NCBI RefSeq assembly: GCF_947496195.1
Contig: NZ_CANMBY010000001.1
Coordinates: 1,364,001 to 1,428,000, forward strand
Direction: 5' to 3'
Length of the DNA stretch: 64,000 nucleotides
From: an uncultured Polaribacter sp.
Lineage (GTDB): Bacteria; Bacteroidota; Bacteroidia; Flavobacteriales; Flavobacteriaceae
In this document: positions 1 through 64,000 of the stretch, one piece after another
Layout: the number at the start of each line of letters is the position of its first letter
Numbering within the stretch: the stretch's first letter is position 1
The notes under the pieces: generated by a model
Database searches by the model: none
Seen by the model: only the letters and a program-made list of their open reading frames with translations
Told to the model about the DNA's origin: nothing
Translations under genes and position numbers: made by a program

Positions 1-661
1 TAAATCGAAACACATCTCCTGTAGATATGTGTACCAAATTGTACATATCTTTTAAAAATGCTGCTTGAGTTCCTTTTCCTGCACCTGGAGGGCCAAATAA
101 TACAATGTTTTTCATTTTTGGTGTTGTTGTTAATTGGTATATTTCTGGATAATTTCTGCCTAAACCATTATAGTCTAAACCATATCCCACAATAAATTTA
201 TCGTCAATACTTTTACCTATATAATTTATAGGTAATTCTTTTCTAAATACATCAGGCTTAAAAAATAAAGTAGCTACTTTAAGTTGTTTTACATTCTGAT
301 GCCTAAATATATTATAAATTTCTTGTAGTGTTGTACCTGTATCTATGATATCTTCTAAAATGATTACAGTTCTATCTGTTAAATCTTCATTTATACCTAC
401 AAGTTGTTTTACATTTTCTGAAGTTTTAGTTCCCTGATAAGAAGCTAATTTTACAAATGAAACTTCACAATCTCCATTATATTCTCTAATAAAATCTGCT
501 GCAAATAAGAAACAACCATTTAAAATACCAACAAATATTGGCACTTCTCCTTTTGGTAATTCTGCTTTAACTTGCTCTGCTAAGTGTTTTACAATTGCTT
601 TAATTTCAACCTTATTAATGTAAGGTTTAAAATATAAATCTTGAAGTCTTATGATGCTCAT
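1..661 (-). CDS. hpt-adk: Hypoxanthine phosphoribosyltransferase-adenylate kinase fusion (3' partial)
   Basis: Reading down from the ATG at 661, the frame is open to the window edge (220 codons visible). Residues 1-180 form a purine phosphoribosyltransferase with the PRPP-binding loop [12 protein letters not shown] (about 101-112). Without a stop the chain continues into adenylate kinase: a Met at residue 183 (ATG at 115), the P-loop GPPGAGKGT (190-198) and the AMP-site segment HISTGDVFR (211-219). HPRT salvages hypoxanthine or guanine to IMP or GMP; adenylate kinase balances AMP, ADP and ATP, so the fusion joins two cytosolic purine steps. Initiation at the internal ATG could also give free adenylate kinase. 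The rest lies outside the window. Confidence 0.9.
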
Positions 662-693
662 TTGTTACAAATATAAAAGCTATTAGAGTAATG

Positions 694-730
694 AAAAAAC
701 CGTTTTGAAACTCATTCAAAACGGTTTTTT
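694..730 (-). terminator. Intrinsic terminator after secDF
   Basis: A perfect 16-bp inverted repeat (694-709 with 715-730, loop ACTCA) has an A-run on one side and a T-run on the other. It lies 18 bp past the secDF stop on the minus strand and separates secDF from hpt-adk. Confidence 0.85.
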
Positions 731-747
731 ATTATTTATAAAAAGAA

Positions 748-3732
748 TTATTTATTCTTTTCTTCTTTTTTAGAAGTGTCATACATAATTGGTGTTGCTA
801 CAAATAAAGAAGAATATGTACCAACTGCTACACCTACAATTAATGCAAACATAAATCCTCTAATTGAGTCTCCACCAAAAGAAAATATTGCTAACATAAC
901 TAGTAAAGTTGTAAGAGAAGTATTTATAGTTCTTCCTAATGTAGAACTTAATGCTTTATCTACTACCTCACTATACTGCCATTTTGTATGTATACCAGCA
1001 AATTCTCTAATTCTATCAAATATAACCACAGTATCGTTTAATGAGTAACCTACTACTGTAAGAATTGCTGCTATAAACGATTGACCAATCTCCATATCAA
1101 AAGGCATTACCTTATAGAAGATAGAGAAAACACCTAATACAATTAATACATCATGGAATACAGCTACAACTGCACCAATAGAGAATGATACTTTTCTAAA
1201 ACGTAATAAGATGTATAAGAAAACTACTAATAGAGATCCAAATACTGCATATAATGCTGATGTTTTTATATCATCTGCAATTGTTGGTTCTACTTTAACG
1301 TAACTCATTACTCCTGCACCTTCTTTTTCAAATCCTGGCTTAAAGTTTTCGTAAGACAAATCACCTAAATAAGATTTTAAACCTGTATATAAAGTGTTTT
1401 GTACTTCTTCATCAACTTCTACACCTTCTTCATCAATTCTAAATACAGTAGTTATTTTTAATTGATTATCTGTACCATACGTTTTTACTTCTGGAGCTGT
1501 ACCAAAAGCGTCTTTTAAAGTACCAGCAACTTCTGTTGCACTCATGTCTTGGTCAAAACGAACAACATAAGAACGACCACCTTTAAAGTCTACACCTTGT
1601 TTTAATCCTATAGTAAAAATAGATACTAACCCTCCAATAATAATAGCACCAGAGATAAAGTATGCAATTTTACGTTTCTTTAAGAATTCTACATTTATAT
1701 TTTGGAACCATCCTTTAGAAAAAGAGGTGTTAAATGTTAAGTTAGTTCCTTTATTAACTGCACCATCAATTAAAATACGAGTAATAAAAACTGCTGTAAA
1801 TAATGAAGTTGCAATACCAATCATTAATGTTAATGCAAAACCTTTAATTGGCCCTGTACCAAAAACATAAAGTATAATACCTGTTAATAAAGTAGTAATA
1901 TTGGCATCAATAATTGCAGATAAAGCTCCTTTTACAGAGAACCCTTCTTCTACAGATTGCTTTAATCCTTTTTTCTTAAATAATCCTTCTTTAATTCTTT
2001 CGAAAATAATAACATTGGCATCCACAGACATACCAATAGTTAAAATAATACCAGCAATACCAGGTAACGTTAATACAGCATTAAATGATGCTAAAATTCC
2101 GAAAATAAATAAAATGTTTACAACTAAGGCAACATCTGCATATAAACCTGCTTTACCATAGTATAAAATCATCCAAAGTAAAACTAAAATAATAGCTAAA
2201 CCAAATGATAAGAAACTCGCGTTAATTGCTTCTTGACCTAAAGATGGACCTACAACTTCTGCTTGAATAATTCTTGCAGCTGCAGGTAATTTACCCGCTT
2301 TTAAAACAGTTGCAATATCTTCTGCTTCTGCTACAGTCATGCTTCCACCAGAAATAGATGTTCTACCTCCAGTAATTGCTTGATTTACAGAAGGAGCAGT
2401 GTATACATAATCATCTAAAACAACAGCAACAAATTTACCTACATTATCTGCAGTCATTTTTGCCCACTGTTTTGTACCAGAACTATTCATAGTCATTGAA
2501 ACTTCTGGCTTGTTTAATTGATCAAATACTTGGGCAGCATCTAAAATTACATCACCTTCAATATTTGGTTTCCCTTTTCTATTCGATTTTATAGCATATA
2601 AACCAATAAATTGCTCTGTATTTTCATCAACATTTTTGTTATCAAAAGGTTTATAATCCCATAAAAACTTAGCATATCTAACTTCTGATGGTAATAAAGC
2701 TCTTACTTCTTTTTTAGCTAATAAATCATTAACAGTTGCAGTATCTAAAACTCTAGCTTGAGCAACTAAAGAGCTAACTTGTTGCTGTGATTGAGCAACA
2801 TTAGGTAATAAATAAGTAAATAAGTTTTTCTGAACTTTAGTAGAATCTGTTGTTTCTCCTAATAAATCATCAATATCATCTTTTTTAACTGAGTCTTTTT
2901 CTTTTTCAATTTCAGAATCATCTTTTAATAATTCTGCAACTTTAGCATTTGCAGCAAAGAAAAAGTTTTGCATTTCTGCATTACTATATACTTCCCAAAA
3001 CTGTAATTCAGCTTTACTTGTAATTAATTTTGTAACACGATCTATATCTTTTGCTCCTGGTAATTCAATCTGAATTCTACCTGAATTTCCAATTCTCTGG
3101 ATGTTTGGTTGTGTTACACCAAACTTATCAATTCTACTTCTTAATACTTCAAAAGCAGTACCTATAGAACTATTAATTTCTTCTTGTAAAGTTTCTTTTA
3201 CTGTTGCGTTTTCTTCGTTAAAAGCAATTTTTTCACTTAAAGCTTTTGTTCCAAAAATAGAAGGATCACTTAATTTAGTGTCACCAGCAATTTTTTCAAA
3301 TTCTTCAAAAAACAGATTTAAATAAGTATCATTACTGTTTTTTAATCTTTCGTCTGCAGCAGTTAAAGCATTATTAAAAACTTCGTTTTTAGACTCATTA
3401 GATAAACTTTTTAAAACCTCTTTTACAGAAACTTGTAAAATAGCATTAATTCCACCTTTTAAGTCAAGACCAAGGTTCATTTCTTTGTCTTTAACATCAT
3501 TATAAGAATATTGAGCTATTCCTAGGTTTATAATGTCTTTATTTGCTACACTATCAAGATATTTTCTCTCTAGGTTTGCTTTTTTTCTAGCATCGTTATC
3601 AGAAACTTTAGATTCTGCATAAACGTTAGCTTCGTCTTCTACTTTATTGGCTAAAAAAGTGAAGGATAATTGATATAAACTTACCAATCCAAAAAGGATT
3701 GCAAATACTTTTATAAGTCCTTTATTTTGCAT
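748..3732 (-). CDS. secDF: Protein translocase subunit SecDF (fused SecD-SecF)
   Basis: Inner-membrane accessory of the Sec translocon that uses proton motive force to help complete protein export. The 994-aa chain contains both halves: an N-terminal membrane segment, the SecD signature LGLDLKGG (about 86-93), a large periplasmic P1 region with RIDKFGV and RIQIELPG, and the SecD membrane block (about 497-660) with GMSVDANVIIFERIKEGL. The SecF half begins about residue 690 with GVDFKGG (about 712-718) and ends in a membrane block with GYSLNDTVVIFDRIRE. A fused SecDF of about 1000 residues is usual in Bacteroidetes. The ATG at 3732 follows a consensus promoter. Confidence 0.97.
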   Translation of the reverse strand: MQNKGLIKVFAILFGLVSLYQLSFTFLANKVEDEANVYAESKVSDNDARKKANLERKYLDSVANKDIINLGIAQYSYNDVKDKEMNLGLDLKGGINAILQVSVKEVLKSLSNESKNEVFNNALTAADERLKNSNDTYLNLFFEEFEKIAGDTKLSDPSIFGTKALSEKIAFNEENATVKETLQEEINSSIGTAFEVLRSRIDKFGVTQPNIQRIGNSGRIQIELPGAKDIDRVTKLITSKAELQFWEVYSNAEMQNFFFAANAKVAELLKDDSEIEKEKDSVKKDDIDDLLGETTDSTKVQKNLFTYLLPNVAQSQQQVSSLVAQARVLDTATVNDLLAKKEVRALLPSEVRYAKFLWDYKPFDNKNVDENTEQFIGLYAIKSNRKGKPNIEGDVILDAAQVFDQLNKPEVSMTMNSSGTKQWAKMTADNVGKFVAVVLDDYVYTAPSVNQAITGGRTSISGGSMTVAEAEDIATVLKAGKLPAAARIIQAEVVGPSLGQEAINASFLSFGLAIILVLLWMILYYGKAGLYADVALVVNILFIFGILASFNAVLTLPGIAGIILTIGMSVDANVIIFERIKEGLFKKKGLKQSVEEGFSVKGALSAIIDANITTLLTGIILYVFGTGPIKGFALTLMIGIATSLFTAVFITRILIDGAVNKGTNLTFNTSFSKGWFQNINVEFLKKRKIAYFISGAIIIGGLVSIFTIGLKQGVDFKGGRSYVVRFDQDMSATEVAGTLKDAFGTAPEVKTYGTDNQLKITTVFRIDEEGVEVDEEVQNTLYTGLKSYLGDLSYENFKPGFEKEGAGVMSYVKVEPTIADDIKTSALYAVFGSLLVVFLYILLRFRKVSFSIGAVVAVFHDVLIVLGVFSIFYKVMPFDMEIGQSFIAAILTVVGYSLNDTVVIFDRIREFAGIHTKWQYSEVVDKALSSTLGRTINTSLTTLLVMLAIFSFGGDSIRGFMFALIVGVAVGTYSSLFVATPIMYDTSKKEEKNK

Positions 3733-3770
3733 TTTTAAATGATTTGTTTGTCTGTAATTTTTAAAACGAG

Positions 3771-3801
3771 CAAATATATAGCTTCTTTAAAAACTTGACA
3801 A
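3771..3801 (-). promoter_or_regulatory. Bacteroidetes-type promoter for secDF
   Basis: On the minus strand the -7 box TATATTTG (3778-3771) sits 20 bp downstream of a TTG (3801-3799). This fits the Bacteroidetes consensus TTG-N19/20-TAnnTTTG and lies about 40 bp before the secDF ATG. Confidence 0.65.
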
Positions 3802-3879
3802 TTGTTTTTTATGTTTGTTTTATTTGATGATGAGATGAGTCTCAGTAATTTATAGTGCTTATATACACCTTCTTTAGTT

Positions 3880-4479
3880 TTAAGAAAATAAATAAAAAGG
3901 CCCAGCTCTTACTTCTGGTTTTGTGCAAGAAGATATTTCTTTAACTAAGAAAATATTTTTATTTACTCGATATTTTGTTTTTACTTGTTGATGAGTTTGA
4001 TGATCATCAAAAGATTTAAGAAGTACTTGATAGTCTGAAGTTATGAATCTATCAGAAATAAATTGATGTTCTAAAACATAACTGTCATTTAAATTAGAAC
4101 TGTTAATCTCTTTATTTAATTCATAAACGTCTAGGCTATAATCAAAAACAAATTTTTCTTTTTGATTATTTTTTGAGTCTTGATGAACAATTAAAATATT
4201 TTCTTGAAGTACTTTTTTTATAGTAATAACATCAACATTACTAAAATAAGAAATCTTTAAACTACCGTTTTTAGCTTTATTAATATTTATATTGCTAACG
4301 CCAGCATTTAAAAGCTTTTCTTTAATGTCAGCAATAGTTATATCTATTGCATTTTTATTAGATTCTACATCAACAAATTCTAAAATAATTTCTTGGTTAG
4401 GTGTAGAAACTTCTTCATGAAAAGCTCCAAAAAGTGTAAATAGAAAAAAAAGTGTACTAATGTACCATTTTGCGTTCAT
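3880..4479 (-). CDS. Hypothetical secreted protein, possible SecD-P1-like fold
   Basis: A 199-aa protein with an N-terminal hydrophobic signal (WYISTLFFLFTLFGAF); I do not recognise the family. Residues about 45-90 read IADIKEKLLNAGVSNININK then NGSLKISY then VITIKKVLQ. This helix-GV-strand order resembles the first periplasmic domain of SecD (RSRIDKFGV then GRIQIELPG), and the gene lies directly upstream of secDF. That relation is inference. The C-terminus carries CTKPEVRAGP. A TATATTTG -7-like box (4491-4484) ends only 4 bp before the ATG, so the mRNA may be nearly leaderless. Confidence 0.75.
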   Translation of the reverse strand: MNAKWYISTLFFLFTLFGAFHEEVSTPNQEIILEFVDVESNKNAIDITIADIKEKLLNAGVSNININKAKNGSLKISYFSNVDVITIKKVLQENILIVHQDSKNNQKEKFVFDYSLDVYELNKEINSSNLNDSYVLEHQFISDRFITSDYQVLLKSFDDHQTHQQVKTKYRVNKNIFLVKEISSCTKPEVRAGPFYLFS

Positions 4480-4597
4480 GGCCCAAATATATTAAAAAAA
4501 GATTGCTTTTACTTTAGAAGTTACATTCTTATTTAACTATGAAAATTAAAATAAGAAACTTAAAAAATGACTATATTTAATTATTCAAATTAATAGT

Positions 4598-6274
4598 ATG
4601 AAATATCAATCAGACATAGAAATAGCACAGTCAAAAGAACTGAAACACATTAAAGAAATTGCTCAGAAAATAAATGTAAAAGAAGATGATTTAGAAATGT
4701 ATGGTAAATACAAAGCTAAGTTACCTTTATCATTAATTGATGATGAACAAATAGCACAAAACAATTTAGTTTTAGTAACTGCTTTAACTCCAACTCCTGC
4801 AGGAGAAGGAAAAACAACTACATCAATAGGTTTAACTGAAGGCTTAAATAAAATAGGGAAACAAGCTACTGTTGTTTTAAGAGAACCTTCTTTAGGGCCT
4901 GTATTTGGAATTAAAGGTGGTGCAGCTGGTGGAGGTTTTTCACAAGTGGTACCAATGGAAGATATCAACTTACATTTTACTGGTGATTTTAATGCAGTTG
5001 AAAAAGCTAATAATTTACTCTCAGCATTAATAGACAATAATATTCAAAGTAAAACCAATAATCTAAATATAGACCCTAGAACAATTCTTTGGAAAAGAGT
5101 TATAGATATGAATGATCGTTCTTTACGAGACATCACTATTGGTTTAGGAGGTACAGCTAATGGAGTTCCAAGACAAGATGGTTTTAATATAACACCTGCA
5201 TCTGAAGTTATGGCTATTTTATGTATGGCTTCAGATTTAGAAAACTTAAAAGAACGATTAGGAAATATATTTATAGGATTTACTTACGACAACAAACCCA
5301 TTTTTGCTAAAGATTTAAAGGCAGAAAATGCTATGGCTATTTTATTAAAAGATGCTATAAAGCCAAACCTAGTGCAAACTTTAGAAGAAAATCCTGCAAT
5401 TATTCATGGAGGTCCTTTTGCTAATATTGCTCAAGGTACAAATACAATTATAGCTACAAAAATGGGATTATCATTATCTAATTATGTAGTAACAGAAGCT
5501 GGTTTTGGTGCAGATTTGGGTGCAGAAAAGTTTTTAAACATTAAATCTCAATTTGCAAAATTAAACCCAAAATGTGTGGTTTTAGTGGCAACAATTAGAG
5601 CTTTGCGTCATCATGGAGGAGCAAAATCAGAAGATTACAATACACCAAGTTTAGAAAAGGTTAAAGACGGATTTAAAAATCTAGAAAAGCATATAGAAAA
5701 TATTAGAAAGTTTAATATTGAACCAGTAGTAGCAGTAAATGCTTTTACATCTGATTCTGAAGAAGAAATAGATTATGTCGTAAAAAAATGTGCTAATTTG
5801 GGTGTAACTGCTGTTTTATCTAAAGGTTGGGAAAAAGGTGGAGAAGGTACTACTGAATTAGCAAAAGCTGTTGTAGAAGTTGTTGAACATAAGGCTTCTA
5901 ATTATAAACCTTTATATGATTGGAAATCTCCAATAAAAGATAAAATAGAGGTAATTGCTAAAGAAATTTATGGAGCCATTAATGTAGAGTATAGTAAACA
6001 AGCCCAATTAAATTTAAGAAGAATAGATAGGTTAGGATTTAATGATTTTGCTGTTTGTATGGCAAAAACTCAAAAGTCTTTTTCAGATAATGATGCACTA
6101 ATTGGAAGACCAGAAAATTTTACAGTTACAGTTCGTGAAATAGAAATTGCATCTGGTGCTCAATTTGTCATTCCTATTTTAGGTAAGATGATGCGTATGC
6201 CTGGACTACCAGCAAAACCTGCATCAGAAAATATGAGTATTGATAATAATGGAGTTATCTCTGGATTAAGCTAA
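4598..6274 (+). CDS. fhs: Formate--tetrahydrofolate ligase
   Basis: Cytosolic one-carbon enzyme that joins formate to tetrahydrofolate using ATP, giving 10-formyl-THF for purine and fMet synthesis. Its 558-aa length matches the family. The ATP loop TPTPAGEGKTTTSIGL lies near residues 65-80, followed by LREPSLGPVFGIKGGAAGGG, the family's glycine-rich folate/formyl-phosphate signature. It stands alone between divergent and convergent neighbours and ends at a strong shared terminator. The ATG at 4598 lies about 20 bp after a weak TATATTTA box. Confidence 0.97.
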   Translation: MKYQSDIEIAQSKELKHIKEIAQKINVKEDDLEMYGKYKAKLPLSLIDDEQIAQNNLVLVTALTPTPAGEGKTTTSIGLTEGLNKIGKQATVVLREPSLGPVFGIKGGAAGGGFSQVVPMEDINLHFTGDFNAVEKANNLLSALIDNNIQSKTNNLNIDPRTILWKRVIDMNDRSLRDITIGLGGTANGVPRQDGFNITPASEVMAILCMASDLENLKERLGNIFIGFTYDNKPIFAKDLKAENAMAILLKDAIKPNLVQTLEENPAIIHGGPFANIAQGTNTIIATKMGLSLSNYVVTEAGFGADLGAEKFLNIKSQFAKLNPKCVVLVATIRALRHHGGAKSEDYNTPSLEKVKDGFKNLEKHIENIRKFNIEPVVAVNAFTSDSEEEIDYVVKKCANLGVTAVLSKGWEKGGEGTTELAKAVVEVVEHKASNYKPLYDWKSPIKDKIEVIAKEIYGAINVEYSKQAQLNLRRIDRLGFNDFAVCMAKTQKSFSDNDALIGRPENFTVTVREIEIASGAQFVIPILGKMMRMPGLPAKPASENMSIDNNGVISGLS

Positions 6275-6286
6275 AAAAATTGAAAT

Positions 6287-6316
6287 AAAAAAACCAGCAA
6301 AATTGCTGGTTTTTTT
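6287..6316. terminator. Bidirectional terminator between fhs and mdh
   Basis: AAAAAAACCAGCAA (6287-6300) pairs with TTGCTGGTTTTTTT (6303-6316) across a 2-nt loop. The convergent genes fhs and mdh both end at it. Confidence 0.9.
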
Positions 6317-6335
6317 ATTTATAAATAGAACAATT

Positions 6336-7262
6336 TTATAATTCTAATAATCCGTTAGTTTTTGAAACTCCTGCAGCAGATTCTTCTAAATGCGCTTTTT
6401 CAGCATCAGATAAATTAATTTCTACAATACTTTCAATACCATCTTTCCCTAAAACAACAGGAACTCCAATACATAAGTCATTTAAACCATATTCACCTTC
6501 TAATAAAGTTGAACAAGGGTAAATTTTCTTTTGGTCACAAGCTATAGCTTGTACTAATCCACTTACAGCAGCTCCAGGAGCATACCAAGCAGAAGTACCT
6601 AATAATTTAGTTAATGTAGCTCCACCAACTTTAGTATCCTCTTTTACTTGAATTAATCTTTCTTCAGAAATAAATTCAGAAACTGGCACAGAGTTACGAG
6701 TAGCTAATCTTGTTAAAGGAACCATGCCTTTATCTGAATGACCACCTATAACCATTCCATCTACATCAGAAATAGGAGCACCTAATGCTTCTGCTAATCT
6801 ATATTTAAAACGAGCTGAGTCTAAAGCACCACCCATTCCAATAATTCTATTTTTTGGTAATCCTGTTGTTTTATGAACTAAATAAGTCATAGTATCCATA
6901 GGATTTGAAACTACAATAATGATAGTGTTTGGAGAATGCTCAATTAAGCTAGAAGAAACTGTTTTTACAATACCTGCATTAATGCCAATTAATTCTTCAC
7001 GAGTCATTCCTGGTTTTCTTGGAATACCAGAAGTAATTACACAAATATCTGAGTTTGCAGTTTTGCTATAATCACTTGTGCTACCTGTAATTTTTGTGTC
7101 AAAACCATTTAAAGAAGCAGTTTGCATTAAGTCCATAGCTTTACCTTCTGCATAGCCTTCTTTAATATCTAATAAAACCACTTCTGAAGCAAAATCTTTA
7201 ATTGCAATATATTCTGCACAACTTGCACCTACTGCTCCAGCACCAACAACTGTAATTTTCAT
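6336..7262 (-). CDS. mdh: Malate dehydrogenase
   Basis: TCA-cycle enzyme that oxidises malate to oxaloacetate with NAD. The 308-aa protein is the LDH-like type: Rossmann motif GAGAVGASCAEYI (7-19), cofactor-specificity Asp (LLDIKEG), loop SGIPRKPGMTREEL with substrate-binding arginines, VVSNPMDTMTYL, and catalytic His in GGHSDKGMVPL. A CAAAAATA sequence (7299-7306) gives a -7 box TATTTTTG on the minus strand, but no clear -33 element is visible. Confidence 0.96.
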   Translation of the reverse strand: MKITVVGAGAVGASCAEYIAIKDFASEVVLLDIKEGYAEGKAMDLMQTASLNGFDTKITGSTSDYSKTANSDICVITSGIPRKPGMTREELIGINAGIVKTVSSSLIEHSPNTIIIVVSNPMDTMTYLVHKTTGLPKNRIIGMGGALDSARFKYRLAEALGAPISDVDGMVIGGHSDKGMVPLTRLATRNSVPVSEFISEERLIQVKEDTKVGGATLTKLLGTSAWYAPGAAVSGLVQAIACDQKKIYPCSTLLEGEYGLNDLCIGVPVVLGKDGIESIVEINLSDAEKAHLEESAAGVSKTNGLLEL

Positions 7263-7343
7263 CTTATTATATTTTTTTGTTATAAAATTTATTTATTGCA
7301 AAAATACGATTTAAAAAATATTTTTTTGTGATATATATCATAA

Positions 7344-7372
7344 AAAAAGACATCATTTTTAGATGTCTTTTT
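7344..7372. terminator. Terminator downstream of the 350-aa outer-membrane protein gene
   Basis: AAAAAGACATC (7344-7354) pairs with GATGTCTTTTT (7362-7372) across a 7-nt loop, 20 bp past the stop of the minus-strand gene at 7393. Confidence 0.8.
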
Positions 7373-7392
7373 AGTTTGTATAATATTGTAAA

Positions 7393-8445
7393 TTATCTGA
7401 TACTAAAAGCAATACCTGCACTATAAGTATTAAATTCTTGTAAAGTGTAACTACCAAATATTTTAAAGAACCCAAGACTTAATCTTGCACCTACAGTTGT
7501 AGTAAATCCACTAACATCATAATCTAAGTTTAATGGATCGTTTAATATTCTTGTATAATTTACAAGACCATCTTGGTATTGTAGTTCATATCTACCACTT
7601 AAATTTAAAGATGATGAGCCTCCTATATAGCCAAAACCTCCATAAATATTTATTATTGGAAAGTTTAAAGAAGCAATAGCCTGAATTGTATGAGATTTTA
7701 AATCTAATTCACCTAAACCATTTGTAATATTTACATCATTTCCTGATGGATCATCAATTACGCTTGAAACAGTCATATTAGTAAAGGCTGCCATAATTGA
7801 TATGTGTAAAGGTGTTTTATCTAAAGGTCCAAACCAACTAGTGATTTCTTTTTTAACACCTAAACCAAATAATTTTCCTTTTACATCATCACCAATTTCA
7901 GGAGCATAACGTAAACTAGCTTCTAATTTCCAAGGTAAACCAACGTTTACTTGTACGGCAGGTGTTGGGACACCACTCATTGGTAAATCATCTCCAAAAC
8001 CATCTGGCATTGTAAAGTTTCTTCTTAATTCTGGATGTACTCCTCCATTAATATTTGGATCTGAGTTTGCAGGGATAGTTACTTCAAAAGCATTAGTAAC
8101 TGCAACTCCACTACCTAAAACTGTTGGTGAGGTTGATGGATTTTGAGTTATCTTACTAGATAGGTTTAAACTATTTACATTAAAGGTCTCCATTGATGAT
8201 GGTGCTGTAGAAATATTAGCTCCGATGGTAATATCAAATCCTAGTATTTTATGAACTTTGGCAGTATGATACCAACCATTACTCATACCATAAATAAAAC
8301 CCTCTGATGCTGGTCTTAAATATTCTAATGTTAATTTATTCGCGTCTGAAATATCAGCAAAAAGAATATTTTCTATTCCATCTTGTGCTTTTGAATTGAT
8401 GCTGAAAGCGAATACAGTTGCAATAATTAAAAGATACTTTTTCAT
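7393..8445 (-). CDS. Predicted outer-membrane beta-barrel protein (DUF6588-like)
   Basis: A 350-aa protein with a clear signal peptide (MKKYLLIIATVFAFSINSKA then Q). Alternating hydrophobic strands and an aromatic-rich C-terminal strand suggest an outer-membrane barrel. I associate it, from memory only, with the DUF6588 family of Bacteroidetes; no function is known to me. It is monocistronic, flanked by terminators on both sides. Confidence 0.7.
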   Translation of the reverse strand: MKKYLLIIATVFAFSINSKAQDGIENILFADISDANKLTLEYLRPASEGFIYGMSNGWYHTAKVHKILGFDITIGANISTAPSSMETFNVNSLNLSSKITQNPSTSPTVLGSGVAVTNAFEVTIPANSDPNINGGVHPELRRNFTMPDGFGDDLPMSGVPTPAVQVNVGLPWKLEASLRYAPEIGDDVKGKLFGLGVKKEITSWFGPLDKTPLHISIMAAFTNMTVSSVIDDPSGNDVNITNGLGELDLKSHTIQAIASLNFPIINIYGGFGYIGGSSSLNLSGRYELQYQDGLVNYTRILNDPLNLDYDVSGFTTTVGARLSLGFFKIFGSYTLQEFNTYSAGIAFSIR

Positions 8446-8482
8446 TTTTCTTTAGTTTGATTAATATTATAGTAAAGATAAA

Positions 8483-8517
8483 AAAAAATACACACTATTT
8501 TAAAGTGTGTATTTTTT
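8483..8517. terminator. Terminator downstream of gyrB
   Basis: AAAAAATACACACT (8483-8496) pairs with AGTGTGTATTTTTT (8504-8517) across a 7-nt loop, 33 bp past the gyrB stop on the minus strand. Confidence 0.85.
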
Positions 8518-8549
8518 GTGTGATGATTTATAAGTTTATATGCTTAATA

Positions 8550-10499
<1,950 letters not shown>

Positions 10500-10555
10500 T
10501 TATTAAGTTTTTGGTTCATAAAAAAAACGTCTTTACATGACGAATTCTATTATCT

Positions 10556-10585
10556 CAAATTTACAATTTTATAAGATGATTTCAA
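10556..10585 (-). promoter_or_regulatory. Bacteroidetes-type promoter for gyrB
   Basis: On the minus strand TTG (10585-10583), a 19-bp spacer and TAAATTTG (10563-10556) match the Bacteroidetes sigma-factor consensus. The box lies about 69 bp upstream of the gyrB ATG. Confidence 0.65.
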
Positions 10586-10713
10586 GAGTTTTTAGCGATT
10601 TTGTTTTAAAATTATCAACATTTGTTAAAAAAGAAAAAGTGTCTTAAATCGTCTAAAAATAGTTTTATTTTAAATGTTTGTTGTTTTTAATAAGTCATTT
10701 ATTTTAGAAAATT

Positions 10714-10741
10714 AAAAAATCTCGCAAAAGCGAGATTTTTT
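10714..10741. terminator. Terminator of the gatCAB-aspS operon
   Basis: AAAAAATCTCGC (10714-10725), tetraloop AAAA, GCGAGATTTTTT (10730-10741). It lies 36 bp past the stop of the gatB-aspS fusion on the minus strand. Confidence 0.9.
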
Positions 10742-10776
10742 AATTATTAAATATGAAATTGAACCAAAAATATGGC

Positions 10777-13700
10777 TTATCTCATAATTTTTACATTCAT
10801 TTCTTCTACTTTTTTATCAGAAAGAGGAGAAGGAGCATTAAATAATAAGTCTTCTGATGTTCCAGTTTTTGGAAAAGCCATAACTTCTCTAATAGAAGCT
10901 TTTTTCTCCAAAATCATCATTAGTCTGTCTACACCCCAAGCAATTCCTCCATGAGGAGGTGCTCCATATTGAAAGGCTTTATACATAGTTCCTACACTTT
11001 TAATCATTTCTTTTTTATTGTAACCCATATTTCTATACGTTGCTTCTAAAATTTCTGATTTGTGTGCTCTAACAGAACCACCTCCAATTTCGTATCCATT
11101 TAATATTAAATCATACTGCTGGGCAATAATGCTGCCAATTTCATCTTCATTTCCATTCATGTGTTTTTCTAAATCGTAAACTGCTGGCATAGAAAAAGGA
11201 TTGTGTGTAAACGTCCATCTACCTTCATCCGTTTTTTCAAACATTGGGAAATCAACAACCCAAGCAGGTCTTAATTCTTTTGGATTAATCAATTTTAAAA
11301 TACGTCCCATTTCTTGACGAACAGCATCTAGAGCTTTGTTTGCAGTTGCATAATCAGCAGCAGAAAAGAATACAATATCTCCAACTTGTGCACTGTTTGC
11401 TTTGATAATATTAGCTGCAATATCTTCACCTAAAAACTTAATAATTGGCGATTGTAAATCATTTTCATTAACGATAATGTAGGCTAAACCTCCTAAACCA
11501 TGTTGTTGTGCAATTGCTGTTAAGTTTTCAATTTGACCTTTAGACATACGTTTGTTGCCTTGCTCTGCAGCAGAAACTTTAATACACTTTACAATTCCAC
11601 CTTCATCAATAGGTTTGCTAAAAACCTGAAAAGAAGTTTCTTTAACAATTTCTGTAATGTCTTGCATTTCTAGACCAAAGCGTAAATCTGGTCTATCACA
11701 ACCATATTTATCCATAGCTTCTTTGTAAGTGAGTATTACAAATGGATGTAAAATCCATTTTTTGCAATAGATTTTTGTAACCACTTCATTAAACATTTTG
11801 GTGTTCAATTCAATGATATCTTGCATGCTTGCATAAGCTAACTCTATATCTAACTGGGTAAATTCTGGTTGACGATCACCTCTGGAATCTTCATCTCTAA
11901 AACAACGAGCAATTTGAAAATACTTTTCAAAACCACCTACCATTAACATTTGCTTAAATTGTTGAGGTGCTTGTGGTAAGGTGTAAAAAGAACCAGCTTG
12001 TTTTCTTGTTGGGACAATAAATTCTCTTGCACCTTCATCTGTTCCTGCTGTTAAAATAGGTGTTTCAATTTCTAAGAATTCTTCTTCATCTAAAATATCA
12101 CGTAATAATTTTATGACTTTATGACGATTAATAATTGCGCTGCGAACATCATCATTTCTATGATCTAAAAACTTGTATTGAAAACGAGTGGTTTCATTAG
12201 TTTTAGTAGCTCTTTTAATTTCAAAAGGTAATGTTTTAGAAAGGTTTAAAATTTCTAATTCTGATGTTTCTAATTCAATTTTACCAGTTCTTAAACTTGA
12301 GTTATAATCATCTTCTTTTCTTTGAACAATAATGCCTTTAACTGTAATTACAGTTTCTGGTTTTAGCTTTACTAATTCATCTAAATTCGGAAAAGTTTCT
12401 CTACTCAATCTAACTTGAAAAACCTCGTTATTAGAACCACGCAAATCAATAAATATTAATTCTCCATGATCACGAACGCTAGCTACCCAACCAGCTAAAG
12501 TCACTTCTTCATTAATATTCAATTCTGAAAGTTGAACAATTTTATGGCTTCTATATTGTTCTTTAATTACAATCGGTATTTTAGGTAATTCCTCTTGGTT
12601 GATGTTTGTTGGTTGATGTTTGTTGGTTGATGACTTGTTACTTCCAGCTTCATTCTTCACACTTCCAACTTTATCGACAGTAATTTGTGACAAAATCTCC
12701 TCACGAATCACTTTCCCAGAAGCACCTTTGCCAATAATTTTTATGACTTTACCAACTAGGATTCCTGCTTTTCCTTGGTTACCCTTTTTAATATCATTTA
12801 CAATAGCTTCATTTTCAGAAACTACTTTAGCAACAGCGTCTTTAATTTGACTTTCTGAAATAGTGTTTTCATCAAAATACTTCTTATAGTCAAAAGTTCT
12901 GTCTTTTAAATAGCTCGTAATTCCGTTTTGAACTAAAACAGATGTAATTTTTTCTTCTTTAAATAATTGAAAAATCTCAATTAAATGGGCAATACTATGA
13001 ATATTTGCATACTCATCTGCAGTAATATTATTCACTAAGGTTTTTGCCACAAAAGAAGGATCTTTAATGACATTATTAATAGCAATAAAAGTTTCTGAAC
13101 GCACAGCATCTGCTGTAAAAAACTTGGCATCTTGAGGTAAAACACCTCCTTTAATTAAGATAGATTCTACTGCAAAAGGCAATGAGCTTACATCAACATC
13201 TATACTATCAACTACACTTTTAATATTCACAAAAGGTAAATCTGGTTCAGATATAAATCGATAATCTGCTTCAAACTCCTTTTTACGCATTGTTTTGGTC
13301 TGTTTTAAATCAGCGTCAAATAATACTGTAGTTTGATCTGGCCTAAACTCTTTGTTTTCTAAATAATAGTTCAGTTGTTTTTCAACTTCTTCTTTTAAAG
13401 CTTCAATCATAAACTTAAATGAGTTTAAGTTTTTGATTTCAGTTCTAGGATTTAATTGATATGAATGTTTTTTTCTAAGTGATACAGAAACATCACTTTT
13501 AAATTCTCCTTTTTCTAAATTGGCTTCAGAAATTTTTAAGTTTTGAACAATTCTCTGAATGTATTGAGCGTAAATAGATGCATCTTCTATATGACGAATA
13601 CAAGGTTCTGTTACAATTTCAATTAAAGGAACTCCAGCTTTGTTAAAATCAACTAAAGACACCTTCTTTTCGTGCATCAATTTTGCAGCATCTTCTTCTA

Positions 13701-14109
13701 TGTGAACTTGAGTTAAATTTACAGTAAACTGACTTCCATCATTTCTAAAACAAGAAACTTGACCATCAGGAATTATAGGATTATGAAACTGCGTAATTTG
13801 AATATTTTTTGGGTTGTCTGGATATTCATAATGCTTCCTATCCCAAGAAATCACTTCATTTTCGAAAGTAGATTTTACTGCTTTACCAAAATAAATTGCT
13901 TTTTTTATTGCAGCTGAATTTACAGCAGGTAAAACACCCATTTGCCCAGTGCAAACAGAACATATATTTGTGTTGGGTTTTTCAGATTCTTGATTTGCAC
14001 AAGAACAAAATAGTTTTGATTTTGTGTTTAAACGAACGTGGGTTTCTAAACCAATGACTAACTCTAACTCATGCTTTTTTAAAAGCTCATTTAATTTTTC
14101 TAACTCCAT
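10777..14109 (-). CDS. gatB-aspS: GatB-aspartyl-tRNA synthetase fusion protein
   Basis: One 1110-aa frame holds two enzymes. Residues 1 to about 480 are GatB, the subunit that binds misacylated tRNA (GLETHVRLNT, zinc cysteines FCSC and CSVCTG, YEYPDNPKNIQITQ, C-terminal YqeY-like tail). A Ser/Asn/Gln-rich linker follows (about 483-515). From about 519 comes a complete bacterial AspRS with OB-fold, GAD insert and class II motifs (FRDEDSRGDRQPEFTQLD, GIAWGVDRL). His548 in RDHGEL matches the His associated, from memory, with non-discriminating AspRS (H31 in Pseudomonas). The chain could therefore charge Asp onto tRNA(Asn) and pass it to the amidotransferase. The gene overlaps the gatA stop by one base. 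NCBI uses a bifunctional GatB/AspS name, as I recall. Confidence 0.95.
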   Translation of the reverse strand: MELEKLNELLKKHELELVIGLETHVRLNTKSKLFCSCANQESEKPNTNICSVCTGQMGVLPAVNSAAIKKAIYFGKAVKSTFENEVISWDRKHYEYPDNPKNIQITQFHNPIIPDGQVSCFRNDGSQFTVNLTQVHIEEDAAKLMHEKKVSLVDFNKAGVPLIEIVTEPCIRHIEDASIYAQYIQRIVQNLKISEANLEKGEFKSDVSVSLRKKHSYQLNPRTEIKNLNSFKFMIEALKEEVEKQLNYYLENKEFRPDQTTVLFDADLKQTKTMRKKEFEADYRFISEPDLPFVNIKSVVDSIDVDVSSLPFAVESILIKGGVLPQDAKFFTADAVRSETFIAINNVIKDPSFVAKTLVNNITADEYANIHSIAHLIEIFQLFKEEKITSVLVQNGITSYLKDRTFDYKKYFDENTISESQIKDAVAKVVSENEAIVNDIKKGNQGKAGILVGKVIKIIGKGASGKVIREEILSQITVDKVGSVKNEAGSNKSSTNKHQPTNINQEELPKIPIVIKEQYRSHKIVQLSELNINEEVTLAGWVASVRDHGELIFIDLRGSNNEVFQVRLSRETFPNLDELVKLKPETVITVKGIIVQRKEDDYNSSLRTGKIELETSELEILNLSKTLPFEIKRATKTNETTRFQYKFLDHRNDDVRSAIINRHKVIKLLRDILDEEEFLEIETPILTAGTDEGAREFIVPTRKQAGSFYTLPQAPQQFKQMLMVGGFEKYFQIARCFRDEDSRGDRQPEFTQLDIELAYASMQDIIELNTKMFNEVVTKIYCKKWILHPFVILTYKEAMDKYGCDRPDLRFGLEMQDITEIVKETSFQVFSKPIDEGGIVKCIKVSAAEQGNKRMSKGQIENLTAIAQQHGLGGLAYIIVNENDLQSPIIKFLGEDIAANIIKANSAQVGDIVFFSAADYATANKALDAVRQEMGRILKLINPKELRPAWVVDFPMFEKTDEGRWTFTHNPFSMPAVYDLEKHMNGNEDEIGSIIAQQYDLILNGYEIGGGSVRAHKSEILEATYRNMGYNKKEMIKSVGTMYKAFQYGAPPHGGIAWGVDRLMMILEKKASIREVMAFPKTGTSEDLLFNAPSPLSDKKVEEMNVKIMR
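12595..12632 (-). repeat. 14-bp tandem repeat in the GatB-AspRS linker
   Basis: The 14-bp unit CATCAACCAACAAA (minus strand) occurs as two full copies and one 10-bp partial copy. It encodes part of the linker (STNKHQPTNINQ). Fourteen is not a multiple of three, so successive copies are read in different frames. Confidence 0.9.
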
Positions 14110-15506
14110 TATAAAATATCCTTTAAAAAGTTAGCGAATTGTAATACTTTTTCATCATTATCTTTAGCTGCTGTAATTTGAATTCCTGTTGATGTGCCTT
14201 GTGGAGCTGTTAACGTAGGTAACTGTCCTAAACTAAAACCAACTGTATAAGCATCAGATAAATACATAGCTAATGGATCTTTTAGGCTATCTCCAATTTT
14301 AGGAGGTGTATTTGGTGTAACAGGTGATAAAATGATATCAACCTCTTTAAAGTCGTTTTCAAAATTGGCAGCAATTTGATCTCTTAAATTTAGTCCTTTT
14401 AAATAAATTTCATCAGAAAAACCTTGAGATAATACCTGATTTCCACCAACAATTCTACGTTTGGTTTCTTCAGAAAAATTCTCTGAACGTGTTATGGAAT
14501 AGGTGTCTTTTAAATTTTCACCTTCAATTCGATTTCCATAATTTGTGCCATCTAATCTAGAAAGGTTAGAAGCTGTTTCTGCCATGGCTAAAGTGTAATA
14601 GGTAGAAACTAAAGTATCAGAATCAAAGAAATCTAGTTCTTTTACTTGAATTCCTTTTTCTCTTATTCTTTCTAAAGCATTTAAAAAATCTTCTTTAATT
14701 TCTGGATTTATTGCATCACTTTCTATGAAGTTTTTAAAATAACCAACAGTTTTAACTTGGTTTTTGGCAATACTACCATCAGTAATTATTTTAGATTCAT
14801 AAGTAGTTTGATCTTTTATATCTCTTCCACTCATTACATTTACAACAATTCTAATGTCTTCTATTGATTTTGCAATTGGACCTACACAATCTGTTGATGA
14901 GGCATAAGCCATTAATCCAAATCTAGAAATTCTACCATAAGTAGGCTTTAATCCATAGACGTTATTATATCCTGCTGGTTGTCTGATTGAACCACCTGTG
15001 TCACCTCCAATAGAAAAAACTGTGTAGTCTTTGGCAACATTTACTGCTGAGCCACCACTAGAACCACCTCCAACTAAATTAGGGTTAATTGCATTCTTAA
15101 CGGCTCCAAAAATGGTGTTTTCTGATGATGAACCATGACCAAAACTATCGCAGTTTTCTTTTACTAAAGGAATTGCACCTGCATCTAATAATTTTTGAAT
15201 TGCAGTTGCTGTATATGCAGATTTATAATTTTTTAAAAGTTGAGAACTAGCTGTAGTATACGTTCCTTGAACCATATATACATCTTTAATTCCAAAAGGG
15301 ATACCTTCTAATAAACCAATTGCTGCCCCAGATTCAATTTTTGCATCTACTCTTTCTGCTAATTCTAAAGCCATTTTATCTAACAAAGAATTTACAGTAT
15401 TGTGTGTGTTTTCTTTTAAGGCATTTAATTTTTCTTGAATTAAAGACATACATGTAATTTCTTTACTCACCAATTGTTGATGAATTTTGTGTATTTGTGA
15501 TTCCAT
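14109..15506 (-). CDS. gatA: Glutamyl/aspartyl-tRNA amidotransferase subunit A
   Basis: Amidase-signature subunit that releases ammonia from glutamine for transamidation of Asp-tRNA(Asn) or Glu-tRNA(Gln). The 465-aa protein carries the catalytic Lys region GIPFGIKDVY, the glycine/serine signature VGGGSSGGSAVNVA and the nucleophile segment GGDTGGSIRQPAG, completing the Ser-cisSer-Lys triad. Its last base overlaps the ATG of gatB-aspS, and it starts 2 bp after gatC, which implies one transcript and coupled translation. Confidence 0.96.
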   Translation of the reverse strand: MESQIHKIHQQLVSKEITCMSLIQEKLNALKENTHNTVNSLLDKMALELAERVDAKIESGAAIGLLEGIPFGIKDVYMVQGTYTTASSQLLKNYKSAYTATAIQKLLDAGAIPLVKENCDSFGHGSSSENTIFGAVKNAINPNLVGGGSSGGSAVNVAKDYTVFSIGGDTGGSIRQPAGYNNVYGLKPTYGRISRFGLMAYASSTDCVGPIAKSIEDIRIVVNVMSGRDIKDQTTYESKIITDGSIAKNQVKTVGYFKNFIESDAINPEIKEDFLNALERIREKGIQVKELDFFDSDTLVSTYYTLAMAETASNLSRLDGTNYGNRIEGENLKDTYSITRSENFSEETKRRIVGGNQVLSQGFSDEIYLKGLNLRDQIAANFENDFKEVDIILSPVTPNTPPKIGDSLKDPLAMYLSDAYTVGFSLGQLPTLTAPQGTSTGIQITAAKDNDEKVLQFANFLKDIL

Positions 15507-15508
15507 AT

Positions 15509-15775
15509 TTATTCCTCTATCACTCTATTTACAACTAAGTATCCTTTCTTTTCTTTTGGAAAGTTCTCTTTGATAATACTTTTTTCTAATGCTGAGCTGT
15601 TTATAACAACATCATCCCTCAAATCTTCTAAAGACACAGCACTTTTATTTAAATTGTTGAAGCTATTGTTACTTGTGTTTGCATTCTTAATAGCTTCAAA
15701 TAATTTACTTACAGCTTTAGATTCTTTAGCTCCTTTAATGCTAGACAAAATGTCTACAGTCATTATTTTACTCAT
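15509..15775 (-). CDS. gatC: Probable GatC, with atypical N-terminal half
   Basis: An 88-aa protein at the first position of the operon. The C-terminal half (LRDDVV, then FPKEKKGYLVVNRVIEE) matches the end of GatC, the small subunit that clamps GatA to GatB. The N-terminal half (MSKIMTVDILSSIKGAKES and a Ser/Asn stretch NANTSNNSFNNLN) does not show the usual helical GatC pattern around a conserved LARL segment. It may be a diverged or partly replaced GatC. A second start at 15763 (MTVDIL) is possible. Expression is predicted to depend on the attenuator immediately upstream. Confidence 0.6.
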   Translation of the reverse strand: MSKIMTVDILSSIKGAKESKAVSKLFEAIKNANTSNNSFNNLNKSAVSLEDLRDDVVINSSALEKSIIKENFPKEKKGYLVVNRVIEE

Positions 15776-15795
15776 GTTGTACTTTTTTTAAAATG

Positions 15796-15826
15796 AAAAA
15801 ACCTTCCAATATTTTGGAAGGTTTTT
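15796..15826 (-). terminator. Attenuator terminator upstream of gatC
   Basis: Minus-strand hairpin AAAAACCTTCCAA / TTGGAAGGTTTTT (15826-15814 with 15809-15797, loop AATA), followed by a T-run that ends about 20 bp before the gatC ATG. Placed between a leader peptide and the first structural gene, it works as a conditional rather than an end-of-operon terminator. Confidence 0.85.
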
Positions 15827-15855
15827 AATATATTTTAAACAATACAATTCCTTCC
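15796..15855 (-). promoter_or_regulatory. Asn-responsive transcription attenuator of gatC-gatA-gatB/aspS
   Basis: Directly after the leader stop codon the RNA reads GGAAGGAATTG (15855-15845). GGAAGG (15855-15850) is perfectly complementary to CCTTCC (15821-15816) in the 5' arm of the terminator, so antiterminator and terminator exclude each other. A ribosome stalled on the Asn codons leaves GGAAGG free to pair, allowing read-through. A ribosome that reaches the stop codon covers GGAAGG and lets the terminator form. The elements are visible in the sequence; the mechanism is inferred from classical trp/his-type attenuators. Confidence 0.8.
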
Positions 15856-15903
15856 CTAAAAATCAGGATTATTGAAATTATTATTGTTATTGTTACGAAT
15901 CAT
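15856..15903 (-). CDS. Asn-rich leader peptide of the gatCAB-aspS operon
   Basis: ATG at 15903 to TAG at 15856 encodes MIRNNNNNNFNNPDF: 8 of 15 residues are asparagine, six of them in a row, using both AAC and AAT. It lies about 15 nt after the predicted start of transcription and immediately before the antiterminator segment. The composition matches the pathway product, Asn-tRNA(Asn), as in known attenuation leader peptides. No family is known to me; the peptide probably has no function beyond being translated. Confidence 0.85.
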   Translation of the reverse strand: MIRNNNNNNFNNPDF

Positions 15904-15922
15904 ATATAATATTAATTACTGA

Positions 15923-15952
15923 CAAATATAGATAGATTTGAGTCGTTTGCAA
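15923..15952 (-). promoter_or_regulatory. Promoter of the gatCAB-aspS operon
   Basis: On the minus strand TTG (15952-15950), 19 bp, then TATATTTG (15930-15923): a full Bacteroidetes consensus. Predicted initiation is near 15918, about 15 nt ahead of the Asn-rich leader ATG. Confidence 0.7.
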
Positions 15953-16228
15953 GTTTTTTACACATTTTATTCGATTTTTTTAAATGAAAACACCAATAAT
16001 TTAAAAAATAAATTATTGGCGCTGAAATTAATTCAATAAATTCAAATTCAAACACTCATTCTGAATGTAAAATAACAAGTTTTTATACAAATATTTTACA
16101 TAATGATTAATATTTGTAATAATTTGTAATAAATAAGAAACAATATTTATAAAAATGAAAGTTCGAAAACGTTTTCTTAAGCTTATAATTTTTCATTTTT
16201 AATCTTAACAAAAAACATGAAAGAATTC
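15953..16228. other. Divergent intergenic region with inverted repeats
   Basis: This is the middle of the gap between the two divergent leader promoters; no coding frame is supported. It contains a perfect 11-bp inverted repeat (CCAATAATTTA 15993-16003 with TAAATTATTGG 16009-16019) lacking a strong T-run, and the 12-bp palindrome GAAAACGTTTTC (16165-16176), which looks like a LacI-family operator. The rest is AT-rich with no feature I can name. Confidence 0.45.
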
Positions 16229-16259
16229 TTGTACAAATAAAAAAGCCTTTCTAAATTTG
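16229..16259 (+). promoter_or_regulatory. Promoter of the trp operon
   Basis: TTG (16229-16231), 20 bp, then TAAATTTG (16252-16259). Initiation would fall near 16264-16266, only a few bases before the trpL ATG at 16267, so the leader peptide mRNA may be almost leaderless. Confidence 0.7.
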
Positions 16260-16266
16260 CTACTCA

Positions 16267-16311
16267 ATGCAAAAACAACAAAATATATGGTGGTGGAACT
16301 CTCTTATTTAA
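16267..16311 (+). CDS. trpL: trp operon leader peptide
   Basis: ATG 16267 to TAA 16309-16311 encodes MQKQQNIWWWNSLI, with three consecutive Trp codons (16288-16296). It precedes a terminator and trpE, the classical design for ribosome-mediated tryptophan attenuation. Confidence 0.92.
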   Translation: MQKQQNIWWWNSLI

Positions 16312-16376
16312 ATAAGTGAGAAAAAAACCTATATATATAAATATAATAAAAGGCTTATCTCACGATAAGCCTTTTT
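16312..16376 (+). promoter_or_regulatory. Tryptophan attenuator (antiterminator/terminator)
   Basis: The terminator is AAAAGGCTTATC (16348-16359) paired with GATAAGCCTTTT (16364-16375), loop TCAC, followed by a T. Just after the leader stop, GTGAGA (16316-16321) can pair with TCTCAC (16358-16363), which covers the base of the loop and disrupts the 5' arm. A protector hairpin CTTATTT/AAATAAG (16303-16316) spans the leader stop. Stalling at the Trp codons would open the protector and favour the antiterminator. Confidence 0.85.
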
Positions 16377-16388
16377 CAATTATAAAAA

Positions 16389-17780
16389 ATGAAAAAAATT
16401 AATTTTAAAGCATTTTCGAAAACTAAGATTGCTGATACATTTACTCCTGTAGGATTGTATTTGAGATTTAGAGATAAATACGCAAATACATTGCTGTTAG
16501 AAAGTTCAGATTATCATAGTAAAGAAGAAAGTTTTTCTTTTATTGCCATAGAACCTGTAATTACAATTAAAGCAGAAAATCATCATTTAAGTTTTTCGCA
16601 TAAAGGAATTGAGTTAGAGAATAAAGAAATAGGAAGAAATTTTAATTCAATTTTTGAAACCTATACAAATCAAATTGAATTAGATTGCCCTAATGAATTA
16701 AAATCATTTAATGGTTTGTATGGTTATACAACTTATGATTCTGTTCAGTATTTTGAAAATATTACGCTAAATGTTGAAGAAGCTCCGTCTGCAATTCCGT
16801 TAATGCAATACAGTTTTTACAGATTTATTATTGCTATCAACCATTTTAATGATGAAATGACTTTGATAGAGAATGTTGAAGAAGGTACAGAGTCTCGAAT
16901 TAAAGAAATTCAAACTATTATTGATGCACAAGCCTTTAATACTCAAAAGTTTGAAATTGTTGGAGATGAAACTTCGAATGTAAAAGGAGAAGAGTTTATT
17001 GAATATGTAAAAAAAGCAAAATCACATTGTAAACGAGGAGATGTTTTTCAATTGGTGTTGTCACGTCAATTTCAACAAAAATTTAAAGGAGATGAATTTA
17101 ATGTTTACAGAGCATTACGTTCAATAAATCCATCACCTTATTTGTTCTTTTTTGATTATGGTTCTTTTAAATTAATGGGCTCATCACCAGAAGCGCAGAT
17201 AAAAATTCAAAAAGGCAAAGCAACTATAAATCCAATTGCAGGAACCTTCAGAAGAACTGGAGATATGGCTAAAGACATTCAGTTAGGTAAAAAATTATCA
17301 GCTGATAAAAAAGAAACAGCAGAACATGTAATGTTAGTGGATTTAGCTAGAAATGATCTAAGCAAACATGCAGATGAAGTAACTGTTGAGGTTTTTAAAG
17401 AAGTGCAATATTTTAGTCATGTTATTCATTTGGTTTCAACTGTTTCTGGTCAGTTAAAGGGTAATCCAATAGAGATTGTAGGTGATACTTTTCCTGCAGG
17501 AACTTTAAGTGGAGCTCCAAAATACAAAGCAATGCAATTAATAGATACATACGAAAATCAATCAAGAGGATTTTATGGAGGTGCTGTTGGTATTATTGGT
17601 TTAGATGGTTCTGTAAATTTGGCAATAGCTATTAGAAGTTTTGTGAGTAAAAATAAGACTTTGTATTACCAAGCAGGAGCAGGAATTGTAATACATTCAG
17701 ACGAAGAAAAAGAATTACAAGAAGTTAATAATAAACTAGCAGCGTTAAAAAAAGCGTTGATTTTAGCGGAAAATATATAA
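16389..17780 (+). CDS. trpE: Anthranilate synthase component I
   Basis: Converts chorismate and ammonia to anthranilate, the first committed step to tryptophan. The 463-aa protein has the chorismate-binding domain with KRGDVFQLVLSRQF, PSPYLFFF, ATINPIAGTFRRTGD, ADKKETAEHVMLVDLARND and TLSGAPKYKAMQLID. The N-terminal LLESSDY segment (about 36-42) corresponds to the LLES element that binds tryptophan for feedback inhibition. It starts 12 bp after the attenuator T-run, so it is controlled both by attenuation and, probably, by product inhibition. Confidence 0.97.
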   Translation: MKKINFKAFSKTKIADTFTPVGLYLRFRDKYANTLLLESSDYHSKEESFSFIAIEPVITIKAENHHLSFSHKGIELENKEIGRNFNSIFETYTNQIELDCPNELKSFNGLYGYTTYDSVQYFENITLNVEEAPSAIPLMQYSFYRFIIAINHFNDEMTLIENVEEGTESRIKEIQTIIDAQAFNTQKFEIVGDETSNVKGEEFIEYVKKAKSHCKRGDVFQLVLSRQFQQKFKGDEFNVYRALRSINPSPYLFFFDYGSFKLMGSSPEAQIKIQKGKATINPIAGTFRRTGDMAKDIQLGKKLSADKKETAEHVMLVDLARNDLSKHADEVTVEVFKEVQYFSHVIHLVSTVSGQLKGNPIEIVGDTFPAGTLSGAPKYKAMQLIDTYENQSRGFYGGAVGIIGLDGSVNLAIAIRSFVSKNKTLYYQAGAGIVIHSDEEKELQEVNNKLAALKKALILAENI

Positions 17781-17837
17781 TTGGCTGTTTGCTTTTTGCC
17801 TTTAGCATTTTGCTAAAAGCCAAGAACCAACAGCTAA
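17781..17837 (+). repeat. Palindromic spacer between trpE and trpG
   Basis: The spacer starts right after the trpE stop and folds as one long imperfect palindrome: 17781-17807 against 17811-17837, about 21 of 27 positions complementary, with a perfect apex TTTAGCA-TTT-TGCTAAA. No T-run follows it. It looks like a repeated intergenic element of the kind I recall from flavobacterial genomes rather than a terminator. Confidence 0.7.
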
Positions 17838-17848
17838 AAGAATAACTT

Positions 17849-18454
17849 ATGAAAATATTAATTTTAGACAATTACGACTCGTTTACCTACAATTTGGTTC
17901 ATATGGTAGAGAAAATTACAGGAAAATTTCCTGCAGTTTTTAGAAATGATGAAATCAGTATTCAAGATGTTGGAAATTTCGACATCATTATGTTGTCTCC
18001 AGGACCTGGTATTCCAAATGAAGCAGGAATTTTAAAAGAGGTAATAAAAACCTATGCAGGTAAAAAACCAATTTTTGGAGTGTGTTTAGGTTTACAAGCA
18101 ATTACAGAAGTTTTTGGAGGTAAAATCATCAATTTAGACGATGTTTTTCATGGAGTAGCTACAGAGATGAAAATTACAGATTCATCAGCAGTTATCTTTA
18201 AAAATATTCCAGAAACTTTTATGGCTGCACGTTATCATTCTTGGTCTGCAACTGATGAAGAATTTCCAAAAGAACTAAAAGTTACAGCTAGAGATGAAGA
18301 TGGTGGAATACAAGCAATAGAACATACAATATACCCAATTTCTGCTGTTCAGTTTCATCCAGAATCTATATTAACAGACGTTGGAGAACAATTGGTTACT
18401 AATTTTATAGACGCTTGTAAAGTGTCTAATGCTGAACTTGATTCAGCATCATAA
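17849..18454 (+). CDS. trpG: Anthranilate synthase glutamine amidotransferase component
   Basis: Class I glutamine amidotransferase that feeds ammonia to TrpE. The 201-aa protein shows NYDSFTYNL, the oxyanion motif LSPGPGIPNEAG, the nucleophile Cys in FGVCLGLQAI, and the His-Glu pair in QFHPESILT. After the normal end of the fold (NFIDACK) the chain runs on as NAELDSAS, encoded entirely by the left arm of the palindromic repeat at 18429-18481. The C-terminal tail is therefore probably repeat-derived. Confidence 0.96.
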   Translation: MKILILDNYDSFTYNLVHMVEKITGKFPAVFRNDEISIQDVGNFDIIMLSPGPGIPNEAGILKEVIKTYAGKKPIFGVCLGLQAITEVFGGKIINLDDVFHGVATEMKITDSSAVIFKNIPETFMAARYHSWSATDEEFPKELKVTARDEDGGIQAIEHTIYPISAVQFHPESILTDVGEQLVTNFIDACKVSNAELDSAS

Positions 18455-18481
18455 CAAAAGATACTGAAATAAATTCAGCAT
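18429..18481 (+). repeat. REP-like palindrome spanning the trpG stop and trpD start
   Basis: The left arm (18429-18450, core GCTGAACTTGATTCAGC) and right arm (18460-18481, core CTGAAATAAATTCAGC) match as inverted repeats at 18 of 22 positions, with a 9-nt loop. The left arm encodes the last residues of TrpG; the trpG stop (18452-18454) is in the loop; the trpD ATG follows 3 bp after the right arm. Confidence 0.8.
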
Positions 18482-18483
18482 AA

Positions 18484-19473
18484 ATGAAAGCAATTTTAAA
18501 CAAATTATTTAATCATGAAAGATTGTCAAAATCAGAGGCAAAACAAGTATTAATTGAAATAGCTTCTGAGCAATACAATGATGCTCATTTAGCTTCATTT
18601 ATGACGGTTTTTATGATGAGACCAATTACTGTAGATGAACTTTCTGGTTTTAGAAATGCATTAAAAGAATTGGCTATTAAAGTTGATTTTTCTGATTACA
18701 ATACTATTGATATTGTTGGTACAGGAGGTGATGGAAAAAATACATTTAACATATCTACATTAACATCTTTTATAGTTGCAGGAACAGGTCAAAAAGTAGC
18801 AAAACATGGTAATTATTCTGTGTCTTCTCAGTCTGGTTCTTCAGATATGTTAGAGAGTTTTGGCTATACTTTTACAAATGATGAAAGCACTCTAAAAAAG
18901 CATTTAGATAAAGCGAATATTTGTTTTTTACATGCACCAAAATTTCATCCTGCCATGAAAGCAGTTGGACCAACAAGGAAAGCTTTAAAATTAAAAACCT
19001 TTTTTAATATGTTGGGGCCTTTGGTAAATCCGAGTTCGCCTAAAAATCATATGTTAGGCACTTTTAATTTAGAAGTGGCACGTTTGTATAATTATATCTT
19101 ACAAGAGGAAAATATTAATTATGGAATCATACACGCTTTAGATGGATATGATGAGATTTCTTTAACAAGTGGTTTTAAAATATTCACAAAACAAGGAGAA
19201 CAATTAATTAACCCTGAAGATTTAGGACAAAAAAGAATTCAGCAATCAGCAATTTTCGGAGGAAATAATGTAGCAAAGGCAGCAAAAATTTTTAAAACAA
19301 TTTTAGATGGTGAAGGAACTGATGCTCAAAATAATGTAGTATTAACTAATGCTGCATTTGCACTTAAAATAGTGGATGAAAACAAAAGTTTTGAATTAGC
19401 ATTTGAAGAGGCAAAAGATTCTCTTTTTGGTTTAAAAGCTAAAGAAACTTTACAGAAATTAATAAGTATATAA
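18484..19473 (+). CDS. trpD: Anthranilate phosphoribosyltransferase
   Basis: Transfers phosphoribose from PRPP to anthranilate. The 329-aa protein has the family signature DIVGTGGDGKNTFNISTL (about 76-93), the KHGNYSVSS loop (about 106-114), the anthranilate-site segment HAPKFHPAMKAVGPTRK, and FNMLGPLVNPSSP. It is separated from trpG only by the palindromic repeat and is followed immediately by the 58-aa membrane protein gene (1-base gap-free junction TAA-ATG). Confidence 0.96.
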   Translation: MKAILNKLFNHERLSKSEAKQVLIEIASEQYNDAHLASFMTVFMMRPITVDELSGFRNALKELAIKVDFSDYNTIDIVGTGGDGKNTFNISTLTSFIVAGTGQKVAKHGNYSVSSQSGSSDMLESFGYTFTNDESTLKKHLDKANICFLHAPKFHPAMKAVGPTRKALKLKTFFNMLGPLVNPSSPKNHMLGTFNLEVARLYNYILQEENINYGIIHALDGYDEISLTSGFKIFTKQGEQLINPEDLGQKRIQQSAIFGGNNVAKAAKIFKTILDGEGTDAQNNVVLTNAAFALKIVDENKSFELAFEEAKDSLFGLKAKETLQKLISI

Positions 19474-19650
19474 ATGGCAAAAAAAAAGAACAATTTAATT
19501 TTAATTATACCAGCATTTCTATTGATGGGTGCAGCAATTGGTATACAAACTAAAACAGTTATTAAACAAACAATTGTGGGTTTAATAGTTGGAATTATTG
19601 TTTACTTTTTTTTGATTTACAGAAATAATAGAATAAATAAAAAGTCATAA
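19474..19650 (+). CDS. 58-aa two-helix membrane protein inside the trp operon
   Basis: ATG at 19474 directly abuts the trpD stop, and its TAA is one base before trpC begins. The product starts MAKKKNNLILIIPAFLLMGA, has hydrophobic helices at about 8-24 and 33-50, and ends in a basic tail (YRNNRINKKS). I do not recognise the family. Tight spacing on both sides suggests it is translated with trpD and trpC. A role in tryptophan synthesis is not implied by anything visible. Confidence 0.75.
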   Translation: MAKKKNNLILIIPAFLLMGAAIGIQTKTVIKQTIVGLIVGIIVYFFLIYRNNRINKKS

Positions 19651-19651
19651 T

Positions 19652-20440
19652 ATGACAATTTTAGATAAAATAATCGCATTTAAAAAGAAGGAAGTTGCAA
19701 AAATAAAAGCAGATGTACCTTTAAAAAAATTAGTAGAGAGTCCAAAATTTAAAAGAACACCAATTTCATTAAAAAAGTCTTTATTAGAAGTGGGTTCAAC
19801 AGGAATTATAGCTGAATTTAAAAGACAGTCTCCTTCTAAAGGTATTATTAATGACAAAGCAACTGTAACTGATGTAACCAATGGTTATTTAGATGCAAAT
19901 GTAGCAGCGCAATCTATTTTAACAGATACTTCTTTTTTTGGAGGTACTATAGCAGATTTAATGGAAGCAAGAATTGCGAATCAAATTAAACCTATATTAA
20001 GAAAAGATTTTGTGGTTGATGGATTCCAAATTGTTGAAGCAAAAGCTATTGGCGCAGATGTAATTTTATTAATTGCTTCTTGTTTAACTTCAACTGAGTT
20101 AAAAAACTATGGAAACTTAGCTAAAGATTTAGGTTTAGAAGTATTATATGAAGTTCATACTCAAGAAGATTTAGATAAGATTAATGATTTAGATAATAAA
20201 ATTATAGGCATTAATAATCGAAACTTAAAAACATTTGAGGTCGATTTAGAACATTCTATAAAACTGGCAAATCAAATTCCTGATACCTGTATTAAGGTTT
20301 CTGAAAGTGGAATTTCAGATCCTAAAATTATTACAGGTTTAAAAGAGTTTGGTTTTCAAGGATTTCTAATTGGCGAAAGTTTTATGAAAGAAGAAAACCC
20401 AGGTGAAGCATGTCAAGACTTTATCAATCAAATAAGATAA
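19652..20440 (+). CDS. trpC: Indole-3-glycerol phosphate synthase
   Basis: Closes the indole ring from CdRP. The 262-aa TIM barrel has IAEFKRQSPSKGII (catalytic Lys, about 53-66), the catalytic region PILRKDFVVDGFQ, the Glu segment EVHTQEDL, IIGINNRNLKTFEVDL, and the phosphate site VSESGI with GFLIGESFM. Length is normal. It is a separate gene here, not fused to trpF as in enterobacteria. Confidence 0.97.
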   Translation: MTILDKIIAFKKKEVAKIKADVPLKKLVESPKFKRTPISLKKSLLEVGSTGIIAEFKRQSPSKGIINDKATVTDVTNGYLDANVAAQSILTDTSFFGGTIADLMEARIANQIKPILRKDFVVDGFQIVEAKAIGADVILLIASCLTSTELKNYGNLAKDLGLEVLYEVHTQEDLDKINDLDNKIIGINNRNLKTFEVDLEHSIKLANQIPDTCIKVSESGISDPKIITGLKEFGFQGFLIGESFMKEENPGEACQDFINQIR

Positions 20441-20441
20441 T

Positions 20442-21131
20442 ATGAAACTAAAAGTTTGTGGAATGAAATTCGTAGAAAATATTCAGCAAGTTGCTGAATT
20501 AAACCCTGACTATTTGGGATTTATTTTCTATGATTCATCTAAAAGAAATTTTGAGGGTATTATTCCAGAACTTTCAACTAATATTAAGAAAACAGGAGTT
20601 TTTGTAAATGAACTACCAGAAATTTTAGTGTCTATTGTAGAAGAATATCAATTAGATGCTATTCAATTACATGGTGATGAGTCTGAAGACTATATAAAGA
20701 CTGTAAGAGAACAGTTGGCATTTAGCAGATCTTCTAGAATAGAAGAAAATAATGGTAGAAAAAAAGTTAAAAAACCTAAATCTTATGACAATTTAGAGAT
20801 TATAAAAGTCTTCGGAATTAAAGATGAATTTAATTTTGAGGTTTTACAACCTTATTTAGAAGTCGTAGACTATTTTTTATTTGATACTAAAGGCGAGCAG
20901 AGAGGAGGAAATGGAATTCATTTTAATTGGTCTGTTTTAACAAAATATCCATATGATAAACCCTTCTTTTTAAGTGGAGGAATTGGACCAAATGATGAAA
21001 ATAAAATAAAAGAAATACTAAATTTAGATTTACCTATTTATGCACTTGATGTTAATAGTAAGTTTGAAATAGAACCAGGGCTAAAAAATACACAAAAGCT
21101 ACAAAGCTTCAAGAAAAATATAGAGATATGA
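20442..21131 (+). CDS. trpF: Phosphoribosylanthranilate isomerase with an internal insertion
   Basis: Amadori isomerase converting PRA to CdRP. The TIM barrel has the catalytic Cys in KVCGMK, the [10 protein letters not shown] strand, the catalytic Asp in [12 protein letters not shown], and phosphate sites LSGGIGP and ALDVNSKFE. At 229 aa it is about 20 longer than most TrpF. The excess lies after residue 85 as a basic, polar stretch ([20 protein letters not shown]) between two core elements; it looks like an added surface loop. The stop overlaps the trpB start by 4 bp. Confidence 0.95.
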
Positions 21132-22312
21132 AATCAAAATTTCATCCAGATAAAAACGGATATTTTGGACAATTTGGAGGAGCATTTATACCAGAATTGT
21201 TATATCCAAATGTAAAAGAATTAGAGGATAATTATATTCAAATTATCGAATCAGAGGAATTCCAAAAAGAGTATAAATCGTTATTAAAAGATTATGTTGG
21301 GCGACCAAGTCCTCTATATTTTGCTAAGAGATTATCAGAAAAATATGGAGCTCATATATATTTAAAAAGAGAAGATTTAAATCATACAGGAGCACATAAA
21401 GTAAACAATACAATTGGTCAGATTTTAATTGCTCAAAAACTTGGTAAAACAAATATTATTGCAGAAACTGGTGCAGGGCAGCATGGAGTTGCAACAGCTA
21501 CTGTTTGCGCTTTAATGGGTTTAGATTGTACTGTTTTTATGGGTGAAAAAGATATAGAACGTCAAGCACCTAATGTAGCAAGAATGAAAATGTTAGGAGC
21601 AAAAGTTGTTGCAGCAACTTCTGGTTCTAAAACTTTAAAAGACGCAACAAACGAGGCAATAAGATATTGGATTCAAAATCCTGAAACATTTTATTTAATT
21701 GGTTCTGTGGTGGGACCACATCCACATCCAGATATGGTTGCTCGTTTACAAGCGGTTATTTCAGAAGAAATGAAATGGCAATTGAAAGAAAAAACAGGTA
21801 AAGAAAACCCAGATACTATTATTGCTTGTGTTGGAGGAGGTAGTAATGCTGCTGGTGCATTCTATCATTATTTTGATGATGAAGAAGTAGAACTAATTGC
21901 TGTTGAAGCAGCTGGTTTAGGTGTCAATTCTGGTGAAAGTGCTGCAACTTCTCAGTTAGGAGAAGTGGGTATTATTCATGGTTCTAAAACCATTTTAATG
22001 CAAGATGATTATGGTCAAATTGTAGAGCCTTATTCTATTTCTGCAGGATTAGATTATCCTGGAGTTGGTCCTTTACATGCGTATTTGTATGAAAGTGGAA
22101 GAGCGAAGTTTATGAATGCTACAGACAAAGAAGCATTAACTGCAGCCTATGAATTAACAAAAATAGAAGGTATTATTCCAGCTTTAGAAACAGCACATGC
22201 ATTAGCGGTTTTACCTAAAATGAAATTAAATAAAGATCAAGTTGTGGTCATTAATTTATCTGGTAGAGGAGATAAAGATTTAGAAACTTATATTAAACAT
22301 TTAGAAGAGTAA
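21128..22312 (+). CDS. trpB: Tryptophan synthase beta subunit
   Basis: PLP enzyme that condenses indole with serine. The 394-aa protein carries the PLP lysine in [29 protein letters not shown], the glycine-rich phosphate loop [12 protein letters not shown], the [14 protein letters not shown] segment and the terminal NLSGRGDKD. It is translationally coupled to trpF (ATGA overlap) and precedes trpA by 3 bp. Confidence 0.98.
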
Positions 22313-22315
22313 GTT

Positions 22316-23083
22316 ATGAATTCAGTTCAAAAATTATTTCAACAAAAAGATAAAAATCTTCTTTCAATTTATTTTACTTGTGGTTATCCAGAGCTTACTG
22401 ATACTACAAAAGTAATAACTGAATTAGAGAAGAGTGGAGTAGATTTTATAGAAGTGGGTTTGCCTTATTCAGACCCTTTAGCAGATGGACCAACTATACA
22501 AGATAGTAGTCAAGTTGCTCTGAAAAACGGTGTGAATTTAGATATTGTTTTCGAGCAATTAATGACTATTAAAGAGGCCAATAAAACACCTTTAGTTTTA
22601 ATGGGGTATCTAAATCAAATGTTGAAGTATGGTGAAGATAAATTTTGCCAAAAAGTTGTTGATTGTGGTATAGATACTGTTATAATTCCTGATTTACCAA
22701 TGGTTGAATTTGAAAATCATTATCAACGATTATTTGACAAATACGGAATTACAAATGTTTTTTTAATAACACCTCATACATCCCAAGAAAGAATTAAAAA
22801 GATTGATAATTACACTAAGGCTTTTATATATGTAGTTGCATCTGCATCTATCACAGGTGCAAAAGGTCAAATTTCAAATCAGCAAATTGCATATTTTGAA
22901 AGAATAAAAGCTATGAATTTAAAAAGCAAATTAATTGTAGGTTTTGGTATCTCTGATAAACAAACCTTCAATACTGCTTGTGCTTATGCAAATGGAGCAA
23001 TTATTGGTTCTGCTTTTATAAAGTTCTTAGGTAGTTCAAATGTAAAATCTATCAATTCATTTATTTCAAAAATAAAGAACTGA
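22316..23083 (+). CDS. trpA: Tryptophan synthase alpha subunit
   Basis: Cleaves indole-3-glycerol phosphate and channels indole to TrpB. The 255-aa TIM barrel shows the catalytic Glu in VDFIEVGLPYSDPLADGPTI, the catalytic Asp in VIIPDLPMVE, ASASITGAKG and the phosphate-site VGFGISD. It is the last gene of the operon. Only a weak AT hairpin (about 23083-23099) separates it from the convergent neighbour. Confidence 0.97.
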   Translation: MNSVQKLFQQKDKNLLSIYFTCGYPELTDTTKVITELEKSGVDFIEVGLPYSDPLADGPTIQDSSQVALKNGVNLDIVFEQLMTIKEANKTPLVLMGYLNQMLKYGEDKFCQKVVDCGIDTVIIPDLPMVEFENHYQRLFDKYGITNVFLITPHTSQERIKKIDNYTKAFIYVVASASITGAKGQISNQQIAYFERIKAMNLKSKLIVGFGISDKQTFNTACAYANGAIIGSAFIKFLGSSNVKSINSFISKIKN

Positions 23084-23118
23084 TAGATTTTATATCTATT
23101 TTAAAAAGAGTAAAAATA

Positions 23119-23745
23119 TTATTCAATAGATGTTTTAACTTCTATAACTCCTGCAGCACCTCTCATTCCATATACAGCTGTTTCAGGGCCTTTAAGTACT
23201 TTAACAGAAATGATAGTTGTAGGTACTATATTAGCAAAAGTTTCTTCGCCTACTTGTACCCCATTTAAAATGTATAATGGTGTATTATTACCATTAATAG
23301 AATTATTACCTCTAATCGTTATAATATTACCTACACTAACATTTACACCAGCTACTTTACCTCTTAAATAATCGTAAATATCTCTAAACTGTATAGCACC
23401 ACCAACTTTAGTGTTTGTAGTACTTGAGACGAAATCTTTATTACCATTAACAAGATTTATAATGATATTATTTTTACCAGAATAAGCTACTTTTTTTACT
23501 CCAAAAAGAGGAGAGTATGCAGTGATTTCTTTTGGTGTTTTATCTAGTTTTACTTTAAAATATCCTGCTGAATTTGCAACTCTTTTTTGTTTTACATTGT
23601 CAATTAAAATTACAGCTCCAGGTACAGGATTATTATTTACATCTTTTACAGCTATTGTAAGTTTAATGTTTTCTTTTTCTTGAGCAGAAAACGATACTGT
23701 AAAAAATAATATTAAGATGGTTAAAAATGTATTTATTTTTTTCAT
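23119..23745 (-). CDS. Secreted TonB-receptor plug-domain protein without a barrel
   Basis: A 208-aa protein with signal peptide MKKINTFLTILILFFTVSFSA. Residues about 25-95 form a carboxypeptidase-regulatory-like beta sandwich (VPGAVILIDNVKQKRVANSA). Residues about 110-205 match a TonB-dependent receptor plug (YLRGKVAGVNV, IRGNNSINGNNTPLYILNGV, VLKGPETAVYGMRGAAGVIE). The chain stops where a barrel would begin. It may be a free-standing plug-like periplasmic protein or a decayed SusC-like receptor; no barrel fragment follows it. Confidence 0.8.
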   Translation of the reverse strand: MKKINTFLTILILFFTVSFSAQEKENIKLTIAVKDVNNNPVPGAVILIDNVKQKRVANSAGYFKVKLDKTPKEITAYSPLFGVKKVAYSGKNNIIINLVNGNKDFVSSTTNTKVGGAIQFRDIYDYLRGKVAGVNVSVGNIITIRGNNSINGNNTPLYILNGVQVGEETFANIVPTTIISVKVLKGPETAVYGMRGAAGVIEVKTSIE

Positions 23746-23858
23746 AAATGTTTGATTTTGTTATTGTTATTCTTCATCAAGAATAATGCCAATTTTTTTA
23801 AATAAACACATTAAAATTAAACAATTTGTAATGTTTTTTGAATAATATTTTGTTAAAA

Positions 23859-25472
23859 TTAAAATACTTTTTCTCCATTTAAATAGGTAGCAACTGCTTT
23901 GGTTTTTGGTATTTTATCACCATTAACTTCCATAATATTTTGATTTAAAATCACAAAATCGGCAAATTTACCAACTTCAATGCTTCCTTTTTCGTTTTCT
24001 TCGAAGTTAGAATAAGCAGCCCAAATAGTCATTCCTTTTAAAGTTTCTTCTCTTGATAATGCATTTTCCATTTGAAAACCATCTTTAGGAAAATTATCTA
24101 AATCTTTACGAATAGCTGAAGCATAAAAAGTTAAGAACGGATTTACTTGCTCTACAGGAAAATCTGTTCCTAAGGCTACTTTGCCATATTCTTTTAATAA
24201 ATCTTTAAATGCATATGCGCCTTTCATTCTTTCTGCTCCAATTCTATCTTCTGCCCAATACATATCAGATGTTGCATGAGTAGGTTGTATAGAAGGTAAA
24301 ATGTTGTCAAAGTTTTTAAAATCTTCTGGAGATATTATTTGAGCATGCTCAATTCTCCATCTTCTATTTTTAGCATCTTTTAAAACTTCTTTATAGGTTT
24401 TAGTTAACCAAGTATTTGCAGAATCTCCAATAGCATGTGTATTCATCTGAAATTCTGATGCAGCTATTTGTCTAGCAATCTCTTGATATCTTTCTGGGCT
24501 GTAAATTAAAGCTCCAAAATGATTATTTCTATCTGAATAAGATTCACGCATTGCAGCTCCTCTAGAGCCTAAAGCTCCATCTCCATAAACTTTAAATGAG
24601 CGTACATTTAAGTAATCTGTTTTGTAAATTCCTTTGTTAATGTAATAGTCTATTTGTTTTTGTTTATCTCCAGAAACCATTGCATAAACTCTCATTTTAA
24701 GCTGATTAGCTTTTTGCAGGCTATCTATTAACTCTATATGTTTTTGATCTAAACCAGCATCATCTACAGTGGTTAAACCGTAAGAAAAACAAATATCTTG
24801 TGCATCTAGCAAACCTTGAATCGTTTCTTGTTTTGTAGTTTCTGGAAATTTGATGAAGTCCATAGCAGCATCAATTAAAACGCCAGTCATTTCTCCATTT
24901 TTTGTAATTATTTCTCCTCCAGAAACTTTGGTGTTTTTAGTAATACTTGCTAAATCAATTGCAGCTTGATTTACTAATAAAGCATGACCATCAACTCTAG
25001 TTAATGCAACTGGAGTTTTAGGAAATAATTTATCTAATTTTTCTTTAGTAGGGAATTCTTTTACTTCCCAGTCATTTTGATCCCAACCTCTACCTTTTAT
25101 AAATGCAACATTTTTTTCTTTTTGAAAAGCAACTAGTCTCTCCAAAATTTCATCATAACTTTTAGTTCCATTTAAATCAGCAGTTTGTAAACCTGTTCCA
25201 AAACGTAAAAAATGACAATGAGCATCAATTAAACCAGGAACAATAGTTTGGTTTTTAGCATCAATAATATTGTCTGAATCATATTTGTCTTGTATTTCTT
25301 TTGTTGAACCAACAGCTACGAATTTGCCTTCTTTTATAGCAAAAGCTTCAGCTTTGTCAAAAGTATTATTTACAGTATATGCATTAGCATTGATTACAAT
25401 GCTATCTACTTTTTCTTTTTGACAAGAAATTAGAATTAGTAATAAGATTAAAATTGAAAATATTTTTTTCAT
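23859..25472 (-). CDS. Amidohydrolase lipoprotein (YtcJ-like)
   Basis: A 537-aa metal-dependent hydrolase. The lipobox ISCQKEK near residue 17 predicts a lipoprotein. Metal-binding motif PGLIDAHCHFLRFG (about 98-111), HAIGDSANTW, RIEHAQI and the Asp motif ALGTDFPVEQVNPF identify the amidohydrolase superfamily, YtcJ/AepA type. The substrate cannot be told. It is first in a tight downstream-to-upstream minus-strand set with DoxX and an M28 peptidase (gaps of 2-3 bp). Confidence 0.92.
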   Translation of the reverse strand: MKKIFSILILLLILISCQKEKVDSIVINANAYTVNNTFDKAEAFAIKEGKFVAVGSTKEIQDKYDSDNIIDAKNQTIVPGLIDAHCHFLRFGTGLQTADLNGTKSYDEILERLVAFQKEKNVAFIKGRGWDQNDWEVKEFPTKEKLDKLFPKTPVALTRVDGHALLVNQAAIDLASITKNTKVSGGEIITKNGEMTGVLIDAAMDFIKFPETTKQETIQGLLDAQDICFSYGLTTVDDAGLDQKHIELIDSLQKANQLKMRVYAMVSGDKQKQIDYYINKGIYKTDYLNVRSFKVYGDGALGSRGAAMRESYSDRNNHFGALIYSPERYQEIARQIAASEFQMNTHAIGDSANTWLTKTYKEVLKDAKNRRWRIEHAQIISPEDFKNFDNILPSIQPTHATSDMYWAEDRIGAERMKGAYAFKDLLKEYGKVALGTDFPVEQVNPFLTFYASAIRKDLDNFPKDGFQMENALSREETLKGMTIWAAYSNFEENEKGSIEVGKFADFVILNQNIMEVNGDKIPKTKAVATYLNGEKVF

Positions 25473-25474
25473 GT

Positions 25475-25837
25475 TTAAGAGTTTAAATAAATTAAATACG
25501 CTCCATACATCAATACAAATTGAAATGGAATTCGAATAAATGCTAATTTTTTAGAACCAATAGCTGGTTTTGGTTTTGTGTAATCCCAAATGTGAATAAA
25601 CAACAAACCAAATAGTAATATGATGATGCCTATTGCTCCTAATTTGCAATAATTATCTAAAAAAAGCGAAAAACCTAAACCAAATTCTAAGACGCCAACA
25701 ACATAATTAACCATTAATTTAGGAAATCCTTTAGGTATAAAACCGTTAAAAAATTTAGGTTTTATAAAATGCATAATGCCTGCAAAACAGAAAAAAGCAC
25801 CATAAATTATTTTTAAAATGAAAACAGTGGTTTCCAT
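25475..25837 (-). CDS. DoxX-like membrane protein
   Basis: A 120-aa protein with four predicted transmembrane helices and the opening IIYGAFFCFAGIMHFIKPKFF typical of the DoxX family. It sits 2 bp before the amidohydrolase gene and 3 bp after the M28 peptidase gene in one transcription unit. Its function in this setting is unknown. Confidence 0.85.
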   Translation of the reverse strand: METTVFILKIIYGAFFCFAGIMHFIKPKFFNGFIPKGFPKLMVNYVVGVLEFGLGFSLFLDNYCKLGAIGIIILLFGLLFIHIWDYTKPKPAIGSKKLAFIRIPFQFVLMYGAYLIYLNS

Positions 25838-25840
25838 AAC

Positions 25841-27274
25841 TTAAGGTTTTACAGGAGTGTCATTATACAAATACTTATCCATTAAATAAATAATACTAGC
25901 CATAGAAGCAGACCCTAATTCTAACTCACGTTTATTTACTTTGTCAAATGTATCTCTACTTGTATGATGATAATCGAAATAACGTTGAGAATCTGGTCTA
26001 TAACCTACTAAAGTTACATTTTCAGCTCTTAAAGGGCTTATATCTGCACCTGAACCTCCTTTTTCTATATCATGTAATCCATAAGGAGATAGTAGTTTTT
26101 TCCAGCTTTGTAAAAGAGTAGTATTTGCAGTATTTGCATCAATAGAAAAACCTCTAGGTGTATGACCACCAGCATCAGATTCTAAACCTCCAATATGGTT
26201 TTCTTTATTCAGTTTTGCCAATTCTGCATATTTTTTTGCACCTCTAGTTCCATTTTCTTCATTCATAAAAAACACTACTCTAATTGTGTTCTTTGGCTTG
26301 ATATTATTTTGTTTAAATAAATAAGCAACTTCTAAAGATTGTACAACACCTGTTCCATCATCATGAGCTCCTTCACCTAAATCCCAAGAATCTAAATGAC
26401 CACCAACAACAAAAATGTTTTCTGGATTTTCAGTTCCTCTAATTTCACCTACTACATTAAAAGATGGTGCATCTGGTAAAGTTTCGCAACTTTGTTTAAA
26501 ATAGAACTTTAAATTAGGATTTACTTTTAAATCTTTGCTTAAATTCTCTGCAGCTAAACTACTAATTGCTGCTGCAGGAATGTGTTTTTCTGTTGGTAAA
26601 TCTCCATAACTCATGGTTCCTGTGTGAGGAAAATCGTCAATAGAATTCGTCATAGAACGCACAATAACTCCTTTAGCACCAAACTCACCACAAACAGCTG
26701 CTCCTCTTACTCTTTGGTCTACACAACCACCATAAGCTTTAAAAGTGTGAATTAAAGTGTTATCAAAAGGACGATTAAAAAATACAATTTTACCTTTCAT
26801 TTTGTTACCTAAAGCTTTGGCTTCTTCTAAGCTTTTTACTTCAATAACTTCTGCTAAGACACCTTCTTTTGGTGTAGCTACAGAAAAACCTAAAGCACAA
26901 ATAGCCACATTTTTTTGTTGTCCATTTGTAGTATAAGTTGCTACTTCTTTTTCTCCTCTAACCCAATGAGGAACCATAACAGGTTGAAGCCAAACAGAAT
27001 CTAAACCAACTTCTTTCATTACTTTTTCTCCCCATTCAACAGCTTTTTGAGCTTCTGGAGAACCAGATAATCTACCTCCAACATTTTGAGTTAAATCTCT
27101 TATCCATTCATAAGATTTACCTTCTGTTAATGCAGAATTAAATATTGTTTTAATTTGAGAAGAATCTATTTTTTCTTCTGTAGATAACGTATTAGATACA
27201 GTTTGTTTTTCTGCAGTTTGCTGACAAGAGAAAAGTAAAAAAGTAAAGCTAAAAAGAGTTAAAATTTTTTTCAT
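25841..27274 (-). CDS. M28-family metallopeptidase lipoprotein
   Basis: A 477-aa zinc peptidase of the carboxypeptidase Q type. The lipobox LLFSCQQ (about 13-19) predicts lipidation and export. Zinc ligands are visible in VGGHLDSWDLG (His, Asp), GAHDDGTGVV (bridging Asp), FFMNEENGTRG (catalytic Glu) and a C-terminal YHHTSRDTFD. A PA-type insert (FNRPFDNTLIHTF to AAAISS) precedes the catalytic part. Likely a periplasmic or surface exopeptidase. First gene of the peptidase-DoxX-amidohydrolase unit. Confidence 0.93.
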   Translation of the reverse strand: MKKILTLFSFTFLLFSCQQTAEKQTVSNTLSTEEKIDSSQIKTIFNSALTEGKSYEWIRDLTQNVGGRLSGSPEAQKAVEWGEKVMKEVGLDSVWLQPVMVPHWVRGEKEVATYTTNGQQKNVAICALGFSVATPKEGVLAEVIEVKSLEEAKALGNKMKGKIVFFNRPFDNTLIHTFKAYGGCVDQRVRGAAVCGEFGAKGVIVRSMTNSIDDFPHTGTMSYGDLPTEKHIPAAAISSLAAENLSKDLKVNPNLKFYFKQSCETLPDAPSFNVVGEIRGTENPENIFVVGGHLDSWDLGEGAHDDGTGVVQSLEVAYLFKQNNIKPKNTIRVVFFMNEENGTRGAKKYAELAKLNKENHIGGLESDAGGHTPRGFSIDANTANTTLLQSWKKLLSPYGLHDIEKGGSGADISPLRAENVTLVGYRPDSQRYFDYHHTSRDTFDKVNKRELELGSASMASIIYLMDKYLYNDTPVKP

Positions 27275-27325
27275 TGAGTAGTTCGTTTTTTAAAAACATA
27301 AAACTACAAAAATGAAACGAGAAAC

Positions 27326-28123
27326 TTATTTTATTTGGAAATGAATATGATCATCATGTCTTACTGCTTTACAACCTTGAAATCTTATTTTTGAATTAAG
27401 TAAATTTAGTCTTTTTTTTAAATGAGGTTCTATAAAAAGCTTACTAACATCTTTATTTTTTAAAATTATTTCAATAAGTTTTTTTGTTCCTTTTTCTGAA
27501 AACAGTAAATTTTTATTGATTTTACCAAAAGTTAAGTATTTTGTGAAATCATATTGCCAAAAACCTTTTTTTAAACAACTTTTAGTTTGACTTTTTTCTG
27601 TTGTTTTTGGGTTTTCAAAAACACCATAACCACTTCTTGAAGTTTTTAAATTTGTAAAACTTCCATTTTTATTTTCATAAATAAAAGATAAATCTATCTT
27701 TTTTCCATCATTATGACTTAAATGAGGTAATAAAGGGAATCCATCAAAAAAAGGAAAGTTAGCATCTAAATAAATTATCTTAATAGAAGGGAATTCTTTT
27801 TTAAACTTTTTTGAAACATCTATTAGTGTATTATTTAATTCAGGAACTACATAGTTTCTGTTACAAAGTATAGTTAAAAAGTTGTGAGATTCAATTACAT
27901 TATTATCATTAATTTTTATTCTTCCAAAATAAGTTGCTACAATTGGAACTATTAAAAAAGTTGAAATTGAATAAATTATTATGAAAGCAAAAAGTCTTTT
28001 AAATCTATAAAGTTTCTTGTTATTTTTTATTAATAATATTGAGAATAAATATACTACACCTCCAATTTGAGTTATAATTGTTAATATAATTATTAATGTT
28101 AGATGTAGAATTAATTTTATCAA
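27326..28123 (-). CDS. Membrane-anchored LAS-type (M15/M74-like) metallopeptidase, putative
   Basis: A 265-aa protein with two N-terminal transmembrane helices (about 3-32 and 43-66), then an extracytoplasmic domain. It contains SHNDGKKID (His137, Asp144), fitting the LAS HxxGxxxD zinc motif, and a C-terminal HDDHIHFQ (His259, His261), fitting the HxH motif of MepA/VanX-like peptidases. A role in trimming peptidoglycan cross-links is inferred. The start is TTG at 28123, overlapping the stop of the preceding barrel gene (TTGA); no in-frame ATG is nearby. Confidence 0.7.
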   Translation of the reverse strand: MIKLILHLTLIIILTIITQIGGVVYLFSILLIKNNKKLYRFKRLFAFIIIYSISTFLIVPIVATYFGRIKINDNNVIESHNFLTILCNRNYVVPELNNTLIDVSKKFKKEFPSIKIIYLDANFPFFDGFPLLPHLSHNDGKKIDLSFIYENKNGSFTNLKTSRSGYGVFENPKTTEKSQTKSCLKKGFWQYDFTKYLTFGKINKNLLFSEKGTKKLIEIILKNKDVSKLFIEPHLKKRLNLLNSKIRFQGCKAVRHDDHIHFQIK

Positions 28124-29886
28124 AAATCAAACTTATAAGTTAACCCTCCTAGAATTTGAAATCCTTGAACATTAAAGTTTGCAAAGCGATCATAACTATT
28201 ATTTAAAATATTATTTACTCTTAGAAATGCTGAGAATTTATCGTTAAAATGATATCCTCCATTTATATTGATATCTACAAATGCGTCTAGAGTTTGTGTA
28301 CCATTACTTATGGTTGGGTAAATACTTGTATAAACTACATCTTTTCTTGGGCCAACATAAAATATATTGGTTGATGCAAACCATTTTGTGTTTTTATATT
28401 CAGCAGTAATAGATCCTTGTGTGTTAGGTAAATTCCAAGCCTCTAATTGATTTGTAGTTGTGTAATTTTGGTATTCAAAATCAGCTTTAATAGAGATTCT
28501 TTTTGTAAACTCATATTCTAATTCTGCTAAAATTGAAGTTGTTTTAACATCATCATAAACTACATCAAAAGAGTTACCATATTCGTATCCTAATAATGTA
28601 TTTCCGTTTAAAGAAGTATTTATACCATCAGATTTTGAGTTATTTTTAATAAAAAGAGGCTTGTCTTCTTCATCTTTAATTCTTGCTGAAATATTAAAAG
28701 TTAAATCGTTATTTATAATTCCATTAAATCCTAAAAAAGCATTATATTTTTCTGAAGTTTGTGTGATTAAAAGTGTTGGGGAAACAAAAGGATTATCTTC
28801 TGTAAAGCTTCTAAATGTATTAGTTTGTAGGCCTCCTTTAGCACCTGTGTAAATATTAAATTTACCTTTTGCTAACTCTTTTTGAAGAAATACATCTGGA
28901 TAAATTAAAAAATTGTTGATTTTATTTTCAGTATCAAAAGAAGCAAAAAACTTAGTGCCTAATTTTAAAGAAAAACCACTAAATGTTGTTTTGTATTCTG
29001 GGTTTACACTTGCTGTAAATAGACTGTAATTTACTCTGTTTTGGTTTGCGTAATCTCTTTCAAAACTTCCACTTAAATATTCTAAATTAGTGTTTAGGGT
29101 TAGATTTTTTAAACTTCTACTTATAAAATCAATAGGTAAATCAAATATGGTGTTTAAATTAAAAAAGAATTCTCTACTTTTAAAATTATCTGAAAAATGA
29201 GAAGCATTTAATGTGCTTTTATCTATATACGAATCTAAAAAATCTATTTCTCCAGAGGCTTTTAAATATGTGTAAATCTGTTTTTCTTCTATACTGTTTA
29301 GCGTTGAAGTAATAAAGTTAGTATTAGATAAACCATACCAATTATAAGAGTCTAAAGCAGTTTCTACATTTATCTTCCAATCAAAATAACGTTCTTCTTT
29401 TTTGTAAAATGCATTCGCAAAAAAGTTAGAAAAATTACTATCTAATAAGGTGTTTTCAATATTGTCTAAAGAAGAATTGTATTTTGCATGAAGTCCAAAT
29501 TGATCTTCAAAACGAGTATTGCTATGCAAATATAGTTCTGCATATGGAGAGTTGTAATTACCATAACCTAATGCAAGATAATTATTATAAATACGTTCTT
29601 TAATACCTACATCTATACCTTTTACAACACCACTTTTTGGTACAAATGTAGATGCAACAGGTGCAGAAAATATAGTATATTTTAAAGGTTTCTTTTTATT
29701 TCTTTCTGATATTTGAATAGTAGGGTTTTTATTAATTTTATTTGCGTCAGCAATTTTTGGATTGTATTTACTTACAACCTCAACAACTTCTGTTTTTACT
29801 GTATCTACTTTTTTTGTAGGTGGGTTTTGTGAAAATTGTTTACAAACAAAAAATAGTGTAAATAGTACAACTAAGCCTTTTTTCAT
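28120..29886 (-). CDS. Outer-membrane TonB-receptor-like barrel protein lacking a plug
   Basis: A 588-aa protein with signal peptide, a conserved-looking N-terminal stretch (VSKYNPKIADANKINKNPTI, then KPLKYTIFSAPVASTF), and many amphipathic strands ending in FQILGGLTYKFDF, the aromatic C-terminal strand of TonB-dependent receptors. No plug domain precedes the barrel. It lies 6 bp after the large TPR gene, so the two probably act together at the outer membrane. The substrate is unknown. Confidence 0.8.
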   Translation of the reverse strand: MKKGLVVLFTLFFVCKQFSQNPPTKKVDTVKTEVVEVVSKYNPKIADANKINKNPTIQISERNKKKPLKYTIFSAPVASTFVPKSGVVKGIDVGIKERIYNNYLALGYGNYNSPYAELYLHSNTRFEDQFGLHAKYNSSLDNIENTLLDSNFSNFFANAFYKKEERYFDWKINVETALDSYNWYGLSNTNFITSTLNSIEEKQIYTYLKASGEIDFLDSYIDKSTLNASHFSDNFKSREFFFNLNTIFDLPIDFISRSLKNLTLNTNLEYLSGSFERDYANQNRVNYSLFTASVNPEYKTTFSGFSLKLGTKFFASFDTENKINNFLIYPDVFLQKELAKGKFNIYTGAKGGLQTNTFRSFTEDNPFVSPTLLITQTSEKYNAFLGFNGIINNDLTFNISARIKDEEDKPLFIKNNSKSDGINTSLNGNTLLGYEYGNSFDVVYDDVKTTSILAELEYEFTKRISIKADFEYQNYTTTNQLEAWNLPNTQGSITAEYKNTKWFASTNIFYVGPRKDVVYTSIYPTISNGTQTLDAFVDININGGYHFNDKFSAFLRVNNILNNSYDRFANFNVQGFQILGGLTYKFDF

Positions 29887-29892
29887 GATTGT

Positions 29893-32800
29893 TTAGTTTT
29901 TTGGTGTTACAGAATTATTAGTTTTGGCTTCGTTGGTTTTTATTAAGTCTAGTTCAGCTTGAGCTTCTTTTACAATATCTTTAAACTGAGGAAAGTTTTT
30001 AATTACATTTTCTAAAATAAAGGTAGCTTGATATGCATCTTTTAAATTGTAATAATTTTTACCCATCACTACATAACTTTTTACACCCCAGTATTTGTAA
30101 TTAGAGTAATCTGCAATTAATTGCTGAATTACTTTATTAGAACCTTCATAATCTTTTTCTATACTTTTAAAATATGCATTGTAGAATAATGTTTCAGCTT
30201 TTAGTTCTCCAGTAGCAATACTTTCTAAATTTTCGTAATATTCTTTTGAAGTAGAAAAATCTTCTGTAATAAAACTTATTCTAGCAATTATTTTTTTGGC
30301 ATCAAACTCTAAATCTTCACTTAGTTTTTTAGTAGATAAAACTTTTTTTGCATAATCTAAGGCTAATTTGTTTTCTTCTGTTTTAGCATAAGATTTCATT
30401 AAATTACTTTTTGCAAAAAGCAGATTTTCTGTAGCATAAGCTTCTTTTTCTAATTCTATTAAAACAGGAATTGCACTATTGTAATCTTCTTTTTCTAAGT
30501 AAATCTGAGAAGTTTTTGCTAGTGCATCTTCTCTAAATTCACTTATTCCAGCTTCTAAAACTTTATTATATTTTTTTAGAGCATCATCATATAGTTTTTC
30601 TTTAAAAAGAACATCAGCTAAATAATAAGTAGCTTTTAAACTGTTTTTACCTTTTGGAAAACTTCGTAAATATTTTTTTAAGCTTAAGATTGTTGCATTT
30701 GTTTTTCCTTCAAAATATCTTTTTTCAGCAATAGAGAAAGAAGTATTTTCTAACTCATTATCAGACACTTCAACAAAACTTAAAGTTTTAGTCCAAGCTA
30801 CATAATCGTCTAAACGATCTTCATCTACATATATATTTTTTGCGTTTCTAACTGCTTGAAGTGCGTCTGAAGAATTAGGGAATTTTGTTGCTGCTAATTT
30901 AAATTTATTTAAAGCTTGTTTGTTTTGGTTATCATTGTAATACAGCAGTCCTTGACGAACTAAAGCTTTTGATAAAAAATTACTATTTGGGTATTTATTA
31001 AACAATCTATCATAAGCTTGATGAGCTTTTGTATTATCTTTTATTTTTGTGTAAGTACTTGCTAATTGATAAAGAGCATCATCTTTTAATGAGGAAATTT
31101 GATAGTTATTAATCACTTTTTTTAATGCATCAATTTTTGCATTATCATCATTCATAAATCCATAACTCATCCCAATTTGATATTGTGCATAATCTGCTTG
31201 AGAAGCTTCGTTACTAATAACATTTTGATAAGCGTTTATAGCACTTTTATATTCTCTGTTGGCATAATAGCTATCACCTAATCTTACAAAAGCATCATAT
31301 TTAACTTCTTCTTGTATACCTGTATTTTTAGTTGCTTTATTAAATGATGCAGAAGCTTTATCATATTCTTCTAACTTAAAATAAGCATAGCCAACATTAT
31401 AATCAATTAAAGGAAATGAATTATCTTTTACTAACCTCTTTAATTGGTTAAATTTAAATAAAGCATCTTGATAGTTTTCTAATCTATACAAAGTCTCAGC
31501 TTCCCAATATTTTGCTTTGTCACTTATATTTTTAATGCCAGATGCAGTACTTTTATTAAAGTAAGGTAATGCTTCTGCTATTTTTTTTTCATTAAATAAT
31601 TGAATACCCCTGTATAAAGAAACTTCTAAAGAAAGTGCATAGTTATCTTTTGTATTCTTCTTTTTTAAATAATTTAAAGCTCCTTCATAATTTTTATCAT
31701 GAATATAAGATGAAACTACCAATTCATTAATTTCTTTGTAAGCTTTAGAGTTTGGGTAGTTCTTTAAGTAATCTTGTAAAACATCAGCAACATCTTTGTA
31801 AGGATTACCAGATTCATAACTTAATTTAGCATAATTTAAAGCTGCATCTTCTTTAATTTGAAGATTAAAATTCATTTCGCTTGCTGCTTTAAATGCATTT
31901 AAAGCTTCATTTTTTTTATCTGTATTTAAATAACATTCTGCTAAATGATAGTAGGCGTTTTGTGATACTGCATTTTTTTTATCGATAATTCTGTTAAAAA
32001 ATCTTATAGCATTTTCAAAATCATTTTGTTTGTAATAGGCATAACCAACTTGATAATAATCTGTGTTATTCCATTTACCCATTTTACCTTTATATTCAAG
32101 TAAATAAGGTATAGCTTCATCATATTTTTTTAAATTAAAATAGCTTTCACCAATAATTTTGGAAATTTCTGAAGCTTCTTTTCTTTTAGCATCTTTTAGT
32201 AATTCTTTTCCAACTTCTATACATCTGTCAAACTTACCAGCTTTAAAACTGATATCTAATAAGTAGTAAGAAATTTCAGCTTTATAAGATTCGTTATCAG
32301 CAATTTCTTTTAACGTTGACTCTGCAATGCCATAATCTTCTAATTTATAAGCAATAAAACCATAATAATAACGAGAATCATTACCATATTTAGCATCATT
32401 AATTAAAGGTAAAAATTTATCTTTTGCTAATGCTAATTTATTGGCAACTAATAAACCATAACCCATTTTAAAATTAAGTTCTTTTTGATTTTCTTTAGAT
32501 ATCAAATCCATATTTACTTTTTGATACCACTTTAAAGCATGTGCAGCTTTTTTATTTGAAAAATAATAGTTGCCTACATTAAAATAAGCTTTATTTTTTT
32601 TACTACTAGCTGGGTTTTCTTCAACAAAACGTAATACTTTTTTATCAGCATCAGTTTGATTTAGTTTTATAGCACACATAGCATCAAAATAAGATGCATC
32701 TGAATGTAATGATGTGTTTTTATCAGCATCCTGAAGCACTTTTTCGAAGGTTTTTTGTGCAGCAGCATAAGATTTATTATTGTATAATTTTAATGCACTA

Positions 32801-32913
32801 TTAAATTCAGAATTAGTATTTACATCAATATTAGATTGTTGAGCTTTTACATAAAAAGCTGACATAAAAATAATTAAAACTAATAACTTTCTTTTTATAG
32901 AAATGGGTTTCAT
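29893..32913 (-). CDS. Large secreted tetratricopeptide-repeat protein
   Basis: A 1006-aa protein with an N-terminal signal (LLVLIIFMSAFYVKAQ) followed by TPR units over almost the whole length, for example YYQVGYAYYKQNDFENAIRFF and YYHLAECYLNTDKKNEALNAF. Such an array is a protein-binding scaffold, here probably periplasmic. It heads an operon with the plug-less barrel and the LAS peptidase, which suggests an envelope complex. It starts divergently from ftsE. Confidence 0.9.
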   Translation of the reverse strand: MKPISIKRKLLVLIIFMSAFYVKAQQSNIDVNTNSEFNSALKLYNNKSYAAAQKTFEKVLQDADKNTSLHSDASYFDAMCAIKLNQTDADKKVLRFVEENPASSKKNKAYFNVGNYYFSNKKAAHALKWYQKVNMDLISKENQKELNFKMGYGLLVANKLALAKDKFLPLINDAKYGNDSRYYYGFIAYKLEDYGIAESTLKEIADNESYKAEISYYLLDISFKAGKFDRCIEVGKELLKDAKRKEASEISKIIGESYFNLKKYDEAIPYLLEYKGKMGKWNNTDYYQVGYAYYKQNDFENAIRFFNRIIDKKNAVSQNAYYHLAECYLNTDKKNEALNAFKAASEMNFNLQIKEDAALNYAKLSYESGNPYKDVADVLQDYLKNYPNSKAYKEINELVVSSYIHDKNYEGALNYLKKKNTKDNYALSLEVSLYRGIQLFNEKKIAEALPYFNKSTASGIKNISDKAKYWEAETLYRLENYQDALFKFNQLKRLVKDNSFPLIDYNVGYAYFKLEEYDKASASFNKATKNTGIQEEVKYDAFVRLGDSYYANREYKSAINAYQNVISNEASQADYAQYQIGMSYGFMNDDNAKIDALKKVINNYQISSLKDDALYQLASTYTKIKDNTKAHQAYDRLFNKYPNSNFLSKALVRQGLLYYNDNQNKQALNKFKLAATKFPNSSDALQAVRNAKNIYVDEDRLDDYVAWTKTLSFVEVSDNELENTSFSIAEKRYFEGKTNATILSLKKYLRSFPKGKNSLKATYYLADVLFKEKLYDDALKKYNKVLEAGISEFREDALAKTSQIYLEKEDYNSAIPVLIELEKEAYATENLLFAKSNLMKSYAKTEENKLALDYAKKVLSTKKLSEDLEFDAKKIIARISFITEDFSTSKEYYENLESIATGELKAETLFYNAYFKSIEKDYEGSNKVIQQLIADYSNYKYWGVKSYVVMGKNYYNLKDAYQATFILENVIKNFPQFKDIVKEAQAELDLIKTNEAKTNNSVTPKN

Positions 32914-33025
32914 ACAATTGATTTTGTGCTCATAGCTAGTAACGAAATTTTTTAGCGATTGTTGGATGTAAATAAAAAAAACTAAAAATTAGTATATCAA
33001 AATTAATAATAATCTTGTTTTATTG

Positions 33026-33055
33026 TTGAAAAATGAAACGAAAATTTTAAGTTTG
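33026..33055 (+). promoter_or_regulatory. Promoter of the ftsE transcription unit
   Basis: TTG (33026-33028), 19 bp, then TAAGTTTG (33048-33055). The -7 box overlaps a GTG at 33055, which argues against that GTG as the ftsE start and for the ATG at 33073. Confidence 0.7.
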
Positions 33056-33072
33056 TGAAAACTACTTTTTTT

Positions 33073-33759
33073 ATGGAAAATTCAGTTTTACATCTAGAGA
33101 ACGCAGATATTTATCAAAGAGATAATTTAGTTTTATCTAAAGTAAATTTAAAGATAGATACTGGAGATTTTTACTACTTGATTGGAAAAACAGGGAGTGG
33201 AAAAAGTAGTCTTATGAAAACACTTTATGGTGATTTACGTTTGCAAAGGGGTACAGGAACTATTGTTGGTTTTGATTTAAAAAAAATAAAAGAAAAAGAC
33301 ATCCCTTTTTTAAGAAGAAAAATCGGGATTGTATTTCAAGATTTTAAATTGTTAAATGATAGAAACGTTTTTGATAACTTAGAATTTGTTTTAAAAGCTA
33401 CAGGTTGGAAAAACAAAGAAGAACGTAAAGCAAAAATTAACGAAGTTTTAGAAAAAGTAGGTATGCAAAAGCAGTACTACAAAAAAACTTTTGAACTTTC
33501 TGGAGGTGAGCAACAAAGAGTCGCAATTGCAAGGGCTTTGTTAAACGATCCTGAGTTAATTTTAGCTGATGAGCCTACAGGAAATTTAGATCCGAAAACT
33601 TCTTTAGAAGTTATGCATTTACTGAATGAAATTCATAAAAGTGGGAAAACTATTTTAATGGCAACTCATGATTATCAACTTATCGTAAAATTTAAGCACA
33701 AAACAATTAAAGTTGAAGCTGGTGAGTTGTTTGAAGTTGCACAACAAGCAAAGGTATAA
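33073..33759 (+). CDS. ftsE: Cell-division ABC transporter ATP-binding protein FtsE
   Basis: Cytoplasmic ATPase that, with FtsX, controls periplasmic amidases during division. The 228-aa protein has Walker A GKTGSGKS (about 38-45), Q-loop VFQDFKLL, signature LSGGEQQRVAIARAL, Walker B LILADEPTGNLDP and switch ATHDYQL. I chose ATG 33073 rather than the in-frame GTG at 33055 because the promoter -7 box covers the latter. ftsX is not adjacent; a glycosyltransferase gene follows with a TAATG overlap. Confidence 0.9.
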   Translation: MENSVLHLENADIYQRDNLVLSKVNLKIDTGDFYYLIGKTGSGKSSLMKTLYGDLRLQRGTGTIVGFDLKKIKEKDIPFLRRKIGIVFQDFKLLNDRNVFDNLEFVLKATGWKNKEERKAKINEVLEKVGMQKQYYKKTFELSGGEQQRVAIARALLNDPELILADEPTGNLDPKTSLEVMHLLNEIHKSGKTILMATHDYQLIVKFKHKTIKVEAGELFEVAQQAKV

Positions 33760-34643
33760 TGCTTTCTGTACTTATTCCTATCTACAACTATAATGCTTTA
33801 CCATTAGTAGAGTTACTTCAAAAACAACTTATAAAAGAACAAATTACTTTTGAAATAATTTGTCTAGATGATGCTTCAAATTCTAGTCTTAATCCAATTA
33901 ATGATAAAATAAATCTGCTTGAAAATTGTAGTTTCTCAGTATTAATTGATAATTTAGGAAGAAGTGCTATTCGAAATTTACTTGCAAAAAAAGCAAAATA
34001 TAGTTGGTTACTCTTTTTAGACGGAGATGTATTACCTGTAAATAAAAACTTTATAAAAACCTATATAGACGAAACTAAAAAAAGTAGGTTTACTGTTTTT
34101 TGTGGTGGAATTAAATATGAAAGAAACCCAAAAACTAAAGGATTATTACATGTAAAACATGGCTTAAAAAATGAAGAAATATCAGCAAGGTTAAGAAATA
34201 AAAAACCTTATAAATACTTTTTTACTTCTAATTTTTTGATTGATAAAGGTATTTTTAAAACCATTAAATTTGAAGAAAAATTGACTAAATATGGTAGAGA
34301 AGATTTTTTGTTTGCACTTGCATTAAAAAATGAAAACTTTAAAATTCATCATATTTCTAATGAAATTTATCATCTTGGTTTAGAAAGTGATGAAAGCTTT
34401 GTTGCCAAAACAAAACAAGCTATGAAAAACTTATATTTTCTAAAGCAAGAAAAATTAATTTCATCTAATGAAACCATTTTATTAAAAATTTTAAAGCTTT
34501 TACAAACTATAAGAATTTCAAACTTTATTGGAAAATTGAATCCTTATTTTGAAGATAAAGCAATTAGAAAGAAATCTTTATTTTATCTTAACTGCTTAAA
34601 AGTCTCATATTTGTGCCACTTAAAAGCGAATAGTGAAATCTAG
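33759..34643 (+). CDS. Family 2 glycosyltransferase
   Basis: A 294-aa GT-A enzyme: N-terminal LSVLIPIYNY, nucleotide-binding EIICLDDASN (about 37-46), the metal-binding FLDGDVLPV (Asp-x-Asp type), and the C-terminal acceptor-site segment KYGREDFLFALAL. It has no transmembrane helices. Its ATG shares a base with the ftsE stop, and it overlaps the following oxygenase gene by 11 bp, so all three are probably translated together. The sugar is unknown. Confidence 0.88.
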   Translation: MLSVLIPIYNYNALPLVELLQKQLIKEQITFEIICLDDASNSSLNPINDKINLLENCSFSVLIDNLGRSAIRNLLAKKAKYSWLLFLDGDVLPVNKNFIKTYIDETKKSRFTVFCGGIKYERNPKTKGLLHVKHGLKNEEISARLRNKKPYKYFFTSNFLIDKGIFKTIKFEEKLTKYGREDFLFALALKNENFKIHHISNEIYHLGLESDESFVAKTKQAMKNLYFLKQEKLISSNETILLKILKLLQTIRISNFIGKLNPYFEDKAIRKKSLFYLNCLKVSYLCHLKANSEI

Positions 34644-35448
34644 AAAAGACATAGCAAATTTAATTTTCGATAGAATTAATACTAATAAAGAGGATTTAAA
34701 AAATCAATTTAAAGCCTCAAAAAAAGAGATTGGATTTTTCTTTTTAGATGATTTATTACCTAAAGAATTTGCACTTGAGATTTATAAAAAATTCCCAAGA
34801 ATAGAAGAGACTGTAAAAAGAAACAGTTATAGAGAGTTAAAGCATACAGCTTATCAAATGGATAAATATGATGCTTTATTAGAAGAAGTTATTTATGCTT
34901 TTCAAGACATTAGAATTGTAAAATTAGTAGGAGAGATATGTGAAATCGAAGAAATTTCTGCTGATGAAAAATTATATGCAGGAGGTTTGTCTTTAATGGG
35001 TAAAGAAAATTTTTTAAATCCTCATTTAGATAATTCTCATGATAAAGATAGAGATAGATGGCGAGTTTTAAATTTGTTGTATTATGTTACTCCAAATTGG
35101 GAGTTAGAAAATGGTGGAAATTTAGAGATTTGGCCAAAAGGTATTAAAGATAAACAGACAACAATTGAAAGTAAATTTAATAGATTAGTTGTTATGGCTA
35201 CTCATCAAAAATCATGGCATTCAGTTAGTAAAGTAGAAGTTGATGCTATAAGATGTTGTGTGTCTAATTATTACTTTTCTTCAACACCATTGTTAAATTC
35301 AGATACTTTTCATGTAACTACCTTTAGAGGAAGGCCTTCAGAAAAAATTAAAGATTTTGTACTACAAATTGATAACAGAATCAGGCAATCTTTAAGAGTT
35401 TTATTTAAAAAAGGAGTTAGAGAAAACCCACATCAATACAAAAAATAG
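34633..35448 (+). CDS. 2-oxoglutarate/Fe(II)-dependent oxygenase
   Basis: A 271-aa protein with the double-stranded beta-helix metal site: His and Asp in NPHLDNSHDKDRD, distal His in QKSWHSVS, and the 2-oxoglutarate arginine in DAIRCCVSNYYFS. Such enzymes hydroxylate proteins or sugars. GTG at 34633 is the only reasonable start and lies inside the end of the glycosyltransferase gene. The pairing with a glycosyltransferase hints that it may modify a glycan or a glycosylated protein. Confidence 0.85.
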   Translation: MKSRKDIANLIFDRINTNKEDLKNQFKASKKEIGFFFLDDLLPKEFALEIYKKFPRIEETVKRNSYRELKHTAYQMDKYDALLEEVIYAFQDIRIVKLVGEICEIEEISADEKLYAGGLSLMGKENFLNPHLDNSHDKDRDRWRVLNLLYYVTPNWELENGGNLEIWPKGIKDKQTTIESKFNRLVVMATHQKSWHSVSKVEVDAIRCCVSNYYFSSTPLLNSDTFHVTTFRGRPSEKIKDFVLQIDNRIRQSLRVLFKKGVRENPHQYKK

Positions 35449-36534
35449 TTAAGAAAGATTATTGAATATTGATAATAACTCTTGTTCTTGATTTTCCCAA
35501 ATTAATTCTTTTCTCGCTTTTTCTAAAACTATACTATAATCCTTTTCTGACATAGATTCAATTTGCTTAGCAATACTTTTAGGATTTCTATCCATTAAAA
35601 TCTCACCAACTTTATAATATTTTATAATTTGTTTCATTTCTGGTAAATTAGAAACTAAAATGGGTACTTCTGCTTGTATATAATCAAATATTTTATTGGG
35701 TAGTGCATATCTGTAATTTAATCCTAAGTCTTCTTCAAAGCTAATACCTAAACTAGCAAGTGGAGTTAATTTGTGAAGTTCTTTAGGTTCAATTCTTCCT
35801 AAAAATTTCACTTTTGCTTGTAAACTTTTCAATTCAACTAAATTTTGTAATTCTTTAGTTAAATCTCCAGAACCAATAATTACTAATAAATAGTTATTAA
35901 GAAACTTCATAGATTCTATCATTAATTCTAATCCTCTCCCTAGATTTATAGCTCCTTGATAAATAATAATTTTTTTACCTTGAGTATTAAAAGGAAATTT
36001 ACCTAAATCAATAGTTTTTAAATTTGGTAAATTTTTAATCGTATTAAAATTCGTGTTGTACTTTTCTTTATAATATCTAGCTATACTATCGCAAACTGTA
36101 TAGTTGTTTTTTAATTTTGGTAAAATGTTACTTTCTAAAAATGTCCAAATTTTCTTTACTAAAGGTCTTTTTACTAACTCAGGAACTTCAGGAAACAACT
36201 CATGACTATCGTAAACTAATTTTTTGTTTTGAAGCTTACTTACTAAGTAATTTGGTAATAAAGTGTCTAAGTCATTAGATAATAATATATCTTTCTTAGA
36301 AAAAAGTAACAAACAAAAAAGACGAATGTTATATTCAGCATAAAATAAAAACCCATAGTTAAAAAATAGTTTAAAGCGTTTGGTTTTATAAGCTCTATTT
36401 AAGGGCTTACTATTTTTTAAAAGTCTACCAACAAGTAAAATGTTGAATCCATTTTTAACTAAGGTGCTACATACCTTTTCAACTCTTTGGTCTGTTGATA
36501 AATCATTAGTTACAGAAACTATAATTCTTTGCAA
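35449..36534 (-). CDS. Family 4-like glycosyltransferase
   Basis: A 361-aa GT-B enzyme with N-terminal VTNDLSTDQRVEKVCSTL, YDSHELFPEVPELV, IIYQGAINLGRGLELMIESM and the C-terminal nucleotide-sugar site SLGISFEEDLGLNYRYALPN then KIFDYIQAEVPIL. The start appears to be TTG at 36534; an in-frame TAG lies just upstream and there is no ATG nearby. The last base of its stop is adjacent to the convergent oxygenase gene (ends 35448). An orphan terminator lies 27 bp upstream of the start. Confidence 0.87.
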   Translation of the reverse strand: MQRIIVSVTNDLSTDQRVEKVCSTLVKNGFNILLVGRLLKNSKPLNRAYKTKRFKLFFNYGFLFYAEYNIRLFCLLLFSKKDILLSNDLDTLLPNYLVSKLQNKKLVYDSHELFPEVPELVKRPLVKKIWTFLESNILPKLKNNYTVCDSIARYYKEKYNTNFNTIKNLPNLKTIDLGKFPFNTQGKKIIIYQGAINLGRGLELMIESMKFLNNYLLVIIGSGDLTKELQNLVELKSLQAKVKFLGRIEPKELHKLTPLASLGISFEEDLGLNYRYALPNKIFDYIQAEVPILVSNLPEMKQIIKYYKVGEILMDRNPKSIAKQIESMSEKDYSIVLEKARKELIWENQEQELLSIFNNLS

Positions 36535-36560
36535 TTTCTATCTTCTTTAAATGCAATATA

Positions 36561-36594
36561 AAAATAAAAAACCCACTCCTTAGTAAGAAGTGGG
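36561..36594 (-). terminator. Orphan minus-strand terminator upstream of the glycosyltransferase
   Basis: CCCACT (36572-36577) pairs with AGTGGG (36589-36594), with an inner CTT/AAG. On the minus strand the stem is followed by a T-rich tract (36571-36561). No annotated minus-strand gene ends here; the only sequence it could terminate is the 36595-36820 intergenic transcript. Confidence 0.75.
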
Positions 36595-36820
36595 AAAATT
36601 GCTATGAAAAAGAAAGATAAGAATGTTCTTATCTATTTATAAGAACGTATTTTATATCGAAAACTTACATGCTTGACTATATTTTACATATATTTTTGAT
36701 ATTTTTAGAATAGTAGATAAATGCTTTAATAGGTTGATAATTAAATAATTGTTAAAATTTATAATACACATCTAAAAATGTTTAATAAAAACATATATTT
36801 GTTAGACAAAATTTAACCAA
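36595..36820. other. Intergenic region with overlapping inverted repeats, possible small RNA or leader
   Basis: Two inverted repeats share a common arm: AGATAAGAA/TTCTTATCT (36615-36634) and GTTCTTAT/ATAAGAAC (36625-36646), so only one hairpin can form at a time. They lie just before the orphan terminator when read on the minus strand. No leader peptide is found there: the minus-strand ATGs are each followed at once by a stop. On the plus strand TATATTTG (36794-36801) may be the -7 box of the next gene. Confidence 0.5.
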
Positions 36821-37633
36821 ATGAAATCACTTATCAAAAAAACGCTACTTTCTATTTTTATAATATTTATATCAATAAATTTTTACGGTCAGAGTTTCCA
36901 AGGAAAAGCTGTGTATAAGTCTAAAACTAAAATGGAGCTTGGAAATTGGGGAGCAAGAATGAGCGAAGGTCAAAAAAAACAAATAGCTGCTAGATTAAAA
37001 AATAGATTAGAAAAAACATACATTTTAACTTTTAACATGCAAGAAGCAATGTTTTTAGAAGATGAGAAAATCGATGCTATTTCTGGTGCAACAGATTCTT
37101 GGGGAAGTTATTTTTCTAGAGGAGATCAATATAAAAATGTAAAAGAAAATAAATTAATTCAAGCTCAAGAATTTTATGGTAAACGTTTTATAGTAAAAGA
37201 CGATTTATATAAAATAAATTGGGAAATGGGCACAGAAACCAAAAAAATTGGTCAATATACTTGCTACAAAGCAAAGGCTTTTGTTCCAAAAAATGAATTA
37301 GAATGGTATAATTTTTCTTGGAGTGATTTAAGAAATACAGACAAAAAGCCAGAAGAAAATTTAGAAATTGTTGAAGCTTGGTATACACCACAAATTCCAG
37401 TTTCTCAAGGGCCAGCAGAATTCTGGGGTTTACCAGGTTTAATCTTAGAAGTAAGTTCTGGTGGAACCACATTATTATGTACTGAAATTGAAATTAATAA
37501 CAAGCAACAAGTTGCTATAGAAGCACCAACAAAAGGAACAGAAATTACTAAAAATGATTATGCATCAACTGTAAAGAAAAAGATGATGGAGATGAGAACA
37601 AACAGAATGGGTAGATCTAGAAGAAGTAGATAA
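36821..37633 (+). CDS. GLPGLI-family secreted protein
   Basis: A 270-aa protein with a signal peptide (ending INFYGQ) and the family hallmark EFWGLPGLILEVSSGG (about 203-218), preceded by AWYTPQIPVSQGP. GLPGLI proteins are widespread in Bacteroidetes and of unknown function. The C-terminus is basic (RTNRMGRSRRSR). It ends at a strong terminator shared with tmRNA on the other strand. Confidence 0.92.
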   Translation: MKSLIKKTLLSIFIIFISINFYGQSFQGKAVYKSKTKMELGNWGARMSEGQKKQIAARLKNRLEKTYILTFNMQEAMFLEDEKIDAISGATDSWGSYFSRGDQYKNVKENKLIQAQEFYGKRFIVKDDLYKINWEMGTETKKIGQYTCYKAKAFVPKNELEWYNFSWSDLRNTDKKPEENLEIVEAWYTPQIPVSQGPAEFWGLPGLILEVSSGGTTLLCTEIEINNKQQVAIEAPTKGTEITKNDYASTVKKKMMEMRTNRMGRSRRSR

Positions 37634-37650
37634 TTCATTTTTAAATATTA

Positions 37651-37690
37651 AAAAAAAAATCCGTAACTAAATAGTTACGGATTTTTTTTT
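37651..37690. terminator. Bidirectional terminator between the GLPGLI gene and tmRNA
   Basis: An A-run plus CCGTAACTA (37661-37669) pairs with TAGTTACGG (37672-37680) plus a T-run, with a 2-nt loop. It serves both converging transcripts. Confidence 0.9.
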
Positions 37691-37691
37691 G

Positions 37692-38082
37692 TGGAGACGC
37701 CGAGAATCGAACTCGGGTCCAAACAAGCAGCCAATAAGCTTTCTACATATTTAGTTCTTACTTAGTTTTCGTTGTAAAGATGATTAAGAACAACCTACTT
37801 TACACTTAACTTCTTAAATTTCAAAAACCTAACGAAGTAATAGGTTTTCTATGTTTACTTTTACGATGCCCAAAAATGAAACGCCGTAAACCAAGGCTTT
37901 TCGTGGACATAAAGCTTGCTCACCTAGTGAGCCGAGGCTTAATCTTACTATAATTCAGATTAGGCAGCTAAAGCGTAGTTATCTTCGCCGTTTATAATTT
38001 TGAAATAAGTTTTACAAGTATCATTTCACTCCTTGATATGCTTACCAATTCACTGACCTTGCTGTCAAAACCAGTCGTCCCC
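37692..38082 (-). ncRNA. ssrA: Transfer-messenger RNA
   Basis: Rescues stalled ribosomes. On the minus strand the 5' end GGGGACGACTGG (from 38082) pairs its GGGGAC with GTCTCC (37698-37693) as the tRNA-like acceptor stem, and the T-arm GAGTTCGATTCTC is present near the 3' end. The tag frame (37989-37960) encodes GEDNYALAA and stop, with GGC as probable resume codon. After the discriminator A the genome reads CAA rather than CCA, so CCA must be added. A TACTTTTG box (38130-38123) suggests a promoter with a short processed leader. Confidence 0.95.
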
Positions 38083-38181
38083 AAATTGTCAAAGAACATT
38101 TTTACTATAAAAATGTGGATTGCAAAAGTATAAAAAATACTGTTGTCTATCCTTAGAAAATCTAATATCTTAGAGCAAAAT

Positions 38182-38204
38182 TTATACCAAATGGTATAAG
38201 TTTG
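38182..38204 (+). promoter_or_regulatory. Inverted repeat overlapping a -7 box upstream of the AlaDH-like gene
   Basis: TTATACC (38182-38188), spacer AAAT, GGTATAA (38193-38199) is a perfect inverted repeat. Its right arm overlaps TAAGTTTG (38197-38204), a TAnnTTTG box 27 bp before the ATG. This is the position of a repressor operator; the regulator is unknown. Confidence 0.5.
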
Positions 38205-38231
38205 TATTCAGAATTTTATAAATAACATCAA

Positions 38232-39440
38232 ATGAAGTTTGGCATCATCAAAGAACGTAAAAATCCACCTGATAGAAGAGTTGTTTTCTCTCCTAAAAAA
38301 CTTAGAGAATTACAAGAAAAATTTCCAACTGCTAAAATTGAAGTAGAAAGTTCAGATATTCGAGTTTTTACAGATGAAGAATATACAAAAGAGAATATTC
38401 AAGTTTCTAAAGATATGACTGTTTGTGATGTTCTTTTAGGTGTAAAGGAAGTACCTGTAGATACTTTAATACCAAATAAAAAATATTTTTTTTTTAGTCA
38501 CACTATTAAAAAGCAACCTTATAATAGAAATTTACTAAAAGCAATTTTAGACAAAAACATAGAGTTGTACGATCATGAAACCATTACCAAAGAAAACGGA
38601 ATGCGTTTAATTGGTTTTGGTAGATATGCTGGTATTGTTGGTGCATATAATGGCTTTAGAGCTATTGGGTTAACTACTAAATCTTTTCAATTACCTAAAG
38701 CAGAAACTTTAGATAGTAAAAAAGAATTAATTGAGGAGTTACAAAAAATTAAACTAAGTAATAAGTTTAAAATATTACTTACAGGAAATGGTAAAGTAGC
38801 TTATGGAGCAAAAGAAATGTTAGATGCAATGAACATAAAACAAGTTTCTGTAGATGAGTATCTATCTAAAACTTTTAACGAAGTTGTGTATTGCATGATA
38901 GATGTTTTAGATTATAACAAACGAAAAGATGGACAAATAATAGACAATTTAGACTTTTATAATCATCCAGAAGCTTATGAATCTAATTTTATGCGTTTTG
39001 CAGAAGTTACAGACTTTTTTATTGCTGGGCACTTTTTTGGAGATGGCTCTCCTTATTTATTTACTAGAGAAGATGCTAAAAAACAAAATTTTAAAATAAA
39101 ATATGTTGCAGATATTTCTTGTGATATAGATGGCCCAGTTGCTTCTACAATAAGACCATCAACCATAGCAGATCCTATTTATGGGTATCATCCTAAAAAA
39201 GAGAAAGAAGTAAATTACACAGATAAAGACGCAATTGTTGTAATGGCTGTAGATAATTTACCATGTGAATTACCAAAAGATGCTAGTGAAGGATTTGGAG
39301 AAATGTTTTTAGAAAATGTTATTCCTGCTTTTTTTAATAATGATAAAGATGGTGTTTTAGCTCGTGCAAAAATGACAGAGAATGGTAAGCTTACAGACCG
39401 TTTTTCGTATCTTCAAGATTATATAGATGGTAAAGAATAG
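38232..39440 (+). CDS. AlaDH/PNT-type NAD(P)-dependent oxidoreductase, saccharopine-dehydrogenase-like
   Basis: A 402-aa protein. The N-terminus (GIIKERKNPPDRRVVFSPKKL) and LYDHETITKENGMRLIGFGRYAG match the alanine dehydrogenase/transhydrogenase N-terminal fold. Later segments ILLTGNGKVAYGAKEML (nucleotide-binding) and VADISCDIDGPVAS then RPSTIADPIYGYHP resemble fungal saccharopine dehydrogenase and the lysine-oxoglutarate reductase part of AASS. A role in lysine metabolism is possible but not demonstrated. It is alone, with a possible operator over its promoter. Confidence 0.75.
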   Translation: MKFGIIKERKNPPDRRVVFSPKKLRELQEKFPTAKIEVESSDIRVFTDEEYTKENIQVSKDMTVCDVLLGVKEVPVDTLIPNKKYFFFSHTIKKQPYNRNLLKAILDKNIELYDHETITKENGMRLIGFGRYAGIVGAYNGFRAIGLTTKSFQLPKAETLDSKKELIEELQKIKLSNKFKILLTGNGKVAYGAKEMLDAMNIKQVSVDEYLSKTFNEVVYCMIDVLDYNKRKDGQIIDNLDFYNHPEAYESNFMRFAEVTDFFIAGHFFGDGSPYLFTREDAKKQNFKIKYVADISCDIDGPVASTIRPSTIADPIYGYHPKKEKEVNYTDKDAIVVMAVDNLPCELPKDASEGFGEMFLENVIPAFFNNDKDGVLARAKMTENGKLTDRFSYLQDYIDGKE

Positions 39441-39470
39441 ATTTCTATATAATTCTTAAAAATTTGAAAT

Positions 39471-39686
39471 TTGAACCTTCAAAATCATCAATTTCTTCTT
39501 GACTTAGTAAAAGCAAAAATGCCTTTTGGTAAATATAAAAATGTCTTTTTAGTAGATATACCAGAAGCCTATTTTGTTTGGTTTAAAAATTAGGGTTTTC
39601 CTCCTGGAAAATTAGGTCAACAAATGGCATCAATGTATGAGATTAAATTAAATGGATTAGAAGAAATAATTAGAAATATTAAGTAA
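39471..39686 (+). pseudogene. DUF3820-family gene interrupted by a nonsense codon
   Basis: One frame reads QFLLDLVKAKMPFGKYKNVF, then LVDIPEAYFVWFKN, a TAG at 39591-39593, then GFPPGKLGQQMASMYEIKLN and GLEEIIRNIK with a TAA at 39684-39686. The pattern MPFGKYKG...DLPEYYLVW..KGFPKGKLG...YEIKLNGLE is typical of DUF3820. Family members usually have Lys where the TAG lies, so one A-to-T change would explain it. TTG at 39471 is the probable original start. The frame is otherwise intact, so loss is recent, or the base is an error. Confidence 0.8.
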
Positions 39687-39755
39687 TATTTTAATCACTT
39701 TTTACAAAACCAATAAAAATCTTTTACATTTACTTAATTTTAAATTAGTGAATTA

Positions 39756-40967
39756 ATGGTTTTAAGGTATGTCTATTTTGGAATTTCTATTGTAGGAATA
39801 TTTATATTCTTTTTTCTTTTAAAAAGATTTTTTAGATGGTTGCAATCTAAAGCAGATAAAATAGATAGAAATGTATTATTTAAGAAGAAAGAAGTAGCTA
39901 AGCTTTTTAAATTTATTACTCCAAGAAGAGAAAAGCATATCATAAAGTTTGCAATTCGTATTTTAAGGATATCAATCAGTCTTTTTTTCTTAATTATTTA
40001 TTTGCCTTTTGTTTTTAAATTTTTACCTGAAACAAAAGAATACGCAGATAAAGTTTTAGAGTATGTTATGAAACCTGTTTATTTTTTAATTGATGGGTTC
40101 TTAGAATTTTTACCAGGATTTTTCTTTATAATCGTTATTGTTTTTATAACTAAATATCTACTAAAATTTTTAAAATATTTAACTGGTGAGTTAGAGAGAG
40201 AAGCAGTTAGATTAGATGGATTTCATGCAGATTGGGCAAAACCAACTTTTAATTTAGTAAGAATTGTAGTTATTGCATTTGCAGCTATTATATGTTTTCC
40301 ATACATACCTGGTTCTGGATCAGATGCTTTTAAAGGGGTTTCAATATTTTTTGGAGTATTATTTTCTTTAGGTTCTACATCAGCAATTTCTAATATTGTT
40401 GCAGGTATTGTAATTACGTATATGAGACCTTTTAAACTTGGTGATAGAGTAGAAATAGGAGATACAGTTGGTGATGTAACAGAAAGAAGTTTATTAGTAA
40501 CAAGGGTAAGAACTATTAAAAATTTAGATGTAACAGTGCCAAATTCTACAATATTGGGTAATCATATCATAAATTTTAGTAAAAATGCAGCAGAAGAGGT
40601 AGGTATAATTTTACATACATCTGTTACTATAGGGTATGATGTGCCAAGTGGAGATGTTATAAAAGCACTGATTAAAGGAGCAAAAAGTACAGATATGATT
40701 TTGCAAAAACCAGAGCCATTTGTATTAGTAAAAAGTTTAGATGATTTCTATATTAACTACGAAATAAACTGCCATACAAAGACTCCAGAAAAATCAGCTA
40801 TAATCTATTCATTATTGCATGAGAATATAAAAAATGAGATGCATAATTCTGGTATAGAAATTCTTTCTCCTCATTATAATGCAGTTAGAGATGGTAATTC
40901 ATTAACAGTTCCACCAGAAAATATACCAAAAGACTATAAAAAAACAGGTTTTAAAATTGGAGATTAA
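39756..40967 (+). CDS. MscS-family mechanosensitive channel
   Basis: A 403-aa inner-membrane protein with N-terminal helices, two further hydrophobic segments (about 69-88 and 113-140), and the MscS pore/beta-domain signature: FGVLFSLGSTSAISNIVAGI then MRPFKLGDRVEIGDTVGDV, followed by VTVPNSTILGNHIINFS. It releases solutes under hypo-osmotic stress. Its stop overlaps the convergent membrane-protein gene by 4 bp. Confidence 0.94.
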   Translation: MVLRYVYFGISIVGIFIFFFLLKRFFRWLQSKADKIDRNVLFKKKEVAKLFKFITPRREKHIIKFAIRILRISISLFFLIIYLPFVFKFLPETKEYADKVLEYVMKPVYFLIDGFLEFLPGFFFIIVIVFITKYLLKFLKYLTGELEREAVRLDGFHADWAKPTFNLVRIVVIAFAAIICFPYIPGSGSDAFKGVSIFFGVLFSLGSTSAISNIVAGIVITYMRPFKLGDRVEIGDTVGDVTERSLLVTRVRTIKNLDVTVPNSTILGNHIINFSKNAAEEVGIILHTSVTIGYDVPSGDVIKALIKGAKSTDMILQKPEPFVLVKSLDDFYINYEINCHTKTPEKSAIIYSLLHENIKNEMHNSGIEILSPHYNAVRDGNSLTVPPENIPKDYKKTGFKIGD

Positions 40968-41527
40968 TGTTTTACAACAACTCCAAAAGTAATATGCGCA
41001 ATTCCTAAAATAAATAATGAAGAATACCAATAGCTAGGGATAACAATACACAAGGCTGCCAACAAAACACTTACTAAAGAAATAATTAAAATATTTTTTC
41101 TTGATTTATGCTTCATAAAAAACAAGAATATTCCATATAATATTAAAAAAGATGGTGTTATAAAATCTACATAGCCTAAATTCTTTAAACTAATAATAAT
41201 AGTAAAAGTTGAAACTAAAAAAATGATATAAACTAATAAAGCCTTTTTAGTTTTACTATTAAATATTTTATGTTGAAATCGTCTAGAAGCTCTTCTGGCT
41301 TTAAAATATAAAGCCATTGAAGAAAATAAGAAAGTTAAAATTAGTATTAAAATTACAGCAATTTCTATTATTTCTACAGACAACATTCCAGCTGGGTTAT
41401 CATCTATTAAAAAACCAGTTAAGATATTTTTAATCAAATAAGCAGCAATTAAAATATAGATGCCTATTTGAATACTGGCAAATCCTTTTAAACAAAAATT
41501 GACTTCGAAATTATCGTGTTTACTCAT
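40964..41527 (-). CDS. Hypothetical five-helix membrane protein
   Basis: A 187-aa protein with about five hydrophobic helices and a basic cytoplasmic stretch (KARRASRRFQHK) between the second and third. I do not recognise a family. I chose ATG 41527 (MSKHDNFEV); a longer frame runs to 41581 but crosses the start of the divergent DUF1801 gene. Confidence 0.7.
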   Translation of the reverse strand: MSKHDNFEVNFCLKGFASIQIGIYILIAAYLIKNILTGFLIDDNPAGMLSVEIIEIAVILILILTFLFSSMALYFKARRASRRFQHKIFNSKTKKALLVYIIFLVSTFTIIISLKNLGYVDFITPSFLILYGIFLFFMKHKSRKNILIISLVSVLLAALCIVIPSYWYSSLFILGIAHITFGVVVKH

Positions 41528-41558
41528 ATTTTTTTTAACTTTCGTAAATATACAAAAA

Positions 41559-41930
41559 ATGAAACCTGCTGAAGAATACATTTTAAGTCAACCAGAACCT
41601 TTTAGATCTATATTACTTCATTTACAAATTTTAATTGAAACTTCTTTTCCTGAGGTAGAGCTTCAATTTAAATGGAAAATTCCTTTTTATTATTTAGATA
41701 ACAAGCCTTTTTGTTATTTAAATCCTTCTAAAAAAAAAAGTTTTGTAGATGTTGCTTTTTGGGTTTCTGCACATCTAACTAAATATAATGAATACTTAGT
41801 TTCAGAAAACAGAAAAGTTGTAAAATCGTTAAGATACTTTAAGTTAGAAGATATTAATGAAGAGGTTTTACTTTCAGTTTTAGATGAAGCTCATCAATTA
41901 AAAGAAAAAGGTTTTTACAAAAGAGATTAG
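41559..41930 (+). CDS. DUF1801-domain protein
   Basis: A 123-aa soluble protein with AEEYILSQPEPFRSILLHLQ, LQFKWKIPFYYLDNKPFCYL and FVDVAFWVSAHL, matching DUF1801 (YdhG/YjbR-type fold). Function unknown. ATG 41559 gives the usual family start; the longer frame from 41499 is dominated by shadow sequence of the divergent gene. Confidence 0.85.
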   Translation: MKPAEEYILSQPEPFRSILLHLQILIETSFPEVELQFKWKIPFYYLDNKPFCYLNPSKKKSFVDVAFWVSAHLTKYNEYLVSENRKVVKSLRYFKLEDINEEVLLSVLDEAHQLKEKGFYKRD

Positions 41931-41932
41931 CT

Positions 41933-42883
41933 TTAATAAACAAGCTTAAATTGAACTGCATTTCTGTTTTTAATAAAAAATATTAAAGTTGTTTTTCTTT
42001 TTGGATTTGCAATACTAACTATTGATTTTTCACCTTTCTTTATGATTTCAGCTTTTTTTAAGTACTTCTCTCCAGAAAGTAAATAATACAAAGATTCGTT
42101 TAAGCCTATAAATTCAAACTCTAAATTCGCTTTATTTCTAATGTTGATAATACCATTGATAGGATTTTTCAATTCAATACCAGAGCTTAAAAACGTATTA
42201 TTATATATAGGTTGATTGTAGAATTCTTCTTTAGTCATTCTACCAAAACGTAAAACCCAAATAGTCTCTTCTGGAAAGTGTGTTTTAAAAATTTTCTCTT
42301 TAGGTATATTATAATAATAATTATCAAACTCTTTAACCCATTTTCTATTTAGCTCATAACCAGCAGCCCAAGTTGCATCTAAAATAATCCATTCATTATT
42401 TAGTTTTACAGCATTCCAAGCATGGTTAGTATTATGTCTAATTTCACCAATTTCATTGGCATTATTTCTTACATAACCCTTAATTACAGTGCTTTCTATC
42501 TGTAATAAATCGTATATTTTTTTTAGAGATTGTGCATACTCTTCACAAACACCTTTTTTAGAGATAAAAGTTTTAATAACTAAATTATCTATAAGGGTCT
42601 GTAATTTTTGTTTTTTATCTTCTTCAGAAGAATAATAAAAACTGTATCGTCTTTGAGTTGGCTTATAATACTCTTTTAAATTATACCTAATATTAGTAGC
42701 AATCCAATAAAATGAAGCTCTAATTTTATCAGAGTCAGAAGTAAAATCAGCACTAATTTTATTTGCTAAATCTTCTACTTTAGAAAATTTTGGGTATGCT
42801 TTTACAATGCTATCAACTTTACTAAAGTCTTGAGAGTAAGAGTTTAAAGTTATAGTAAGAAATAAAAATAAAAGTTGTTTCAT
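41933..42883 (-). CDS. Secreted transglutaminase-like protein
   Basis: A 316-aa protein with signal peptide (MKQLLFLFLTITLNSYSQ). The core carries the papain-like triad: Cys in KKGVCEEYAQSLKKI (about 112), His in NTNHAWNAVKL, and Asp in WIILDATWAAGYE. The C-terminal third is a beta-rich domain. Exported transglutaminase-like proteins of this type may be peptidases or amidases; the substrate is unknown. Convergent with the DUF1801 gene (2-bp gap). Confidence 0.87.
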   Translation of the reverse strand: MKQLLFLFLTITLNSYSQDFSKVDSIVKAYPKFSKVEDLANKISADFTSDSDKIRASFYWIATNIRYNLKEYYKPTQRRYSFYYSSEEDKKQKLQTLIDNLVIKTFISKKGVCEEYAQSLKKIYDLLQIESTVIKGYVRNNANEIGEIRHNTNHAWNAVKLNNEWIILDATWAAGYELNRKWVKEFDNYYYNIPKEKIFKTHFPEETIWVLRFGRMTKEEFYNQPIYNNTFLSSGIELKNPINGIINIRNKANLEFEFIGLNESLYYLLSGEKYLKKAEIIKKGEKSIVSIANPKRKTTLIFFIKNRNAVQFKLVY

Positions 42884-42922
42884 AATATGTAAATAAACAA
42901 CTTTTATGCCTAAAAATTGTGG

Positions 42923-43741
42923 TTATAAATTATTTACAGTTTTTCTTATAGTTACTAAGTTGGTAAGTAACTTTTCTAAATTATCTAAATGTAACATATT
43001 AGCACCATCACTTTTTGCATTAGCAGGGTCAAAGTGAGTTTCTATAAATAAACCATCTACATTATTTACAACTCCAGCTCTAGCAATAGTTTCTATCATT
43101 TCTGGTCTACCTCCTGTAACACCAACTGTTTGGTTTGGTTGTTGTAAAGAGTGAGTAACATCTAAAATTGTAGGGGCAAATTCACGCATTTCTGGTATTC
43201 CTCTAAAATCTACAATCATATCTTGATAACCAAACATGGTTCCTCTATCTGTAATCCAAGCTTTATTAGAGCCAGCATCTTTTACTTTTTGTACAGCATG
43301 TTTCATGGCACCTGGACTCATAAATTGTCCTTTTTTTAAGTTAACAACTTTACCTGTTTTTGCAGCTGCTACTACCAAGTCTGTTTGTCTTACTAAAAAA
43401 GCAGGTATTTGTAACACATCTACATAGGCTGCAGCTTTAGCAGCATCAGAAACTTCATGAATATCTGTTACTGTAGGTACATTAAAAGTTTCAGAAACTT
43501 TACGCAATATTTTTAAAGCTTTTTCATCACCAATTCCTGTAAAACTATCAATTCTACTTCTGTTTGCTTTTTTAAAACTTCCTTTAAATATATAAGGAAT
43601 CTCTAATTTATCAGTAATAGAAATCACTTTTTCAGCTATTCTTAAAGCCATTTCTTCACCTTCTATAGCACAGGGTCCAGCCAATAAGAAAAAATTATTT
43701 GAGTTTACGTGTTTAATATTTGGAATTTCAGATAAAATCAT
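42923..43741 (-). CDS. kdsA: 3-deoxy-8-phosphooctulonate synthase
   Basis: Makes KDO-8-phosphate from PEP and arabinose-5-phosphate for the lipopolysaccharide core. The 272-aa TIM barrel shows LLAGPCAIEGEEMAL, FKGSFKKANRSRIDSFTG, VPTVTDIHE, IPAFLVRQTDLV, VNLKKGQFMSP and a C-terminal FIETHFDPANAKSDGANML. I chose ATG 43741; the in-frame TTG at 43759 would add six residues. No other Kdo gene is adjacent. Confidence 0.95.
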   Translation of the reverse strand: MILSEIPNIKHVNSNNFFLLAGPCAIEGEEMALRIAEKVISITDKLEIPYIFKGSFKKANRSRIDSFTGIGDEKALKILRKVSETFNVPTVTDIHEVSDAAKAAAYVDVLQIPAFLVRQTDLVVAAAKTGKVVNLKKGQFMSPGAMKHAVQKVKDAGSNKAWITDRGTMFGYQDMIVDFRGIPEMREFAPTILDVTHSLQQPNQTVGVTGGRPEMIETIARAGVVNNVDGLFIETHFDPANAKSDGANMLHLDNLEKLLTNLVTIRKTVNNL

Positions 43742-43807
43742 TGGTAAAATTTTAGGCAAAAATAAGGAATTAAATTAGTTATATTTATAGCATAAATAGT
43801 TTTAAAA

Positions 43808-44833
43808 ATGATGAGAACAATTAAAATACTTTTAGTAAGTATACTTTTTATAGCAAGTAGTTGTAAAATTACTCAAACAGGAAAATCTGGCAATGATGGT
43901 AAAAAAGGAGTAAAAAAAGAGGATATATCTACTTCTGCTTTTTTTATTGATTCTACTTTGGTAAAAAAGCATCTATATACATTGGCTTCTGATGAAATGG
44001 AAGGTAGAAGATCTGGAACCAAGGGTATTGAAAAAGCAGCTCAGTATATAGAAAATGAGTTTAAAAGAATTGGCTTAACCAATTTTGAAGGACTAGACAG
44101 TTATAGACAAACATTCACTTTTACAAACAGAAGGTCTAAAAAAGAAATTGAAAGCTCAAATATTATTGGTGTTTTAGAAGGTAAAAGCAAAAAAGATGAA
44201 TATGTTATTATTTCTGCACATTATGATCATTTAGGAATAGGTAAACCTATAGAAGGAGATTCAATTTATAATGGAGCAAATGATGATGCATCTGGAGTAA
44301 CTGGTGTTTTAGCTTTGGCAGATTATTTTAAAAAAGTAGGTAATGAAAGAACCATTGTTTTTGCTGCTTTTACAGCAGAAGAAATGGGTTTAATTGGTTC
44401 TACTCATTTTGGTAAAGGTATAGATGCAGATAAGTTTGTAGCAGGCATTAATTTAGAAATGATAGGAAAAACACCAAGTTTTGGTCCAAATACTGCTTGG
44501 CTAACTGGTTTTGAACGTTCAGATTTTGGTAAAATAGTTCAAAAAAACTTAGAAGGTACAGGGTATCAATTGTTTCCAGATCCGTATAAAAATTTCAATT
44601 TATTTTTTAGATCAGATAACGCTTCTTTAGCAAGATTAGGAGTTCCTTCTCACACATTTTCTACTACAGCTATAGATGTTGATAAAGATTATCATAAAGT
44701 CACAGATGAAGCAGAGACTTTAAATATGACTGTGATAACACAAACCATTCAAGCTGTAGCAAAAGGCACAAAAAGTATTATTGATGGAAAAGATACACCA
44801 ACAAGAGTTGTAATTGTAGAAAGAAAAAAATAA
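43808..44833 (+). CDS. M28-family metallopeptidase lipoprotein
   Basis: A 341-aa exported zinc aminopeptidase-like enzyme. Lipobox IASSCKI (about residue 20). Zinc and catalytic motifs: ISAHYDHLGIG, YNGANDDASGVTGVLALADY, FTAEEMGLIGS and C-terminal DKDYHKVTDEAETLN. A MEGRRSGTKG segment is typical of the subfamily. It is followed 4 bp later by a DUF4136 lipoprotein gene in the same unit. Confidence 0.93.
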   Translation: MMRTIKILLVSILFIASSCKITQTGKSGNDGKKGVKKEDISTSAFFIDSTLVKKHLYTLASDEMEGRRSGTKGIEKAAQYIENEFKRIGLTNFEGLDSYRQTFTFTNRRSKKEIESSNIIGVLEGKSKKDEYVIISAHYDHLGIGKPIEGDSIYNGANDDASGVTGVLALADYFKKVGNERTIVFAAFTAEEMGLIGSTHFGKGIDADKFVAGINLEMIGKTPSFGPNTAWLTGFERSDFGKIVQKNLEGTGYQLFPDPYKNFNLFFRSDNASLARLGVPSHTFSTTAIDVDKDYHKVTDEAETLNMTVITQTIQAVAKGTKSIIDGKDTPTRVVIVERKK

Positions 44834-44837
44834 GAAA

Positions 44838-45356
44838 ATGAAATTTTTAAAATTTTTAATAGTAGTTTTTTTATTTGGCTGTTCTTCTTCTAAAGTGATG
44901 ACAGATTATGATAAAACTATAGATTTATCAAAATTCAAATCTTATAATTTTTATGAAGATATAGGAAAAGGATTAAATGAATTAGATGTAAAACGTGTTA
45001 CTTCTGCTTTAGATTCTGTGCTTATTTCATCAGGATTTAAAAAACAAGATACTTCAGATTTTTTAATAAATGTAATTGTAAATTATTCTCAATTACAAAC
45101 TACAAATACCATTAATATTGGATTTGGAAATGGGGGAATAGGTGTTGGTGGAGGAATACCAATAGGAGGTAAAAAAATTAATGAAGAGTTAATTGTTGAA
45201 TTTGTAAATGCAAAAACAAATACACTTTTTTGGGAAGGTGTTTTAAACTCTAAAGTATCAGAAAAAAGAAAACCTGAAACAAAAACAAATCATTACAAAA
45301 AGGTTATTCAACAAATTTTAAATGAATATCCTGTAATAAAAAAAACCTCTAAATAA
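44838..45356 (+). CDS. DUF4136-family lipoprotein
   Basis: A 172-aa lipoprotein (lipobox LFGCSSS, about 11-17). MTDYDKTIDLSKFKSYNF and the pattern around TNTINIGFGNGGIGVGGG, then LFWEGVLNSKVSE and YKKVIQQILNEYP match DUF4136, a small envelope lipoprotein family of unknown function. It ends inside the terminator at 45341-45373. Confidence 0.85.
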   Translation: MKFLKFLIVVFLFGCSSSKVMTDYDKTIDLSKFKSYNFYEDIGKGLNELDVKRVTSALDSVLISSGFKKQDTSDFLINVIVNYSQLQTTNTINIGFGNGGIGVGGGIPIGGKKINEELIVEFVNAKTNTLFWEGVLNSKVSEKRKPETKTNHYKKVIQQILNEYPVIKKTSK

Positions 45357-45373
45357 AATTTAGAGGTTTTTTT
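45341..45373. terminator. Bidirectional terminator between the DUF4136 and small barrel genes
   Basis: A-run plus CCTCTAAAT (45346-45354) pairs with ATTTAGAGG (45358-45366) plus a T-run. It overlaps the last codons of the plus-strand gene and lies 17 bp past the convergent gene's stop. Confidence 0.85.
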
Positions 45374-45389
45374 ATGATTAATTCTTTAT

Positions 45390-45836
45390 TTAGAATTGAT
45401 ATCTAACAGATAAAGCTACATCAGAATTTAATCCATCTAATCCACCAGCAATTCCTATTTCTGGTCTATAATCAATAGATAATAAAATTGGTGCACTAAA
45501 ATTGTACTCTATACCAATAACACCAGAACCATAAACTCCAGTTCCGTTATTAGAAACAATACCACCACCAAAACCTGCATACCAGTTAAATTGGTTTTCT
45601 AAATTCCAAACCCATTGATATAAAGCAGTGGCTTTAAAATCATTAAACTCATTAGCTAATCCTAAATCAATTTCTAGTCTATTATTGCTTCCTAAAGCTT
45701 TTTGATATGAAATTTCACCTCCAATTCCATTTCCACCTCCAAAACGTATACCTATTGCATTGTCAGAAACATCTTGTGCATTAGAAGATAAAACAGCTGC
45801 AAATACTAAACTAAAAACTAAAATTACTTTTTTCAT
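45390..45836 (-). CDS. Small outer-membrane beta-barrel protein
   Basis: A 148-aa protein with signal peptide MKKVILVFSLVFAAVLSSNA and about eight alternating strands, ending in DVALSVRYQF with a terminal Phe, the usual outer-membrane insertion signal. It resembles small OmpW/OmpA-like barrels of Bacteroidetes. Function unknown; monocistronic. Confidence 0.8.
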   Translation of the reverse strand: MKKVILVFSLVFAAVLSSNAQDVSDNAIGIRFGGGNGIGGEISYQKALGSNNRLEIDLGLANEFNDFKATALYQWVWNLENQFNWYAGFGGGIVSNNGTGVYGSGVIGIEYNFSAPILLSIDYRPEIGIAGGLDGLNSDVALSVRYQF

Positions 45837-46003
45837 GATAATTGATTTTTATTATTTTAAGTAAAAATAGGGTTTTTTTCATTTATTTTAAATGAAATCA
45901 TCTACTAAAGTTTTAAAATTAATAAAAATTGATAGTTATTAATTCATGCTTTTAGGGGCTAAATTTATGTTAGCTTTTGTATTTTTACTGTTCAAATTTA
46001 TAT

Positions 46004-47356
46004 ATGAAGATTCATTTTATAGCTATAGGAGGAAGTGCAATGCATAATCTTGCCATTGCTTTACATCAAAAAGGATATGAGGTTTCTGGAAGTGATGATA
46101 CTATTCATGATCCATCAAAATCAAGACTAGAAAAGTATGGGTTGTTACCTAAAACTTTTGGTTGGTTTCCAGAAAAAATTTCTGATAGTTTAGATGTAAT
46201 TATTTTAGGAATGCATGCAAAAATTGATAATCCAGAATTATTAAAAGCGCAAGAGTTAGGACTTAAAATTTATTCTTATCCAGAGTTTTTATTTGAACAA
46301 TCTAAAGATAAAACAAGAGTTGTTATTGGAGGTTCACATGGAAAAACAACCATAACTTCTATGATTTTACATGTATTAAATTATCATGAAAGAGAGGTAG
46401 ATTACATGGTTGGTGCACAATTAGATGGTTTTGAAACTATGGTGCATCTTACCACTGAAAACGAATTTATCGTTTTAGAAGGCGATGAATATTTAAGTTC
46501 TCCTATAGATATGCGTCCTAAATTTCATTTATACAAACCAAACATAGCATTGTTAAGTGGTATAGCTTGGGATCATATTAATGTTTTTCCAACTTTTGAA
46601 AATTATAAAGAGCAATTTTCAATTTTTACTGACTCTTTAACAAATGGAGGAAGTATGGTGTATAATGAAGAAGATGAGAATGTAGTAGCTGTTGTCGAAA
46701 ATTCAACTAATCACATTAAAAAATATCCATATAGAACACCAGATCATTTTATTGATAATGGTATCACTTATTTAGAAACAACATCAGGTGACTTGCCATT
46801 AGAAATTTTTGGAAAACATAATTTACAAAATTTAGCTGGTGCTAAATGGATATGTCAACATATGGGTATTGATGAAGATGACTTTTATGAGGCAATAGCT
46901 AGTTTTAAAGGAGCAAGTAAACGATTAGAAAAAATTGCTGAAAATAATAGCACAGTCATCTTTAAAGATTTTGCACATTCACCTTCTAAAGTTTCAGCAA
47001 CAACAAAAGCTGTAAAAGAGCAATACTCAGATAGAACAGTTTTAGCTTGTTTAGAGCTGCATACGTATTCTAGTTTAAATGCAGAATTTTTAGAGCAGTA
47101 TAAAGGGGCATTAGATTATGCAGATAAAGCTGTTGTTTTCTTTTCACCTCATGCAGTAAAAATTAAAAAATTAGAAGAGGTTTCAGAAGCTCAAATTGCA
47201 AATGCTTTTCAAAGAGATGATTTAATTATTTATACAAATCCGCAAGAATTTAAAGATTTTCTATTCTCTCAAAATTTAGATAAAACAGCTTTGGTTTTAA
47301 TGAGTTCTGGTAATTATGGAGGTTTAGATTTTGACGATGTTAAACGTTTGGTTTAG
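46004..47356 (+). CDS. mpl: UDP-N-acetylmuramate--peptide ligase (peptidoglycan recycling)
   Basis: Mur-ligase family enzyme that reattaches recovered tripeptide to UDP-MurNAc. The 450-aa protein begins KIHFIAIGGSAMHNLAIALH and has the ATP loop GGSHGKTTITSMILH, the Mpl-like FIVLEGDEYLSSPIDMRPKF, GIAWDHINVFPTFENY and FKDFAHSPSKVSATTKAV. These features favour Mpl over MurC. I chose ATG 46004; the nine extra residues from a TTG at 45977 are unlikely. Its end overlaps the convergent nucleotidyltransferase gene by 17 bp. Confidence 0.9.
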   Translation: MKIHFIAIGGSAMHNLAIALHQKGYEVSGSDDTIHDPSKSRLEKYGLLPKTFGWFPEKISDSLDVIILGMHAKIDNPELLKAQELGLKIYSYPEFLFEQSKDKTRVVIGGSHGKTTITSMILHVLNYHEREVDYMVGAQLDGFETMVHLTTENEFIVLEGDEYLSSPIDMRPKFHLYKPNIALLSGIAWDHINVFPTFENYKEQFSIFTDSLTNGGSMVYNEEDENVVAVVENSTNHIKKYPYRTPDHFIDNGITYLETTSGDLPLEIFGKHNLQNLAGAKWICQHMGIDEDDFYEAIASFKGASKRLEKIAENNSTVIFKDFAHSPSKVSATTKAVKEQYSDRTVLACLELHTYSSLNAEFLEQYKGALDYADKAVVFFSPHAVKIKKLEEVSEAQIANAFQRDDLIIYTNPQEFKDFLFSQNLDKTALVLMSSGNYGGLDFDDVKRLV

Positions 47357-48455
47357 GCTTTTTTAAACCTAACTGAATTAGTTTTTGCTGCTGCCATTCT
47401 TTATCAGTTATTCTTTTTATTAACCATTGTCTATGTGCTTTATCAAATATAGATTTGTAAATAATATTTAATCTTTTACTTAAAAATAGTTTTGTTGAAG
47501 TTTTTTTTAATTTCTTTTGAGCTTGTTTCTTGTTTATTAAGAGTTGTTCAAAATCCTTTAAATAAGTGTTAGTTTCATCTGTTTTATTGTATTCTAGACT
47601 TGTTGGATTATTAAAAACAAAAAAGCAACTAGCTAAAAAGCAATTTAGAGGTGTTTTTAATTTATCAAATTGATAAAATGCATTTTTGGCATTACACTTT
47701 TTAGATAAAAGAAATACATCATAAGCATTTCTTAATGCAATAGTTTTGTAATAAAAGCCATCATCATTTATTTGTTTGGCTATGATAGATAATGAAAGTT
47801 GATTCTCAAAACTCATGACAGAAAACCCATTAATTTTCTGGCTATCTTTAGTTACAATATCATAATTAAATTCATCAGCAAATTTTTCTAGCAACAACTC
47901 TTTATGAATTTCTATTGCTGCAGTTTTTCCTGTTTTTTGTAATCTTGGGTAATGTTTAAATATAGGAAAATCGTATTTTATTTGATGTACTTTTGAATAA
48001 CCATAGTTTTCAATACATTTTATTGTTCTATCAAACTCTTCATTTGATACAATAAAATCAATATCTCCAACCATTCTTTCTGCTATATCTTCATATAAAC
48101 CTTCTAATAAGTTTCCTGTGCCTTTTAAAAAAATAGGAGTAATATCATTCTCTAACAATCGCTCATTAATTTCTTTAGCTTGTGTTATAATTTGTTGATT
48201 TCTTTCTCTGTTTAAATCAGTAATATGTTTCATATAATCTACTAAATCATCAGGAAGATAATTAAGGAAATTAGCTCTTTTAAGATTGCAATATAAAGCA
48301 GGAAACACATAGTGTGCAGTACTAATTTTTACAACAGCATCCCAATCTATTTGATTAGATATTAAATCATTCTCAACAATTTTGTAATTATGTTTTTCAT
48401 GATTTATTGTTAAGCACTTACCAATAAAAAAAAGTGTCTCTTTATAATTCATCAT
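47340..48455 (-). CDS. Nucleotidyltransferase-family protein of a peptide-modification locus
   Basis: A 371-aa protein of the uncharacterised nucleotidyltransferase family (NTP_transf_5 type). It has FLKGTGNLLEGLY (about 109-121), then RMVGDIDFIV with the metal-binding Asp pair (131, 133), and IEIHKELL further on. Family members occur beside HPr-kinase-like enzymes in lasso-peptide clusters. Here the gene overlaps the kinase gene by 14 bp, so the two are co-translated. Its likely role is to transfer a nucleotidyl or phosphate group onto the peptide phosphorylated by the kinase; this is inference. Confidence 0.82.
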   Translation of the reverse strand: MMNYKETLFFIGKCLTINHEKHNYKIVENDLISNQIDWDAVVKISTAHYVFPALYCNLKRANFLNYLPDDLVDYMKHITDLNRERNQQIITQAKEINERLLENDITPIFLKGTGNLLEGLYEDIAERMVGDIDFIVSNEEFDRTIKCIENYGYSKVHQIKYDFPIFKHYPRLQKTGKTAAIEIHKELLLEKFADEFNYDIVTKDSQKINGFSVMSFENQLSLSIIAKQINDDGFYYKTIALRNAYDVFLLSKKCNAKNAFYQFDKLKTPLNCFLASCFFVFNNPTSLEYNKTDETNTYLKDFEQLLINKKQAQKKLKKTSTKLFLSKRLNIIYKSIFDKAHRQWLIKRITDKEWQQQKLIQLGLKKPKPNV

Positions 48456-49578
48456 TAAAGATTTTAGTAACTACATCTATCATTTCTTCATTTCTAGAAT
48501 AGGTTAAACTGTAACAGTTTAGTTTAGCAAACCAATCTAAGAAAATAGCTGCATTTTCTTTGTTTGGAGACAGCCAAGAATCTGGGACTAATTGTTGAAA
48601 AGCTTCTAATTTAGAAATTTCTGAAAATTTAAGTTTAGCATCTTTCTCATACTTTATAAATATTAATTCTTTACAAGGTAAATGTTGTGTAAAATCGCTA
48701 TTGTTAGGCTTTAAAAAACGTACAATTTTATTTAATCTTTCAAAATTATATTCTGCTGTAGTTTCTAATTCTGGATAAATGGGTAGTAAAGTTTCTAAGC
48801 TGTTTTTTTTAATAGATATAGCTGCTGGAAAACTGTATACTTCTTGCTTTTTTTCATCAATAGGTACAAAATCGTCTGCTAAACAAGTAAAACCATTCGC
48901 TTGTAATAAAGCTAAAGAAGTACTTTTTCCATTTCCAGAATCACCTAAAAATAGTATAGCTTTTTTATTATTACTTAAAGCAGAGGCATGAAAAACACCC
49001 ATCCATTCACTTTCTTCTTTATGATGAATTTTTTGAATTAATTCCATCGAAAATTTTCCTTGAAAATAATGAATGTCATTTCTAGACCAAGAACCTATAA
49101 TGTGATTATTAACGGTTAAAAAAGTATAATTATGTTTGGTAAAAACATCAAAAGTATGGTTATAATTGCTCGTTTTTTTAGTTTCTAAGTGAGAAAATTT
49201 AGGGTGAACTAAGGATAACTCATTTTCACTTAAAAAAGACACTTTAAAAACAATATTATTTACCTGATAATATTTAATATATTCAAAGTTTTCTGGATTT
49301 TTAACATCTCTATGATCATTAATAATTGACCTGTCTTTTTTAGTTTTAGATTTTAAAAATCGACGTTTTATATCTAAAATAAAATCAATAGTTTTTTCTT
49401 CTGGAGCATCAATTTTTTTAGATAAAGCTTTTGCAATATCTTTTATAGGAACCTCTTTGTATAGTCTTTTTATGATATCTGCAGTAATATTTTCTAATAC
49501 TACATATTGATTTTCATTACTGCACCAAGTTACAGTTTTACCTTCTACAGCTTTAAATAAAAAGTCTTGATTTTTCAT
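48442..49578 (-). CDS. HPr-kinase-like peptide kinase with N-terminal PqqD-like domain
   Basis: A 378-aa protein. Residues about 5-75 (NQYVVLENITADIIKRLY to FILDIKRRFL) resemble a PqqD-type RiPP recognition element. Residues about 190-370 form an HPr-kinase-like domain with P-loop LGDSGNGKS (211-219), an Asp pair in CLADDFVPI (235-236) and FPAAISIKK. The HPr-kinase hexamer features of sugar regulation are absent, and no PTS gene is nearby. ATG 49578 is preferred to TTG 49623, which lies inside the terminator. Probably phosphorylates the peptide encoded upstream. Confidence 0.83.
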   Translation of the reverse strand: MKNQDFLFKAVEGKTVTWCSNENQYVVLENITADIIKRLYKEVPIKDIAKALSKKIDAPEEKTIDFILDIKRRFLKSKTKKDRSIINDHRDVKNPENFEYIKYYQVNNIVFKVSFLSENELSLVHPKFSHLETKKTSNYNHTFDVFTKHNYTFLTVNNHIIGSWSRNDIHYFQGKFSMELIQKIHHKEESEWMGVFHASALSNNKKAILFLGDSGNGKSTSLALLQANGFTCLADDFVPIDEKKQEVYSFPAAISIKKNSLETLLPIYPELETTAEYNFERLNKIVRFLKPNNSDFTQHLPCKELIFIKYEKDAKLKFSEISKLEAFQQLVPDSWLSPNKENAAIFLDWFAKLNCYSLTYSRNEEMIDVVTKIFNDEL

Positions 49579-49610
49579 TAAAATTAAAAATATTGAATAT
49601 GAAATATATG

Positions 49611-49641
49611 AAAAATGCCTCAAATATTTTGAGGCATTTTT
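49611..49641 (-). terminator. Terminator between precursor peptide and kinase genes
   Basis: TTTGAGGCATTTTT (49628-49641) pairs with AAAAATGCCTCAAA (49611-49624), loop of 3, with T-runs on both strands. It lies 20 bp past the precursor stop and 33 bp before the kinase ATG, so enzyme expression probably depends on partial read-through. Confidence 0.88.
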
Positions 49642-49660
49642 ATTAAAATAAATTTATAAT

Positions 49661-49825
49661 TTAAAACCCTGTTCCTGGTGCTGAAGGGCTAGCTGCTTGA
49701 GCTTTTTTTGGATTTAAAATTAGATATGTACCTAAAGCAGTTAATGCAGCATATTTTCCGTAATTACCTATTTTTTTAATAGCTTCTTTACGAGTAATTT
49801 CTTCCGTTTTTTTATGGTTTTTCAT
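49661..49825 (-). CDS. 54-aa precursor-like peptide (candidate RiPP)
   Basis: Begins MKNHKKTEEITRKEAIKKIG, continues into a hydrophobic stretch YAALTALGTYLILNP (about 25-39), a signal-peptidase-like KKAQAA (40-45), and ends SPSAPGTGF (46-54). The charged head, TRKEAIKK (a Tat-like motif with RK), hydrophobic middle and short Ser/Thr/Gly/Pro tail look like a leader plus a small exported core. The adjacent kinase with recognition domain and the nucleotidyltransferase are the natural partners; Ser46, Ser48 and Thr52 are candidate sites. It starts 22 bp after the T9SS cargo gene. Confidence 0.75.
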   Translation of the reverse strand: MKNHKKTEEITRKEAIKKIGNYGKYAALTALGTYLILNPKKAQAASPSAPGTGF

Positions 49826-49847
49826 GTTATTAATTTTAAGCTATTAA

Positions 49848-52124
49848 TTATTTTAATACAATTTTCTTATTAATTTTCCCTTTTTCAGTAGCTACTTGAA
49901 CAATATAAACTCCTGTATTTAAATTAGGTAAAGAAATATCTGAATTTCCTTTTGAAGAAAAAGAATGGTCTAAAACTTGTTTCCCTAAAATAGAATAGAT
50001 TTTAATTGAAGCAACATCACTATTGATACCTGTAACTCTTAATGAGTTTTTATCTAATTGATAGATATTAGCACCTTCTAAAGTAATATCATTTGTACTT
50101 AAAGCACTACTAGATTTTGTATGCAAATAAAAACGACCAAATCCATTTGTTTTTTCAGTTAAGGTAATACTGTAATTACTATTTGTTTCGTCTAGTCTTG
50201 TATAAGTGTCTTTTAATCTATCTTCTAAATATACATTAATACCATTAGGTAAGTTTAAAGCTTCAATAGTAAATTCAATGTTTAAACCTGAGTCTGCATT
50301 AATACCAATTGGTATTACCATATTTTCATAATCTGAATCTGGTAATGATTGAATAGCAAGTTTTTCTCCTTGACTATTTGTTACTAACCCAGAATATATA
50401 ATGAAACTATTATCTCCACCACCAAAAATTGAACTGTCATAACCATTATCAAATCCAGTAGAAGTGCCATTTATATAATAAAGTTCAGTATTATCTGAAT
50501 TACTACTATTTGTTATAAATACTTTAATTTCTGGACGACTACTTTTATTAAATACTTCAGTAGATTGATGACTTTGCATACTTTCTTTAAAGTCAATCTT
50601 CGTATCACCAGAACCTCCTTTAGTTTTTAAGAAAAAACCTTGAGTAGGAGAAATATAACGAGCAGGTGAACTTTGATTTACTGTTATGTATTTTGTTTGA
50701 GATTGATCCCAAAACCAAATAGTTGCTTCTGCTAATTCATCTTGTCCTGTTGCAGAATTAACAGTTAAAATATTATTGGTTGCATCAGCATTTTCGTTGG
50801 CAGGAATAAAAGAAGGGTATGGGTTGCCATATACCCAGTAATTTTCTGTCGTATCAAAAGTGCTAGGAGCATAATCAGAAGTTGGCATTTGACCAGTAAA
50901 AACTAAATCACCAGCCTTACTCGTTTTAACGGTAAAACCAAGACCTGAGGTGAAATTAGCAGAATTATATGTCCATCCATCATTATAAGTTCCAATTGCA
51001 AATTGTGTTCCTCCAACACCCCCTTGTGGAATAAATCCAAATCCATCTCCTGCGTTGTTAAGAAAATCTGTAGAATTTTCACCAACAACTGGGCTAGAAA
51101 CTAAATACCATTTATCTGTTGTTGCTATACTTCTAATATATTTTAGATCACCAGTAGAAGTTCCATGTACAATTAATGAACTACCACTATTTAAAATAAA
51201 ACTATCATTATCAGTTATAGTTAAATTTCCATTAACTGTTAAAGCATTTCCACTATTTATGGTTAATGTTTCACCAGTTTGTAATGTTAGATTACCAGCT
51301 AAAGCTTCTGTACCTGAGCTAATTACTGGAGCATTTGTAACATTTGGGATTGTTACTAAAGAAGAAGTCGTTGGTATTCCATTATCCCAGTTTCCTGCTA
51401 AATTCCATACACTACTTGTAGTACCTGTCCAGTTTGTTGTATTTATGGTAAAGGCTTCTTGAGAAAAAGGAAGAAGAGCTTCTCCATCTGTTGTATTGCT
51501 TGTCCAATTTGATTTATCTGTTATAATTGATAAATAATTACTGTAAGATGTTTGGTTAGATCTTGATCCACTAAATATACCTCCATCAGGACTTACTGTA
51601 GGATTAAATTCTAAAAAGTCAGTTCCAACAACTAAATCAGTGCCTCCTAATCCAGTTCCAGTAAGTTCTGATGATATACTTCCGTTTTTAATACCTGTAA
51701 TAAATGTTGTTGGAGTATCTTTGTCAGTCCCAACATATGCAAAAAATGTTTCTCCAGTAGCTAATAAAGCTATATTTTCAGGACTTGTTATAGTTCCAAC
51801 TGAAACTCCATAATTTGTATTTGAACTATTATCTACATCCGTAAATACTATGATTGTACCTGCCTTAATAATGTTTGATCCAGTATTCCATTCTATAAAT
51901 CCATCTGTACCAGTTTCTACAAATGCACTTCCTCCCTCATCCCATTCATAATCTGTAAAATATATAGTTGTATTTGCTGTAATATCAACTAAAGCTACTA
52001 CTGCAAAATCATCATCTCCATCTACATTTATAGCAGTAAAGGCTAAATCTCCCCTTGATTGTCCAAAAGAAGAAATACCAATAAGACAAATAATTAATAA
52101 GCTTAAAAAGTTTTTTTGTTTCAT
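49848..52124 (-). CDS. Secreted T9SS cargo protein with C-terminal sorting domain
   Basis: A 758-aa protein with signal peptide (MKQKNFLSLLIICLIGISSFG), an N-terminal lamin-tail-like region (about 25-200: FTAINVDGDDDFAVVALVDI), a middle repeat-like part with NLAGNWDNGIPTTSSLVTIP, and a C-terminal type A sorting domain ending GVYIVQVATEKGKINKKIVLK. It should be exported through the type IX system and anchored or released at the surface. Many Thr/Ser residues suggest glycosylation. No terminator is visible between it and the precursor-peptide gene. Confidence 0.88.
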   Translation of the reverse strand: MKQKNFLSLLIICLIGISSFGQSRGDLAFTAINVDGDDDFAVVALVDITANTTIYFTDYEWDEGGSAFVETGTDGFIEWNTGSNIIKAGTIIVFTDVDNSSNTNYGVSVGTITSPENIALLATGETFFAYVGTDKDTPTTFITGIKNGSISSELTGTGLGGTDLVVGTDFLEFNPTVSPDGGIFSGSRSNQTSYSNYLSIITDKSNWTSNTTDGEALLPFSQEAFTINTTNWTGTTSSVWNLAGNWDNGIPTTSSLVTIPNVTNAPVISSGTEALAGNLTLQTGETLTINSGNALTVNGNLTITDNDSFILNSGSSLIVHGTSTGDLKYIRSIATTDKWYLVSSPVVGENSTDFLNNAGDGFGFIPQGGVGGTQFAIGTYNDGWTYNSANFTSGLGFTVKTSKAGDLVFTGQMPTSDYAPSTFDTTENYWVYGNPYPSFIPANENADATNNILTVNSATGQDELAEATIWFWDQSQTKYITVNQSSPARYISPTQGFFLKTKGGSGDTKIDFKESMQSHQSTEVFNKSSRPEIKVFITNSSNSDNTELYYINGTSTGFDNGYDSSIFGGGDNSFIIYSGLVTNSQGEKLAIQSLPDSDYENMVIPIGINADSGLNIEFTIEALNLPNGINVYLEDRLKDTYTRLDETNSNYSITLTEKTNGFGRFYLHTKSSSALSTNDITLEGANIYQLDKNSLRVTGINSDVASIKIYSILGKQVLDHSFSSKGNSDISLPNLNTGVYIVQVATEKGKINKKIVLK

Positions 52125-52259
52125 AGTAAATTTATTTATGAATTTAATTCACATAAATTTAAAACAAATTATTGAGAACATTTTAGAATTTATCTGAATT
52201 TCTTTAATTATTAATGATTTCTTAAAAAGAATATCAATTAATTAATAAAAATTTAAAGC

Positions 52260-53759
52260 TTAATTCTTTCTCCAGAAGAAAGGGGTAAATAAAATAAGCA
52301 CTGTAAAGAGTTCTAAACGCCCAATTAACATTAAAAAAGAACAAAACCATTTTGCAGATGTAGACAAATGTGCAAAATTATCTACTGGGCTTACAGAACC
52401 AATGGCTGGTCCAATATTACCTAATGATGAGGCTGCTGCACCTAGTGCTGAAACAAAATCTAACCCTAATAAATTTAAGGTTACAGAAGCCATAATAAAG
52501 ATAAACATGTAGATAATAAAGAAAGATAATATGTTAAATACAATGGTTTGGCTTACAGATTTTCCATCATATCTTACAGGGATTATCGCATTTGGGTGTA
52601 ACGCCTTTTTAAATTCTAAAAAGCTGTTTTTTAACATTACAATGTGCCTTACTACTTTTACGCCACCACTTGTAGAACCTGCAGAACCACCAGTAAAAAA
52701 CAAAGCAAAGAAAATTCCAGTTGCAAAGAAATTCCACATGGTAAAATCTGCTGAAACAAAACCTGTTGTGGTAACCACAGAAGTAACCATAAATAATGAG
52801 TGTCTTATAGCGTATTCTAAATCACCAAAAACTTTTGGATGATTTATAGAGGTTTGTAAACTTGGATCTTGAAAATGATATATTAAAATAATGATTAATG
52901 AAGAGACTCCAATAATCCCAAATAAATAATACCTAAACTCTTCACTTTGAAAAACTTTTTGAATTTTACCTTTTAATGCAAAGTACGTAAGTACAAAATT
53001 TGTCCCAGCTACCAACATAAAAAATGTAATAATATATTGTACAAAAGGCAAGTGGTTATAGTGAGCTATACTTGCATTTTTGGTAGAAAACCCTCCAGTA
53101 CTTACTGTAGCCATAGCATGATTTAAAGCATCAAACCACGTCATACCAGCAACTTTTAATAAAAAGAATTCAGCAAAAGTTAATACTACATAAATTAAAT
53201 ACAAACGTTTAGCTGTATCAGTAATTCTTGGATGTAATTTATCTGCAGATGGGCCAGGAGCTTCTGCCATAAATAATTGCATTCCTCCAATACCTAATAA
53301 TGGTAAAATGGCTATGGTTAAAACAATAATACCCATACCACCAATCCAATGTGTAGCAGATCTCCAAAAGAGTATACCTTTTGGCATTATTTCGATATCT
53401 TTTAAGATAGATGAACCTGTTGTTGAATATCCAGAAATGGTTTCAAAAAAAGCATCAGGTATACTTGGTATTGCTCCTGATAACAAATAAGGCAACATGC
53501 CTGTAATAGAGAGGGTTAGCCATCCTAAAGTTACAATTAAATACCCTTCTTTCTTTTGGATATTTGTGTTTTTAGGTTTATTAAATAAATATAGTAATAG
53601 ACCAATAAAAATGGTAATTATACCTGCATTTAAAATTCCCCAAGCTTCATTTTCTTCATTAAAAAAGCTAAAAGGAAAAGCGATAAACATAAATAAACCG
53701 TTTAAAATAGCAGTGATGCCTAAAAAACGATATATTATTTTAATGTTTAATGAGTTCAT
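52260..53759 (-). CDS. trkH: Trk potassium transporter membrane subunit
   Basis: Inner-membrane K+ channel subunit of the SKT superfamily. The 499-aa protein has about ten helices and the four selectivity-filter-like loops around SGYSTTGSSI (about 109-118), ATVSTGGFST, VVTTTGFVSADF and SSLGNIGPAIGS. MPKGILFWRSATHWIGGMGI is typical of TrkH. Its ATG shares a base with the trkA stop, and TrkA gates it. Confidence 0.95.
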   Translation of the reverse strand: MNSLNIKIIYRFLGITAILNGLFMFIAFPFSFFNEENEAWGILNAGIITIFIGLLLYLFNKPKNTNIQKKEGYLIVTLGWLTLSITGMLPYLLSGAIPSIPDAFFETISGYSTTGSSILKDIEIMPKGILFWRSATHWIGGMGIIVLTIAILPLLGIGGMQLFMAEAPGPSADKLHPRITDTAKRLYLIYVVLTFAEFFLLKVAGMTWFDALNHAMATVSTGGFSTKNASIAHYNHLPFVQYIITFFMLVAGTNFVLTYFALKGKIQKVFQSEEFRYYLFGIIGVSSLIIILIYHFQDPSLQTSINHPKVFGDLEYAIRHSLFMVTSVVTTTGFVSADFTMWNFFATGIFFALFFTGGSAGSTSGGVKVVRHIVMLKNSFLEFKKALHPNAIIPVRYDGKSVSQTIVFNILSFFIIYMFIFIMASVTLNLLGLDFVSALGAAASSLGNIGPAIGSVSPVDNFAHLSTSAKWFCSFLMLIGRLELFTVLILFTPFFWRKN

Positions 53760-55105
53760 TAATTAAAGAATTTCTCTACTGTAGATATGGCTTCTGGTAA
53801 ACAAAATACAATTACTTTATCTCCATCTTTTATTTGCATATCACCAAAAGACATAAGAGCTTTACCATCTCTAATTACACCACCAAAAACAGCTTCTCTA
53901 GGAAAACGCAAATCTTTAATAGGTTTTTCTGTAACCTTAGCTTTGGCTTTTACTTCAAATTCAAAAACTTCTGCATCTATATTATGAAGATTGGCTAATT
54001 CTAGTATTTTTCCTTTTCTGATGTGTTTAAAAATATTACTTGCAGCAATTAATTTCTTGTTGATAAGAGATTGTATTCCAATGGTTTGAGAAATATCAAT
54101 ATAATCCATATTTTCTACTAAAGCAATGGTTTTTTTAACCCCTTTAGATTTTGCTACTAAGCAAGACATAATATTAGTTTCAGAGTTACCAGTAACTGCA
54201 ATAAAAGCATCTGTTTCTCTTATATTTTCTTCTTCTAATAATTCTAAATCTCTTCCATCACCATTAATAACTAACGTATTATTTAGAGTTTCAGCTAAAG
54301 TTTCAGCTTTCTCTCTGTCTTTTTCAATTAGTTTAACTTTAAAGTTATCTTGACATAAATTTCTGGCAGTTTTTTCTCCAATACTACTACCACCAAGAAT
54401 CATTACATTTTTGATATTAAATTGCTTTCTACCAATAATAGGGTAGAGGTCTTTCATGCTATAATTTGGTACAGAAAAATAAACCTGATCATCTAATTCA
54501 TAAACAGTATCTCCTCTAGGAATTATAGTTTGACTAACATTTTCTCTCTTAATAGCAATGGTTATAAAATCTACTTTAGAAAACTTTTGCTTAGCTTCTT
54601 TTACTGTTAAATCTACCAAAGGAGATTTGTAATTTAAAGTAGTACCCATTACATTAAACAACCCACTTTCAAACTCAACAGTATCATTAAAAGAAGATTG
54701 ATTTAAAAGCATCTTTATTTCATTTGCAGCTAATTCTTGAGGAGAAATCATAAAATCTAGCCCAAATTTTGAAAAATCTACTTCACATTCGTTTAAGAAT
54801 TCAGGATTGTCAATTCTTGCAATTGTCTTTTTTGCTCCTAAAGATTTACCAATAACAGAAATTGTAAAATTAGTGTTTTGGCTATCTGTAACTGCTATAA
54901 GTAAATCTGCAGAAGAAATTCCAATTTCTTTTAATAACTGTATAGAAGTGGCATCACCTTTTTTGGTAATCACATCTAAATGATTGTTGATGTAGTTTAA
55001 TTTATCACCATCAAAATCTATGATGTATGTATCTTGTGATTCGTAAGAAAGTAGCTTAGCCAAGTGAAAACCAACATCTCCAGCACCTGCTATTATAATT
55101 TTCAT
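53759..55105 (-). CDS. trkA: Trk system regulatory protein TrkA
   Basis: Cytoplasmic NAD-binding gating ring of the Trk transporter. The 448-aa chain has two RCK units: first Rossmann motif IIAGAGDVGFHLAKLL (3-18) with Asp at YIIDFDGD, RIDNPEFLNE and TrkA-C; second Rossmann GGSSIGEKTARNL (about 234-246) and a second TrkA-C (PIKDLRFPREAVFGGVIRDG). Co-transcribed with trkH. A TATCTTTG box (55136-55129) lies upstream without a clear -33 partner. Confidence 0.95.
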   Translation of the reverse strand: MKIIIAGAGDVGFHLAKLLSYESQDTYIIDFDGDKLNYINNHLDVITKKGDATSIQLLKEIGISSADLLIAVTDSQNTNFTISVIGKSLGAKKTIARIDNPEFLNECEVDFSKFGLDFMISPQELAANEIKMLLNQSSFNDTVEFESGLFNVMGTTLNYKSPLVDLTVKEAKQKFSKVDFITIAIKRENVSQTIIPRGDTVYELDDQVYFSVPNYSMKDLYPIIGRKQFNIKNVMILGGSSIGEKTARNLCQDNFKVKLIEKDREKAETLAETLNNTLVINGDGRDLELLEEENIRETDAFIAVTGNSETNIMSCLVAKSKGVKKTIALVENMDYIDISQTIGIQSLINKKLIAASNIFKHIRKGKILELANLHNIDAEVFEFEVKAKAKVTEKPIKDLRFPREAVFGGVIRDGKALMSFGDMQIKDGDKVIVFCLPEAISTVEKFFN

Positions 55106-55219
55106 ATATAAGATATAGAAATAGAATACAAAGATATAAAGTCTTAAGCAGCTTTAATAAAAAAAAGTAGAAATTAACGCACTTTTCTCTTTTTTTGTAC
55201 TTTTATAAAAATTGCATTT

Positions 55220-55906
55220 ATGAAAAAATTAACTATAAAATCTTGGGCTTTAGATGATAGACCTCGTGAAAAATTAGTTGCTAAAGGTAAAAGTGTTTTG
55301 TCTGATGCTGAGCTAATTGCCATATTAATTGGATCAGGTAATAAAGAAGAAAGTGCAGTAGATTTAAGTAAGCGTATTTTAAATTCTGTTAATGGTAATA
55401 TTAACAAACTAGCTAAATTATCTATAGACGGTTTAACTAGTTTTAAAGGAATTGGTGAAGCTAAAGCAATATCAATAATTACTGCTTTAGAATTAGGTAA
55501 ACGAAGACAATTTGAAGTCTCTACACAAAAGCCAAAAATAACAAGTAGTAAAGATGCCTTTAATATAATGCAACCAATAATTGGCGATTTACAACACGAA
55601 GAATTTTGGGTGGTTTTTTTAAATAACTCTAATAAAGTTTTAGCTAAAAAACAAATAAGTAAAGGAGGTTTAACAGCTACTATTGTAGATGTTAGGTTGT
55701 TATTTAAAAAAGCTTTAGAATTAGGAGCTGTGGGTATATTAGTTTGTCATAATCATCCTTCAGAAAAACTAACACCAAGCAATGCAGATAAACAAATTAC
55801 TCAAAAAATTAAAGAAGCTGGCCATACTTTAGATATAAAACTATTAGACCATTTAATTATAACTGAAAAAGCGTATTTTAGCTTTGCAGACGAAGGTATT
55901 TTATAA
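55220..55906 (+). CDS. radC: RadC-family JAB-domain protein
   Basis: A 228-aa protein with N-terminal helix-hairpin-helix segment (DGLTSFKGIGEAKAISIITAL, about 65-85) and a C-terminal JAMM/MPN domain with HNHPSEKLTPSNAD (about 178-191), the zinc HxHP...SxxD motif. RadC proteins are historically linked to DNA repair, but their activity is unresolved. It starts divergently from trkA. Confidence 0.94.
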   Translation: MKKLTIKSWALDDRPREKLVAKGKSVLSDAELIAILIGSGNKEESAVDLSKRILNSVNGNINKLAKLSIDGLTSFKGIGEAKAISIITALELGKRRQFEVSTQKPKITSSKDAFNIMQPIIGDLQHEEFWVVFLNNSNKVLAKKQISKGGLTATIVDVRLLFKKALELGAVGILVCHNHPSEKLTPSNADKQITQKIKEAGHTLDIKLLDHLIITEKAYFSFADEGIL

Positions 55907-55952
55907 ATTAAATCTATTTTAAAAACTGCAAAATAGAATCTGAATACGAAAA

Positions 55953-57257
55953 ATGTTATTAGTTTATTCACACAGAATTACACCAAGAATTCGTTATATT
56001 TTTAAACATATTTTAACAAGAACATTGTTAATTCCTGTTTCGTTTACTTCTAAAATAGAAGATTTTGTTGCTCACAATGGGTTAAAATTATCTTATACAA
56101 AAACAGCCTTAGGAAGTGAATTTTTTATAAAATCTAATGATTTGTTATTTGAACAAGGTGTAAATGATTTAGAAATAAATGTTCAAAAATGGGATGATGT
56201 ACCCTGTTTCTTTGCAACCAATATAAACTCGAGCTTACCTTTTGATATTTTTGCAGCGAGTTTTTATTTAATAACTAGATATGAAGAATATTTGCCACAT
56301 GTTAAAGACACTCATGGACGTTTTACAGCAGAACAAAGTTTAGCATTTAAATACAAATTTTTAGAGAAACCAGTTATAGATATTTGGAGCTATAAATTTC
56401 TATCACTTTTAAAAGAGAGGTTTCCAGATTATACCTATAAAACTAGAAAGTATAATTATATTTCTACAATAGATATAGATAATGCTTATGCATATAAACA
56501 TAAGAGTTTTATAAGAGGATTTGGAGGTTTTTTTATGGATATCTTTCGTTTTAAATTAAGAGATGTATGGAATAGAACAGCTGTTAATTTAAATCTTAAA
56601 AAAGATCCTTTTAATACATTTAATGAGTTATTAAGTTTTAAGAAAGAGTTTAATATTAAAACTATTTTCTTTTTTTCTATTGGAGATTATACAACGTTTG
56701 ATACAAATGTTTCAGCATCAAAAAACAAATACAAATTACTTATTAAGAATGTTCAAGATTATGCATTAGTTGGTTTACATCCATCCTATTTTACAATGAA
56801 TAATGCAAGTATGCTAAAAAAGGAAAAAGGACGGTTAGAAAACATTACTAATACAACTATAAAAAAATCTAGACAGCATTATTTAAGATTTAATCTACCA
56901 GAAACCTATCAACAATTAATAGATTTAGAAATTGATGAAGAGTATTCTATGGGTTATGCAAGTAATGTAGGTTTTAGAGCAAGTACATGCACTCCTTTTT
57001 ATTTTTATGATTTAGATTTTGAAATACAAACTCCTTTAAAAGTTTTTCCTTTTGCTTTAATGGACACTACATTAAACGATTATTTAAAGCTTACACCTAA
57101 ACAATCTTTAGGAAAAATAAGAGACTTAAGAAACGAAATAAAAGCTGTAAACGGAACTTTTATAACATTATTTCATAACGAAAGTTTAAGTGACTATTTG
57201 CGTTGGAAAGGTTGGAAACGTTTGTATGAATCTATGTTAAAAATAGCTACTGCTTAA
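55953..57257 (+). CDS. Polysaccharide-deacetylase-like protein
   Basis: A 434-aa protein. The N-terminal 130 residues (LLVYSHRITPRIRYIFKHIL) match the extra domain seen in a Bacteroidetes deacetylase-like family. The NodB-like core shows YISTIDIDNAY (metal Asp region, about 168-178), GLHPSYFTMNN and a late FHNESLSD. The metal triad is not fully evident, so catalytic activity is uncertain. It is 3 bp before the GNAT gene, and the neighbours make surface glycans. Confidence 0.78.
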   Translation: MLLVYSHRITPRIRYIFKHILTRTLLIPVSFTSKIEDFVAHNGLKLSYTKTALGSEFFIKSNDLLFEQGVNDLEINVQKWDDVPCFFATNINSSLPFDIFAASFYLITRYEEYLPHVKDTHGRFTAEQSLAFKYKFLEKPVIDIWSYKFLSLLKERFPDYTYKTRKYNYISTIDIDNAYAYKHKSFIRGFGGFFMDIFRFKLRDVWNRTAVNLNLKKDPFNTFNELLSFKKEFNIKTIFFFSIGDYTTFDTNVSASKNKYKLLIKNVQDYALVGLHPSYFTMNNASMLKKEKGRLENITNTTIKKSRQHYLRFNLPETYQQLIDLEIDEEYSMGYASNVGFRASTCTPFYFYDLDFEIQTPLKVFPFALMDTTLNDYLKLTPKQSLGKIRDLRNEIKAVNGTFITLFHNESLSDYLRWKGWKRLYESMLKIATA

Positions 57258-57260
57258 TGC

Positions 57261-58166
57261 ATGATTAAATTAATCAAAAGACATCAGTTAGACGAAATTA
57301 AATACAATAATTGTATTGAAAAATCTTTACAATCTAGAGTGTATGCTTTTTCTTGGTATTTAGATATAGCTTGTAAAAATTGGGATATTTTAATCTTAGA
57401 TGATTACGAGGCTGTTATGCCAATTCCTTGGCGAAAAAAATTAGGAATTAAATATGTGTATCCTCCTTTTTGGATTTTAGAATTAGGTATCTTTTCTATA
57501 CATACCAATTTAAAAGTTGATGAATTTTTAAAAGAAGCAAAGTTGTATTTTAAATATATAGAGAGTTATTTAAATACAGACAGTGTTGTTGAAAATCCGT
57601 TAAATTTAAAAAAGAGAACTGTACAAAAGCTTAAACTTCAAGAAAACTACGAAGCTATAGTAGATAACTACAGAAAAGATAGAAAAAAAGATTTAAGAAG
57701 AGCCAAAGAATATTTATTAAAAGAAAAATGGCATGATCGTCCTGAAAATTTGATTGAACTATTTAAAGAAAATGTAGGTTTACGTACACCAAAAATTGGT
57801 AAAAAGGATTATGATATTTTATTAAGAATTATACAAGAATGTATTAAAAATGGAGTAGGAGAGATGCTTTCAATTTATAACCCATATGAAACTTTAGTAG
57901 CTTCAGCTTTTTTAATTAAATATAAAGAAACAGTTACAATTTTAGTTTCTTCTACCGATTTTAATAATAGAAAAAATGGAGCAAATACTTTTTTAATTGA
58001 CAGCGCTATTTTTAAATACCATAAGGAGTTTAAAACCTTTAATTTTGGAGGTTCCTCAATAAAATCAATCGCAAATTATTTTTTAAGTTTTGGCGCTAAA
58101 ACAGATAATTATTATCAATTTAAAAGTAATAATCTTGCAAAATTATTAACCCTTTTTAAGAAGTAG
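57261..58166 (+). CDS. GNAT/FemAB-like acyltransferase
   Basis: A 301-aa protein with two half-domains of FemAB/GNAT type: N-terminal SRVYAFSWYLDIACKNWDIL, mid-region YRKDRKKDLRRAKEYLL, then FLIKYKETVTILVSSTDFNN, GANTFLIDSAIFKYHKEFKT and FNFGGSSIKSIANYFLSFGA. Such enzymes transfer acyl or amino-acyl groups to sugars or peptides. It probably belongs with the deacetylase-like gene upstream. The end overlaps the convergent flippase gene by 21 bp. Confidence 0.75.
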   Translation: MIKLIKRHQLDEIKYNNCIEKSLQSRVYAFSWYLDIACKNWDILILDDYEAVMPIPWRKKLGIKYVYPPFWILELGIFSIHTNLKVDEFLKEAKLYFKYIESYLNTDSVVENPLNLKKRTVQKLKLQENYEAIVDNYRKDRKKDLRRAKEYLLKEKWHDRPENLIELFKENVGLRTPKIGKKDYDILLRIIQECIKNGVGEMLSIYNPYETLVASAFLIKYKETVTILVSSTDFNNRKNGANTFLIDSAIFKYHKEFKTFNFGGSSIKSIANYFLSFGAKTDNYYQFKSNNLAKLLTLFKK

Positions 58167-59411
58167 CTTTTTATATAATTTTATAAATAGTAAATAAGAT
58201 AATAAGCCAGTAAACCACATTAATATGGCAGAAGTTATTGCTGCACCTTTAATACCATATTTAGGTATTAAATAAAAATTAGCACAAATATTTATAACTA
58301 AAGCTAAAGTTGCTATGTAGTAATTTAAATGTGCTTTACCTATTGAAGATAAAAGATTACCAAACAATCCTCTTAAAATAAAAATTCCGCAAATACCAAT
58401 CATTAGAATTATAAAAGTGTCAGAAAATTGAGTAAATTCTTTATCTAATAAGCCTAATATTTCAACAGAAAATAACCAGGAAAATAGTAGTACTAATATG
58501 CTTACTACAGTAAAAAAAAGAACATAACTTTTAATGTATTTAAAAATATATTGAGCGTCATAAATTTTCTCAGTAAAAGCAACAAAATCAGTAGCAATAA
58601 ATACTCTTGGTAAAAATAACATGCTAAAAGGAATTATAGAGACATACCTGTAATTGGTAACCATTTCTGTATTTGATAATATAAAACCAATTAATAAAAT
58701 ATCAATAACAAACAAAAGTTGAGTTACTACATTAGATAGACTAGCAAAAAAACCATATTTCCAAAATTGAAAATTAATTACTTTAGTTTTTTTATAAATT
58801 AAATTATTAATGTTTAATGATTTAAAGAAAATTATAGAAGTGAGTAAAGGTGTTAATAATAAAGCAATAGCATACCCTAATTCTTTGTATGAATAACTTA
58901 ATACTAAGACACTTAATAACAAAATAATACTTTGTACTCCTTCTGTAAAGGCAAAAGATTTATTATTATGTTGTAATCTAAATTGCGCTCTAATAATCTC
59001 TAATAAATAACTTGGAATAATTGTAAAAGAGAGTAAAACAACATAAAAAAGAGTGTTTTCAAATTTAAAATTTATAAATAAACTTATGCTAATAACTATG
59101 GTAATTAAAACCAAACAAGCTACCATACCTTTTTTAAAAACATAGGCTAAAATATAATCTTTATCTTCAGAAGATTTAGCCAATGCTCCATATCTTATTA
59201 AACTTTGATGTAACCCAAAACCACTTATAGGAATTACAAATAATATAATATTATAAGCAAACAAAACAACACCTAAAGCATCATTCTCTATAAATTCTAG
59301 AGCAATCCAAGAAGCGATAAAAGATAGCACTCTACCTAATATAGTTGCTAAAAAAACATAGCTTCCAGATCTATTTAGAAAACCTTTTATGTATTCAATA
59401 ATTATATTCAC
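58146..59411 (-). CDS. Oligosaccharide flippase (Wzx-like)
   Basis: A 421-aa membrane protein with about 12 helices of the MATE/MOP superfamily. It begins IKGFLNRSGSYVFLATILGRVLSFIASW and includes GFGLHQSLIRYGAL, typical of polysaccharide exporters that flip lipid-linked repeat units. The start is GTG at 59411, overlapping the TGA of the glycosyltransferase gene (GTGA), so translation is coupled. Confidence 0.88.
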   Translation of the reverse strand: MNIIIEYIKGFLNRSGSYVFLATILGRVLSFIASWIALEFIENDALGVVLFAYNIILFVIPISGFGLHQSLIRYGALAKSSEDKDYILAYVFKKGMVACLVLITIVISISLFINFKFENTLFYVVLLSFTIIPSYLLEIIRAQFRLQHNNKSFAFTEGVQSIILLLSVLVLSYSYKELGYAIALLLTPLLTSIIFFKSLNINNLIYKKTKVINFQFWKYGFFASLSNVVTQLLFVIDILLIGFILSNTEMVTNYRYVSIIPFSMLFLPRVFIATDFVAFTEKIYDAQYIFKYIKSYVLFFTVVSILVLLFSWLFSVEILGLLDKEFTQFSDTFIILMIGICGIFILRGLFGNLLSSIGKAHLNYYIATLALVINICANFYLIPKYGIKGAAITSAILMWFTGLLSYLLFIKLYKKLLLKKG

Positions 59412-60553
59412 TTAGCTATTTTTTTAATGCTTTTTTGATATAAATTATTAAAATTTTTAGCAATTATTAATTCACTAAAATTATTTTTTACATATTGATG
59501 CATTATTTTTTTATCTGCAATTTTATATTTTTTGTAATAAATGTTCAGAATTTCTTTTAACAATAATTCTTCATTATTTTTAGAAATTAAAGTTCCAAAA
59601 TTTTCTGGAAAATATTCTTTTATTCCTCCTACATTAGTGGAGATTACAGGTACACCACAAGAAAACGCTTCTAAAATAACACAAGGTAAATTTTCGTAAT
59701 TACTAAAAAGTACAAATACATCTGCTTTTTGTAAATGAGTTGCTATTTCTTTATGTGGAATCTGATTTATGAATTCTATATTTTTAGAATCTATTCCTAA
59801 TCTTTTTGCAAAGTCAATATATTTAATTGAATTATCTCCAATTAACTTTAGGCAAAAATCTATAGATTCTAATTGTAGTTTTGAAATTACATGTAAAATG
59901 CCTTCGACATTTTTGTGTTCGTTAATCATATTTGATATATGAATAATCGTGAATCTCTCTTCTTTTTTTTCTAATGGAAAAAAAAGTTCTGTATTTACAA
60001 CATTAGGAACTTTTGTATAATTACCCTTTAATGGAATCTTTTTTAAAGAATCTGCTAAATCATTTGAAACAGGGCAAACATATTCAGCACTTTTTGTTAT
60101 TAAATTAGATATTTTTTTCTGAAAAAAAGAAATGTTTTTAGCTTGTGGTTGGTGATAAACTGTCCAATGTTCTGAAATAATGTACGGTTTATTAAACCTC
60201 TTTTTTAAATATAAACTAAATATACCAAATGGATAAATTTCGTTTAAATGAACAACATCTATTGAATCTATTTTTGAATATATTTTTTTAAAAATCTTAA
60301 AGAAGGTTAATGCTTTTAAAAAACCGTTTTTTTGAGGCTTAACATAAGCTAAGTAAGTAATTAAGTTTTCTTCTTTAGAAACTATTATTTCTTCTTTTGC
60401 TACCAAATTTTCATCTGTAATAATGTGTATAACAGACACATTGTTAAGCTTAGCAACAGCTTTTGCATGTCTTTCAATAAAATCACCATTTGTTGGTAAA
60501 ACTCTAGAAGGATACCATCCACATAAAAATAATACTGATAATTTTTTTTGCAA
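59408..60553 (-). CDS. Family 4 glycosyltransferase
   Basis: A 381-aa GT-B enzyme: N-terminal LFLCGWYPSRVLPTNGDFIERHA, IDVVHLNEIYPFG, and C-terminal EX7E-type segment VFVLFSNYENLPCVILEAFS then CGVPVISTNVGGIKEYF. The start is TTG at 60553; no ATG lies in frame nearby, and a TATATTTG box (60581-60574) sits about 20 bp ahead. It forms an operon with the flippase, suggesting synthesis of an exported glycan. Confidence 0.9.
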   Translation of the reverse strand: MQKKLSVLFLCGWYPSRVLPTNGDFIERHAKAVAKLNNVSVIHIITDENLVAKEEIIVSKEENLITYLAYVKPQKNGFLKALTFFKIFKKIYSKIDSIDVVHLNEIYPFGIFSLYLKKRFNKPYIISEHWTVYHQPQAKNISFFQKKISNLITKSAEYVCPVSNDLADSLKKIPLKGNYTKVPNVVNTELFFPLEKKEERFTIIHISNMINEHKNVEGILHVISKLQLESIDFCLKLIGDNSIKYIDFAKRLGIDSKNIEFINQIPHKEIATHLQKADVFVLFSNYENLPCVILEAFSCGVPVISTNVGGIKEYFPENFGTLISKNNEELLLKEILNIYYKKYKIADKKIMHQYVKNNFSELIIAKNFNNLYQKSIKKIAK

Positions 60554-60629
60554 AAAAAAAGATTTAATTAAAACAAATATAACAACTAATTAATGGAATT
60601 TTTATCTAATAATAGTTACTTTTAAAGCC

Positions 60630-61313
60630 ATGAAAATAGAACACGTATTTTTCGATTTAGATCATACCCTTTGGGATTTTGAAAAAAATTCTGATTTAGC
60701 TTTCCAAAAGATTTTTACAGAACAAAATATAACTATAGATATAAACTCTTTTCTTTACGTTTATAAACCTTTAAATAGAGAATTTTGGAGGCTTTATAGA
60801 GAAGAAAAAATATCTAAAGAAGATTTAAGATATCAAAGACTTAAAACCGCATTTGATAAAATTAATTTTTCGGTTTCAGACACGCTCATAAATAAAATAG
60901 CTATAGATTATATAGATTATTTACCTCATTTTAACCATTTGTTTAATTATACTTTCGATATTTTAGATTATTTAAAAGAAAAATATAGACTACATATAAT
61001 TACTAATGGTTTTGAAGAAATTCAGACCAAAAAAATGAAATCTTCAAATATTTTAAATTACTTCGAAAATGTAATTACATCAGAATCTGTAGGTGTTAAA
61101 AAACCAAATCCTAAAGTTTTTCATCATGCATTAAAATTAGCGAATGCAACTGCCAATTCTTCAATTATGATTGGAGATAGTGTAGAGGCAGATATTAAAG
61201 GTGCTTTAAATGTAGGTATGGAAGTGTTACACTGTAATTTTGAAAACGAAATGATACAAACTAAAGATTTTAATAGTATAAAATCGCTAATAGAAATTAA
61301 ACAATATCTATAA
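60630..61313 (+). CDS. yjjG: YjjG-family noncanonical pyrimidine nucleotidase
   Basis: HAD-superfamily phosphatase, 227 aa. Motif I FFDLDHTLWDFEKN (8-21, nucleophile Asp), motif II IITNGF (about 126-131), motif III Lys in SVGVKKPNPKVF, and motif IV MIGDSVEADIKGA. DLDHTLWDF is characteristic of YjjG, which dephosphorylates damaged or unusual pyrimidine nucleotides. Monocistronic or leading into the next operon 24 bp downstream. Confidence 0.9.
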   Translation: MKIEHVFFDLDHTLWDFEKNSDLAFQKIFTEQNITIDINSFLYVYKPLNREFWRLYREEKISKEDLRYQRLKTAFDKINFSVSDTLINKIAIDYIDYLPHFNHLFNYTFDILDYLKEKYRLHIITNGFEEIQTKKMKSSNILNYFENVITSESVGVKKPNPKVFHHALKLANATANSSIMIGDSVEADIKGALNVGMEVLHCNFENEMIQTKDFNSIKSLIEIKQYL

Positions 61314-61337
61314 GATAAAGTTCGTTTTAATCATTAT

Positions 61338-61883
61338 ATGAAATTTTCAAAACTTATTTTCCTTTTTGTTTTATGCTTTTCTTTAACCTCTTGTTATGAA
61401 AAACTAGATTTTGATCAACTAGACAATTATGTCTATGAGCCAATTTTTACTTCTTCTTTAACTTCTTTTACTTTAGTTCCTGGACAATTTTTTAATAGTC
61501 AAGGAGTTCAAGAAAACAGTATAGTAGATGAAACCAGGTTTGAGATTTTTGAAGCTAACATTGTTAAAGATAATGTTGTTCAGCTTGACTTTTATGCAGA
61601 AATAAAAAATGAATTTGATAGAGATGTAACTATCAATATTGATTTTTTAGATGATAATGATAGAGAAATTTATACTTTTTCTACAATTAATGTAAGATCT
61701 GGTGAATTAAATTTTACGTATTTAGAAGAAATAGAAATTTCTCAAAATCCTGATATAGTAAATGTAACAAAAGTAAAAATTGAAGCATCTTTAGAAAATA
61801 CAGGAACTCAGATGAATCCTAATAGTACAGAAGAATTTGAGTTTAAATCTTCTGTTACAGCTTACATAAAAACTAAGCTCTAA
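61338..61883 (+). CDS. Hypothetical lipoprotein
   Basis: A 181-aa protein with lipobox SLTSCYE (about 15-21), then YEKLDFDQLDNYVYEPIFTS and beta-rich segments with a regular strand pattern, suggesting an immunoglobulin-like fold. I do not recognise the family. Two base pairs separate it from the DUF5723 gene, with which it probably forms an envelope operon. Confidence 0.78.
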   Translation: MKFSKLIFLFVLCFSLTSCYEKLDFDQLDNYVYEPIFTSSLTSFTLVPGQFFNSQGVQENSIVDETRFEIFEANIVKDNVVQLDFYAEIKNEFDRDVTINIDFLDDNDREIYTFSTINVRSGELNFTYLEEIEISQNPDIVNVTKVKIEASLENTGTQMNPNSTEEFEFKSSVTAYIKTKL

Positions 61884-61885
61884 AA

Positions 61886-63262
61886 ATGAAAAAAATCATC
61901 TTTTTTATAATACTACTCATTACAATTAAAATGAGTTCACAAAATAAACAAGTATTGTATGATTTTGCAGATTTACCTCAAACGCTTCTTTTAAACCCAG
62001 CAATAGAACCTAGTTATAAATTACATGTGGGTTTGCCTTTTTTGTCTGGTGTTTCTTCAAATATAGGTTCTTCTAATTTTAAGTTAACAGACATTTTTGC
62101 TAACGATGGTAGAAATATTAATGATAAGATATCTTCTGTAATAAATTCTATTTCTTCAAGAGACTTTGTAGCTATAAATACACAAATAGAAATTATAAAT
62201 GCAGGATTTCGTTTAAGAGATAACTATTACATCAATTTTGGGTTTTATCAAGAAATAGATGCAATTGGATATTTTCCTAGAGATTTACTAGTATTCTTTA
62301 ATGAAGGTAATGCAACAAATCTTAACAGACCATTTAGTGCTTCTCACATAAGGTATAAATTTGATTATTTGGGGGTATTACATGCTGGTATTTCAAAAAA
62401 AATTAATGATAAGCTTTCAGTAGGAGGTAGATTAAAAATCTATTCGTCTTCAATAAATTTACAATCGAACAATAATACAGGTACTTTTACAACAGTTAAT
62501 GGTCAAAATAGCGTTTACAGACATGTTTTTAGTAATGTTAATGTAAACTTATTAACCTCAGGATTAATTGAGAATAATGAATATGTTGATGATGCTAAAT
62601 CAATTGTAAAAAACACTTTTTTTGGAAGTAATGCTAATGTAGGATTAGGTTTTGATTTTGGATTAAATTATAAAATTTCTGATCAATTACAATTTTCTGC
62701 AAGTCTTTTAGATATTGGATTTATTACATATAAGAACAACGTAAAAAATACAAGAATAAGAGGAGATCATATATTTGAAGGAGTAGAATTTGAGTACGAT
62801 GCAAATAGTAATATAGATTATTGGGGGCAAATAGATGAAGCTTTTAAAGATCAATTACCAAACACAGAAGACGAAGTTGCTTACACATCATTTAGACCAG
62901 TTAAATTAAATGCGGCTTTAAAATATAGTTTTGGAGAACAAAGAAGATTATTATGTTATGATGATGTTTATAAAGATTATTATACAGATGCATTAGGCGT
63001 TCAATTATTTAATGTTTTTAGGCCTTTAAGTCCACAACTGGCATTAACTGCTTTTTACGAAAAAGCGATATCAAAAAAAACAAGATCTAAAATTACATAT
63101 ACTATTGATGATTTTTCTTATGCAAATATTGGTTTTGGTTTTTCTACTCAAGTAAGCAAACTTAATTTTTATGCATTGGTAGATAATATCTTAGAATTTA
63201 GTAATTTGTCATCTGCAAATAGTATTTCTTTCCAATTAGGTTTTAATCTTATATTTAATTAA
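61886..63262 (+). CDS. DUF5723-family outer-membrane protein
   Basis: A 458-aa protein with signal peptide and the opening QVLYDFADLPQTLLLNPAIE typical of DUF5723. Repeated beta strands (VGGRLKIYSSSINLQ, LQFSASLLDIGFITY) and the terminal SISFQLGFNLIFN indicate a barrel of the PorV/FadL-like sort. Function unknown. Next gene starts 1 bp after the stop. Confidence 0.85.
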   Translation: MKKIIFFIILLITIKMSSQNKQVLYDFADLPQTLLLNPAIEPSYKLHVGLPFLSGVSSNIGSSNFKLTDIFANDGRNINDKISSVINSISSRDFVAINTQIEIINAGFRLRDNYYINFGFYQEIDAIGYFPRDLLVFFNEGNATNLNRPFSASHIRYKFDYLGVLHAGISKKINDKLSVGGRLKIYSSSINLQSNNNTGTFTTVNGQNSVYRHVFSNVNVNLLTSGLIENNEYVDDAKSIVKNTFFGSNANVGLGFDFGLNYKISDQLQFSASLLDIGFITYKNNVKNTRIRGDHIFEGVEFEYDANSNIDYWGQIDEAFKDQLPNTEDEVAYTSFRPVKLNAALKYSFGEQRRLLCYDDVYKDYYTDALGVQLFNVFRPLSPQLALTAFYEKAISKKTRSKITYTIDDFSYANIGFGFSTQVSKLNFYALVDNILEFSNLSSANSISFQLGFNLIFN

Positions 63263-63263
63263 A

Positions 63264-64000
63264 ATGATACAAAAGACATTCTTACTTTTATTCTTAATGT
63301 GCTGTGGAATCCATTTTTCACAAGAAGTAAATTTAAGTAGCTATAAGTATATTATTGTTCCAGAAAAGTTTGACTTTCTTAAAGAGAATGATCAATATCA
63401 AACAAGTTCGATTACTAAGTTTTTATTACAAAAAAAAGGATTTAAGGTTTTTATAGAAAATGAGACTTTACCCTCTGAAGTTATAGAAAATAGATGTTTA
63501 GCACTTACTGCTAAAGTATTAGATAAATCTAACATGTTAACAATAAAGAGTGTTATTGAGTTAAAAGATTGTTTTGGTAAAACTATTTATACTTCAAAAG
63601 TTGGTAAAACTAAAATAAAAGATTACAAAAGAGGATATCAAGAAGCCATTAGACAAGCTTATGAGACAATGACTGGTTTAAGGTATAGTTATATGCCAAA
63701 AAAAGAGGTTGTAGAAGATAAAGTAAAAAAGGAAAGCGTTACTAAAAAAGACGCTACAAAAATTGATATTAAGCCAGAAAACCCTACAAAAAAGATAATA
63801 CCAACAAATCCAATTGTAAAGTCTGATGGTTTTCCATTATTATATGCACAAAAGACAGATAATGGATTTCAATTAGTTAATTTAAAACCAGAGTTGGTGT
63901 TTACTTTATTAAAAACCTCAAAAGAAAATACATATATTTTAAAAAGTAAAAATGGAATAATCTTTAAAAGTGGTTTATTTTGGATAGCAGAATACTATAA
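63264..64000 (+). CDS. Hypothetical secreted protein (3' partial)
   Basis: ATG at 63264 opens a frame that runs to the window edge with 245 complete codons. A signal peptide (MIQKTFLLLFLMCCGIHFSQ) is followed by VNLSSYKYIIVPEKFDFLKE, a domain resembling small envelope proteins that assemble from two similar halves, then a Lys/Pro-rich linker (about 150-190) and YAQKTDNGFQLVNLKPELVF. Family not recognised. It completes the lipoprotein/DUF5723 operon as seen here. Confidence 0.8.
   Translation, partial: MIQKTFLLLFLMCCGIHFSQEVNLSSYKYIIVPEKFDFLKENDQYQTSSITKFLLQKKGFKVFIENETLPSEVIENRCLALTAKVLDKSNMLTIKSVIELKDCFGKTIYTSKVGKTKIKDYKRGYQEAIRQAYETMTGLRYSYMPKKEVVEDKVKKESVTKKDATKIDIKPENPTKKIIPTNPIVKSDGFPLLYAQKTDNGFQLVNLKPELVFTLLKTSKENTYILKSKNGIIFKSGLFWIAEYY

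What the first reader, a model, noticed from the sequence alone, without database searches (positions are those of the whole stretch)
15775..15952. Asn-rich leader peptide and attenuator controlling gatC-gatA-gatB/aspS
Between a consensus promoter and gatC, the minus strand carries MIRNNNNNNFNNPDF (8 of 15 residues Asn). GGAAGG just after its stop codon is complementary to the CCTTCC arm of a GGAAGG/CCTTCC terminator that ends 20 nt before gatC. This is the complete set of parts for ribosome-mediated attenuation, and the tested amino acid is exactly what the operon makes on tRNA. Classical examples control amino-acid biosynthesis or synthetase genes. I know of no described case controlling the GatCAB amidotransferase through Asn-tRNA(Asn).
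Basis: partly seen in the sequence, partly recalled or inferred. Interest (0 to 1): 0.93.

Follow-up and report, generated by a model that had tools for sequence, protein, structure and literature searches.

The report
Asparagine-sensing switch for an asparagine-making operon
In Polaribacter-like bacteria and several related genera, a short RNA ahead of the genes that likely make asparagine directly on its tRNA encodes a mostly-asparagine mini-peptide and is predicted to let those genes be read only when asparagine-charged tRNA runs short.

Summary
The minus strand carries a Bacteroidetes-type promoter box, MIRNNNNNNFNNPDF, GGAAGG directly after the stop, and a terminator-like hairpin ahead of gatC. 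The same unit stands in 30 of 77 readable named gatC loci and 11 of 13 further same-genus loci. A covariance model finds 37 strong hits in 397 family genomes: 36 in cassette-bearing genomes, one running into gatC at a contig end. The operon (gatC, gatA, gatB fused to a second aspS) is in 59 of 397 genomes; none of these has E. coli-type AsnB, against 297 of the other 338. The window's genome has AsnRS and GlnRS but neither AsnA nor AsnB, so the cassette is probably its only asparagine-making route. Best reading: ribosome-mediated transcription attenuation by Asn-tRNA. The kind is known, and T-box control of tRNA-dependent amidation exists in Clostridium. Ten literature searches showed no Asn leader peptide. 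The response itself is untested.

The parts
15923..15952 (-). Predicted promoter: TATATTTG (-7 type, 15930-15923) with TTGC (15952-15949) as possible -33 part
   Evidence: TAnnTTTG lies within 45 nt upstream of the leader ATG in 41 of 42 leaders; consensus recalled
15856..15903 (-). Leader ORF MIRNNNNNNFNNPDF, stop TAG
   Evidence: frame kept in 42 leaders, codons counted over 41 rows
15838..15888 (-). Hairpin 1:2: AACAAUA 15888-15882 with UAUUGUU 15844-15838; UAAUUUC 15880-15874 with GGAAUUG 15851-15845; UCCUGA 15868-15863 with UUAGGG 15859-15854; would hold GGAAGG when no ribosome stands on the Asn codons
   Evidence: fold of the window leader; RNAalifold consensus of 41 leaders
15850..15855 (-). 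Antiterminator strand GGAAGG, 0 nt after the stop codon (0-5 nt in 41 leaders)
15796..15826 (-). Terminator-like hairpin AAAAACCTTCC...GGAAGGTTTTT and T run; its 5' arm CCTTCC 15821-15816 is also the partner of the antiterminator
15509..15775 (-). gatC (divergent: 21.2 bits, cut-off 47.1)
14109..15506 (-). gatA (434.7 bits, cut-off 481.1; Amidase domain)
10777..14109 (-). gatB::aspS fusion, 1110 aa (GatB 13-476, aspartyl-tRNA synthetase 517-1108)

Best explanation
The leader on the minus strand at 15930-15796 holds a 15-codon frame with eight Asn codons, a terminator-like hairpin and two competing partners for the GGAAGG segment after the stop codon, and it likely works as a ribosome-mediated transcription attenuator that lets gatC-gatA-gatB::aspS be transcribed when Asn-tRNA(Asn) is scarce. 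Shown in sequence: the parts, their conservation, the co-occurrence of leader and terminator, and, in the genomes searched, the restriction to this operon. Inferred steps: (1) with enough Asn-tRNA the ribosome reaches the TAG stop, covers GGAAGG 0-5 nt downstream, the terminator forms and transcription stops. (2) With too little Asn-tRNA the ribosome stalls on the Asn run and opens the Asn-codon part of the 1:2 hairpin; GGAAGG(UU) then pairs with (AG)CCUUCC before the terminator's 3' arm is made, and RNA polymerase reads through. (3) The operon's product, GatCAB with its built-in and probably non-discriminating AspRS, makes Asn on tRNA(Asn) and so closes the loop. AsnRS is also present, so this pathway probably supplies asparagine for the cell in place of AsnB.
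For: Conservation: leader in 30 of 77 readable named loci plus the window, and in 11 of 13 further same-genus loci. All 42 frames end in TAG; 41 of 42 have TAnnTTTG within 45 nt upstream of the ATG. Coding signal: at the three codons 5' of the paired segment (-7 to -5) 95 of 123 codons are Asn (AAT 72, AAC 23) and 2 are Lys; -3 and -1 are Asn in 41 of 41 rows. Structure: RNAalifold returns the 1:2 hairpin and the terminator unprompted. 97.8% of cells pair (shuffles 96.6, slid partners 43-65); twelve cells in four pairs change on both sides (shuffled mean 4.0), three of them C-G to U-A in the leader hairpin (L048, L063, L123), the other nine in the terminator. Folding by state, footprint assumed to end 12 nt after the first base of the A-site codon: with the ribosome on either of the last two codons before Phe and the 3' arm not yet made, antiterminator probability is at least 0.99 in 41 of 41; with the ribosome at the stop it exceeds 0.5 in 0 of 41. 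Specificity: the covariance model gives 37 hits of at least 90 bits in 397 family genomes, the next being 51.5. 36 of the 37 genomes hold the fusion; in 35 leader and fusion lie on one contig, the leader ending 1685-1781 nt before the fusion; the 37th runs into gatC at a contig end. Apart from the window's own genome these 37 bear other handles than the genomes the model rows came from. Pathway: fusion in 59 of 397, E. coli-type AsnB in 297 of 397, both in 0. Own genome: AsnRS yes, GlnRS yes, AsnA and AsnB no, tRNA(Asn) GUU with U1-A72. The RDxG motif of the fused AspRS was found in 93 of 95 loci and x is always His; in stand-alone AspRSs it was found in 12 of 16 loci and is always Lys; the Asp/Asn-type enzyme 4wj3 has His there.
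Against: No transcript, ribosome or reporter data. 47 of 77 named cassettes lack the leader. The antiterminator helix shows no compensatory change (0 pairs; 96.6% paired, shuffles 96.7), as expected of strands shared with two other helices, so it is no independent support; for the 1:2-plus-terminator structure the number of further pair types does not exceed shuffles (18 against 17.6). In the thermodynamic model without a ribosome and before the 3' arm is made, the antiterminator is favoured in 39 of 41 (the window is an exception, 0.10), so an untranslated leader might read through; on the full-length stalled RNA the terminator wins in 35 of 41 and the antiterminator in 5, so the switch must be kinetic. 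AsnB-family paralogues above the model's cut-off stand in 5 of 15 same-genus cassette genomes and 21 of 48 named ones and might also make Asn there. The tRNA specificity of the fused AspRS rests on one residue whose role is recalled.
Confidence: 0.86

Rival explanations
1. The Asn codons are a by-product of an RNA element: a ligand-binding or T-box-like riboswitch senses free Asn or tRNA directly, and translation is irrelevant.
For: Much of the codon conservation is explained by pairing: Phe TTC pairs with GAAG, and the Pro-Asn-x-stop stretch is a hairpin. L065 shifts the stop but keeps the hairpin.
Against: Unpaired codons -7 to -5 alternate AAT and AAC with only 2 Lys codons. An ATG and an in-frame stop are kept in 42 of 42, and the ATG lies 10-23 nt after TAnnTTTG in 37 of 42. 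Rfam at E up to 5 lists no T-box or ligand riboswitch here.
Confidence: 0.06
2. The nascent peptide (FNNPN) is an arrest peptide that stalls the ribosome in response to a ligand or drug, rather than through scarce Asn-tRNA.
For: The C-terminal part is highly conserved: F 41 of 41, N 39, N 39, P 38, N 36.
Against: Pro changes to Ser exactly where its RNA partner changes (L048, L063, L123), and the last residue varies (F, L, C, Y and others). So the pairing, not the residue, seems to be kept. The operon matches the Asn codons.
Confidence: 0.04
3. A passive leader: an upstream terminator plus an A-rich stretch without regulation.
For: Many relatives seem to express the cassette from a proximal promoter without a leader.
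Against: 37 specific hits in 397 genomes, in cassette genomes or running into gatC; leader and terminator come and go together.
Confidence: 0.03

Closest known systems
Trp/His/Leu-type ribosome-mediated transcription attenuators of enterobacteria (recalled)
   Same: Short leader ORF rich in the regulated amino acid, 1:2 hairpin, antiterminator 2:3, terminator 3:4 before the first gene.
   Different: Asn is read, in Bacteroidota; segment 2 lies immediately after the stop codon; the controlled enzyme makes the charged tRNA itself.
Bacteroid-trp leader, Rfam RF01692
   Same: Same phylum, same kind; a copy (46.6 bits, gathering 49, peptide MQKQQNIWWWNSLI) stands on the other strand of the same intergenic region.
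   Different: Reads Trp codons ahead of trpE; the Asn leader matches no Rfam family at its gathering score in the window or in 11 related loci.
[quoted passage not shown] seen only as citations in PMC4206432; details recalled)
   Same: Attenuation of a tRNA-dependent Asn operon according to tRNA charging.
   Different: There the RNA binds the tRNA directly; here the sensor would be a translating ribosome.
tRNA-dependent Asn biosynthesis in Bdellovibrio, Deinococcus and Thermus (PMC4206432, abstract and passages)
   Same: AsnRS and GlnRS present, GatCAB with an AspRS that also charges tRNA(Asn); asparagine synthetases absent. That survey counts Bacteroidetes among its 18 genera with AsnRS, GlnRS and GatCAB but no Asn synthetase.
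   Different: Here the second AspRS matches the bacterial-type model and is fused to GatB; in that survey a second AspRS among those 18 genera occurs only in Deinococcus-Thermus and is archaeal-type.

Membership tests
Ribosome-mediated transcription attenuator | Leader ORF with a run of codons for the regulated amino acid | tested here: met
   8 of 15 codons Asn; Asn at -3 and -1 in 41 of 41 rows
Ribosome-mediated transcription attenuator | Intrinsic terminator between leader ORF and first gene | tested here: met
   in sequence; strict hairpin rule 37 of 42 against 0 of 49; termination itself not tested
Ribosome-mediated transcription attenuator | Antiterminator pairing exclusive with the terminator | tested here: met
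   96.6% of cells pair; at least 0.99 in the stalled state in 41 of 41; no covariation
Ribosome-mediated transcription attenuator | 1:2 hairpin over the regulatory codons | tested here: met
   RNAalifold and pair counts
Ribosome-mediated transcription attenuator | Read-through depends on leader translation and tRNA charging | not testable with these tools
   needs reporter or in vitro transcription
T-box riboswitch | T-box model match | tested here: not met
   none among Rfam matches up to E 5 in window 15500-16500
tRNA-dependent Asn biosynthesis route | GatC, GatA and GatB encoded together | tested here: met
   GatC and GatA score below the NCBIfam cut-offs
tRNA-dependent Asn biosynthesis route | No AsnA or AsnB | tested here: met
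   own genome: best AsnB-model match 4.4e-15 in a 619-aa frame, no AsnA; search with an E. coli-type AsnB protein also blank
tRNA-dependent Asn biosynthesis route | tRNA(Asn) with U1-A72 | tested here: met
   own-genome tRNA(Asn): read by eye from the sequence printed with the start given by ARAGORN; the script's own first-pair column is one base off
tRNA-dependent Asn biosynthesis route | Non-discriminating AspRS | tested here: inconclusive
   His at one recalled position in the 93 of 95 fusion loci where the motif was found, Lys in the 12 of 16 stand-alone loci; no charging assay

The most novel reading that the evidence does not exclude
This is the first ribosome-mediated attenuator that reads asparagine. 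It controls a whole replacement of asparagine synthetase by a covalent transamidosome (GatB fused to a second AspRS), so the signal that is read, Asn-tRNA, is the direct product of the enzyme under control. It arose in Flavobacteriaceae and has been lost or swapped for a plain promoter several times.
Probability: 0.68. Interest if true: 0.72.

Novelty: new variant of a known kind. Interest (0 to 1): 0.64.

Why it matters
Peptide-type attenuators are known for several amino acids (recalled); ten literature searches showed none for Asn. If right, it adds an amino acid and a kind of target: a pathway that makes the amino acid on the very tRNA which the leader ribosome reads, with no separate synthetase step between product and signal. 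That the cassette and E. coli-type AsnB never meet in 397 family genomes also marks a clean natural replacement of one way of making asparagine by another, and makes both claims testable by simple genetics.

Tried and rejected
T-box and known Rfam leaders: no gathering-level match over the Asn leader in the window or in 11 related loci (the weak PyrG_leader and Phe_leader matches at 28-29 bits are far below their cut-offs). GatCAB as the only source of Asn-tRNA or Gln-tRNA: rejected, AsnRS and GlnRS are both present. AsnB-like genes in some cassette genomes: kept apart, because they are single-piece matches in frames of 567-664 aa (21 of 48 cassette genomes) or 577-635 aa (G013, G015, G021, G024, G029), whereas the E. 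coli type (554 aa in G008; best PDB match 1ct9, 704.8 bits) matches the model in two pieces; their function was not tested. Outside the family: an order sample of 246 genomes gave the leader in 1 (own) and the fusion in 3, all same family. L018 matched the core pattern by chance (no terminator) and was dropped. L080 and L122 are the same sequence; only L080 was aligned. L040, L059 and L083 lack the start of gatC and were not counted. G004's cassette runs off its contig, so its leader could not be read.

Full report
What is there. Read on the minus strand: TATATTTG (15930-15923), a 15-codon frame from ATG 15903 to TAG 15858-15856 (MIRNNNNNNFNNPDF), GGAAGG directly after the stop (15855-15850), a 13-pair terminator-like hairpin (15826-15797) with a T run, and the gatC start codon at 15775. 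gatA (14109-15506) follows, then a single 1110-aa frame (10777-14109) in which GatB (residues 13-476) is fused to a complete aspartyl-tRNA synthetase (517-1108). Public records already name this fusion 'bifunctional amidotransferase subunit GatB/aspartate--tRNA ligase AspS'. The Asn-rich frame is the only one of its kind in the 64 kb, and 20 first-order Markov random sequences of that length gave none.

Conservation. Eighty named loci were fetched through gatA, the best 80 of 235 confirmed; 77 have the start of gatC with 158-330 nt upstream. The carriers include Polaribacter, Algibacter, Hyunsoonleella, Seonamhaeicola, Mariniflexile, Flavivirga, Flaviramulus, Gaetbulibacter, Aestuariivivens and Aestuariibaculum (titles). 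All 33 rows of the Lutibacter-Flavobacterium side of the gatA tree lack it. The tree needs at least nine changes of the label, of which well-supported branches force four; its root is unknown. I infer that the leader was lost, or replaced by a proximal promoter, several times. Among 49 upstream regions without the leader, none has a strictly defined terminator-like hairpin within 160 nt of gatC, against 37 of 42 with it; 38 of the 49 have a TAnnTTTG-like box within 60 nt of gatC, against 2 of 42.

Codons or RNA? Both. In 41 aligned leaders (A1) the codons 5' of the paired segment alternate AAT and AAC with almost no Lys codon (95 Asn and 2 Lys of 123 codons at -7 to -5), so the amino acid is kept there. 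The FNNPN part is explained by pairing. RNAalifold, given no hint, returns helices over AACAAU and RUUGUU, UUUC (with the Phe codon) and GAAG of the antiterminator strand, UCCUA and UAGGA around the stop codon, and the terminator. 97.8% of cells pair, against 43-65% with partners slid by 1-3 columns and 96.6% in shuffles, and twelve cells change on both sides (shuffled mean 4.0); the number of further pair types is no higher than in shuffles (18 against 17.6). In L048, L063 and L123 Pro becomes Ser (CCT to TCT) exactly where the opposite G becomes A. In L065 an inserted base moves the stop while the hairpin stays.

How it would switch. The strand GGAAGG(UU) can pair with (AG)CCUUCC, the 5' arm of the terminator (96.6% of cells; no covariation, as expected of a doubly used strand). 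It begins 0-5 nt after the stop codon in 41 of 41, so a ribosome at the stop would cover it. In the folding model (footprint assumed to end 12 nt after the first base of the A-site codon) it pairs with the terminator arm with probability at least 0.99 in 41 of 41 when the ribosome stands on either of the last two codons before Phe and the 3' arm is not yet made, and above 0.5 in 0 of 41 when the ribosome is at the stop; the complete RNA with no ribosome or with the ribosome at the stop forms the terminator in 40 of 41. Two results do not fit smoothly. Without any ribosome and before the 3' arm is made, the antiterminator is favoured in 39 of 41 (in the window the 1:2 hairpin is), and on full-length stalled RNA the terminator wins in 35 of 41. 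The switch must therefore be kinetic, and the fate of an untranslated leader is open.

Which operon needs it. Own genome: AsnRS (618.6 bits), GlnRS (728.9 bits), a stand-alone AspRS, no AsnA, and for the AsnB model only weak matches (best 4.4e-15, in a 619-aa frame). In the 36 same-genus genomes the E. coli-type AsnB is in 0 of 15 with the cassette and 19 of 21 without it; the other two are 53% and 57% complete. In 397 family genomes the fusion (E at most 1e-160) is in 59, AsnB (E at most 1e-120) in 297, both in 0 (Fisher 1.2e-43, not corrected for kinship); 41 have neither, one of them G230, whose cassette is cut by a contig end. In 48 named cassette genomes (of 77 loci, 50 asked, 2 not held) none has the two-piece E. 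coli-type AsnB match; 21 have longer single-piece paralogues of unknown role. tRNA(Asn) of the genome has anticodon GUU and, read from the sequence, U1-A72. The fused AspRS has RDHG in all 93 of 95 loci where the motif was found, like the Asp/Asn-type enzyme 4wj3 (P. aeruginosa by recall), while the stand-alone AspRSs have RDKG in all 12 of 16 loci where it was found; that this residue matters is recalled. So GatCAB-AspRS most likely makes Asn on tRNA(Asn) as the cell's only route to asparagine, as reported for Bdellovibrio (PMC4206432, abstract and passages). An Asn-tRNA sensor in front of it is what one would expect.

Specificity of the leader. Apart from the window's own genome, the hit genomes bear other handles than those from which the model rows came. 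Of the 37, 36 lie in cassette genomes. For 35 the leader ends 1685-1781 nt before the fusion. G275 has leader and fusion on different contigs (not verified further). G230 runs into gatC at a contig end. In a sample of 246 genomes of the order, which includes same-family genomes, only the window's own has it.

Literature. Ten searches of the held library (listings only, apart from passages of three papers) gave no Asn leader-peptide attenuator and no peptide control of GatCAB; most subscription papers are not held. A Flavobacterium transcriptome paper reports clues for leader-peptide attenuation at amino-acid operons in general; its main text has no hit for asparagine or gatC (PMC9723704, passages). 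Weinberg 2010 lists Bacteroid-trp and has no hit for asparagine (PMC2864571, passages). [quoted passage not shown] acetobutylicum is known (citations in PMC4206432; the 2012 original is not held).

Verdict. On all sequence features that could be tested it is of the kind of Trp/His-type attenuators; new are the amino acid, the target and the lineage of the target.

Noticed in passing
16247-16359 (+): Bacteroid-trp leader (46.6 bits, just under gathering 49) with peptide MQKQQNIWWWNSLI ahead of trpE at 16389: two divergent, likely attenuated operons share one intergenic region. Bacteroid-trp also lies on the same stretch as the Asn leader in L117, L123 and L125.
   Followed up: partly
upstream of gatC in L012, L022, L025, L027, L029, L034, L041, L042, L066, L069, L071, L078: Palindrome of the type AACAT-(0-3)-ATGTT, often TTTAACATAATGTTAAA, in 12 of 49 cassettes without the Asn leader and 0 of 42 with it; a possible protein operator that replaces the attenuator.
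   Followed up: partly
15989-16060 (-) and L022, L036, L118, L121: A conserved TTTGAWTTGAATTTAYTGAATTAA element (MFDLNLLN in L022 and L036) followed by a hairpin stands ahead of gatC in several Polaribacter-type loci, with and without the Asn leader (7 of 91 upstream regions by strict pattern); the window has a similar stretch. Nature unknown.
   Followed up: no
L124, L126, L128: Flavo-1 RNA (RF01705) lies upstream of the Asn leader in three same-genus loci.
   Followed up: no
41 of 338 family genomes without a detected fusion cassette also lack AsnB at E 1e-120 (one, G230, has a cut cassette): incomplete genomes, Asn auxotrophs or a further route.
   Followed up: no
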